NCBI RefSeq assembly: GCF_000003815.2
Contig: NC_049982.1
Span: forward strand, 19,398,496 to 19,462,495
Reading direction: 5' to 3'
Origin: Branchiostoma floridae
Taxonomy: Eukaryota > Chordata > Leptocardii > Amphioxiformes > Branchiostomatidae
DNA length: 64,000 nucleotides
Below the pieces are notes generated by a model, which saw only the letters and a list, made by a program, of their open reading frames with translations, searched no databases and was not told the DNA's origin. Within the stretch, counting starts at the first letter, position 1; the number at the start of each line of letters is the position of its first letter. Position numbers and translations under genes: made by a program. Positions 1-64,000 of this stretch are shown here, in pieces.

Positions 1-434
1 ATGCCGTTTGCCAGCAGTTCGTCTATGACGTTATTGTAGTAGTTGACTCCGTCTGGGTTGACGCCCCCTGCCCGAGTACCGTCAGGGAAGATCCGCGGCC
101 ATGACAGAGACAAACGGTAATCCTGCAGGCCCATGTTCTTCATGAGCTGCACGTCTTCTCGGTACTTGTTGTAGCTGTCACAGGCCACGTCTCCAGTGTC
201 CCCACGGTCTACCTTACCAGGTGTGTGGGAGAACCTGTCCCAGATGGACTCACCTTTGCCGCTGGCGTTCCAGGCGCCCTCGATCTGGTAAGCGGCGGTG
301 GCAGTGCTGAAGCTGAACCCGTCTGGGAAACGGCCTGGAAGGAAGCTGTCTCTCGTCGCGTCGTAAGCGCCATAGTCGTACACGGCACAACACGCTGTGC
401 TTAACAGCACGGAGAAGGTCAACAGGGGGAGCAT
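1..434 (-). CDS. GH1-A: GH1 beta-glucosidase-like gene, first exon only (runs off left edge)
   Basis: This is the first coding exon of a fifth GH1 gene. It reads from an ATG at 434 down to base 1 and continues outside the window (144 codons plus 2 bases seen). A hydrophobic leader (MLPLLTFSVLLSTACCA) is followed by the family start AVYDYGAYD, then [14 protein letters not shown] (glycone-pocket Gln), [26 protein letters not shown] and [13 protein letters not shown]. These blocks match GH1-B to GH1-E. The catalytic Glu motifs lie beyond the edge. Where the paralogs have FIWSTAT or FFWSTAT, this copy has FSFSTAT, so an otherwise conserved Trp is Phe. A homolog of LPH- or myrosinase-like secreted GH1 enzymes is expected. 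Whether the remainder is intact cannot be judged here. Confidence 0.88.
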   Translation of the reverse strand, partial: MLPLLTFSVLLSTACCAVYDYGAYDATRDSFLPGRFPDGFSFSTATAAYQIEGAWNASGKGESIWDRFSHTPGKVDRGDTGDVACDSYNKYREDVQLMKNMGLQDYRLSLSWPRIFPDGTRAGGVNPDGVNYYNNVIDELLANG

Positions 435-1188
435 GGTGAGATCTCACGGGTCGGAGCAGCGGATAAGCGCGCTAGTGCCCTTCTGACAGCAGCTTAATGT
501 TCACAATGCAGCTGTGGCGGTTAGATTTGAAAAGCACTAAGCACACTGACCTTTAATCTACAATTATTAGTTAACGATTGATAATTGTTACGAACCCTTT
601 GTAACCCAACTAGGGAAGGTCATGCTAGCCTCCCTTCTCGGCCTTCCACAGAATCTGACGATTTTTGTTTAGGGCCAAAATAGGAGTGCTGATTCATGAC
701 TTTCAACGTGTCGCGGCCAGGTTGTTATGCCGGGAAGGTTCTTATTATGCCAAACATTCGTGAACCTGGATGCGATATGTTAAAAATTGTGAATCAGCAC
801 TAACCCCTAGACCCCCCCCCCCCAAAAAAAAAAAAAAAAATTAAAAAAATAAATAAAAAAACGCCAGCGCCCGAAGACCGGGAAGAAGTCCAGGCCATAC
901 TTTTGGCATTTTTAAAATCGCTTACTATGCACAGTTCTGCCACATTCCTTATTCGTGCTATATCATTATACCCAAGCTATGTTAAGTTAACCATGTAACA
1001 TACATGGTTCGGACATATGCCACGTTTTTCAGTCTTTTACCATTGCAACCAATTTTGAATCAAACCTAAAAAAAATCAAAACCAATCTTTTGCAGCTATG
1101 AAAACTAGACAAAGCAAGAAAGATTATAGACAAAAAATAAACACAGCTAAAAATTTAAAGGCACGGGTGAGCATTGTGTTGAAAAATG
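435..1188. other. Spacer between GH1-A start and GH1-B 3' end
   Basis: No gene is seen here. The spacer contains the 5' flank of GH1-A, a foldback repeat (685-801), and a poly-C run joined to an A-rich run at about 813-861 that looks like simple sequence. The AT-rich remainder (about 880-1188) shows no exon with plausible splice sites. The cleavage region of GH1-B lies at its right end. Confidence 0.6.
685..801. repeat. Foldback (MITE-like) hairpin element upstream of GH1-A
   Basis: The termini are exact inverted repeats, AGTGCTGATTCA at 685-696 and TGAATCAGCACT at 790-801. The inversion continues imperfectly inward: the left arm reads TTCAACGTGTCGC...CCAGGTT and the reverse-complemented right arm TTTAACATATCGC...CCAGGTT. 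The whole element can fold as one hairpin. It sits about 250 bp upstream of the GH1-A start codon, so it may lie in that promoter. It has no coding capacity. Confidence 0.6.
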
Positions 1189-1194
1189 TTTATT
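1189..1194 (-). promoter_or_regulatory. Poly(A) signal AATAAA of GH1-B
   Basis: TTTATT on the plus strand (AATAAA in the gene's orientation) lies 86-91 bases past the GH1-B stop. The flanking sequence is shared with the signal at 4626-4631 downstream of GH1-C, as expected for duplicated 3' UTRs. It marks GH1-B as a separate transcription unit rather than one repeat of a multidomain protein. Confidence 0.65.
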
Positions 1195-1279
1195 CCACGC
1201 ATACCTTCAGTATGATAAAGTACTTTCACCAAGGACATTGTATGATGTAATTGAATTTACCAATGAGGCTAAGACACTT

Positions 1280-3806
1280 CTACATGTTGTACATGTTGTA
1301 CATGTTGTCAGAAAGTTGTACATCGCGGTGACTAGGTAGCAGAGAGCTAAGAGCCCGACGTTGGCTCGGGTTGCTGCCGCCCGGCCCTCCCCGACACTCC
1401 TCCCACCTGCTCCGCACCATCGCGGTGACCTCTGCTCCCTCGGGGAAGCCGTTATTGGCGATGACGTCCTTGTAGAATCCGGCGGACTGCTTGGGTGTTC
1501 TGGGCCGGTTCGGGTCGGTGAAGTTAACGCAGTGCAGCCCGAACCGCTCCGTGTAGCCCTCGGCCCACTCGAAGTTGTCCATCAGGGACCAGGCGGTGTA
1601 GGCCCGAACCTTCACTCCGTCCAGGTCGATAGCTGCGATTATTGGGTGATAGACAGCAAAATCAATGGTACAAGTACCGAGATGCCAATAGATTCGTAAT
1701 AAGATAAACTTGTCTATAATTCCTGATAGAAATATAGCACCTCAGGCTCTCACCTTTCAGAACCTCGTTGATGTACCCCATGTAGAAACAGAGGCGGCCA
1801 GTCTCCTCCAAGATGGGCGGATCCGCCTCTTCTTCAGACCAGCCGTTCTCGGTGATGTAGATGTCAGGATCGTTGTAGTGTTGCTGTAAAAGAGTGGTTG
1901 TACTTTGTGATGCTTACTGATACCTGCTGGCGCTATGTAAGGTTGAGTTTTCTCCAACATTTAAATCGGTACACAAATAAAAAGAATACGAGAATTATGA
2001 AATATTGGGAAAAGATGGACTGAAGCGCCTAGAACTTCCCTCCATGGAAAGTCATGATAGCGTACCTTGATGTAGTGGAGCAGCCTGCGGATCCCCCACG
2101 GCACGGAGTAGAGCCAACTGGAAGCCGCCTGGGGCCACTCGGGCGCCACGGTGGACTTCAAGTCCTGGTCGGTCCAGAAAACAGGGTACTGAGGAAGAGA
2201 TCAATGACTTTATATTAAGAAAGAAACCCGTTTGCATCCTGACCAAAATACTTTGGCGCCATCTCTGAGGTCAAATCACCATGTCTCTTGAAAGACCCAT
2301 GAGCTTTAACAAGTATCTAGGACTATGACAATAACTTACCTGACCGGTTAATACCTTGTCTTTCACGATCCCAGATGAATAATGGTTCAGCCCGAAGAAG
2401 TCGTAGGTACCGCTGATGTTGGCAATCTCGGCTGGGGTGAACTTTGGCAGACGGGACTCCTGGAAACCCTGCGCCAGACTCTTCCGCAAGATCTGTTACG
2501 TAAGATGTGCAACTGTTAGACCAGAACAGCAAAGGTATTTCATGATTACACCTGTATGTGTACAAAAAGAACTTAGATAGAAACATTGGGAGTATGTATA
2601 CTCACGATATCCTTCATGGCAGGAGGATAGTCGCCTTCTGAAGTGTAGATCGGGTGAGCGAACCAGCCCATCTGGAACTGGAGGCTGCGGTCGGCAGCGA
2701 CGACATCAGCCGGGAGGTCCGGGTCGAACGGCTCGGTCCAGCCGGAGCTGAGCGTGATGCTGACTTGTCCTCCCTGGTCCCGGCGAAAGTTCTGGTCGTA
2801 GCTGTGCCACGCTCTGGCATGGGCCTTGGGAGAATCAGCGCAAACGTTTCGTAAAAACAATTATTCAGCATCGCTACATACATTGACATGACATGAGTTT
2901 GTCGAAAGAACAAGACGCCAAGATACTTAGTTGTTCGGCCTCCCTTACTTCAATCAAGGTAAATGCAACTGTAACTCGCCTCATGTACAGTGTACCACAC
3001 AATTTAAAGGCGTTACTGTTAACCATCGCCCAAACCTCCTCCCCTACTTTATGGGTGGGTTGAATCTTATGTAGGTATGGCCGTAAACATACCTTCAACA
3101 GAGTGTGTCCGCAGAGATAAGTAGAGTTTCCTGAGTCTTGTATGCCGGGAGCGTGGAATCCCAAACCATACCCAACCACGCACACCGCCCAGGGCTCGTT
3201 AAACGTGATCCAGTACCTCACTCTGTCCCCGAAAGTCTGGAACACGAAATCCGCGTAGTCGTTGAAGTGATCTACAAGCGTCTCGTTCACCCATCCTCCG
3301 TACCTGTCCTGTAGGGCCTGCGGGAGGTCCCAGTGGTAAAGTGTCACCATCGGGGTGATGCCGTTTGCGAGCAGTTCGTCTATGACGTTATTGTAGTAGT
3401 CGACTCCAGCTTGATTAACACCGCCCGCTACAGTACCGTCCGGAAAGATTCTCGGCCATGACAGAGAGAAGCGGTAGTACTTCAGACCCATGGCCTTCAT
3501 GAGCTGCACGTCTTCTCGGTACTTGTTGTAGCTGTCACAGGCCACGTCTCCAGTGTCCCCACGGTCTACCTTACCAGGTGTGTGGGAGAACCTGTCCCAG
3601 ATGGACTCACCTTTGCCGTCCACGTTCCATGCGCCCTCGATCTGGTAGGACGCCGTGGCCGTGCTCCAGATGAAGTCGTCAGGAAACGTACCTGGTCTAA
3701 AGTTGTCTCTGGTTGAGTCGTACGCGCCATAGTCGTACACGGCACCACAAACCATCCCTTGTATAAGGGTCGTTGCGAACAGAGCCAGTATGATAGTTAC
3801 CATCAT
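1280..3806 (-). CDS. GH1-B: secreted GH1 beta-glucosidase-like enzyme, chimeric and lacking the C-terminal anchor
   Basis: There are six coding exons (minus strand): 3093-3806, 2606-2824, 2340-2492, 2066-2188, 1754-1883 and 1280-1632. All introns are GT-AG, phases 0,0,0,0,1, and the frame stays open for 563 residues. It predicts a retaining beta-glycosidase: signal peptide about 1-21, acid/base Glu204 in TFNEP, nucleophile Glu415 in ITENG, and SLMDNFEW in the last exon. Most of exon 1 is nearly identical to GH1-E, while exons 2-6 and their introns match GH1-C. In the last exon an 8-bp deletion after GGP (near 1382, relative to GH1-C 4791-4798) shifts the frame. The hydrophobic tail is replaced by a polar 30-odd residue extension ending NMYNMYNM. 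The catalytic domain appears intact, so a soluble secreted enzyme is likely. Substrate unknown. Confidence 0.9.
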
Positions 3807-4625
3807 GTCTCCGCTCTATAATTGACTGTTAGAAATGGTATTGACTGCAGAGCCTACGTTGATCTAGCTCGTGTCTGCGTCAAAGATTAGGCCATAAACC
3901 GTGTCTGGTTACTCAGCGCCCCGTCACAAAAAAATGGCCAACTAAATCAGCACAATGTTTTGCCTACGAACAATTTTTGCTTTAACTCTCCGATGTCGTC
4001 AGGTTGAAACTAGGCTTTGGTATAAAGGAATCGATGGTATCTAAAACTATGTGGCGTTCGTATTCCCTGACAGCGTTATGCTCATTCAACGCTGAGAAAA
4101 TCATAACCTTATGAACGATCCCGTTAAGGTCAAAGTGACAAGAGGAGAGTTCATCCTGATGTTGTTAATCATTACCCATGTTCTTTGTTACCAGTTTGCT
4201 ACAAGTAGTTATTGGGTCTGGTACTTGACTGAATTATACCATCAATTATTGGTTAGGTAGCCTTCTTCTCAACTGTACAATGATCACGGTAAGGTATCAC
4301 GATAAGTATGACATTAAATGTTTCATCGCTGACTATGCTTTTCGAGTTGGAGATGCCGCCATACTTCCCAATCAATTATTTGCATACGTTCCTTTCTACC
4401 ACCACAATGTGTACACCACAGCACATGATAACAATCAAGTTTTCAAAAAGCCGTTAACAGTTGCCATCCCGCTATTGCAATCAAAATTGAACAGAATAAG
4501 TTCAAAGTTCTTAAACCAATATTGATCTCCAGTGGAATCTAGATAAAGCTATGGAAATTGCAAATCAGAAAAAAAAACAAAGAAGGACATCCAAACGCAA
4601 GGTAAGTATCGTGTTGAAATAATGC
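3807..4625. other. Spacer between GH1-B start and GH1-C 3' end
   Basis: No gene is seen here. The left part is the 5' flank of GH1-B, including a block (3903-3920) shared with the GH1-C 5' flank. The ORF of about 80 codons near 4280-4525 has no homology I recognise and no splice context, so I treat it as chance. Confidence 0.55.
3903..3920 (-). promoter_or_regulatory. 5'-flank block shared by GH1-B and GH1-C
   Basis: The block TCTGGTTRCTCAGCGCCC occurs about 100 bp upstream of the GH1-B ATG and again at 7451-7468, about 118 bp upstream of the GH1-C ATG, with one difference. In GH1-C the end of the block forms an exact hairpin, CAGCGCCC at 7461-7468 and GGGCGCTG at 7475-7482. It may be a promoter element or only retained homology from the duplication; the function is inferred from position alone. 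Confidence 0.35.
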
Positions 4626-4631
4626 TTTATT
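4626..4631 (-). promoter_or_regulatory. Poly(A) signal AATAAA of GH1-C
   Basis: TTTATT on the plus strand lies about 80 bases downstream of the GH1-C stop codon (4709-4711). The surrounding sequence, with TTTATTCCACGC, is shared with the GH1-B signal. Confidence 0.65.
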
Positions 4632-4708
4632 CCACGCGAAATTTCTAACCTAGAACGTCCAGAAAAAATGCAAAAACAATAAACACATGGCACTAGATAC
4701 AGACATTT

Positions 4709-7333
4709 CTACATGTTTAGAAAGTTGTGCATCGCGGTGACTAGGAAGCAGAGAGCTAAGAGCCCGACGTTGGCGCGGGTTGCTGCCGCCCAGCCCGCCG
4801 GCCCTCCCCGACACTCCTCCCACCTACTCCGCACCATCGTAGTTACCTCTGCTCCCTCGGGGAAGCCGTTATTGGCGATGACGTCCTTGTAGAATCCGGC
4901 GGACTGCTTGGGTGTCCTGGGCCGGTTCGGGTCGGTGAAGTTCACGGAGTGCAGCCCGAACCGCTCCGTGTAGCCCTCGGCCCACTCGAAGTTGTCCATC
5001 AGGGACCAGGCGGTGTAGGCCCGAACCTTCACTCCGTCCAGGTCGATAGCTGCGATTATTGGGTGACAGACAGCAAAATCAATGATACAAGTACAGGGAT
5101 GCCAATAGATTCGTAATAAGAAAAACTTGTCTATAATTCCCGATAGAAATATAGTACCTCTCACCTTTCAGAACCTCGTTGATGTACCCCATGTAGAAAC
5201 AGAGGCGGCCCGTGTCCTCCAAGATGGGCGGATCCGCCTCTTCTTCAGACCAGCCGTTCTCGGTGATGTAGATGTCGGGATCATTGTAGTTTTGCTGTAG
5301 AAGAGTGGTTGCACTTTGTGATGCTTACTGATACCTGACGCTATGGAAGATTAAATTTTCTCCAACTTTTAAATCGATATACAAATAAAAAGAATACGGG
5401 AATTATGAAATATTGGGAAAATATGGACTGAAGCGCCTAGAATTTCCCTCCGTACGAGGGATCGCTGTCGTTGTTTATATCCGGAGTATTGGGCGGTTGG
5501 TGCCTACCAGATTGGATTAAAAATTGATATTTAGATTTAATAGCAGATCAAATTACTGATTAAAATGTAAATCAATATTTTGCCAAACACCTGCTTTTTG
5601 CCTACCACTGCGTCACCGTGACATCATCGCGATCGCTCGTATGGAAAGTCATGATAGCGTACCTTGATGTAGTGGAGCAGCCTGCGGATCCCCCACGGCA
5701 CGGAGTAGAGCCAACTGGAAGCCGCCTGGGGCCACTCGGGCGCCACGGTGGACTCCAAGTCCTGGTCGGTCCAGAAATTAGGGTCCTGAGGAAGGGGATA
5801 AACGACTTTTTTTAAAAGAATGTAACCCGTTTGCATCCTAACCGAGATACTTTGACTACGTCTCTGATGTGTCGCCAAATCATGACCCATGAGCTTTAAC
5901 AAGTATCTAGGACTATGACAATGACTGACCTGTCCGGTTGAGACCTTATCCTTCACTATCCCTGATGAATAATGGTTCAGCCCGAAGAAGTCGTAGGTAC
6001 CCCTGATATAGGCGATCTCGGCTGGGGTGAACTGTGGCAGACGGGACTCCTGGAAACCCTGCGCCAGACTCTTCTGCAATATCTATTACGTAACGTGTGC
6101 AACTGTTAGAACAGCAGAAGTATTTCGAGATTACACCTGTATGTGTACAAAAAGAACTTAGATAGAAACATTGGGAGTATGTAAACTCACGATATCCTTC
6201 ATGGCAGGAGGATAGTCGCCTTCTGAAGTGTAGATCGGGTGAGCGAACCAGCCCATCTGGAACTGAAGGTCGCGGTCGGCAGCGACGACATCAGCCGGGA
6301 GGTCCGGGTCGAACGGCTCGGTCCAGCCGCAGCTGAGCGTGATGCTGACTTGTCCTCCCTGGTCCCGGCGGAAGTTCTGGTCGTAGCTGTGCCACGCACT
6401 GGCGTGAGACTGAAGAAAGCCAGCGTTTAATTGTTGCATGTAACTTGAAAGGTTGATGGACGCCAATGTACGTTTGCATTCCCCATTCCACCCACCTTCC
6501 CATAACTTTCTAGTTTAGCATTAGCAGCAGTGATAGGCAAAAATTATCAGTAAAGATCAAACACTGACCCCGCCCCTCGCCTTATTCAGACGCTCTCACT
6601 TAATTTCTGTCTTGGGTCGTACCTTTATGATAGTGTGTCCACAGAGGTAGGTGGAGTTCCCTGAGTCCTGTATGCCGGGGGCGTGGCCTCCCGACCCGTA
6701 GCCAGCAGTGCACACCACCCAGGGCTCGTTAAACGTGATCCAATACCTCACTCTGTTCCCGAAAGTCTGGAACGCGAAGGTGGCGTAGTCTTTGAAGTGT
6801 TCTACGAGCTCCTCGCTGACCCACCCTCCGTACCTGTCCTGTAGGGCCTGCGGGAGGTCCCAGTGGTAAAGTGTCACCATCGGGGTGATGCCGTTTGCGA
6901 TGAGCTCATTTATGACGTTATTGTAGAAGTCGACTCCAGCTTGGTTGATACCCCCTGCAAGAGTACCGTCAGGAAATATGCGGGTCCAGGAAAGAGAGAA
7001 GCGGTAGAATTTTAGGCCCAGGTCCGCCATGAGCTGCACGTCTTCTCGGTACTTATTGTAGCTGTCACAGGCCACGTCTCCGGTATCTTCTCGCTGCACA
7101 TTACCAGGTGTGTGGGAGAACCTGTCCCAGATGGACTCACCCTTGCCGCTGACGTTCCATGCGCCCTCGATCTGGTAAGCAGCGGTGGCTGTGCTCCAGA
7201 AGAAATCGTCGGGAAACTGTCCTGGCATAAATGCGTCCCTAGTTGGGTCGTACGCACCGTAGTCGTACACGGCACCGCAAACTGGTCCCGTCAGAAAAGA
7301 CGCGACAAGTAGAGCCAGCATGGTAACCGACAT
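4709..7333 (-). CDS. GH1-C: GH1 beta-glucosidase-like enzyme with hydrophobic C-terminal tail
   Basis: There are six coding exons: 6623-7333, 6191-6409, 5930-6082, 5663-5785, 5165-5294 and 4709-5049. All introns are GT-AG and the product has 558 residues. I chose the ATG at 7333 because it opens directly into a leader ([16 protein letters not shown]) and gives the same exon 1 length as GH1-D and GH1-E. The track allows 18 more residues upstream but they are not signal-like. Seen: Gln54 in [11 protein letters not shown], His157-Trp158 in LYHWDLP, acid/base Glu203 (TFNEP), nucleophile Glu414 (ITENG), and SLMDNFEW. The end runs from [13 protein letters not shown] into a hydrophobic stretch [11 protein letters not shown] and stops six residues later. 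That suggests a GPI signal or minimal type I anchor (inference). Intron 4 carries a 185-bp MITE absent from GH1-B. Expected role: extracellular or lumenal hydrolysis of beta-glycosides. Confidence 0.92.
5455..5639. mobile_element. Short MITE inserted in GH1-C intron 4
   Basis: The element runs from CGAGGGATCGC to GCGATCGCTCG. These ends are inverted repeats with one mismatch in 11, and TA flanks both sides (5453-5454 and 5640-5641). The corresponding intron of the close paralog GH1-B (1884-2065) is otherwise alignable but lacks these bases, so the empty site is visible in the same window. TA duplication suggests mobilisation by a Tc1/mariner-type transposase. It has no coding capacity. Confidence 0.75.
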
Positions 7334-7856
7334 CCTGTCCCCTCTCAATGCTGCTAAGAGCTGAAATGACCATGTTGACAGCGGCAAGGTTAAACTAACA
7401 GTAACGCTCAGTATTGTTTTAAGGTGTCACAGGTGGTGTAATGATTTACTTCTGGTTGCTCAGCGCCCATCTCAGGGCGCTGTTTGCGTAAAATAAATGA
7501 TATCTTTTCGCGAATATCTTTTGTTGTAATATAAAATCTCGACAAGTCAGTGCTAAGGCTTGTCTGCCATTTAAGACGTTGGAGGTGTTTCACAGACATA
7601 CCTTTATAACATTCCCAGGGCCATATTATTACTTTATGGACGTTCCCTGTAAAGGTTATACATGTAGGAACAGGGGTCAGTTTTACCTAGATTCTGTTAA
7701 TGATTATTCAAGTCGTCTGTTTGTTCACACAAAAAGCTTGTAACAAGTGGTTGTTCTGTGCTCCAGAGAGACCGTTAGTAAATGTACCCGGTCTGAATAC
7801 ATGCAAACACACCACGGTGAAGTTTGAATTGATTTCTTTCTGTTAAGTTGATTCAC
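7334..7856. other. 5' flank of GH1-C up to the composite repeat
   Basis: No gene is seen here. It contains the shared block and hairpin at 7451-7482 discussed under GH1-B. I see no clear TATA box at the usual distance. Confidence 0.5.
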
Positions 7857-7900
7857 TAAGGGACTGTACGATATTTATCAGGGGGGGAGGGCTGGTGCGT

Positions 7901-7993
7901 TAGGGGGGGAGGGCCATGTTAATTTTTTTTGAGGTGGGGGGAGGGCCATGTTAATTTTTTTTTGATAGGGGGGAGGGCCATGTTAATTTTTTT
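7901..7993 (+). repeat. G-rich minisatellite inside the composite element
   Basis: About three copies of a unit of roughly 33-35 bp, GGGGGGAGGGCCATGTTAAT followed by a T-run. Diverged copies in the same orientation recur at about 11963-12060 near the other end. The G-runs could form quadruplexes. Confidence 0.7.
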
Positions 7994-8049
7994 GAAAGAA
8001 TTGTTTATACTCTTTTTGTTTTGATATCTTGACATGGCCCTAAAACTGA

Positions 8050-8374
8050 TAAAACTAGGGGGCCCAAACTTACGTAATTTTTTCCTGAGCACAAGAGCTA
8101 TCTAATGCTTAAAAATCTTGACCATAGCATGTTCAGAACACCGAGATAGCAAAACCGGAAGTTGCACTGCAGTACCAAGGCCACACACCAGGGGGCCCAA
8201 AATTGACCTTGACCTTCGTCTTCCCAACCCCTACCTACATACCAAATATCATCGTAGTCCATCAAGAGGTTCTCAAGTTATGATGACCACAAATATGCGG
8301 ACACACAGACACACACACAAACACACACACAGACACACTCAAAACTATACCTCCATTTTTTCATGGAGGTAATA
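8050..8374 (+). repeat. Hairpin-ended repeat, copy 1 (3' part)
   Basis: Nearly identical to 9330-9661. It ends with an ACACAC microsatellite followed by TACCTCCATTTTTTCATGGA, an inverted repeat (ACCTCCAT against ATGGAGGT), then AATAA. The near-identity implies a recent local duplication about 1.28 kb away. It is non-coding. Confidence 0.75.
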
Positions 8375-8737
8375 AGCCTTCTGAATAGCCTAAAATGCAA
8401 GAGCTTCCGGGGGGCTTTGCCCCCCTAGGCCCCCCAAAGTGGCGCTGCCCTGGACCAGTGTTCCCGCCAGGCATACGTCATTCCGTCTACAGACTTATTT
8501 TTTTCTGGTAAGACGCAATCGGCTCGGCTGAGTTTCCCAAAATATTTAAGTTACAAAAGCGGTGCACGGTAAATACGTGAAGAATCCAAAACTATACACT
8601 TTATTTTTTATTTAAAACATTTCTTTTGTTTCAAAAATTGGCAGGATTTTTCCATGGGCTGACGAACTCACTGGCTAGAGCCCTGTTTGGAAGCATCAAA
8701 ACCCCAAAATTTTCATATAGACATGACTGGACAAAAC

Positions 8738-9664
8738 ATAAATTATGCAAATAAGTTCCTCATTACCATATTTGGTATCTGCTTATAGTCCACCTATCAT
8801 AATTAACATGTGTTACATTTAATGAAGTCCAGTTATTGAAGACAATGGAATTATACAATTTCCTCATTAATTATGCAAATTAAGTCCTCATTTGCATAAC
8901 ATGTATATCGTTATGAACATCTTTGCCTAAGGTACCCGCATGCCTAGTATGATGCCAATCCATCAATCCTTTCTGCAGTTATCCTCTTTAGAATGTCTTG
9001 ACAAAGACGCCCCTGCAGTTCCGCAATTAAATGTTAGGGGGCTGAAACCTGCCCCACTTTGTCATGACACTGCAAGCTATCTACCAGCCAAATGTCAAGA
9101 CCATATCACATCCAGGACAAGAGATACATTGAAAAAACTGCCATGATATAATATCCTCATTAATTATGCAAATGTACTCCTATTTTGCATAATTAGTATT
9201 TAATCTTGTACAAAATTGTCTAAGGTACCTACATACCAAAAATGATGAAAATCCGTTGTTCCCTTCTTGAGTTATCCTCGTCAGAAGTTTTTGACAAAAA
9301 TGCCCCTGCTATTCCCAAACTAGACGCTAGGGGGCCCAAACTTACGTATTTTTTTCCTGAGCACAAGAGCTATCTAATACTTAAAAATCTTGACCATAGC
9401 ATGTTCAGAACACCGAGATAGCAAAACCGGAAGTTGCACTGCAGTACCAAGGCCACACACCAGGGGGCCCAAAATTGACCTTGACCTTCGTCTTCCCAAC
9501 CCCTACCTACATACCAAATATCATCGTAGTCCATCAAGAGGTTCTCAATTTATGATGACCACAAATATGCGGACACACAGACACACACACAAACACACAC
9601 ACACACAAACACACACACAGACACACTCAAAACTATACCTCCATTTTTTCATGGAGGTAATAAT
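8738..9664 (+). repeat. Hairpin-ended repeat, copy 2 (left arm of 0.9-kb inverted repeat)
   Basis: It begins ATAAATTATGCAAATAAG and ends in the ACACAC tract plus the CCTCCAT...ATGGAGG hairpin. Internally it is built of diverged subunits, each with TTATGCAAAT-type AT-rich blocks, a CTAAGGTACC block and a GACAAAAATGCCCCTGC block. The inverted copy is at 10587-11497. Confidence 0.75.
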
Positions 9665-10039
9665 ACCCGGGCCAGATCACGGACTGCTGATTCCCCGAGC
9701 TTATAGTTATAACGTATTTTTGGGGAGAGGGCGGACGTCGATTACTGAAAAACGGGAGTAAACAAGAGTTCGTAGACCTCATATCTCCATGAAATAGTCT
9801 GATTATGTAAATGGCTTCCACATTTGCATAATCTATGCTAAGTAATGTACACCTGTAAGTAACCTACGCTGGTTACAATGTTGGTTGTCTAAGCATTTAC
9901 CACATCGATAAATTATGGCACTTTTGCATTAATTATGCAAATTAATGACTTATTTGCATATTGGGTATCTGATAATGTTCCACCTGCCCCAAACTACATA
10001 TATTGCACGTATCTGAGTTCTGTAAAAGAAACACTGCAA

Positions 10040-10472
10040 ATACAGATTTTCCTCATTAAATATGCAAATTAAGTGCCAGTTTGCATAATTTGCATTTCAT
10101 GATGTACATCTCTGTCTAAGCTACCTACATACCAAATATCATGTAAATTTGTCATTCCCTTCTTCAGTTATCGTCCTTAGAAGATTTTGACAAAAATGCC
10201 CCTGCAGTTCCAGAGCAACCTGCTAGGGGAACCAAATATACACCAGATATCCCTTATGTCACAAGCTATCTGCCATCCAAAAAGCAAGACCATAGCACAT
10301 CCAGTTCAAAAGATCCAAAAAATGAATTTCTGCTGCAGTACCAAGGTCACATACCAGGGGGCCCAAAATTGACCTTGACCTTTGTCTTCCCAACACCTAC
10401 CCACAAACCAAATATCATCGTAATCCGTCCAGAGGTTCTTGAGTTATGCTCACTACAAAATCCGGACACACA

Positions 10473-10509
<37 letters not shown>

Positions 10510-10558
10510 ACACACAGACACACTCAAAACTATATCTCCATTTTTCATGGAGATAAAA
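10040..10558 (+). repeat. Hairpin-ended repeat, copy 3 (diverged, between the arms)
   Basis: This is a more diverged direct copy of the 3' half of the same family: CTACCTACATACCAAATATC, GACAAAAATGCCCCTGCAG, GACCTTGACCTTTGTCTTCC, an AC microsatellite at about 10459-10531, and a terminal hairpin CTCCATTTTTCATGGAG. It lies in the spacer of the large inverted repeat. Confidence 0.65.
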
Positions 10559-10586
10559 AGGCAACCGGCATCCAATCTCAAGGGCA

Positions 10587-11497
10587 TAATTACCTCCATG
10601 AAAAAATGGAGGTATAGTTTTGAGTGTGTCTGTGTGTGTGTCTGTGTGTGTGTGTCTGTGTGTCCGCATATTGTGGTCAGCATAACTTGAGAATCTCTTG
10701 ATGGACTACGATGATATTTGGTATGTGGGTAGGGGTTGGGAAGACGAAGGTCAAGGTCAATTTTGGGCCCCCTGGTGTGTGACCTTGGTACTGCAGTGCA
10801 ACTTCCGGTTTTGCTATCTCGGTGTTCTGAAAATGCTATGGTCAAGATTTTTAAGTATTAGATAGCTCTTGTGCTCAGGAAAAAATGACATAAGTTTGGG
10901 CCCCCTAGCGTCTAGTTTTGGGATAGCAGGGGCATTTTTGTCAAAAACTTCTGACGAGGATAACTCAAGAAGGGAATAACGGATTTTCATGATTTTTGGT
11001 ATGTAGGTACCTTAGACAATGTTGTACAAGATTAAATACTAATTATGCAAAATAGGAGTACATTTGCATAATTAATGAGAATATTCTATCATAGCAGTTT
11101 TTTCAATGTATCTCTTGTCCCGTACGTGATATGGTCGTGACATTTGGGTGGTAGATAGCTTTTAGCGTCATGACAAAGTGGGGTAAGTTTCAGTCCCCTA
11201 ACATTCAATTGTGGAACTGCAGGGGCGTTTTTGTCAAGACACTCCAAAGAGGATAACTGCAGAAAGGAATGACGGATTGCCTGCATTTTAGGCATGCAGG
11301 TAGCTTAGGCAAAGATGTTCATAATGATATACATGTTATGCAAATGATGACTGAATTTGCATAATTAATGAGGAAATTGTACAGTTCCATTGTTTTCAAT
11401 AACTGGACCTCAATACATGTAACACATGTTAATTATGATAGGTGGAATATAAGCAGATACCAAATATGGTAATGAGGAACTTATTTGCATAATTTAT
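10587..11497 (-). repeat. Hairpin-ended repeat, copy 4 (right arm of 0.9-kb inverted repeat)
   Basis: Reverse complement of 8738-9664 at high identity. It starts TTACCTCCATGAAAAAATGG, continues with a TG microsatellite (about 10617-10665), and ends AACTTATTTGCATAATTTAT. Together with copy 2 it can form a hairpin stem of about 0.9 kb. Confidence 0.75.
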
Positions 11498-12164
11498 GTA
11501 AAAATTGCAAAACCTCTTTATGATTAATAATGGGAATTTTATAATTGTAACATGTGAACGTTAGTCAATGATTAACAACACCATGCATACATTATGTTAA
11601 TGTCTTAGTCAATTGCATGAAATTTGTTTGTTTGTTTTTGTTTGAACCTTTATTTATTCATGAAAGCTCAAATCGGCCTGCAGGCCGCTTTTCATTGAGG
11701 TCATGAGGTTACGAAAGCTTTAAATTTTCATGGAGGTATGAGGTCGCCGAACTCTAGTTTTCCTATCAAGTTGCAGGAAATTCTGTTTTAGAGGGTTTGA
11801 AAATCCAAATTTTCCCGGGGGAGCATGCCCCCAGACCCCTGTCCCGACGCTGTGAAAAATCCTGGCGAGAACACTGGCCGGCGCCCTTGTGCCCTGACGT
11901 CTATACATGTTGTATTAAGATTATTTTATCGGTTGTTTTTCTACCTGTTTAATGATGCCTGTCGGGGGGGAGGGTCATGTTGATTTTTTTAGGTGGAGGG
12001 GGGGGGGGTCACGTTAATTTTTTTTGAGATGGGGGGGAGGGCCATCAAAAAATTTTTTGATCCGACTTCCAATGCACCAGCCCTCCCCCCCCCCCCCGAT
12101 AAATATCGTACGGTCCCTAACTTGTTGATTTCTATTGTTTCTGTGCTTCTGTTCTATTAGTGGA

Positions 12165-13075
12165 TTTTTGTCAGAGGCGGCTGCACTGTTTTTCAGTTAT
12201 GGGGGCGAATATTTGTCATATCACTAAATGGAGGGCCGAAGGCCCGAGGCGTCGCGCCGGAGGCGCGACCCTTCTAGGGGGGTCCGGGGGCATGCACCCC
12301 CGGAGAAATTTTAAATCTCTGAAACGCTATTTCCTGCATTTTGAGGGGCAAATTTTGCTGCCAGATTAAGCTAACTTCAATGGCATTTCTATCAAAAATA
12401 CATGTTAAGTTTTAACTTTAGTTATTGAGGGCGACACCCCCAACATATTTTCACTATCTCGGGCGGCGAAGGTACGAGCCGTTGCAGGGTAGGTTCTGGA
12501 AATTTTTAAAATCTAGACCCTCTGAAACGCCATTTCCTGTATTTTGAGGGACAAATTTTGCAGACAGACTAAGGTGAATTTAATTAAACTTCTAGTAGAG
12601 AATACGATTTTTGAGGGCGACGACCCACGCACCAACATATTTTGCTCTATGTCGTCGTGAGCCCCGAAGACGCAAGCCGCCGCAAGGGAGTTCTGGAGAA
12701 ATTTTTAAAATCAGGACACTTTGAATGCCGTTTCCTGCATTTGAGGGGAACATTCAATGCTTGTAAACAAATCTAAAGTTTGATAATGAAATTTCTACTA
12801 GAGAAAGGTTGTGGGGGACGACGCTCCGGTAGCATTTTCCCACCATGTCCAGTGCCGAAGGCGCGAATCCTCAGAAGGGAGGTCCTTTGAAATTTTGAAA
12901 TCTGGACCCTCTGAAACGTCATTTTCTGCATTTTCAGGGCCAAGTTTTGCCAGTAGACTAGAGAGATTTGATGAAATTTCCTTAGTGAAAATATACACAA
13001 GAGTTTCAGCTTGATTTTGTGTGTTTCAGCTTATTTCATCGTGGGGGCGACACCCCCACGACCTACTGCCCCCAC
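12165..13075 (+). repeat. Diverged tandem satellite, ~200-bp unit, about five copies
   Basis: A GGGCGACACCCCC-like block recurs at about 12190, 12425, 12614, 12810 and 13040. Each is followed by a GCCGAAGGC-type GC palindrome, CTGGACCCTCTGAAACG and TTTCCTGCATTTTGAGGG-like sequence. Periods are about 190-235 bp. One copy in the opposite orientation lies at about 11770-11850, inside the composite element. Confidence 0.65.
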
Positions 13076-14096
13076 GGTGCCGCCGCCACTGCTTGTTGTA
13101 TCCGTTTGTATCCGTTTGTTATGATTGTGCCGGTAGTGGCCTTGAAAAGGTGACCCTGACAAGGGACACCTGTTTCACCATACCATCCACTGTTGTGGAA
13201 AAGCACATCAACGAAATACATACCACATAAGGAACATCGTGTGCCTATTTGTCTTACAATCCCTACTTGTGCAATATGTATCTTAATCGAAATTTTAAAC
13301 AATTGACGATGACTGGGTCACACTCCTTGATGTATGTGTCATGTACTTTACGTTCCACCATGCAAACTTAAACCCACAAATTAAACACTAGAGATAGCAA
13401 GACGGATTACAGGACAGAAACGCAAAGATGACTAAAGGTTGAGATGATCATGACATGATGACGTTTTATTCAAGGCAAAAAGAAAGATGTCAAATATAAA
13501 CTTTAAGCTTGTTTTGGGAAAAGCGAAAGTTTAACAATCTAACAATTATGGACCCCATTCATCTGTTCATATGATTTGATGTCTGTTCTGGTAACTTCTG
13601 ATTTAGTATCTATTGATTTTGTTAATTTGTACCACTGTCATGTTTATACATACATACATGATATGTTGTACGCGACCAAAATATTGTGTCTTATAAGCCC
13701 ACTTGGGTTCGGCGTGTAAAAGAACAAGACACGCAAATTAGCTTAAGCACAAGACACGCAAATAAACTTTCATTCATTCATCCATTCATTCATTCATTCA
13801 TATAAACCTTAGAATGCTACTCGGCACTCCCTGTGTACGAACAGGGTCTGAAGAACTATTTCCACAAAGATACCACTGAGCGCGTGTGCGGTAAACGAAA
13901 GTCATGCTACAAGAAACATCTATCTGTGTCTTCTTTCAGCCAGTGATACAGAAAACAATCAGACGATTTGACAAATAATGTTGCGTTACACTGTATCCAG
14001 AACAACAACAATTATGCAACAGTAAAGTGCTCAAGCTGCCATTCACGCAAAAAAATAAAAAAAGCAGATCAGTCCACTCATAATGCCCTCACACCC
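13076..14096. other. Spacer downstream of GH1-D
   Basis: No gene is seen here. It holds a tetranucleotide microsatellite (CATT)n at about 13769-13801 and, just upstream of that, a short duplicated ACAAGACACGCAAAT. The region next to the GH1-D stop has no clear AATAAA on the minus strand within 100 bp. Confidence 0.5.
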
Positions 14097-17584
<3,488 letters not shown>

Positions 17585-18853
17585 CTTTACTAGGACTCGC
17601 GTCAGGCCTGCGGTACCAAGATAGCTTTGTAACAACCTAAAAGAGGGCAGGGATACACAGTTTTGTGCCTATGTGCCGCCCCACGACATCGCAGCTGAGG
17701 TAATGTCTTTATTTAAACAATAACGTCTGGCTCGTCTCAAAAGATCAAACTAACGAATTCAGCAACGTGTGCTGATTTTCCTTCTAGATTAAAACTTTCG
17801 CTACATCATATCTATATTTCCCTTGTACTTGTTATATCCATGATTGTGTGTAATAATAACTTCACAAAAGCCAGAAAATGTCCAAAAAATGTCGTATTAA
17901 AGGTGAAGTTGCTTTTTAAACCATGTTCTTGTGCGCTCCCCAATAAAGGTAGAGGGTAGGGGTTAGCGTGGCCTTGGCGTGGGCTGGTTAATGGTTACAC
18001 CTATCTTTTTTTTGTAACAATATGTTATGTTTTGCTACGTTTGGTATATGTGGTTAAGTGTTCTTATCGGCGTGTAGCATGCCGTAATATCCTTCCACCT
18101 GAAGGCGGGCTTGCATTCAAAGAATTAGAAGAAAGAACCTGGACCGACATACGTCTAACTACGACATTCATTTAGAGGTGCATTTCTACTCGTCACGTAC
18201 ACGCGACGATAAAGCACACGCAAGTACACAGCAATAAAAGCCCCTCAATCAGTACATGGCGCGGCCTGTTTGCACAACACTCACATTGCTCCCAACATAC
18301 TGCTGTGGTCTTCCATTCGAGATTCGCCTCTCTGGATATGGACAGGACTGTATCAAATGGATGTAAGAGGAGATACAACGATCCTTTTTTATTGTTCACC
18401 ACTTCACAGCATTGTACAATCTTAGTAGCAGTTAGACGTCGTATTAAAATTACACTATGACAACACTTGTAACTAATATTGTGATACATTTAAACTATAA
18501 AAACTACATAACGCAGTGGGAAAAAGGAAGATCAAGGATGCTTCAACAATTTTGAATGTCTTTGATATTCTTCTAACTACAAAATGTCCGGAAGAAATAA
18601 TTAAGACGTATGGCACAGATGTCACCTTAACGTTCCGCTTGCTTTTCACAAGAGCAACGATTGAATAGTCACTGTAGATACATATTACGTACAGTGTACA
18701 TTATAATCTTGTGACTAATCATAATTACACTCATTCGAACCATAAATTCATCATCTAAACGCAATTACATTTCTAACATTTGTTGGCACGATAGAGTTAA
18801 GTCACACACACAGATGCACTCCGCTAAACTATCATGCAAAACTGAGTACAACT
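17585..18853. other. Spacer between GH1-D start and GH1-E stop
   Basis: No gene is seen here. It holds the GH1-D 5' flank on the left and the GH1-E 3' UTR on the right. The ORF of about 98 codons at 18193-18489 (minus) shows no domain and no splice context, and is treated as chance. Confidence 0.5.
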
Positions 18854-21800
18854 CTACACCTTGAAAATAGTAAAGATAATCGCAACCATGACTGACAGAC
18901 CTAACACCCCTATGTTGGCGCGAGTTGCTGCCGCCCAGCCCGCCGGCCCTCCCCGACACCCCTCCCACCTACTCCGCACCATCGTAGTGACGTCTGCTCC
19001 CTCGGGGAACCCGTTATTGGCGATGATGTCGCTGTAGAAACCAGCGGACTCTTTGGGCACTCGAGGCCGGCGCGGGTCGGTAAAGTTGACGTAGTGCAGC
19101 CCGAACCGTTCGGTGTAGCCGCGAGACCACTCGAAGTTGTCCATCAGGGACCAGGCGGTGTAGGCTCGAACTTTTACCCCATCTACTTCGATGGCTAGGG
19201 CGGTCAATAAACAAAAGTAAGGATTGATAAGTGTACCTAGTGTAGCACGTGACACGTTAGACCAACTATGTACAGGGAAGAGACACACATCTATAACTCA
19301 TAAACCATATACACGCGTACGAGCGCATGCTTACCTTTGAGAACCTCGTCGATGTAGCCCATGTAGTAGCAGATGCGGTCCGCGTCCTCCATGACGGGCG
19401 GCTGTTCGTCATGATCCGACCGCCCGTTCTCCGTGATGAACACGTCAGGATCACCGTAGTTCAACTGCGAGACAACACAACAAATTACTGAAAGAAATAT
19501 AGCATATATAGAGGCCATGGGGTGTAAAATATGGTAAAATAAAAGTAGGACATTCTATGAAAGACATATCCCTTAATCCAGCTCTGTTCTCGTCTAGCAT
19601 ATGTGTACGTTCTAATTCTACAGTCATGTCCACGAATTCCTGGTTTTGAAATAGTTGACATGAAGTAGTACTTTACTCTACCTTGATGAATTTGAGCAGT
19701 CTGCGGAGTCCCCAGGGCACGACATACAGCCACTCGGACGCGGCCCTCGGCCACTCGGGCGCCGTGCTCTCGGACAGATTCCTGTCGTTCGAGTAGCCTG
19801 GTGTCTACATGTGTACATAAAGAAGTGCTTTCATTTTTTTTTATACAGAGGCAGAGTGGCAGTCAGTAGTTTGTTAAAATGACATATTTTACACGAAGTT
19901 CTGGATATATGGGACGGGTACACACATCTGTAGGGTCCACCCTGTTCTGAATGATCCGTGCCGTGTAGTGGTTGAGACCGAAGAAGTCCCCTGTGCCTTT
20001 GATGCGATCTATCTCGGCAGGTGTGAACTGTGGCAGGCGAGACTCCTGAAGACCCTCCGCCAGGCTCTTCTCCCGAATCTGTGGTTCACGGAGACATGAA
20101 GGTCATTGCAACTTTTTGTGATCTAAAGACGTTATCGGGCATAGGGCGCAAACTGTATTAAAATTCATAACTACAGGGAAAAGCTATATTTCCTACATCA
20201 CCTGTAGCTGATGCAGGCAATCCACATTGAAATCTATTGTAGATTATACATGTAGTTGTAAAATCGTCACTCTTCACTGGTTCGTCACTACCTCTTCACC
20301 AGTTTTTAAAGGCGTCCCTTTTCATGTGCGAAAAGACAACATTTACTGGCCTTCGTTGCAAACTCCCTCTGTCTGTTTTCTTTTGAATTGCCGTTTTCTG
20401 AATTGACATCTTTTCCGAGCCGTAGTTAGATGTCTTAGATCAAACTACTAGTATATTACGAAAGCGAAAACATAAAAGACAACAGTCGGAGGAAGTCTGC
20501 AATGAGGAATCGGGATGGTACTATCTACACCGAGTCAATTTGTGTGGACCGCCATGGCCTAATTATCGTCGCTGAACTGAGCGAAGACTTATTTGTGACG
20601 TCACCTTCCAAACGCCGTCAACACAACCATAAAATCCTGCAGTAAAATGGCTTCTGGCGTCAGCAGACGTCAAACATGCTATTAGCATACAGAGCAGTGG
20701 TGAAGCAAAACACGACGTCTTTCAAACATGCCTGAGTGATGAAATGTCTAATGCGAAAATGAGAGTTCGTTGTTACATTAGAGAGACGGATGTTTGTATG
20801 AAACTTGTGCCCAACTCACGATATCCTTCATGGCGGCGGGATAGTCTCCTGCTGCAGAGTAGATGGGGTGCGCGAACCAGCCGATGTAGAACTGTATGTA
20901 CCGGTCTGCAGCAGCGACATCTGCCGGTGAGTCCGGGTCACGGGGCTCCGGCCAGTCACAGTTCAGAGTTATGCTGATCTGTCCTTGCTGGCTTCGTCGA
21001 TAAGTGGTATCGTATGTGTGCCACGCCTCCGCGTGAGCCTAGCAGAAATTTGAAATAAAGGATTCTACAGTAAATATCTTGTGATTTGCTGCTGTGTTTA
21101 TTACATCGTGTGCAAGTAGGAGGGGGCGAAAGAAAATATCCCTAGCATGCAAAAAAGCAGGGAAAACAAAATCCTGAGAAACAGAAATGTGTACCTTTAA
21201 GATGGTGTGTCCGCAGAGGTAGGTGGAGTTCCCTGAGTCCTGTATGCCGGGAGCGTTCCCTCCTGTCCCGTACCCAAGAAAACACACCACCCAGGGCTCG
21301 TTAAACGTGATCCAGTACGTCACTCTGTCCCCGAAAGTCTGGAACACGAAATCCGCGTAGTCGTTGAAGTGTCGTACGAGCTCCTCGTTCACCCATCCTC
21401 CGTACCTGTCCTGTAGGGCCTGCGGGAGGTCCCAGTGGTAAAGTGTCACCATCGGGGTGATGCCGTTCGCGAGCAGTTCGTCGATGACGTTATTGTAGTA
21501 GTCGACTCCAGCTTGATTGACACCGCCCGCTACAGTACCGTCGGGAAAGATTCTCGGCCATGACAGAGAGAAGCGGTAGTACTTCAGACCCATGGCCTTC
21601 ATGAGCTGCACGTCTTCTCGGTACTTGTTGTAGCTGTCACAGGCCACGTCTCCAGTGTCCCCACGGTCTACCTTACCAGGTGTATGGGAGAACCTGTCCC
21701 AGATGGACTCACCTTTGCCGTCAACGTTCCAGGCGCCCTCGATCTGGTAGGACGCCGTGGCCGTGCTCCAGATGAAGTCGTCAGGAAACGTACCAGGTCT

Positions 21801-21905
21801 AAAGTTGTCTCTGGTTCGGTTGTACGCGCCATAGTCGTACACGGCACCGCACGTGAACCCTAGCAATAGCGAAGTGGTGAGTAGGGACAGCATGGTACCT
21901 GACAT
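18854..21905 (-). CDS. GH1-E: GH1 beta-glucosidase-like enzyme with hydrophobic C-terminal tail
   Basis: There are six coding exons: 21195-21905, 20820-21038, 19926-20078, 19682-19804, 19335-19464 and 18854-19194. All acceptors are AG. Donors are standard except exon 3, which uses a weaker GTGTGT; that boundary is fixed by the 153-bp length shared with the paralogs. The product is 558 residues. The start at 21905 ([20 protein letters not shown]) gives a good signal peptide; an ATG ten codons upstream is possible. Catalytic Glu203 (TFNEP) and Glu414 (ITENG) are present. The tail reads [19 protein letters not shown] and runs on hydrophobic to the stop, suggesting a lipid or membrane anchor. It is the first gene of the cluster, head-to-head with the receptor gene. 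Exon 1 shares a nearly identical tract with GH1-B. Confidence 0.91.
20596..20603. promoter_or_regulatory. Perfect CRE palindrome TGACGTCA in GH1-E intron 2
   Basis: TGACGTCA is the consensus CREB/ATF site, here in a GC-richer patch of the 741-bp intron 2. A single 8-mer can arise by chance, so a regulatory role is only suggested. Confidence 0.25.
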
Positions 21906-21993
21906 CTTAAGCTGGGTGTTTTTTAGACGGGACAACGCCTACTGCTGGTTCAAAGACCACGACGTCCGACTAAGCGTTCTGAGGGGCAAACTC

Positions 21994-22001
21994 TAAATAT
22001 A
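21994..22001 (-). promoter_or_regulatory. TATA-box candidate of GH1-E
   Basis: TATATTTA reads on the minus strand about 90 bases upstream of the GH1-E ATG. This would place the start site about 60 bases before the codon. No comparable element is obvious upstream of the other four copies. Confidence 0.4.
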
Positions 22002-23682
22002 GGTTATTACAGCAGGGCGTGACCCTTAACCGAGGTCACAACAAAGGCATTCATCATGGGCCGTGTCAGAAATTCAGAACTTTAAAAAATATTTCCTGGT
22101 TATGTTTAAAAGTGCTATGCCTAACAACAAGCATAGTTTTGTGAACGTTTGGAACTGTTAAACTTGGATTAGCAGTTCTATGAGAGGCGTAGACAAACGC
22201 CAGCGCTCAGGAACTAATAAAAGGCAAGCTTTTGGTAACGTTACGCCCCTTTGCTTACTACGTAGACCATACAAACCTGGTTAATGATTACACAAAGTCT
22301 TAGAGCGACAATCTTGCACCTTTCGCCCAATGACATGTTGCGGCAGAATGGTCAATCGTTATTATGGGGGATGTAGTAAAATGGTGGTGTAGCAAGAGGT
22401 GGTGTATTAAAAGAAGCCCGTTTCCTCCACAAAGTTTCTCTGAAGGAAGACATATTGCCGTACAAATTGTACAGTTAAAGATATAATTCCTTTTTGTGTA
22501 CAGACAACGAATGAACGATAGCAAAGAAATATCTTTTGTCTTTAGGATATTCAAGAATGGAGAATTATAACTTCTTTGTCACAGATCCTCAAGGACGTCA
22601 GCCGACGTCTTACTGTCGCTACTAGTCTAGCTTTAGGTAACGGGTCCAGGATAACTTGTACGAGAAATGCGTCTGGAATATAAACAACTAGAGTTCGGGG
22701 ACCTCATACCTCCATGAAATATTTATTGCTTTTTTGTGGATGGTATGTATGTTTATAGTCGGTTGTATTTGAGAGTAATGGTTATATAATATAAATGTTA
22801 TGGGAAAGTAGTGGTGTATTTATTTAATGACACAGAGATGTCCATTTGATTAGTAATTATCAAAATGTGACACTTAATTGTGTAATGTGCGTTTAAGAGG
22901 TCGACGGCATATGGTAGCGTGGTGTTCCTTAAGCTTGATGTTTGGCATTTAAAATGTCTAAGGTTGTCAGCATTATTGAGGTTCGACTATGTGCCTCAGA
23001 GCTGTGTGGTGGGAGGAAGTTGGGAAACTCAGAAAGAAGAAGGGATGTGGCCAACTTTAGTCAGATGGTGATTTGATTTTCCACCAATATGTCATAACAT
23101 CAGCTGTTCACACGGTACAAAAACGAGATCCACACTTTCCTCTGACAGCCCTACACCAACTGTAAGATGAATACTTGGCGCCAACCCCGTCTGCTAAAAA
23201 ACAAGTACCATTGGCTACGAAAGAGACAACTAACAACTGTCCCTTATCGTAACAAAATCAGAACATCTGTATCGCCCATAAAACTTCTGACACCCAACCC
23301 AGATGAGAGGACCTAATGGCATTTTAATCACCATGTCACTCAAATCAGCAGTACAGTATGTGAGACATCAATACCTGTTAAGCATTACCGTTAAATGTAC
23401 CTCAACTTCTAACAATTATACTTACGCTTCACATCTCCATGATATCCTAAGCAGACATAAATAAAACTAATTATCATATTAAAAAAACTCGGGGTTCCCC
23501 AAACAGCTGTCACCTCACCATCTGCTTGGAGCTAAGCCCATTAACAAACACATAAAGCACGATGTCTGTACCAATATATCTCAAATATAGGGGTGATTTC
23601 TGATATTATTACATCGATTATAACGACAGATACGGCTCCCAAAATCTCATCGATTCGAGCTTTTATCACACCCCACCAACAC

Positions 23683-23794
23683 AACAAGTATGAAACCAAT
23701 CCATCCAGCCGTTCTTGAGTAATCATCTACACAGACAGAGACACATAACAGAAAATATAACCTCCATTCCATGACATTTCATGGAGGTAATAAA
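23683..23794 (+). repeat. Decayed tail of the hairpin-ended repeat family
   Basis: It shows the family's closing order: AAACCAATCCATCCAGCCGT, TTCTTGAGT, an ACACAGACAGAGACACA tract, then CCTCCAT...ATGGAGG closing a hairpin and TAATAA. The body upstream is too diverged to align by eye. Confidence 0.55.
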
Positions 23795-25776
23795 CTTGGT
23801 TATAACCTCCTTGGGTATGATGATAGTATGTGCGGCATGAGCTCGAGCGGCAAAAACACATGTGCTTTAAAGGTTCATCTTTCATAAAACATGGTCGCAT
23901 TACCGAGTGTCCGGTAAGATACTATCAATTTTTGATAATTTCTTTTTGCAGACTGAGCGGCAGCAGGGAAGGCTTACTACTGTATACTAGCATCAGGAGG
24001 CCGGTCCAGCACAAAAGGCCTCCAAGTCATTCACCGTCGCTTCCCCGATCCATTGTCATTTCCTGAGGCTGCTTTGACTCCCCCTGGGCCCCGCTTCTCC
24101 TCTTCTACCTATCCAGACGGAGAGACCTTTCCCGATCGATATCCACTCTTTACAAATGAGCAACAACATTTCCCACATGATGTGTCAGTATGTGACGACC
24201 TTTCGCTTTGAAATATTTTTGTGACCAGTGAAACTTTGTTGTTACAAACATTGCTTGGAGTCAGCAGACGTTACAAACCGATGGACATTGTAAACGATTC
24301 GAAGACGTGTGTATAACGGGGGCGTGATATTTACGGATAGCATGGTGTTTTAACAGAATCAACCAGAATTAACAAATCGAAAAATTGGTTTGTGGGATTT
24401 CGGGGTTCAAAAAAATTTAATTTTCTCCTAGGGCCATTCTACGTTATCAACGGAAAAAGTTAGTCGGAGGCTTTTGACGATGATATGATGTAACGTATCA
24501 TTGCGTTGACTTCGGTATCTCTGCTTCTTTGTAGTATACGGAGCCGTTGAACTTGGTAAATGTGACTGACCTGCAGCTTGAATGCAGTTCCATCCACATT
24601 CGCTACGCGTCCTTTTGAATCCGTGTCAACGCCCGGACACCCTGCATATACGTCTACACTCCAAACTTTTGGAAGACGGCAAATTGACTGACTTAATAGT
24701 AAAATGAACAGAAAAATGTGACATTCTTTGACTATCAGGAAAGAAAAAAAAACATGATCAAGACATTCTTGGCTTCGAGTTTGGGTATTTGTGTTTCACC
24801 AGAACAAAACAAAGCAACGTACCGCCATATGACTACAAATGGATCTTGAACTTGTAGAAGAAGTCAGAAATCTAGATGAACCGAAAAGAGTGATGAAAAA
24901 ACTTTAAAATCAGTTCTCATAAAGCTACAAAGAAGGAAACAAAAAAGACTGAAAGAATGAAAGAAAGAATGAGAACTAATGAGCAGAAAACCGATCGATC
25001 GTCTGGTCATCAATATCCAAGCAGATAAAACGAGCGGATTATATTTTTAAAGTTGGTTCGTGCTTCTCTTCCCGATCGCTGCATCTGCTTGGAGATTACC
25101 TGTACTTGAGACATGTAGTGGGGACGCACCTCACACTTGCCCGCTTCCGGGTTCGGAGACCATTCAACGACGCCTCCTGTCGGACACCAGCAAAGTGACA
25201 CAACTGCCTTACAAAGACTGTAAGACATTATAATCCATAGATTTGTCGAGACTAGTACTGCTTACCTGCAACATTGAACCTACATCGACGTATTGACCTT
25301 GGTTGTCTCTAACAATAGAAGATTAGACTCTAACAATAGAAGATTAGACAAACAAACAAAACAAAAAACGCATTTATAATACCTCTCCGACAACTCCTGC
25401 TGACATTCGAAGGACGAATTCAAAAGGTCATGGATGGCCCTCAATTACATAACTGGTATGGTATAAAAAAATTACCAAGGACGATCTGAAACAAAGTCTA
25501 GTGTAAGTCGTGGAAGTTAAGCTGCAAGATTCGGGAGAAGAAAAAAAACAGTGACAAGATGACGAAAAGTACAGACCAGCTACTGGAGAAGTTCATCCCT
25601 CATCATCTGCCGTGTTTTGTTCCCCCTAACTCACGAACCCCTAAATGAATGATACCGAGCTTTAGGAGAAAGTTTCGCAAAACCTTTTTTTTTTACAATC
25701 AAGTTCAAGATGCTATAAAGTTTAAATTCATGTTCACCCCCTCCGTCTGTCTGAATGGTATGATCCATAGTTTTAG

Positions 25777-25816
25777 CCAATCGGAGCCGTGGTTTGGTAT
25801 TTTTCGCGTGACGTCA
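25777..25816 (+). promoter_or_regulatory. CCAAT box and CRE, candidate promoter of the ADGRA gene
   Basis: CCAAT at 25777-25781 is followed 27 bp later by a perfect CRE, TGACGTCA, at 25809-25816. Both lie in a GC-rich stretch running to the start codon at 26334. No TATA box is seen, as is common for broadly expressed genes. The spacing is typical of a proximal promoter. This would imply a 5' UTR of a few hundred bases, possibly with a non-coding exon. Confidence 0.45.
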
Positions 25817-26333
25817 CGAGCCAGCGCGAGGACAGGAGAGTCCGGAGTTCGAGTCCCTGGACAGGACCTGAGCCTGCTGAGAACTCCAGCTTTAGCACAA
25901 CTTTACCAGCGTCTAGCTGCGGAACTAGTCCTCAGGCTTACAGGAGACGACTTTACGAGAACAAGTCGTCGTCACTTGTTGAATATTTGACTCCCCGGGC
26001 TGGTAGCAGTCTCGCTTCGGGAGCGTCGTGGGTGCAAGGCTCGCTGGGATCAGGTCCATGTTGGGCCGAGGTGAGAGCGGGACGTCCAAGCGGAAGACCA
26101 CGCTCCCTCGTCTATAGCAGACAGGACGCCAACAATCAAGTGTTTTCCTGAGGGTGTGGTATCATACTAACCCCTTACCTTCCCCTGGATTGATGGTTAC
26201 CTGAGTTAGCTCGCCAAAAAAGTATTCCAAAGACCGTTTGTCCGCTGCGAGTGAAAATCCACGCGGAAAGTTTATGGCATAAACAAGAGAAGTTGCTCCA
26301 GCAGGCGTTGTGGTGTCGCGGTCTCGGGCGTCC

Positions 26334-29300
26334 ATGGCTGCGGCAGGAGGGTTGGTGTTGTTCCTGGTGCTGGTGTGGCTCCCGAGCCTGCCAGGCTTGC
26401 CCCTCTGCCCGTCAGATATTTGCTCGTGCAGTACCTCGTTCCGGACGGTGAACGGGAGTAAGCAGGCGGACGGCAGGAAGGTGGACTGTTCCCGGCGGGG
26501 TCTGGACGGGCCCGCCCGGCTCAACACCACACTCATACCCAGGGACATGACATTCTTGTGAGTATTTATGTTTTGGCTCTGCAGGAAACCTGGAACATAA
26601 TTATCCCTGCACCCATAATGATTCCAGCTCAAATTTTCTTACTGGCCAGTATTCTCAAGGAGCTTGGTATTCTTGATTCTTTAGACAATATACTTGGACA
26701 GGGTAACAGTAACACGCCGAATTTTATTGTCTGTCCCAGAAAGCAAGTTACAACTTACAAGAGACAACAGCCAAACAAACATACTGTATATTCTTTCTGT
26801 TGCATCTACTATCAACACTAAATTACTGTCTGTATGTTTAAAGATTAGATCCTTCATTTTGTAGTCTGCTTACTGTCATTTCTTCCAGGGGTTTCTCACC
26901 TTTGAGTAAACATCAGTTGGCTGTGAAATGTGAATCATAGCTGTGACAATTGACTAATTTTTAATATGTTGTTAGAGGTTACAATAACTCTAGTCTATAT
27001 ACATATCATATATATCAGTAACGTTATATTTCAGTTTCCTTTACGGTGATGGCAAAAGACATGATTGGGAAAATTACTATCTAACGTTACACCTATTAGA
27101 AGGCTATAATGAAGCCACATTAGAATACTAGAAGAAAGTAATTAAAATTTATTGGATGATCTATTTGATACCAATTTTGCAGCCTAAAGAATAGCAGTAT
27201 TTTCAGACATGAAACTTTCGATGAAGCCCCCTGGAGCAAACAAATAATTTATAAATTCCTTTCTCATGTCCAAGTGAACATGATCAATTATAAAATCCAG
27301 AATGATGTCCCAAAATAGAAATGGTGTTGTAAATTGCAGATAGTCATATTTGCTCATGATCATTATATCTAGGGCCCCCTACACCTTACATGTTTTGTTT
27401 GCCTTGCATTGCATTGATTTGATTGAATATGCACAATCTACAGGCAGTATAAGTTCTGTAGCTGGGCATTATGAGTTCTACAGTCATATCTAGAGAAAAC
27501 AACACATGAATACCATGGCGTAACATAAAGCCGAGGGATAAGACAAAAATGTGAGTGTGCAGCCTGCCTTTGGGTGTGTGAATGACAGGGATGAAAGTGT
27601 CTTTAGGATGTAATAACACAGCCAGGCCCTGAGGCAAAGACGTAAGCAGTCGATCCTGAAAAAAAAGGAAGAGCTGGAACTTAGTGGAAGGAAATCAATT
27701 GCTGGGACACCTACCCAGAAGATAAATGATACCAGCATCAGTGGCTGTCACACCAGTTTTCTGGAGTAACAAATGACTACTGACACTCCCTTTGCCCAGG
27801 GACAAAGCCATGTACCAACTGAGATTTCTCTACGTTGATACTAGTTGGTAGCTGTGAGTTCAACTAATGCTTTCCTTTTTATTTTGGGTAGCGCAAGTCT
27901 GTCCCCTCAGACTTGCGTATGTCATTGCTAATGCAAGACTCATTCTTTCGCCTTGTTTTGAAACCTCACCCCCAAAAAGGACAAGAAGTCCAGGTATAGT
28001 AGGTAAGGTGTTTGCATTATGTAGCAAGGGCTTTCAGGGGCTTGCTTCAATGCTTGTCTAGCAGTGTCAGTGTTCACATTGCTGTGTGGTTAAAACCCCG
28101 GTGCATGCTATGCACCAGTACCATACAGCTATTGCCCCCAACCCCCCCAGCAGTGCTGAAAGACATGGCAATAGAGCGTGGCCACTGGGTTCACTTACAG
28201 AAAAAGGTCTTCGTTTCCCAAAACATGATATCAGCTGTCCAGATCAGTGTGAATTCTTCAGATTTTGTTCTGTGGAAGAAAGCTTAAGTCAGTATATTGT
28301 TGTAAATGTTTATATGATAATGTCTCAAATGCCTTCTATTATTAGCTGCTAGTAGTTTGGGTAAAATGTATCTAGTTGTGCCCGAAAGGTTATGATTTGT
28401 CATTATAGTAAAAGAAATTGTATTTGTGTACAAACATTATTATGGCAAACGTGCAGGTGAATTTGAAGTTTGTTAATGAATGTAGCTCTATGCTAAAGAA
28501 TGTTAGTTGAACAGGAAACTAAGGAAGTCATACAAGGGAAGTACTAGCAAGTCTGGCATGCAGTCCCTGGTTCAGTTTCCGGCCATTTCTGTAGTAATTG
28601 GTTTGTATGTGATTGAGAGTGCGCAAGACAGCTGACAACACCGAAAGAACATTACAAAAATCCTGTCCTGGCAAAAGCTTCAGATGGTCCCAAGTGACCC
28701 AAGTTATGCAGTGGGCAAAGACTGTAAATACAGCCAACTTACAAGGTCATACAGAGCTTTTGTGGTTTGAAACTGGTAACATTTAAAGCAGGGCTAAGAT
28801 GTGAAGCACTGGGGTTATTACAAAAGGTCATTCTAGAGGTGGCAACAGACATTGAACAGAAGAAAAAATTCCAAGACCTTTTCTATATTTGAATGTTGGT
28901 ACATGGGCATTTGTGATGGTTCCTGTCTCTCTAATATATTAATCAGGTTGTTTAGTCTGTCCTGTCCTGCAGCTCTTTCTCTTTTTATGTTGCCATTTAA
29001 TGATTAATATTTTTTCTACCAAAGACTTGTCAACACCAGCTAAAACTCATAAATGAGGATTTGTTGTGACACAGAAATGTTCCTTACAGCTCCAGTACAG
29101 TGAGTTGTAGTTTTGATCTATTTGTACAGTATCAAGTATGGATGAAAATTTGGGCAGAGGGCCAATTATCATCATTGCTACTTTAAGTATTGGTGTCAAT
29201 TCAGGTTAAGAGTTTGACAAGTCAGATGTGAACTGAAGCGACACATAGTGGCACACAACAGCTAAAGGACTGACATCTTGATTACTGTAGCCTGGTATCA

Positions 29301-32300
29301 CAAGTAAAATTAACTGTTCACATGCACATGTTCATATTTCCATCCCTGGAGGCATACCCTACTGATACTATACCCTTGACACATGACCTTACACCCCATT
29401 GGACACTAATTGGGTCTATCCTCAGTCCCTGTTTTTGCTTGCCCTGGTACCCAGTGTCTGTATCTCCTCTATGTGTTTTACTAATGATGCTGATTGGTTT
29501 GATGGGAAGTCTGGGATGGATGGTGGGGAGGCATTGTGATTATTTGCATAGTCCCCATTCCAGACGGCAAGGCAAGTAAACAGTAGAGGGGAATTTTTAG
29601 CATCACTGTATCTGGGCCTCTATGTTCCCTATAGGATCATCACTCTGAAGTTGCCATTTTCATGCAGTGTATAGTATTCACTGCTATAGTATAAACACCT
29701 ACGCCTTACTTGTTTATGATGTCCAGTTGATACTAGTACTATGTACATACCTTTGATATGGACATAGTGATGTGACACAATGTACACCTGTACAAGTTTT
29801 TTTCTTCAAATCTTGCAGAGGCACTTGACCTCTCTTACGGTTTTAACAAATTTTAACCTGTTATCTCTCAAGTCTTCCAAAGTCCGACGATGCCAGATAT
29901 TACTTGAAGTTATGAAGATTTCCTTTATGATTATAGGCTCTGAACACACATCCGTATGATTGACGGGTTGTTTTGTTTTGTTTAACCAGGTTGTTTTGTT
30001 TTTCCCATAGGAACTTACAAGGGAACGATATTGCTGTCTTGAAGGAAGGCGTGTTCACCGAGATGCCTGTCTCCAATCTGAGGAACTTGTAAGTACTACC
30101 AACTTCCCTTGTAAGATGTAGAGAAAGTCCTTATTTATTCACTGCCCTGCCTTGTTACTTCCAGGCGAATGGCTATTGTTAGGCACCCAATGGAAGCATT
30201 TTCCAACACATGTTCCTATTCAGGGGCACAAAATCAGCAATGAGCTGAAGTCCATGAAGGACACAATGGAAGGGACGCCCTCTGACCCCGTTACTAATGG
30301 ACGAACAAATGGTCTGCCTGTTCCTGTCCCTTTACTAGCCAGAGCCTCTTTGATCTTACTGTGGAAAGGATGGATTTTAGCTTGGTAAAGGGCTGTACTG
30401 TAGCATCTCCTACTTGGGTTATGCCAAGCAATGTGAAACTTGAAAGGGTGGCTGAGAGAAAGCAGTGACAGGGTGTTCCCAAGAAATGTTGCCAGTCCAA
30501 CATTCTGTATCTTCCATGCCTACATGATAAGGACTTTTGTAGCAGTAACATTGCAAGATGTGATGGATTACTTGTTGCATTGGTATGGGTATTTGTATCA
30601 AGGATAGCAGTCAAATTATGGTATGTTAACTTGGATCCACAGGTGTGGAGAAGGTACCCGGTATTCTGATATTATGATTATAAGTGAGTGTATGAATATA
30701 TGGTTTAAAGACTTTTCAAAGATACTTTTCGAAGCAATGTCTTTGATGCTGAAAAATGCAGGGAATGGCCGACATTCTTCACATTCTTTCTGCTTTTGCA
30801 GGGTTCTTCTTTAGAGTTAAAGTAACTAACCTGGTATTGAGTACACACTTGGGTTTGTCAGGCTCTATTCAGAGCAGATGAAGTTCTATGCCACTGGAAA
30901 TCTTGCTCACCTGGTAAGAGTTTTACTCTGTTTGAGTTAAATAGCTTATTAAACTTCTACAGCGTAAAACTTGGATGGGTGCGCAAAATTATCCCAGCAG
31001 CAGGGAACTTCATCTGTCCTGAAAAGAACCTGGCCAATCCACAGTGTGACAAGGTCATGAAGTAACTGGCATTTCGAATAAGAGTTTGCAAATTAAGACT
31101 GTCTTTCAAATAAGAATTTGCAAATTAAGACTGCCAAGTACAAAATAAAGGATTCCAGGCAACCAATTCAAGCTTAAAGGTACCTAGTATGGAACTGGTA
31201 TGGACTTCACTTGAAGACTTGGTATAACTTTGATGTAAGCTCCGGACGGACATTGTACCTACCACAGTACTGGTGGAGTATGTTAAACCTTGAAGTTGAA
31301 AGACGTATGAATGGGTGATAGATCTAGTCACTATATTTTGAAATGTGGGGGGTATGCAGCCCTGTTGCCCAGTAAAAGAGTTGATTACAATTACAGTCTG
31401 ATTTGATAACAGTGCACTACCCTTTCATATGACAGATAAAATGCGGAATGGATCCCAAAGTGTCCATGTCAGGGGTACCTTAAAATTCCAGCATCTGGCT
31501 TCAATATCTATCTGTGTCCAAGAGCAACACAGAGAGTAGCTTGAGACTATTTGGAGTTTGTAATGCAGGATGATCTTGAGGGAAAACACATGTGTTCAAC
31601 TTCCAACCTCTTGGTTTGGGCTGTTCCCACTTTTGGTCTTATGAAAATACACACATTTGCCATCTACTCTTCAGATTTTTTACTTATGTAGATTGAAGAG
31701 GCTTTTCCGTGAGGGTTTTGGTGTATATCAAGAGTGGATTTTCATTACGATACTGTTGTGTCTTGTGACTCTTGTAATTTTCATCTGTTGCAATTATTAG
31801 TGTTTTAATTTGTACTATCATATCTATGACATTTGTGCATAAATTACCTGCTTCTGATATGTCTGAGTATGTTGCACATTTTTGTACAATTCATTGAGAA
31901 ACATGCCAATTTTGGTACCAGTAAACATAAAGTGGACAACTAGCTATTGAGTATGTTGGTTACCATTGCAAGTACTACGAAGTAGTTTCCCCAAAACAGG
32001 TTTCCATGTCTACAGGAAGGGAAGGAACACAGAAAGGTCAGGCCACTGTAATAACTTCTCAATCTGCTCCTGACATCTGACCTTTCAGCTGGTGCTGACA
32101 GCATTGTTAATGTTAGGTAGCATTGTAGATCAGTGTTTCTACCAGTAGCAGGCTTCGTAATTAATAAGAAATGAACTTGCAAAAATGTTGGTATAAATTG
32201 TTTTGGGGTCTCCACAGCTTTTGCATTATTTTTGCATTTTTTTCTTCGCTTACCTGTCAAATTAAGTCTTAATCTGTTCTTACAACTTTAGGATGCTTTA

Positions 32301-35300
32301 GGAAATTAGGATGTTTTGTGCTATACCTCTATTTTGTACCACGTATAATAGTTGTTGCCATACATTGTACCAAGTACAATTGTCATGCAATATAGTTCTG
32401 CTGTTGTTGCTTTGGTACATGTATCCATTCTAGACTACTGCTGTACTGGTAATTAAAGTTGTATGTAAATTGTAATTTTTCGAGTCCACTTGATAGATCT
32501 AGACCTAGAGAAAATGTTTTCACCAGATATCTCAAGTCTAGAGTGCTCTCAAGTGTTTGTACTTTAGGATAGAACCAATACAGTCTAATTTGGCTAGCAG
32601 ACTCATTTCAGTGTTCACTGGTTTACTGTTGATAGGTTTAGTTGAGAAGTGTGTTACAACATGCTTCTGATCACTTCAGATTGTAACTCTGTTTTTGGAA
32701 ATGTAGACTCAATGGCCACATTGGAAGATTGGTAAGAAATCTAGTTGGACTGGTCAGATACATATGTCAAGAAAAGTTCAATGAAACAACAAAATCCCCT
32801 TATTATTTGCCATATGACAAGAAATTCAGCTGCAGGTAACATAAGTTCTAGTCCTACACCTGGTCCCCACCCCACCCCCTGCTGTAACATGTGGGAACCC
32901 CCACCAGATGGGAGGTTATGATTCCACCACACTGCACTGTAACACTAGAAGGAAAGGCAAGCCTACTGCATGTGCATGCTCTTAGCATCAGCCATTCCTG
33001 CCATTCTGTGTCATGCAACCATAAAGTACTGAATGGTGCAGTTTGTAATAGCCGCACAGAATGAATCTCCTTGTTAGTATCTGTGGTGTTTCATATGTAG
33101 TTTGATACCGTGGCATTATACTGGTTTTATGTAAACAAAATGAAATGGCCTGGGTAGATTTTTAAGACAAGTGTAAAGATATATGAAGAGCATGTCCTGT
33201 ACATGCATGTGATTGGCTTTTACTGGTGGTGTGCGTAGCTGAGATTCAGTTTGAATTTTGCTGTGGAAGTTTTTTTTTAAATCTAATTTTGGATCAGCTA
33301 GGAGCCTGGTCTGACCCAGTTACATGTACCTACATGTAGAACCTGAATTCCAAGTCAGTCTCCATAAAAGCAATCTAAAACCCCTTTGAAGGGAGGTCCC
33401 TCCATTGTAAAACAAAGGACCAGCATAGAACCATTTCATTATAAACAGGAGCTGTTATCACAACAAATGGTGCTCTTGAAGTTTCTTTCCAGCATACACT
33501 CCAGCTTTCTGAATACCAGGATGATTTGGTTTAGTACATTGTAGCTCTACGCAGATAGCAGTTTAATGGCTTCGTTAAGAAATCAAAGACTTTGCCTCCG
33601 GCCAATGAGGTGAAATATTAAAGATATGAATCTCTATGGCAACACCATAACAAGAGACAGTGGGAGAGAATTTAGTTAATGGTCAGTGCTTTGATGTGAA
33701 TAAAGTTGATTTGGACCATGGAAATTGATGCCAGATTGCTGCGGGCTTTTCTTATATATAGCTCCATGTAGAATGTACCAGGGTTCTGGAGAGGGATTGA
33801 CATGGCTACTTTATGATGAAGACAGAGAGTGAATGATACAGATTAGATGGTACATGTACCTAGTACTAGTAGCATTACTTCCCTGTGGCTACCAGGAACT
33901 TTGTGGAACATAATGTTTTTGTTACACTGTTAACTTACAGTGAGCCACATTCAGGTCCTCCCACTAATGAGCACATGGTTTGATGGCAACTTGTCTTGTT
34001 CCCTTCCTATGCCTCCAGATGGAAGAACTCTACAACTCTTTGATGCCAGTACTATTCTGTAACTATTCTGGGTATGTAAAGCAGATCAAGAATTTATAAA
34101 AAGAAAAAAAAAAGAAAAGAAAACCATCACCTATGAAGTTGAAGGACATGTACAACAAAGCACCTCTGTTTTTGAACATGAAATTTGAAGAGGCTCAGTA
34201 GCACTTGTGGTAACAGCCTTTTTATAGCTGTATACACGTACATGTATTATGTGGTGGTGTACCCAGACACTGTTAAATACAGGAGGGTTTCAGGTTACTT
34301 TACCCCCCACAGCCTTCTGGTTCATCCTGCCATTTGTCTGGAGGCAAGCCCTGGGGTCATCCAGGGTTACCCTCCAGGCTTTTGTTGTGATGTGTAACTT
34401 TGGCTGGTTTTAATATTGGAGAAAGATGTGGATTTCCTGGTGGGTTCCTTCAAAGGGACCGTTTTTGGTTGGGCTTAACTCTCTCCATGCCACTGGATTA
34501 TCCATGCTACAAGATAACGAAGAGTGTTAAAATCAAAATTGATTTTTAATACCAGTAGTTTCTTGATTTTATCAGTAGATTTAAGGCTACTTTGCTATAT
34601 TACATGTTCTTACAGCAAAATTAGAAAAATGGATGGACATGGCAATTCAAATTCATGGATGAAACATGTTTGTATTGTTGGTTTATGACAAAGAATATGC
34701 ATAATGATGGTAATTCATTTTGTATTATCGTCTGGTCCTAAACGTAAAGGTAAGGATACAAACCTGTCAATTTGATATTCATTTGAAATATTCTTTTTCA
34801 CCTCAAGAGAACTTGCATCGAAGTACAAAAGTAGGAATCACAAAAGTGAATATTTTTTAAATGCATTTCTTCATCTGGTGAAAAAAAAAAACAAGTATGA
34901 TTCAGGTGTGTTGCAGATATTCCAATCTATGTTATATGGATATCACACATTTGTTCTGTCATAGTGGGAAAAAACTTCCTTTGATCTGTACACAGTACTA
35001 TGAGATATAGCAAACACCTTCCTGTTATTTCCTTCCAAGTGTCATGTAGTATCTTTTGACAGTTGATCTTCTCTGTAACAGGAGCTGCCAGGTTATTCGA
35101 CCAAAATGCTGGTCACCTCAGAAATATTTGAAGTGGGGTTTGCCAAGGGAAATGGACTGGAACTACAGTGTACACAAGGGAAATGTTAGTCAGGCCAGAC
35201 TTGTTTTTGAAACAAAGGGTTTACATTACCAGGATTGGTATTAAATGTTTAAAGTAAGATGTAAGTCAATGTGTTTTATCATTTTATTGATATAAAACTA

Positions 35301-38300
35301 CATATGTCTTGGATGCTTGTCCTTCTTGAATCATGCAACTTTAACTTACAAAAAGACATGCACATTATGCTTTATGATGCCTTTTCTGATCTTCATGAAT
35401 TAAGACATGTGCATGTAATACTATTAGCTTCTATCGGGAAAAGTTTGCAAACCTTGCAAGATGTTAATGAAAACTGGCAAGAAAGAATTTCAGGTTTTGC
35501 AAACAAGACATTACAATAGCCTCAGTGTATCACTGAAGATAAGTCCTCAACCCTAACAGTGCTGGATGGCATGGGAATTATTAAGTAGCCTTGGGAAAAC
35601 TTGTTAATACAACTGCTGTACTTAGTGGTTGGCAGTGGTAAACGTTTCCCAGCACAGGTGGTACAAAAAGCCTGGGTAATGTGTGGTGTTGACAGATTCT
35701 TTCAAACTGGGCGGGTTGACTCGAAGGGCACAGTTGGCACAGCATATCTAAATAATAAACCACATCCAGCTCAAATGTGCTTGTAGACTGCACTTTTTGT
35801 AATCAATGCCCTGTGGATTGTCAATGGCACATGGGGGTATTGTCAAGACTAAAAGAGACTTTCCTGTACTATGTACATGTGTGTTGGCAAACTGCTGTCT
35901 CTGATTCTTTATTTACTGAATAACTAAATGCCATACCTTCTCAAAAATGTGTTTAGCCTTTTTCTAGCCATGGGTTGCCTTTTGTAGTCCTTTTCTCCAC
36001 CTCCATGCCTTTTTAGCTTTCAACTAGGGTACCTTTGACTCGGTTGGACCTCAGGAATTTACTGTAACGGCTAACATTGTCTGTGAGTCCTATCTAGCTT
36101 TCTAGATAAGTATGTATAAGAAGCCAGTAATCTGAGCCATCAAAATCATTTAGCACATTTTCACATACTAGTACTGTAATTTATTGTTGGAATTGGGGAA
36201 TTTAGGCCAACCGTGAGATTTCCCTTGCTATGACAACTTAGAATGACAGCCTTTGTGGAGAAAGGATTCTTGTAATACCAACGATTTATAAAACAAACTA
36301 CAAAAGAACAAATTACTAGCAGGACTGTTAAAAAGTCTTCCATTGTGACTGAATGTACAAGGGTGAGTCGAAAAGTTATGCCAGGGGTTTAATAACAGGC
36401 TCATTTTCTCATTGAATCAGTTGAAGTTTGACACAAAGATAAAGGCATATATCTGCCTGAGACTGAAATATCTCAACATGTTGTTCAGATCTGGAAAAAA
36501 TGATCTTCTGACAGACTTCTAAGGGTGTGGTCATCTTGGAATCAACTCAGGTACTCATAAAAATGTGAACAACAAATTGATATGCATGTATTATAGTCTC
36601 AAGACAATTAATTTACCTTTGTGCCAAATTTTAACTCATTAGATGAAAAAAATAAGCCTGTTATGAAACCACTTGCACTACTTTTTGACTCAAGCTCATA
36701 CTACACAGTAATCCACAGGGAAACAGTTAGAGCCTTTCTGGCAGATAGACATAAATAAACAGATATAAATAGCTTTAGGCCTATTGTTTGTGAACAAAAG
36801 GGGGGCAGCTATTTGTTGCCTGCTGGACTTTCCTGGTGGTATTTCAACACCTAGCAAATGGCTTGTGAATAGGTGCAAATTATGCTACCAATTAGCCACC
36901 TATTGTGTTGCCTCATTCAACAACACATTAGATGATCTTCGCACTGTGTCTATCAAATTCACCTTTACTGAAGGTGAGAAGTGTGTTCAACCATAAAGTG
37001 ACTCATACTGTTATAGACTAGATGTTCTAAAAAGACAGCCTAGTCTATCATGTTTGTATGAAGAGAACCATTATGATCTACTTTATCTTGTTTGATATTG
37101 ATTGGTATTACTTTTCTATAATCTATAATACATGGTAAATAAGTCAGGTTATTGCTACCTATTGATGACTTGCCAAATTGGTGATTGTCATATATTTGTA
37201 ACAATGTTCTGCCTTTATATCCCCTACTCAAACTTGATATACAAGCTCAACTTTTTTTTCACAATACAGTGTAAAACATGTTGCCTGACTTTGATTAATT
37301 AAAAGTCAGGTTGGACATTGTATTCTCCTGCACAAAGTCCACCCTGCTACCATCCTTTCTGTAGTTGTCTGCTAAAGTAGAACAGATTTGACATCCAAGC
37401 CATGCAAAATTCATGGCGGAGAGGGGCGACTCACCAGGGGAGGCTATGTTATGTACAGTATTTAGGTTACCTCCATGATATAGCTTGACAATTGAGATGC
37501 TGGTCTTATTTGTCATGCTTCAGCCCATAGTGTCCAAATGTAGCTATACAGCTTCTAAAATGAGTACAAATGTACAAGTCTCTTCATTACTAATGACTGG
37601 AAGTGAGATAGCAGTATGTTGGGGCAATTGCATTACATTGTGTTATATAGTTTTACTGGTCGTAAAGTCTGTACATAATCCAGATGGCAATAAAAGTGCC
37701 ATTTCCTTATGAAGCTATTCATGAGGAAATCTTGGATAGTATATTTTGACCCTCTCAGGAATGAGGGGTGTCTATGTAATTATGGGGTGCTTAGTGTCAA
37801 TACTGCCCGGGCCATTATTGCATGTAAATCATCAGACATTGTAACTAGGACTAGATATCATTATGCTGCCATAGAAATTGATTCTGCTTGCAGATGATGA
37901 AAATAACTGTTTACAATTGATAAAAAAAACAAATCACTATCCTTAAAACCAACATTAAAAGAGGTTCGTGTATCTGTGATTTATAAAGCAATTGCAAGGT
38001 ATACATACAATCAATGATTGTTGGTACTAGAGTATGGGGTACAGCGGTGCCAGGGGACCCTCTTTTTCCCAGATGTGGGCCAAACTAGATTTGTCATAAT
38101 TGCCTGGGGGACTCCATAGGATGGTGAAATATGAATCATGAGCTGATAACTATTGTGTGGTGATGGCTGTGGGTATAAAGCTTTAATGAGGAGGCAGCAG
38201 GAGGAAGATGGCACGGGATATTGATTCAACCAGAGGATGATTGTTGACCAGCAATCTGTCTGCTAGTAAATTGCCCGTGGAGATGTTGTAACCAGGGCAA

Positions 38301-41300
38301 TAGGTTTTTACATGCTTGTAGAGACAGCGCTCTGGGGTGATAATTTTGTAGCTTTAGCACGCATGTAAACTTCTAGTGGGCAGCTGATAATGGCTGCAGG
38401 CATGTTGCAGGAAAAACAAAGGTAGAGCAAAAGAGGAGAAAAGTGATGACCTCAACCCATGTCTTCATTCTATGTACCTCTGTAACTTGAGAATGAATAG
38501 AAACCAAAGTGCCAAGAGTTTTGTCAATTTAGATTTGTGCTGTGAAGGATATATTATAGGTTGTTTGCCTTGTAATTGTATGACTATGAATTAGTATGGC
38601 TATCATTTTATGCACCTTTACTTTGATGATTATGTTTTGTTTGAAGTGTGAGTAGGAGGGAGTCAGAAGAAATGAAGTGGGAATCAAATTTCCAGACATT
38701 TCTTACAGCTCTATTTAGGGAAGAGCCTCACATCTACTTCAAAGCATCTCTGCCTTAACTGACTGAATATGGGGCACATCCTTATTGTATTGTAATTTGT
38801 AGGCATGCTTCCATCTTCACAGATGAAACACATATTACATCCATATTACAGCCTTGAAATTAGGTTTTTCCTCTGCAGTCCCAAAAGTGTCTCGAAAAGA
38901 AATTCAAACTGTCCTGAAGTGAGGTTCAATTGTGGTATGACAGTAATAGAGGAAAATGCATTTTACAAGTTTACCTTTGCCACTTACTATAGATAAGAAA
39001 TGAAAGAAATCATGTTTGGGCTTGCGTGGCCACATGTGACTCAGACATGGGATTTTGTAAATGTCAAAAAATTGTCCCAAAGCACACATTCAATTGTCCA
39101 GAGCCAGATTTTGCTGGCCGGGGGCCATAGAAACACTGTTAGTTTGGAGCCCAGCTCATTGAAGTCTTTCATGACACAATCCTTAACTAACCTGGATAAA
39201 AGCAAAATGTTTAGGGAATAACACAATGTAGGTCTGTACTGTGTACAATATCAGTTTGTCTACCAGAAGGTTGGTACAAAATAGAGGATTTATGAATTTT
39301 TATGTCAAACACGAAATGTTGTGCCAGGAATTCATTCACCTTGCTCCATATCAAATCTTGTCAAGATTACACTAGATATAAATGCATTCTATCTGCATTA
39401 TGTCAAAATACAATACTGTTTTCTCCTGCCAAGCTTTCTCATTGTTCTCTAAAGCTAACTGCAGTGTCAAAGGTCAAGGTCCCCATTGGGAACCCTACTT
39501 GCATTCACCTCCTGAACTTTGTGTTTCCACGCTGAGAGCCACAGGAGGGTGCAGGGGCTTTGAACAGAGGCCACAGGAGGGTGCAGGGGCTTTGAACAGA
39601 GGCGGAATCAGCATAACATGCACAGAACCAGAGGGCTGAGTGAGCAGGTTACCCAAGTAGATCAATTTAACTGGATAGCTCGCTGCCTCCTCTTTTCTGC
39701 TGCATTACATCCTAGGCTGGATCCCTGCCCAGTTCATGGCAGGCAAATAAGCCCATGTAATTTTCCCAAGTCGTTTGATCTGGAGAATTTTACATGCAGG
39801 AAGTGTTCTTGGCGAAGCTTCTGCTATTTGAATTAGAATTTACAGTCAGGCCGCAGTGAATTTATTTGGTGTACGACCTCATGCATGCATTTAAACTTCT
39901 TTCCTACCTGACTTAATCTTCAAAGTTTTATATTTGTAAAATTGGTATATGGTCTATTTTGCGGCTGACATGTCATTGCAATGCTTCTCTTGTGCTGTGT
40001 TATATATGAATTATAAGTATCTAACTCTTACTTCTTAGTCCTGTTAAAATTGAACTGTGTTATACTTCTATAAACAAGGAAGTATTGGGAGATTATAAAA
40101 AAGTACATGTCCTAGTTCTCTGAAGACAAATACAATGTTTACTTCCTCTGTAATTTGTTATGTTGTTTTTCCCAGTATATCGGTTTTGGTATTGTTGACC
40201 TATTGTAGATAGTACAGCATCAAATTGCATTTTTTTGGATGGAAAGGCATGGGTATAACTTGGCAATAGACATGGATTATGTATGCTTCTCCAGTGAAGT
40301 GTTGTATCCTGTTATTTCTGCCAGAGTGAGGAGCTCTCTTCCTAATTGCCCCATGCCTGTGAAGCCCACACTTGAGGCTTCCAATCTGGCTGCGGATTTG
40401 TTTGAAGTAGCAAAAGCAGTGTATCCGCCCCCAAGTGCATATGGCTGCATGCCTGGCTGCTCAGCCTTTGAACTGAGCTGTGGAAAAAAAATTGCAATTC
40501 CCCCTGGTGGAGACTAGGAATACAAAAGTGCGGGGAATGGTGCGTCTATAGCAGTACTGGTGGTCACACTCACAGCAGGAAAAGCCTGAATAGATGTCTC
40601 AATTTGTTTGGGAGGTCTATCAAACCTTCATTCACCTATTATGCCTGGAGTCACAGCTTGCTGGACACAGAGCAATGTTGGTTTTTCCTCTGCCTAATGG
40701 CCCCTGCAGAAGCACATAAATCTCCCTTGGTGGTCAGTTGTATAGAATGAAAACAACCTCGTAGATGAAAAGAGTACTGCAGTTTGAACTTCTCTTTTGT
40801 CATTTATGTCACTGTTAGCACACTTCCTGTTTGGGTGTGTGAAAACTACTATCAGTTGATCTGAGAGGTTATAAAAGCCTTTAATGTTAGAAATATTTAT
40901 ACTGTGGTATAATATCTCCTGTTAGGGGATCCATACATGGTTGTCAGAGCACTTTGAAGAGATCAAAGAGCATTTGATACAAGCAGAACCAACCTGAGTT
41001 GTATTTCTCCTGATGGTAATTAAGACAATGTTCAAAAGCTTTCTACCTCAGCACGTAAAAAGGCTGTCTAGAACACCCAGGAGACAATTTTGACATCACA
41101 AATTAGTCCCCAATATTTTCATGAGATGGAAGTTGACAGATGAGACCAGGACCACTTTCCAACACAATAATGAACAATCAGAGCTTGTTTCTGCTGCCAC
41201 ATGCACAGCGTCTGTGATGTGTTGATGATAGTTATTTGAATTAATGAGATTAGTTTCTGAGATTTTCATCATAGTGCAGGGATTAGATTGTTACCATTAG

Positions 41301-44300
41301 GCACAATAGTGCACCATGTGGGTTGTCTCGGGGTGGCTTTTAGATGTACGTCAGTTTGAACTGAATTCTGAAACTTATTTTTACACTGTGAATCAAATTA
41401 TGATGTTTTTCAGTTTCAAGGAGAACTAGAAATTAGGATGCATGGAGTGATTCTAGTATTTCTACACCACCACTGTCAGAAAGCTTTGGTGGTAGGAAGT
41501 CCTGTTTCAGGATTGTTGCTGGCAACATGTAATTGTTTACCTCCAGTGGAGAAGTTGTCTGGACCATTTCAGGGACCACATCTTCCTGGACAGGAATGGG
41601 CCAAGATTAGAGAATCTCTGGTTACAAAACACAATCTGCTCCAAGGAACAACATGCACTAATTGGGATCAGAAAGTTTCCGCTTTTTTTGTTGCCTGATT
41701 TTTTTTAATGGAATTGTTTTGTGAAATGGTGGGCTTGTACTTTTTGTTGCAGAGAAGTCCAGTGTGTTAGTATGGAGTTGAGATGTGCACAGTAATATCC
41801 TGTTTTACGGTAAAGGCAAGGCATCTATTATTGTCCCATCAAGCAGAGAGCACATCCAGTATGGGGGCTTTGGACTGGTCATCATCCTCTGGAGCAATCC
41901 CAGCGATCTTCCCATCCATATTTTACCAGCTATCCCCTGGAGCGCCATCAGGACTGTCCAGACATGTAATGAATTACCAAACAGTCCTACAGAAATGTGC
42001 AGCAAATAGTCGGCTGTCAATAAAGAAGGTTACAAACAATGGAGAGATAGCCTCATTACTCATTAGGCTGTCAGCAGTTTTGATGGAAGAGTGTATAAAA
42101 TGTACATCCACAGAGTTTTGCTCATGTGGATATATGTGTGATTGTCCGAATTACTCGTGGGTGATGCCTACAAATGCAAAGCTAATTTGAAACTGTTCAG
42201 GTTTTGTCATGTTGTTGGCCCAAACCACTGTATCAGCATCAAAAGTACTTGTGTGTTCCTGTTTTGTGCTGCTGTTGTTCTTATTCGTCTTTTCATTTGT
42301 ATTCATAGTATTAATTAATGTAAGAATCCTTGGACGTCATAGCCTCAACATATGAAAATATTATGAATTCTGGTAACTTGTGGCATAGAATACTACCTCC
42401 GAAGAGACAATGCAAAAGAAAAAGGGAAAGAACGGTTGGGTGAACAATAGGAAAATGCGTTAGTGTTGGATGAATCGTCTGATCAGGCATTTGTGTACAA
42501 ATTCATGAGCTGTTTTCTCCATCTAGCCTCGGCACCTACATGTACAAATGTCCAAACTGGCCTGAACAGGGAGACTGAAGAAGTTAACTGAGTCGCTTCT
42601 GTATGTTGGGGTGAGGATTCCTTTTCTGTTCAACACGAAACTTTATTATTATTAGTGAAAACATGGAGCTACATTTTTTGTGTACCCCAAAACTTGTCCC
42701 ACTGTTACCAGAATTTAAAACATCCGGAGACATAAAAGAAGCAATGCCAGTGGGGGTTGGCCTATTTTTGTACTCTGTTGAGGTATGTGAAATTCAGTTA
42801 CCCTCAAATGAGTGGACAACACATGCAAACAGCAGTAGATCTACAATGCATATACATGTATTCATCTAGCCCTTCGCTTTTGAAGCTTGGAATTATAAAT
42901 TTTGCTAAACTGAAGACTTCTTTCAGAATTAACTTACCGGTAGCAGAGTAGGTGGCCCAAGGTTCCTAGCTGTAAAAGTCTCAGAAAATCATGACTAGAT
43001 CACAGAAAATAACAATTCCTATCTTTGACAGTGCTATTATTGTTCGTGTAGATATGTGTGCCAAGTGCCCAAGGCTGACAGTTATGCCCTTTAGAATAGA
43101 AGGGTTATTGTAGACACATGCATTAATATATTATCTAACTAATGGTCATCCTCAACTTGGTTAGTCGCTATTGTCTGTTTTGTAATGATCACAGAAACGC
43201 GTTAATAAAATTATGCCATAACATATAATTAAAAGTTTAAGATACATACACGTATATCTGGCTGCATTTTAGAACAACTTCTGTGTTAATCTCATGTTGA
43301 TTTATTGTCTTAGATTGGAATTGAATCTAGCTGTCATTAGATACAGGAATTAGTAGGAGATTTATAGTTTTATGTCTATTCACCCATTCCATGTGAAGTT
43401 CAAGGTTGTAATAATTAAATCACTGTCTATTGAGCATTATCAATACAGCAGACAGAGTAATGGGATCAGAGGGGAAGCCAAAATTTGTAAAAGAGAGATT
43501 GTTGATTGTTTGTATTGTAGTTAAAGTGTTTCACATGTAGATTTGTATGAGTGAATCCTATTTTCAACAGGGTAGAATACTAGAAATGGCTCTGTTGATT
43601 GCGGTCATGTCTGCTTGCAGTCTAGTCAAACAGTAGAGTCAGAAGTAGGTTACTGGATTGCTGCCAGCATACACAGTGGAGGTTGGCAACCCCTCACCCA
43701 AAAGGGGATGTCCTTTCCCCATGTCATGAGCCTTTGTGCCCTTCTCATTGGGTAAATAGGCAATGATACTGTCAGACGTACTGGGAAATTTATAGCAGAA
43801 AATGTGATACTCTGTATAAAGGACAATGTTGGGGATTAAAGTAACTGGAGATTGTAGATACATGTACAATGTTGTACATGTACATTTCTTTGTGGATGTA
43901 GACTTAACTTCATGACTATATGCATGATTTTAGGATTTACCCCATCTTGTGCATCTGTACATGTGCCCATCAGACACTTGGTAATAAGCGCAGATGACTT
44001 CTGAATGGCAACTTGTAGCTTCAGTAAAGAAAATGTACTGGTAAATATTAGGAAAATGTTCCACAATGTACATGTTCCATGCATGTGAACACAAGCGGAC
44101 ATGTACCCCTGTGTTACCTCAGGCAAATTGGTAGCGGCAAATAAGGCCTCCCCTGCTTGCCCAGGAAGTTTACTGAGTAATCAACAAACTGGCCTCAAGT
44201 GCCAAATGTTGAAGCAGGGGAGATTTCCAAACTATTTACATGGGGCTTGGCTGCCAAGATGGCTGTAAGCTTTCCGTACCAGTGAGGCCCCACATAATGC

Positions 44301-47300
44301 TATAGATGGACTACCACTGGTAACAGGGCAGATGTGGTCTATCTGTGATTCTGAGGAATCTTAGCTGGTAAACTTGGCTAAGGTGTTTGATTCTGCATTC
44401 TTAAATGTGCTTTAAATCATGTTTTAGTGTCTAAATAATGAGTTATTTCTTGGATGTTTGAAATACACATGTAGTTCTTAGTTGATAGTACAGTAAAAAG
44501 ATTAGATCTTTACAAGAAACATATTAGTAGTTTCAATTTTATACAACTGGATAAAATCAGGAGATATACTTATTTGTTTGTTGCATTTCTTTGATTTTTC
44601 ACTCCTAAATTGTTCCATAATTGCATTTATTTTAAATGCCTGTTACATGCACATGTATGGACAATTCACTAATAGCCGCATTTATGTGTATACCATCTTT
44701 TTCATTGGTACAATTGTACATTGGAACTACCAGCAAAAGAATTTGCCAAGTTTGCAAGCAGGACGTGTGTTCCTATATCCAAGAGACTTGTGGAGGGGGT
44801 AGACAGGTTTGTTTGTGTTGTTCAGGTGTGCTGTTCTGCAGGGCCTGACGGATTATGCAGGTGTAATCCGCTTGCCATTCCTTGCGGACTGTGGCCAGAA
44901 AGCTTATAGTACACTGCACATATTTGCCTAGTAATCAGCAACAAGGTGTTTAAGCTTTTAAGAAAGGGACAACTGTTTATCAATGTTGTACTGTTCATAG
45001 TTTCTATAGATTTTGAATATTTGTAAAAAGTGGTTTGTACATTTGTATAATCCACGACTAACCCTTATAGGTCTGGAGGCCCAGTTGATTGAAACTACCA
45101 GCTGTTGTGAGATATGGCCTTGGCAATCCCACAGCTGACCCCCTCTCTCCCTCCAACTCCTCTTAATCTTGATACTGTGGATATTCTTCACAGCCTCAAT
45201 GTAGATTCTCAACTCTTTCCTGTACAGCAATGGCAAGGGCACAGGGAGAACATCATCCCAGCCACAAGTCAGTTGCAACCTGAGTAGAAATATTGATTTC
45301 CAACATGTGGATTTGCTCCCCACAGAGCTAAGTGGGTAGTGACAGGGGAAAGATGAATGAGGAGGGCTTCAGGATCAGGTGGCCCCACTTCTCACCCAGA
45401 CATCTGAGGTAGATTCAGCAGGCTAGGGGAGCTGACCAACTGGGAGAACAAATACTCCTCCTCTGGAGGGAATCTGTGCAAGATCAAGAACTGAAAACTG
45501 ATCTATTCTTACAGTTCTGGAGCACTGTATATCAGATAATATACTGATCATGATGGTACAACTTTGATTATTATTCTTGCCTGTGAGTTGGGAGAAAATA
45601 CCTTCCATTAGAGACCCCTACTGTCTACAGTATGTTTATACTGGGGACCAAATTGACCTGTTCCCTTCTGTCAGGATGTATATTTTGCTTGTGTAATATC
45701 CGAGGGTCATCCATTTCAGGATGTGAGGAGGGACAAGAGTGTTTATCTGTTTGTATTTTTCTCACCGGACAGGAAAATTACCATCTTCAAGGACTTAATG
45801 ATGTTACAGGATGTGTCTGCAACACCTATTTTAAAGAATTGTTTCTATTGAACTGTTTCTGTTGAACTGCCATGTCGCCCAACTCTCGAAATGAAGTGAG
45901 TCTCCCCTGTCCCAAGCATAGATACTTTGACCTTTAGGTCAAAGGGTCAGGAGCATCCTAACCCCCAGAGAAGGCAGGAAGGCCATGGTGTTGTCTGTGT
46001 GATTAATGACCCCAGCCACCCACTATCTGTGGGCTGTGTTTGGGTAGACAGTGTCTCACCCCTGCTTCTCAGGCCAGACCCATCTCCCAGCATTGGGACA
46101 GGTTCTCCAGTCTGTGTGTCGCCTCTAAATGTACCAATATACAAACAGGCACGACTTGTTCACTTTCAGTGCCACATGTAACAACAGGTCATCAGTGTTG
46201 TATTTTGTTATCCTCACATTTTTTCCAATATCAATATTGTCCCCATTACCACGCTGTAAAATCAAGTCAGACATGGGATCTTCATGTTGGGATAAGACTT
46301 AGTGGTTCCCTCTCGATCTCTGATTTATATGATAAGCAGTTATGCAATTGCTTCAAGAAAGTCACTCCTAGTAGGAGACAAACTTTAGGCCACAGTTAGC
46401 AAGCGGAAGTAGTGATCCAGCGGTCACTACGGAGGATGGTGCTCAGGCTAGACAAACTTCCCTGAAATATCCCCTTAATGCTGGAATGGTACAGTCCTGA
46501 GCAGTTCATCCCATTCTTTGGTGTACATGACAGCCATGTCTTGATCAGCTGGACTCCTCACTCCAATATACTTCATGAATGATGAATGGAAAAATCTCCA
46601 GTAACTCCATTTGTCTTGTCAGGCTTATCTGAAACCCTTGAAAGTCTGTCCTATCTTCTAACGGGCAATTTTCAACAATTTTGCCCGTACGAGTCATTGA
46701 ATCCTTCTGCCTTTTCCCAGTGCTCCTATACACATTTACAGAGTAATGGAACATTTATGGGTTGACTTGAGTGCATCATCTTTATGGAACAGACAGTTTC
46801 ATGCTCGATGAAATCAAGTATTTCACTGGACAGGATTGAAGGTGATTGAGGGGTTCTGGCTGTAAAAAGGCCCATATGCAGCAGACAGTGGAAGCTCAAA
46901 GGAGCCGACAGAGCCATGACCATAAAACCTCCTGCTCTCTACCAGGGAGGTCAATGGTATCATTTTCTGGAAGCTGCTACTAGTCCCTTTGCTGGCATGG
47001 GTGTGATGAATCATGGGAGCCACAACAGCCATCTGCCGCTGACAGCTCCGGACTGTCTCTTTTTTCATTACTGGTTTCACTGTTCGTCTTCAAAAGTTAA
47101 AGACTTTCTTTTCTTTGGCTCAAATAACTTTTAGAGTTCAACTCCAAAGGAGCTTGACCTTCGAGTTTGTTTTTTTAGTAACTTTTTAGATTGTGTGTCT
47201 AGAGAAAAACGGAAAGATGGGCCTGGAGACTGCTCTCCATCTTCGTGTCTACCTTGTCCCCCAATGACCAGGAGGTCTTCTCACGTGAAGGAAAGTCAAG

Positions 47301-50300
47301 TAATAATTATGAAAAACATGAATGTTTTTTTCAGCCATTCAGGTATGAACTTCGAACTGTTGCAAGACAAATGCACCTATACTTCCGACATTTTGATTTT
47401 CCCACAATACAAGTATGCTGCACCAAGTTTGGCACGCTGTGCTTCTGCCCGTGTGTCTAAACTGAAGTCAAAGTAGCCGAGGCGTCGCATGACAGTACTG
47501 TCACCAGTGTAAGGCACGCCTTAATGTCTTAAACAAGAACCACTGTTGTAAGATTTAATCCACCATATGTAAGATGATGAAATGGTGAACTCAAAAGTGT
47601 CATTGCTTTCTAATTCCAACAGTTGGACTTCTTGGGATGAGTTTTTTGCAGAAGAATAAAAATGTGATGATAGTTCACAGTCTCTCATTTTGAGTACAGA
47701 GTCAGCCTTGTTACGATTAAACAGTAGACCTGATTTTTAGGTGTTGAAAGGTCCAAAGTTGGGTAATTACAATTATGTACAGTTTTGTGACTCATTAGAT
47801 GGTGATAAAAATGATTAGAAAGGCTAGTGTAGATTATCATTAGAGTGTGATATGAAGATGAACTGATAACGTTGATTAATAATAAGAAAATGATAACAGT
47901 TTAGAGTAAGGGGTAAGCTTTTAAATATGTTGGATAGGATTTAGTCTGTACCTGTGTGAAGTTTCAGTATAACTTTTATAAATAATCATATTATATGATA
48001 TCACATTATTATAAAATCTAGAATGCTAGTATTGCTACAATGTGTGATCTACCCCTGGTTTCTGCCATCTCATTGTTGTCAACAGGTTTGTACTATCCAA
48101 TATTCATGGTGGTTTTCTGGGAAGATTTACCTTTATCTGAATGAAATCCAGCTTGTGGACAGGGTCTTCTGTCTTGTTTATCAGCCCTTGAGTGGATGAT
48201 AAGTGAGGATGAATCATGCCCCCCTCCCCAGTCAGCCTGTTGTCCCAACACTAGTAGTGGCTTGTATTGCCCATGATTAGGGGCCATGTCTGGGCCACAT
48301 TTTCTCCACATTCTTCTCCCGCTAGTCTGGATAATTTAAAGCCCCAAAGTCTCCCAGCCATGCTGAATGTTTAAAGAGCGGAAGTGTGGTGTAGATGTAG
48401 AGGTTATTGGATCCTTTGCAAGGATTAAAATCCTGATACCGCCTAGTGAATTCAGCTCGGTTATGTGATGGCTGCCATCTGTCCACTTGTGAGAAACTGA
48501 CCCCCACATATCATAAAATTTTCAAATATTGGATCAAATAGATAACTACCAGACTCGTTTTACCATAAGAGTTCATGTAGTTTATACTTCACAGCTGTCA
48601 TGAATGATCAGATTTCAGTTACAGCTGTTTTGATATTTGTTTACTGAGAGTAAAATATAGATAAAGGTGCAGTCAAAGATTGCCATGGAAGAGACCAGGT
48701 CAAGTGTGTGTCACTCATTCAAGTACTAGAGGAATGGGTAATATCATAAAATGCTGTACGTTGATTATAATTTAATATGCATTCTTTCAAATTTACATGT
48801 ATTATAATGTGTACATGTTGAATGTTGAGAAGTTACAAATCCTGTTTTGTTTTCTAGGGATCTGAGCGACAACGGGATCAGTACCATTGAAGCTGGGGCT
48901 TTCACTGGTCTAGGAACATTGGAAAAACTGTAAGTTTACATACCTTCATGTATCCCATATCCTATCTCCCATTCTGTTGCCCATGTTATACTTACCCCAA
49001 ATTATAAGCCTTGCGCTTTCCCCATGTTTAATTTGCCATCTAATTTTCTTGTAAATGAACAAACATAAAAATGGGACCTTCATGGAATTCCCTGGGTGTT
49101 TTTTTTCAATATTAACAGCATAAAACTTTGTTTTTGTGATGTATAAAATTTCCTTATTGTAGGTGGATAACACAGTATTACTTTGGTGATGCCAAGTGTC
49201 CCACATCAGGGCATATCACTTTAGTCAGAGTAGTATGAGGAAAATGGGAAAAACTTCCTGAAATGTCACTCACAGCTGTGATGTTGGTGATTGAAGATTT
49301 GCTCAAGTTTCTTCTCAGCTGCAAATTAAAGTTTGTCTTGTGGCAAGAAGCAGGTTGTACAGTCTAGCTAATGTTACAGCTACGCAGACCATGTACACAA
49401 AAGAGTGACATTTTGTGTGACAGAAAACTAATCTTATGTTTACTTATTAGTAAGTAATCAAAGGTTACCCTGTAATAGGCCAGGTCAGGATGTGGGTCTT
49501 CCCTCTAATTGCCCAGGGCAGTTAGGAATGACTTTTGACAATTGAAATGTCTTGGTCACCAGCATTTCTAAATGTGGTGTCCAGGCTCTTATACAATGTA
49601 TAAGTTATAACTTTGTGTGGTTTCCACAACAGGTAGATTAGAGCTCAATATGAAAGCGATAAGTAATAAACATTGTTTTAGGATTGAAATTCAATTCAAA
49701 ACATTATCATACATGCTGCTGATATGATAGGCTGTAGCCATGATATCAGTGGCATTTCACAAAGCTGTATATCTTGAATTCTCTTTGGAAGAGTTTGAAG
49801 CTTATTATTAGACAATTGTGCCAAGGCCCCTAGGTCCTTGTTGAGGTCAGCCTGTCATAAGTGAGGTATTTTGTAGGTACAGACATGCAGCTGTGGAATG
49901 GTAAAGGACTTGCAGCAACTCCAAACAAACAGGAGAATCTGTAAGAGGGCTGCATCAGGGCCCCAGCTGTCCCAGAGTGGACACCAAGTTCTGTGTGGAA
50001 ATAGCATAGATATGAGTTGGAGTGTATCTCTGGCAATAGGGCATACCATGGGTATTGCTGAGTCTGTAGCAATGCTTATGATAGATGCATAAATATATAT
50101 AACCTTTGTCTCTTATGTTATCAACATACAAGTTATATCACTGAACATTAATTACATCTGCAAAGTGATTGGTTGACCTAGTGATAACTTGTTAATGAAT
50201 CAATTTATAATAGATAACCACATATGTGCAAATGATGCAGATAAGCTGTCCACACAAGGTTTTCTCAGTTTTTTTTTAATGTTAGTAATTTAATTTGGTA

Positions 50301-53300
50301 ATAAACCAGTGTGCTGCTGAAACAAATTTAACAGCTAGAAATTTGCAGAAGCAGCAGGACGTTGTAATGTTGGACAAAGCTGTGGTATCACCCAAAGATA
50401 AGATAAAATGGCTATCAGAAACAAAAACATGTGAAATCTCAAGAGGGCAAGTGCTTTGGAGAGCCATGGAGTCCTTTCTACTGGGAAGTAATTGGCAGTC
50501 GCCAGAAAGGTTATTGAAGTGAAAACGCGATCTGTGGAACAAAAAATCCTTCTATGATTATTGTTCTTCAAAGAGTCGGTCTGTGTATGCCGCAAGTCAT
50601 TTGGGTGTTTGAGGTGAATTAAAGTGATATATTCAGCTCTGTGTTTCATGGTCTTCAAATACCTGATAAGCCAGGGTACAGAGATATGCCCTTTGTCGCA
50701 CAATACAAGAGCAATGAAGCACGTCAAAGGAAGGAAGGAACATAGATAAGAGGACAAAGGGACAGTGCTATCAGCAGGAAAAATCTTGGTATTGAAAGGT
50801 TTGGGTGTGGCAGGCTGTTCAAGGTTCTGTCAGGTGTGTCACAAGTGCGAACACAAAGATCATGATGAGAGCTGCCTCTCCTACTGTCCTACTAATTAAA
50901 CACCTAGACATATTTTCAATGTTTATCCATCTGGAACATGGAAAGTAAAGGAAAATCATGACATAGGATCACATCAAACACATGTACAGCCTCTGCTCTG
51001 GATTTCAATTTTGTCTCCAGGATGCATTAGCCATTAAGCACCCCCCTTCCTAGGGATTAACATGCTTGATTTCAAATCTTACTTCAAGTTTTATCTGCTA
51101 ATTTTCCTTCCATTTTCACAGAAATAATCATTGACATATGCCAAACTGTAAACTTATAGTCCCTCAGAAGTCAGTGCAGATTCTTTTATTGGTAATCTCG
51201 AAATGAATCTCAAACTGGCTCTAGCTCAGAAACGTTTTATCAATGCAACCTTGCACTTATTAAAGAAGTTGTAATATTACAATGGTTGACTGATTAAAGA
51301 AAGGATGTCCTCTTGGTGAGAATTGTTGTCATGGTGCAAAATATCAGTGGTTTGTAGTACTTAACTTAAGGGCATACACATAGGTGACAAACAGGGGCAC
51401 ATGAAGTATGCAGGACTTGTTGTGATAGCTACTGCCAGAGCCCAGGTTTGTTATTGCTGGGAGGTCTGTCCTTCCCTATCCCTGGGAGACATCTCCTCTG
51501 TCCTTCAGCTAGCCGGTACATCTGCAATGTTCACCCAGAGGTCACCTGTATAGGGTACCCTGCATTGCTCTTGTTCAAGTTGTTGACAAAAGCCTGTGAC
51601 ACATTTTGAAAGGTTTCACATTGGACAAAGTGAGGTAACTTTAATTGTACCACCCTATCTGGTGTCTACATCTGCCTATCCTGGGGGACACCATTCTGAT
51701 TGAATCTGAACACCCCTGCACTTTCCAACAAGGGTAGGATTTAACTAACAGCTGATAAGCATCTCTGGATGTGTGGACAGTCTTTCAACACCTGACCGCT
51801 CATCTGCATATGAACCATTGATTTGGAGTCAGACTCAACATTTTAGCCATGATTGTCCCTATCTCATTTTTTCTTGGAATTTATTTTGTTTTGAGAACAA
51901 AGGTCTTTTATGAGAACACAAGTCAAGAATGCCCAACAATTGGTCTTAAGTATGTAGAGTAAAAAGGAAAGAATTCTAAAAGGTGTGAATTATAACAATT
52001 AACAAAGACCATTCATTAACTAGAGTAAAAGAGTGAGTCAGTGTTTTGTCATTTAATTGTTGTGTAAAGGCTCTGATTTTCACATTTTTGACATAGTTTA
52101 AAATTAAAGAGCAGACGAGTTTTTGTACATACCTTTGCTGATGTTCTTTTATTCATGTTATATTGACATTTTAGAATCAACCTTTGAGCTATGAAAACTT
52201 TGCTTTCACTTTATGACCTGCATTACATATTGCTATATGATATATGGATCTTTCATTGCATTGTGTTTCTCTTAAAAGGAGATAGGGACAACTCACAAAT
52301 GAATTCCTCTGGTAGCCTTTTGCATATTGATTGCTTGATGACACTGGTGAGAAAAATGCCATGCATTTAAAGGAAGCTGAGTGCTGCAGAGCATCTCCTT
52401 GTTTCCTGTCCAAGTTGCAGCCACCCTAATTGAGAGAGCACTTAAAGTAGAGCTGCCACCTGTTACAGGGTGGTAATCTACTGGGTAATGACAGGGACTC
52501 TCAGACCTCACCTCCTTATTGTTCTACACCCTTCCGCACAAAAATGTATAAGTACAGGGTCTGCTTGTCTTAGCATTTGGCAAAATATGCTCAGTCAGGT
52601 GTACCATGGAATAAGTCATCTTTCCCTACAGTAACTGTTATGTGGTTTCCTGCAAGCTAGTTCCTGTAATGATGACTCTTGCCGACCGTTTGTACCAGGA
52701 AATATTCTTCAGCCAGGAAAAATTAGCTATGTGTTCTGGTATCTGGCCATCACATGTGGATAGGTGGGGTCACCGTGACATGAAATGCATGTACAGATAT
52801 GTACTACAATAGGCGTGCATGTACCAGAGCATGCTTCCGTTGCAATATTATATACTGTCAGTTTAGACTCAGCAAATGTACATTTTATTACCTTTACTAG
52901 GTAGTCTGAATATATATATATACTTTCATACGTTTGACTCTGGCTTTATTTTATAGCTTCTTACTGCTGTATAGCTATAAGAAAGTGTATGACCCTACAA
53001 TACAAGATGCCACTGATGCCACTCACATCCATACACAGGTCCTCTGCCCTAATTAGCCTGCTCTAAATCCTGGTAGATTGCAGAGATACCATGAACAATC
53101 TCATGCAGGGGTGATCACAGAGCCATCACGCTCCACAGGTCAATCTTACAGGCTTCCCCGCAAACATCAAAGGAGCAGGTTGCCAGTCAAGTATACCTGA
53201 AGTGTCTTTACAGGGGATCAACCGTGACATGGTGGAGCCTGTTATCACTATGGGCTTGCCACTAATGAGACTTTAGAGGGTTCAGATTCATGCAATAATG

Positions 53301-56300
53301 AAAGATATGGATATCCAGCAATAAACCTGTAAAATCATGGTTAATGCTAGTGTCCTGTGGAGACAGAATGAAGAAACTGAAATAAACAGGGCATTTTGAT
53401 ACACATTAAAGCCAAGTAAACAATATGGAATGTTTAAACAGTGCTGGATAAGTGGAAATACCAACAAATGCCTCTGTGCTGTTTTTAGAGTTGACCTTTG
53501 ATATGTTAAATTATCTTGTAACGAGGTTCAAGTTGAAGGTGAGGAATGCTGGTAGCATACTACAAGCTATCCAGAAATGCCTTTGGAAGCGAAGGCTGAA
53601 TTCTTCAAGCCAAATACTCTTTATATGGAAGTTTTACAAAGAACCTATTATACAGTTTTATGCTTAAATTCTGTCAGCATTAAATGTACAAACTGTTTCT
53701 CAGCCCGGTGCTTGATCCTTCTGAAATCGCATGCAATTAAAGATACTCAGTAATTATTTATATCAAAAGTATATATAAGTTATGTTTAGTAAACTATGAT
53801 AAGAACCTGGAATGTTAATGTCAAGTGCAGGTTAAGCTGTGCTGCCTACAACTGATCTCATCCTCTAAAAGACCTTATTCCTCCATACAGATAAAGTTCT
53901 GGTAGTAATTGGGCTTGTGAATGGCTCTGCAGTTCCCTTCTATCTCATGTAAAATCCATTGATGATTGAACATTTTCCTGTCATGTTTTTCAGGGACTTG
54001 TCCAACAACCAGCTTAGTATCATCAATAGCAGTATGTTCATTGGATTGGATGGGCTGCAGAGACTGTAAGTATGACGTTAAATACTGTACCGATTCAGAT
54101 ATTCCATTGGCATTGTGCAGAGGTTCGGCAAGAAAGTGTAGCATCTCTATCTTTCATAAAGAACCTTGGACAAATGTTCACTTACAGAGACTTGAAAGCT
54201 TATGTTTGCCTGTCTGGGACATCCTCCCATTGCTTTGTGATCCATCAGCTTTTTCATGTCATTTCTTCCCTAGAGAACAATTTGTAGCACGCCATCTGTC
54301 CATTCTTCTTAATTGTAGCCTGATTCTATGAATTGGGACATTTTGAATGTTTAGTATACCTCCCAAACAAGTAGGTTGCCTTCGTAGTCACTAAACTAGA
54401 ATATATATTTTGCTAAAAGTACAGTCATGCTATTTCAGAATTGAAGATTTTTGTTTACGGAACTTTAAGCATTGCAACATTTCTCTGTCCCGGTCACTGA
54501 ACCTTGAAGGGAATAACCCAATGTCTGCAGGCACTGCCCAGCCTGCTGTCACGGCTAATTGCACGCCTCTGCAATGCTGATAACATCCTCTTAGACATAC
54601 TGTTCTTAAAGTATTTCCCCAGGTTTACTCAGTATTGTGGCCTCAGGGAAAGCAGAAAGCTCCAGCTTTTATAAAAAGGTTGTGAAGCTTGCCCTTACTG
54701 GCCTCTTGATCAATGTAAATAACCTATTCTGTTAATATGTTGGAAAGGGTTTAAATGTTCCATGACCTACATGTAGGTAGCTTGTGTCCCATCCTTTAGG
54801 AATTTCGTGTGAAACTACGCATAGTTGCACCAACATTAACAATGTGATTTTAAGCATGAATTCTAGGGAACAGTGGAAAGAGTTATCAAATCCTACAACC
54901 ACAGTTTTTCATTCTTAATTGATATACAATGTAATATGATTTGTATGCATATATGAGAAATATGTCCTTAAGATTTTGCTGAAATGCTTAATCATGTTTC
55001 AGGTTTCTACAAGGAAACCACATCAGGACCTTGGTGGAGGACACTTTCAGTTCCCTGCGCAACATTAAGATGATGTAAGTCTGATCTTTCACCTCATTCA
55101 TGCAAACTCTGCAAAGTGAAAACAATATTAACTAAACAATATTTACAAAAGTGATTTGGTGGAAAACAAATGGACAATTGCATTTGTGTTTGTACAGAAA
55201 CTTGCAGTCAGACTGGCTGATCTGTGACTGTCACCTGAAGTGGTTTCTGAAGTGGACAAAGAAGAATAAGATCCGGCTGTCAGAGAGCACTGTCTGTGCC
55301 TTTCCTGCAACCGTGAAGAACCAGCGTTTCAAGAAGCTACGCCGCAGCCAGCTAACCTGTGGTAAGAGCTCTCGTATTGTATGTATTTTGGTAGGTACAC
55401 ATGTAGAAGCTTACACTTCCACCTACATGTGTATTACAGTAAAAAAGCTACTTTGAATGTTTGTCCTTGCTTTGAACTATTTCAGCTGCTATTTCACTAC
55501 ATGTAGGTAGTACTAGTATACCCTGGATACCAGACCCCTGCCTGATCTCAATGATATCTATCTGTATGTTGGCCCTAGAGCCGAGGAGTTGGGCTGTAAA
55601 GGCCCTAGAAATAGTCTGGCAACCAGGCTACAGGTATATAGGAATATGTTATAAAGACACCAACTGTGTGAGGAGGGGAGTAGCTCCTATTTTTAGGAGT
55701 AGTCAGGGACATCTGCAGGAAATTAATTCCTTGTCCTGATGCTGTTATCCCATGAGCTTGTCAGACAGAGAGCATGGGTTAAAACCCCTGGGACTGGACA
55801 AGAGGAAACCATAAAGGTGCCACTAAAACAGAAAGACTGTGGAAGGGAAACATGATACCATTTACAGCACAATGTCATTTTTTATGATAGATGCTTATCA
55901 GCTTACTTTCACATAAGCAATGTCAATTGAACTGAAAAGAAGTTTATATTGTCCTTTAGCCTTTTTACTTCAACAGTCATGTCAGCCTGAATTTCATGGC
56001 ATTTTATGATTGCCCTTCATATTTTTTAAAGAATTTTATCTGCATACTTTCCAACTCATTAATGAAGGAGTGTCCTACACTGGTAACAGAAACCCCCTTA
56101 ATAGGCAGCTACTGGAGTGAACTATCAGTGATATGAATCTTGAAATTCTGCTTGCCTGGATGTTTCTCCTGGTTCAGTGGTCCCAGGTGGTTTCAGGAAC
56201 TCCCCCTGCACTCATCTTCTTGGTTGCAGCCTGGAAAAGGTTATACCTTATTAAGTCTGGCTCTTTGTTGTCACCGACCAAGCTCAGCCTGCAGGGTAGG

Positions 56301-59300
56301 GCCTGCTCAAGTCACCTCCTTGTTCTCTGTCAAAGCTACATCAAAATCAAGCATTGATATTGTACTGTATTCTTTCTATAAAATAGTTTGCTAGTTAAGT
56401 CAAAATGTGAAATTTGGTGGAATTGTAAAGCCTGTATGAACACTGCTGATAGAGGGAATCTGGTGGATAATGAAGTGAGTCTCCATCAATATGTCAGCTC
56501 AAAGTGCAGACTTGAGCAGTATGAATAGAGTAGGTAGAATGTGAGATGGATGGAGGATGAGGAGGGCTGCACTTGATGTAGACCTGTGTTTGATGTGTAC
56601 GTCTGGCCTGGGGGCTGCAGAACTGACAAACTCATGTATTAAACCTGATGAAGGCCCGTGGTCGGCACCAGGTGGGGGACATCAAAGCTGGGCTGGTCCG
56701 TGCGCTGCATGCTTAGCATTGCTCGCCATGAGCAGGATACACTCCAGAGGATCGCCACGGGCAAATCTACCGCTTCAAAAACGAGCCTTGTACAGGAAAA
56801 AGCTCTGATGTTCTGCCAACACGCAGATCGTTTCTTGATTAGTGAGGAGACGGAGAGGGTAGTGCAGACAGAGGACGTAAAGCGAATCAAAATGGCCTCC
56901 AGGATATCATGGAGGAACTTTTAGTTAGCACTGCTGAAATTTGAACTGGATCTTATCTTGCTGTGTATGTACGTGTTTGCAACAATGCTCATGATGACTG
57001 GAGCAGCGTAGATTAGTGGGCTGTATCGTGGGAATGTCTGTTAACAGAACACTCTGTTGCTGTCATTGTGTTGGGTAAACAAGATGACAACAACATGCAC
57101 GGCATTCCATGGGCCGCCTTGAGTCAGTCTCAAGGTGACCGTGGGGACACACAAGGTCATTGGGAGGCTCATGCATTGTGAGTCATATTATTGACAGCCA
57201 GAGTTCAAATGTTACCTGTAATGCAATGTACATGTATTGTACATTCAAGAATATATGCTTGTGATTGACCGTCATTCCTCCCTCTGTAACAAAACAAAGA
57301 AACCACGCTTCCAGTACCAATTCTTAAAAGTTCTACATATCCTTTATTATATGTTTTCCCTCAGATCAGCGAATTGAGCTGCCAGTATTTCGGGTGACCC
57401 CGTCCACCATGCAGCTGGTTATACAGGGGGACCCCCTCCCCTTCCAGTGTGAGGCGTCCAACATGGGAGCCTCCATGCGGATACGCTGGCTGCGGAACGG
57501 GAAAGAGGTGGTCGCTAACCGCTCGGCTGGTATTCACATCGAGACAGCACCGGCAGAAGGGAAGACGTTGATAAGGAGTTTGTTGACTGTAGAGAAGGTG
57601 AAGATGAACGACTCGGGAGTCTGGCAGTGTGTGGTCGCCTTCCCGTACGCCAACGATACGAGGAACGTCAGCGTGATGGTCATCAGTAATGAGCCAGTGT
57701 ACTGTGAGGAGGAGACCATACGGAACAACAAGGGCAGCTTCACCTGGCCGCGAGTGCTGGCAGGGGTGCCCATATCACTGCCGTGCCCCCAGGGTGGGGG
57801 AACGGGGTACGCTGGAGGAGGCAGGGGGCCCGTTGCCACCAGGAGATGCACCAGGGAGGGGTGGTGGGATGAACTGGATGTGTCGCAGTGCCAGTATGTC
57901 AATGAAATCACCAGAGTCTTGGAAATGTTTACAAAGGTAAGACAATAAGCTCATGGACTATTACCGATACAGTTTCCTTGGTAAAGGAATGTTTGTGGCA
58001 TTAAAAATTCTTTAAGCTTGTTTTCAGTACATGTACATGTATGTGTAGGTCTTAATGTAAATAAAATAACTGAAACAGATTTTGTATTCATACAAGCTTG
58101 CTATGGTAGAATATCTCATACTTTAGTATTCATAACTGTATAGGAAATGATTGCAGCACCACTTCTATGTGTATCTGACATACATGTAAATGTTTTTATC
58201 AGCAACCAGTGAACACCACCAATGTGCTGAGACTAGCCAACCAGTTGAACACATACATGCGTGAGGCCAGGAGCTTCAGAGACAAGATGGACATCATCTA
58301 CACGTCCAACCTGATGGACAAATTTGTACGCTTCACAGAGTCCAACAGAGAGGTATGTACGATAGATACATGGGAAACTTGTATTCAGCATGGGAAACCT
58401 TAGCCTGATTGAATCTCGCTTATATCAGCACACCCAACATCCGCCAACCTCCTCCGCTGGTGGGGCCAGTTACAGCCCCAGACAGCAGAGTTTGTGTTAC
58501 ACAGACTAGGGAAACTTTAAATCTAGAAAGAGCTTTTAATAAAAAGATGATTGGACAAAAACACCTATTTCACACGATAGGTACATGTATTTAAGTGTCA
58601 TTTATAATGTGTATGTTTGTTTCCAGCTGGGAGAGGTGCTGGTAGACATTGCCAGTCACATGATGGACGTGGATGAGAAGACTCTGTGGGAGAGCCAACA
58701 GGTGGCACGGGCATGTAGCAGGTATCCACACCTTACATGTACATGCTTTCAAATATGGGACACACCTACTACAGTTGTACATGTGCAATCAAACACAGTG
58801 CAAAACATTGGTTCTAAACTGATAAAGCCAACAAGGAAAGCTTTGTGAAAACATTTAAACCTGTCACATTAATTTGTTGAATTATGCTTATGACAAATAT
58901 GACCTTTGTGTCACTCTTAAGTTCCTTTCGTGCTGCAGTTGAGTGTGTGTATGTCAAACTCCAAAACAGATGCTTGTATTGTGATGCCTCCTGTCATTTA
59001 CAAGTGGTACTGCAGGACGGCTGTTGCCATTACACTCACTGATGTGTCTTATTTCCCCAGAATTGTGCAGTGTCTGGAGAGGCTTGCCAGTCAAACTCTT
59101 ACCAACAAGAACAAGGGGATCAGTAAGCTGTCTGCAAACATCGCCATGGAGGCGTTCATGGTTAAGCCGCAGAGTTTCATCGGCATGACGTGTTCTGCCT
59201 ACACACAGGACAGCAGCGCTAGTCCTCCATACACCGAGCAGCACTTCATTTGCAACTCTGGCAACATTACCAACATTCAAAACAGGGAGCAAAACAGGGT

Positions 59301-62300
59301 AAGACTAGAGTCGATTCCAAGACACCGTGCGGATGTTTGTTGCCATTGTTTAGAATTGATTTTAAAGTTTTGTAATTATATGTCTAGGACATTTGATACT
59401 TCAGAAATATTTTTAACACTGTTTCAACTTAACAAATATTTCCCTGGTCCTGTAAAACTTTGGAAATATTCACTGTGTGGAACTGGATATTTCTAATGGT
59501 TTCTAAATAATGATAACAGCATTCTACCATTATTTACCATTTTCTACCATTTTTTGTAAATGGTTCAGTGGGCTGGGAAGATAGCAATTCACACACCCTT
59601 GCAAAGTATGGTTGGGTGCCATGCAACATTGGCCCACCACAAAGGATCCACCAGTGCCCAGCAGTGAAATCTAAAAATATACAGATGCAACAATGGGACT
59701 TACATTTATGGGGGCAATAAACTAATTTTACCATTTGGCAAAGTTTACAAATATTTGTAAATATTTGTAAATGTGAAATAATCACACAGAGGTTTCACAA
59801 TTATTCCAAATAAACATATTTTTGTACTGTTACTTTCAAAATGTTTCTAAAATATTCAAAGAAATTCAAATAGATGAGTATTTTCTTAGTGAATTTTTTA
59901 AAAAGAATTTAATTTTTGTGGCTCAGATATTCTTTTATTCAAAATAATTTAGACTTATTATAAATATCGCCTAAAAGCCCTCATGGTGTCTTGGAATGGA
60001 CTCTAAAAGCCTTCTAGCACAGTCCTCACCAGTCTCTTCTCAAGAACACTTTGACCTATGAATCTTCATAGGTCAAAGTGTTCTTGAGAACTGATCAGCT
60101 GGCATTGCTGAAAGTTATCCTTATGATTCAATGAAGAATATGGAAAAGTCAACAATCTTTCTATACTAAAATAACTGTGTATGATAGAAGTTTTCTCCCT
60201 CTCTCGGCAGGTCCTGCAAGCCTCCATCCAGATCCCGCCCTCTGTGTTTAACCGTGTGCTGTCCCGGAGGCCAAAGAAACAGAGTGACAGCTTCAAGCTG
60301 CAGTTTGTGGTGTACAAGAATGGGAGGCTGTTCCCCAGTACTGGCAACTCTACCCACCTGGCTGACCAGAAGGGCAGAAGGACTGTTGTTACCCATGTCA
60401 TATCCAGCAGAATAGGTGATTGGCAAGCATTCATTGAAATATCTTTTGCCATATTATATTGTGCCCCAGCTTTACATTAATCTTAAACTTTTAGTACTAT
60501 TAACCATGGGGGATACTGGTACATGGGGAGCTTAGAGTTAAGAGGAGTGTATTGTATGCCCTTCTGGTAGTCTCTGAATGTACATGTTAAAACAGGATAG
60601 TCATTGATAGTTTTTGGTTTTACAAATGCACGTATTGTACATGTAGATGGTTGAGAATATCCTGTTAAATGGTGCACATACAAAATGTACCTGGTTTAGT
60701 TGTGGCAATTATTTGGTTAAGTACATGTACCTGTTTCCTCAATGTCTTCTTTGAATATCATGACATCTTATCTCAAACAACTGTCTTTCAGATGGTCTGG
60801 ATGTTAAGAACCTGTCAGAGCCTGTTGTCATCAGACTGAGACCATTTGCACATGGTAGTGACATGGTTCCAGTCTTCTGGGACTTCACTGAGCTAAGTAA
60901 GTCAAACTTCAGGTACTTCATCCAATGTTCATGGCATCAAATGTCACATGGCATTCTGAACTTCAGAAACATCAACTGTAAATGCTTGTCATATACAAGG
61001 TACAAATGTATTTGGGAAAACTAAAGTAGGAACTCGAAGAGATCAAGAAGATATTTCCTATGATGATCCCAGTTATTTGTGTCACACTGCTAACCCGTAT
61101 GCTCTCTTCTCAACAGATGGCCAGGGCGGGTGGAAACGGGGCGGTTGCCAGGTGGTCAGCTCTGATGTCAACCTGACCACTGTCCACTGCAACCACCTGA
61201 CAAACTTTGCCATCCTCCAGGTATAACTCTGCTCTCTGTCAGTCCTGTTGTTATCATTAGTTCACACATTATTTATTGTAATAGATTTCCCACAGCTACA
61301 AATGTAAGAATTTTCACGTCCAGTGTATTAACATACGTTGACATGACCAATTTTTCAGGACATGAATAATCCAAATGGGAAGGGCTACCCTCACTCCTAC
61401 GGACCCCTGGAACCACTGCACCCCGTGGTGTATGCTGGGAGTGCCCTATGCATCCTGGGATTGCTTGCCACGTTGTTCACTTATATCATCTTCAGAAGGT
61501 ATGGCTGTTTAAAACAAGTTAGACACTTACAAACATGCTAGGTTAGAGCAAGCTCTGACTATGTATGGCTGGATGGATGGATAGAGAATGTGAGAACAAC
61601 CAATTGTTCCTTAAACTTAACATAGTTGCTAAATGACAGTTTCTTTTCGCTAGCTAATAGTTCAATGATGTTTCGACCATGACAGGCATAACAAGTTCAG
61701 CCCTTTCTGCTCATTAGCAACTATGTGCAGCTGGAGGATCAATTGGCTGTTCTCACATTCTCTTATATTCCACTGACAGAAACATCAAGATCCCCAGGAG
61801 AAACTTCCACATGCTGATCAACCTGTGTCTGAACGTGTCGCTGGGCTGTGCGGCCTTCACCGGCGGGGTGAACCGCATCTACAACGAGAAGGTGTGCCAG
61901 GGGGTGGGGATCGTCATCCACCTCATGTCCCTCTGCACGCTGCTGTGGATTGGCATCGGCGCCAGGAACGTGTACAAACAGATGGCCAAGGTGGAGATGT
62001 TGACCCCTGACCTCCAGGTCCAAGTCCCCAGACCCATGCTGAGATTTTATTTGGTAGGATGGGGTGAGTGTTGTCTTAATTTATTTTGGTACCTCTTAAA
62101 ATATGAATGGTTTGTGTTCAATGTTCCCATAATACATTTTTTTCAGCTTTTTTGTGTTATGTGATGCTTCACAAAATATACAGTGTAAATAAATGCATGT
62201 AGCACAATTAAACAATTCATATTACAGAAATTGCTGATGATTTTATTGATAGTTACATCACGTCATGTTTTGTAATCCACTACTCTGTCTCCATTAGGTG

Positions 62301-63761
62301 TGCCCATGATCATCTGTGGCATCACAGCAGCTGCCAACCTGCACCATTATGGTGGGGACAAATTGTAAGTGCTATCCTTCTCACAATGGTATAGAAATAT
62401 ATCCTTGTGCTTGTGGATTATATACCAGTATAATGTATATGTAGGTTGTAAATGTGCATGGGTGGTAGTAAGTAGTGCTGACACCATGTTACAGAGTTAA
62501 AATGTTCCACTGCCTTTCCAGCTGTTGGATGGAGTGGGATGCCAGCCTGCTGGCCTTCTTCGGTCCTGCCGCCTTGTTCTGCCTGGTCAACTGCTTCCTG
62601 TTCATCAGAACAGCCTGTGCCGTCCAGACCGCGCCCACCCTGTATGAACTGAAGACCATGGTGGAGTCCCTCACCGAGCAGGAGCTGAGCCAGGCTCCCA
62701 GCGCCGCGCAGAGCGTCCCTGAGACGGAGTCTGCGGCGGGAACGACAGCCTCGTACCTCACCACATCGTACATCGACATGGAGCACAGCTTCAAGAACCA
62801 GCTCAGAAGTATTGTCTTCATCATGTTTAACTTCGTCGCCATGTGGGCGTGTGCCGCCATCGCAGTATCCCAGGATTACTTCGTGGACCTTATCTTCAGC
62901 TGCTTCTACGGCGCTGCGAGCGCCTCTCTCGGTCTGTTCGTGTTCATCCATTACTGTGTCACTCGTGAAGACGTCAGACAAAGCTGGAGAATGTGCCATT
63001 ACCGAGAACCTAAAAATAACTACCACGTCACGTTGGAACCTACTGTCACGGCCAATGGCCACATCCAAGGGAGTAAGGCACATTCCCTATGTAGCCTGGA
63101 GTCTTCACAGACAAACAGAACAGCCTCGTCTGTTCCTCAACAGGCCAACAGGCCCAAACTCACCCCCCTCCCACTGGGGAATGGACCCTCTGTGGGTAAT
63201 GGGTCTGTGGGCAATGGCAGCTTCCCCGACCCCTCTGTTCACACCCACACTCACAGCCACAGTCATAGCCACAGTATACACAGTAGTCAAAGCCACATGT
63301 CCAGACCAAATGGACACATCCCCAGACACCCTTTGCACAGACCATCAACAAGACATAGAAATCCATACCACGAGGCCATGAAACTCATGGTCAAGCGTCC
63401 ATATGGCCACGACATGGCCACCACGCCGGAGAACAGTAGTCGGCCGGAGAGCCGGGCAAGCCAACCAGAGGTTCGGCCTAAAAAAGAGGAGAATTCAAGA
63501 AAAAGCAACGGAGACTCTGATGTTAGGAACAGTAACGCAGCTGACAGTGATGCCAATACCCAGAAAAGTTATGAATCTCACACAACAGAGCCAGCCGGCC
63601 CTGCAGACATTGAACTGGACGATGTACTTGAGGCCTCCCCAGAGGAGGGTCTGCTTGGAGAGGGGGAGTCAGATGACAGGGTAGAGTTAGACTTCAGACC
63701 ATCAGGGTCTTCAGGGACCATGAAAAGTACCATGTCACTGAGAAATGAAACAAGTGTCTAG
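26334..63761 (+). CDS. ADGRA: ADGRA-type (GPR124/GPR125-like) adhesion G protein-coupled receptor
   Basis: Seventeen exons: 26334-26557, 30011-30088, 48858-48929, 53994-54065, 55003-55074, 55198-55361, 57365-57936, 58203-58352, 58627-58721, 59061-59298, 60211-60415, 60792-60896, 61117-61220, 61359-61498, 61780-62063, 62298-62364 and 62522-63761. All introns are GT-AG and the frame stays open for 1293 residues, close to vertebrate GPR124/125 (about 1300). Order: signal peptide 1-21; LRR N-cap (Cys25, 30, 32, 52); four phase-2 LRR exons, 75-173; LRR C-cap to 227; Ig domain (Cys256-Trp269-Cys316); HRM-like Cys-rich block about 333-405; GAIN; GPS with HLT at 709-711; seven membrane segments from about 739; long tail with a His/Ser run, ending ETSV, a class I PDZ ligand. 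In vertebrates the family acts in Wnt7/Reck signalling (GPR124) and planar polarity (GPR125). Orthology to the pre-duplication ancestor is inferred. Confidence 0.93.
26558..30010 (+). other. ADGRA intron 1 (3.45 kb)
   Basis: It separates the signal peptide/LRR N-cap exon from the first LRR exon. AT-rich. No exon, RNA gene or clear mobile element was recognised. Confidence 0.6.
31072..31135 (+). repeat. 32-bp tandem duplication
   Basis: Two adjacent 32-bp units beginning TTTCGAATAAGAGTTTGC and TTTCAAATAAGAATTTGC, with three differences between them. Confidence 0.8.
36358..36698. mobile_element. Mariner-like MITE in ADGRA intron 2
   Basis: The terminal regions of about 85 bp are inverted repeats at roughly 80% identity. 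The left reads GGGTGAGTCGAAAAGT and later ATAACAGGCTCATTTT. The right, reverse-complemented, reads GCTTGAGTCAAAAAGT and later ATAACAGGCTTATTTT. TA dinucleotides flank both ends (36356-36357 and 36699-36700). The GAGTCAAAAAGT terminus and TA duplication fit a Tc1/mariner-mobilised MITE. The interior has no ORF. Confidence 0.7.
39539..39602 (+). repeat. Perfect 32-bp tandem duplication
   Basis: Two identical adjacent units, CCACAGGAGGGTGCAGGGGC plus 12 bases. Exact identity suggests a young replication-slippage event. Confidence 0.9.
43859..43882. repeat. Palindrome TACATGTACAA-TG-TTGTACATGTA
   Basis: Perfect 11-bp arms around a 2-bp centre. It is an extended form of the TACATGTA motif that is frequent throughout the window. 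Confidence 0.85.
48930..53993 (+). other. ADGRA intron 3 (5.1 kb)
   Basis: It lies between the second and third LRR exons. There is a TA microsatellite near 52911-52922. The stretch 52990-53275 is less AT-rich than its surroundings but has no long ORF. Nothing else was recognised. Confidence 0.5.
54066..55002 (+). other. ADGRA intron 4
   Basis: It lies between the third and fourth LRR exons. No gene was recognised. An ORF of about 120 codons starts in exon 4 in the wrong frame and is not splice-compatible. Confidence 0.5.
55362..57364 (+). other. ADGRA intron 6 with a GC-richer block
   Basis: It separates the LRR C-cap exon from the Ig exon. The stretch 56540-56930 is richer in GC than its flanks and is open in more than one frame (83-88 codons). 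However, no acceptor/donor pair in the right phase connects it to the receptor. It may be a conserved regulatory block or a decayed exon. Confidence 0.4.
59299..60210 (+). other. ADGRA intron 10
   Basis: AT-rich, with TTTGTAAATA microrepeats near 59745-59770 and the perfect palindrome at 60037-60090. No gene was recognised. Confidence 0.5.
60037..60090. repeat. Perfect 26-bp inverted repeat with 2-bp loop in ADGRA intron 10
   Basis: The left arm 60037-60062 (TTCTCAAGAACACTTTGACC plus TATGAA) and right arm 60065-60090 are exact reverse complements separated by TC. Weak similarity extends a few bases outward. Such arms would form a strong hairpin in RNA. It may be a young foldback or a palindromic duplication. 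Confidence 0.9.
61583..61763. mobile_element. Foldback MITE in ADGRA intron 14, next to exon 15
   Basis: The ends 61583-61606 (AGAGAATGTGAGAACAACCA plus ATTG) and 61740-61763 are inverted repeats with a single mismatch in 24. Inner arms (ACATAGTTGCTA on the left and TAGCAACTATGT on the right) continue the fold. TA occurs at or next to both ends. The element ends 16 bases before the exon 15 boundary at 61780, so it probably supplies part of the branch-point region. Confidence 0.7.
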
Positions 63762-64000
63762 ATCTCAATGCTGTCATGTTGATTGTTTTGTGAGTCAGTT
63801 TATATAGGCATATATACTTATATATACACATGTGAATCCAATGTTTGTAAGAGCCTGGTGCTGAAGTGTGGAGCACCTGAATTGAAAGAACAGTTGGTTT
63901 TACACCTGGCCACAAAAATGTCTTGCCTTTATGCTGCCACATCACGACTCTTGTCCTCCATAAGGATTGCTACAGTATTGTTGATTTTGTACAGTGTACA
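63762..64000 (+). other. Start of the ADGRA 3' UTR
   Basis: This follows the TAG stop at 63759-63761. No AATAAA is seen up to the window edge, so the transcript probably continues beyond it. Confidence 0.6.

Follow-up and report, generated by a model that had tools for sequence, protein, structure and literature searches.

The window analysed here is a stretch of 64,000 nucleotides from Branchiostoma floridae, positions 19,398,496 to 19,462,495 of contig NC_049982.1 (C4) in assembly GCF_000003815.2. The GH1 genes A, B, C, D, and E lie in tandem on the minus strand in its first 22 kb. A is represented by the start of its exon 1 (1..434, minus strand; tblastn and gene model), and the remainder lies beyond the window. 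Gene models rest on homology and splice sites rather than on transcripts. Each of B, C, D, and E was modelled with six exons whose splice phases agree, and exon 1 can be aligned over 714 bp. Genome-wide searches (513 Mb, 431 contigs) identified four further copies of the subfamily beyond the window: Z and Y, which lie farther to the left, X, and W, which is located on contig C11. X is in the opposite orientation, approximately 87 kb from Y when measured from exon 1 to exon 1.

The exon 1 product of GH1-B matches Pfam PF00232 with an E-value of 2.3e-96 and 323.4 bits (cut-off 22.6), and a genome-wide PF00232 search locates exon 1 of all nine copies. Among solved structures, 8in1 (named beta-glucosidase) is nearest to this product in sequence. 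A, B, C, D, E, Z, X, and W carry TFNEP and [IV]TENG, of which we take NEP to be the acid/base motif and TENG the nucleophile motif of GH1. Y exon 1 (C4:19383753-19384454) has TFNDA in place of the TFNEP of the other eight, together with ITENG; Y may not be an active hydrolase because the acid/base glutamate has seemingly been lost. In W, exon 2 contains a frame change in the assembly, which points to a pseudogene or a sequence error. All nine copies (A, B, C, D, E, W, X, Y, and Z) were used in the exon 1 analyses, W was excluded from the full-coding scans (8 of 9 copies used), and W exon 2 was entered as gaps in the trees.

Exon 1 of GH1-B, on the minus strand like the rest of the gene, has an E-like core between unlike ends. 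The start codon and the signal-peptide part (3747..3806, minus strand) resemble none of the other copies, with 25 of 57 sites different from E and 26 of 57 from C (counted at 3747-3803). The core (3183..3746, minus strand) differs from E at 19 of 564 sites, and the seven non-E copies each differ from B there at 56 to 85 sites; C exon 1 (6623..7333, minus strand), with 80 of 564 differences, is not close. The counterpart in E exon 1 is found at 21192..21848 (minus strand), where blastn gives 93.9% identity over the 658 columns of the entire stretch. Behind the core, the end of B exon 1 (3093..3182, minus strand) is unlike both E (22 of 90 sites differ) and C (21 of 90). B intron 1 (2825..3092, minus strand) is not alignable to intron 1 of C, D, or E: the B-C, B-E, and B-D identities are at the level of shuffled controls, and blastn gives no match at E 1e-3. 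D exon 1 (16874..17584, minus strand) carries short runs in common with A, B, and Y (AD 3250-3194, BD 3243-3188, and YD 3622-3497, in B coordinates). The earlier note had described a tract at 3240-3755 nearly identical to GH1-E, bounded on both sides, with a signal peptide and a last part of exon 1 that match neither E nor C closely. All of this holds: the interval differs from E at 23 of 516 sites, the natural tract runs from 3746 to 3183, where the scan places its limits, and the relatives outside it are different.

The core encodes the N-terminal part of the enzyme up to TFNEP, and the nucleophile motif is encoded in exon 5. The diverged part directly after TFNEP presumably helps to shape the substrate pocket. 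Positive selection at the exon 1 end was considered and found no support, as synonymous divergence there is higher than nonsynonymous divergence in each of the six pairings among B, C, D, and E. At three of the B-E differences in the core (3281, 3280, and 3270), the B state is that of A and Z, and at 3276, between them, it is not; this matching with A and Z suggests that the B-E tract may contain smaller patches. Polarising the B-E differences of 3746-3183 to find the donor gave no direction (five states private to E and two private to B).

Exons 2-6 have a different relative. B exons 2-6 with introns 2-5 (1291..2808, minus strand) resemble the corresponding part of C (4703..6403, minus strand), with blastn matches of 92.6% and 91.0%. 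B-C identity in introns 2, 3, 4, and 5 is 0.926, 0.796, 0.860, and 0.939, and B-E identity in introns 1-5 is 0.41-0.56 compared with 0.42-0.45 in single shuffled controls. The synonymous divergence in exons 2-6 is 0.121 for B-C and 0.861 for B-E, which bears out the earlier description of exons 2-6 and their introns as matching C and unlike E. The synonymous differences cross over between the two regions: B-E has 9.5 of 119.8 in the core and 98.3 of 192.0 in exons 2-6, and B-C has 43.0 of 118.8 and 21.0 of 187.7 (Fisher test on rounded counts, p=1.9e-15).

The C-like part has limits of its own. On all sites its 5' limit is at 2808, inside exon 2, which starts at 2824, and at the 3' side the blastn likeness ends at 1291, at the stop codon. 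No B-C match was found by blastn (E 1e-3) in intron 1, in 900 bases upstream, or in 900 bases downstream. The limits on silent sites are coarser than those on all sites (BE 3741-3105, BC 3147-1433). The C-like exons 2-6 of B are a second bounded tract because the exon 1 ends, intron 1, and upstream DNA of B are not C-like. For the same reason, the picture in the earlier note of a B/C pair with one tract overwritten from E is not well supported.

Several further features were observed around these genes. C intron 4 has approximately 189 bp (5452-5640) that are missing from B; by eye they have inverted ends and resemble a small DNA transposon. Between C and D there is an inverted repeat (8736-9668 and 10582-11499, 92.5% identical over 933 columns). 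In B exon 6, at about 1381-1384 on the minus strand, 8 bp that are present in C, E, and A are missing, and the resulting frame change swaps the hydrophobic C-terminal tail for unrelated residues. Judged by its predicted product, B may be secreted instead of anchored. The hydrophobic tail is found in A, C, D, E, and Z, and W, X, and Y end in KDEL, KEEL, and IDEL, which we take to resemble ER-retention signals. The exon 6 tail of A (C4:19395964-19396295) is C-like (4703-4830), though A groups with Z in exons 2-6, and it is likely a further exchange tract.

Exchange was tested by site patterns, simulation, run tests, and trees. For B, C, D, and E, the informative sites that support BE|CD, BC|DE, and BD|CE number 18, 2, and 0 in the core, 2, 83, and 6 in exons 2-6 summed, and 4, 3, and 3 in the exon 1 flanks. 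Simulation with no exchange produced 59-116 B-E differences on the scaled exons 2-6 tree and 38-92 on the scaled flank tree, compared with the 19 observed. On each tree, 0 of 1000 simulations matched the observed B-E closeness, the BE|CD count, or a run of 220 bp identical between X and Y. None of the 1000 simulations on the exons 2-6 tree, and 11 of the 1000 on the flank tree, reached the observed B-C difference of 80.

A mismatch-tolerant, GENECONV-like permutation scan was applied to 8 of the 9 copies (without W), with the best fragment taken for each pair. It returned B-E 3746-3183 and B-C 2808-1385, both at Bonferroni p<0.05. The best fragments of 24 of the 28 pairs passed the same threshold. 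Exon 1, the longest exon, holds 21 of these fragments, and the remaining three belong to B-C, Z-A, and Z-D. On silent sites alone, 5 of 28 pairs pass (BC, XY, BX, BE, and EX). The strict run test on eight copies and all sites gave 27 runs at Bonferroni 0.05, of which 21 are in exon 1, including a B-E run at 3578-3444. On silent sites, the same eight-copy test is passed by XY and BC alone, and B-E fails. None of the 21 runs of the exon-1-only test (Bonferroni 0.05) is a B-E run because B and E are alike along the whole core. Columns or codons with a gap in any copy were dropped from the run tests and scans. The nine-copy alignment included about 82 codons of exon 6, and synonymous divergence was computed up to base 240 of that exon; its tail entered no scan.

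Trees of the regions differ; one topology shared by exon 1 and exons 2-6 was named in the earlier note as a refutation. The exons 2-6 tree places B with C at 100/100 support, and the exons 2-6 data reject the core topology (p-AU 2.9e-71). The exon 1 flank data also reject the core topology (p-AU 0.00074) and do not reject that of exons 2-6 (0.18). The core is not reciprocal: the nine-copy core data reject the flank topology (p-AU 0.034), but neither the exons 2-6 topology (p-AU 0.154) nor a B+C grouping (0.161) is rejected by them. The shortest branches of the core tree are those of B and E.

The likeness in the middle of the core is not private to B and E. Of the 330 sites at 3297..3626 (minus strand), 6 separate B from E, 6 from X, and 7 from Y, and 5 separate X from Y; C and D differ from B at 43 and 44 of the same sites. 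X and Y are identical over an uninterrupted 220 bases despite the inversion of X. What is special to B and E is confined to the outer parts of the core. The conversion reading of the earlier note thus stands as exchange between paralogues, which the scans, site patterns, and simulations support well, and falls as a single private B-E event, since X and Y share 3626-3297.

Synonymous codon differences at unchanged residues were followed along the gene. Medians were taken over 32 of the 36 pairs (BC, ZA, XW, and BE excluded), and a bin needed at least 5 usable codons to be counted, so that the first bin rests on 13 of the 32 pairs and exon 2 on 25. The median is 0.57 in the first exon 1 bin (13 pairs), 0.06-0.11 in 3626-3477, 0.33-0.38 in 3491-3387, 0.06 in 3356-3297, 0.50-0.63 at the exon 1 end, and 0.33-0.53 in exons 2-6. 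Eight selected stretches of other GH1 genes served for comparison, with at least 8 shared codons required (28, 70, 63, 27, and 9 of 72 comparisons across five blocks). Against the nine copies, these stretches show codon differences of 0.45 in 3626-3477 and 0.41 in 3401-3297, and of 0.48-0.59 in the other blocks; the nine copies among themselves show 0.09 and 0.13 in the two low blocks. Among themselves, the other GH1 genes show 0.36-0.37 in the two low blocks compared with 0.46-0.53 in two others, some of these values coming from 3-4 pairs.

Constraint on synonymous sites as the entire cause was rejected, given the simulation result and the far larger differences of the other GH1 genes in the low blocks. 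From these comparisons, constraint seems to have some part, and most of the likeness seems to come from exchange. Repeated conversion often raises GC3, which is a frequent sign of it and not a defining one. In the analysis of GC3, whose medians exclude the sister pairs BC, ZA, and XW, GC3 is 0.70-0.74 in the core, 0.63 in the exon 1 ends, 0.70 and 0.65 in exons 2-3, and 0.75-0.78 in exons 4-6. GC3 gives no clear mark of conversion here: the core lies above the exon 1 ends but not above exons 4-6.

GH1-B is a mosaic with definite limits, and its likeness to its relatives exceeds what the no-exchange null produces. Very probably, it arose by repeated ectopic gene conversion within the GH1 tandem cluster. 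We infer non-crossover conversion as the cause, which the sequence alone does not separate from a double crossover or a chimeric duplication. The middle of exon 1 would have been copied from gene to gene repeatedly, which would give the near-same 330-bp centre in B, E, X, and Y, and the same repeated copying would give the 564-bp core common to B and E. The B-C likeness in exons 2-6 and introns 2-5 would be due to a separate exchange. The exon 1 ends, intron 1, and the flanks would have remained unexchanged and would preserve the older relation. Among B, C, D, and E, only introns 2-5 of the B-C pair still resemble each other, and the other introns and the flanks have lost their likeness. As the longest exon, exon 1 is also the longest intron-free stretch common to these genes. 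It would be favoured because introns and flanks are too diverged to pair; repair pairing could then begin and stop only within exons, so that tracts would come to lie midway along the longest of them, as is observed. The inverted position of X is more easily reconciled with one-way copying than with crossover, unless X was inverted later.

The explanation that survives best beside repeated conversion is that B is a chimeric gene, in which a copy of C exons 2-6 was attached, by unequal crossing-over or partial duplication, to a promoter, exon 1, and intron 1 of older origin, with the core homogenised later. A C-like stretch of approximately 1.5 kb that includes the introns would suit such an origin. 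However, the 5' limit of this stretch falls within exon 2 instead of intron 1, its other end is close to the stop codon, the following 900 bases give no B-C match, and the exon 1 core is left unexplained. A chimeric origin is possible but doubtful. It is improbable that B and C are whole-gene sister duplicates and that a single conversion from E overwrote the B exon 1 core. This would fit the full support for B+C in exons 2-6 and the bounded B-E tract, but the synonymous divergence of B from C is 1.08 in the signal peptide and 0.79 in the exon 1 end, intron 1 and the upstream and downstream DNA are without a B-C match, and X and Y share the likeness at the centre of the tract. Sister duplication is contradicted unless B or C later lost its likeness in all flanks.

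An assembly artefact, in which an E-like allele or a chimeric read was placed in B, is very unlikely. The genome-wide polymorphism of Branchiostoma floridae is quoted as 6-7% in PMC2632668, and the B-E difference of 3.4% is below this value, which makes an E allele conceivable. However, the window contains zero N, at 100% identity B exon 1 matches a single place in the genome, with E next best at 94%, some B-E differences have B following A and Z, and like patches in many other pairs would require many separate faults. Retention of an ancestral core in B and E by strong constraint or slow evolution, with no exchange, is hardly credible: the short B and E branches, the compatibility of the core data with the exons 2-6 topology, and the somewhat fewer codon differences of other GH1 genes in two blocks agree with it, but no simulation on either scaled tree reached the B-E closeness, synonymous sites cross over between regions, and C and D vary freely in the same columns.

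Gene conversion by repeated, family-wide exchange, and not by one B-E event, is the best reading of the sequence. It is a known process, and the case is a new example in another gene cluster. The closest parallel is the fugu protocadherin clusters (PMC1852091). There too, tandem paralogues have become alike over part of a single large exon, synonymous sites included, and differ over the rest of it, which the authors of that report read as repeated regional conversion. The fugu region is the 3' part of the variable exon, with more than 99% identity and raised GC3, whereas in the GH1 cluster the middle of exon 1 is affected, homogenisation is less complete, and GC3 does not exceed the values of exons 4-6. 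The primate red and green opsins (PMC3924837) are likewise described as tandem paralogues approximately 24 kb apart with exchange in parts and divergence kept elsewhere. In the opsins, homogenisation has reached the introns, and selection is believed to protect the divergent exon; in GH1, in contrast, intron 1 is diverged and the exon is homogenised. For the spider MaSp silk cluster, PMC9779670 reads the likeness of clustered paralogues as intergenic gene conversion, as here, but these genes encode repetitive silk proteins with intense within-gene homogenisation. The amphioxus VCBP genes (PMC2632668) form an amphioxus cluster in which one gene is described as having most likely been homogenised by gene conversion; they are immune-type genes, and the passages of that source hold no tract map. 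Among the matches listed, no literature report of exchange in the amphioxus GH1 cluster was found by title or start of abstract.

A wider view, which is tentative and rather unlikely, is that the middle of exon 1 is a shared cassette of the whole family, copied in direct and inverted orientation and perhaps to another contig. What would then remain gene-specific is the signal peptide, the loop that follows the acid/base residue, and the C-terminal address, whether a hydrophobic tail or a KDEL-like end. If this is true, a common catalytic half would be brought into new combinations with different substrate loops and cell destinations, which selection would favour, and exon layout would be linked to enzyme diversification.

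GH1 family trees built from exon 1 or from the whole coding sequence will mislead, and exons 2-6 are safer as long as the B-C tract is kept in mind. The long exon has been homogenised, and the short exons between diverged introns mostly have not. The cluster offers a clean, testable case in which intron positions may set where paralogues still exchange DNA.
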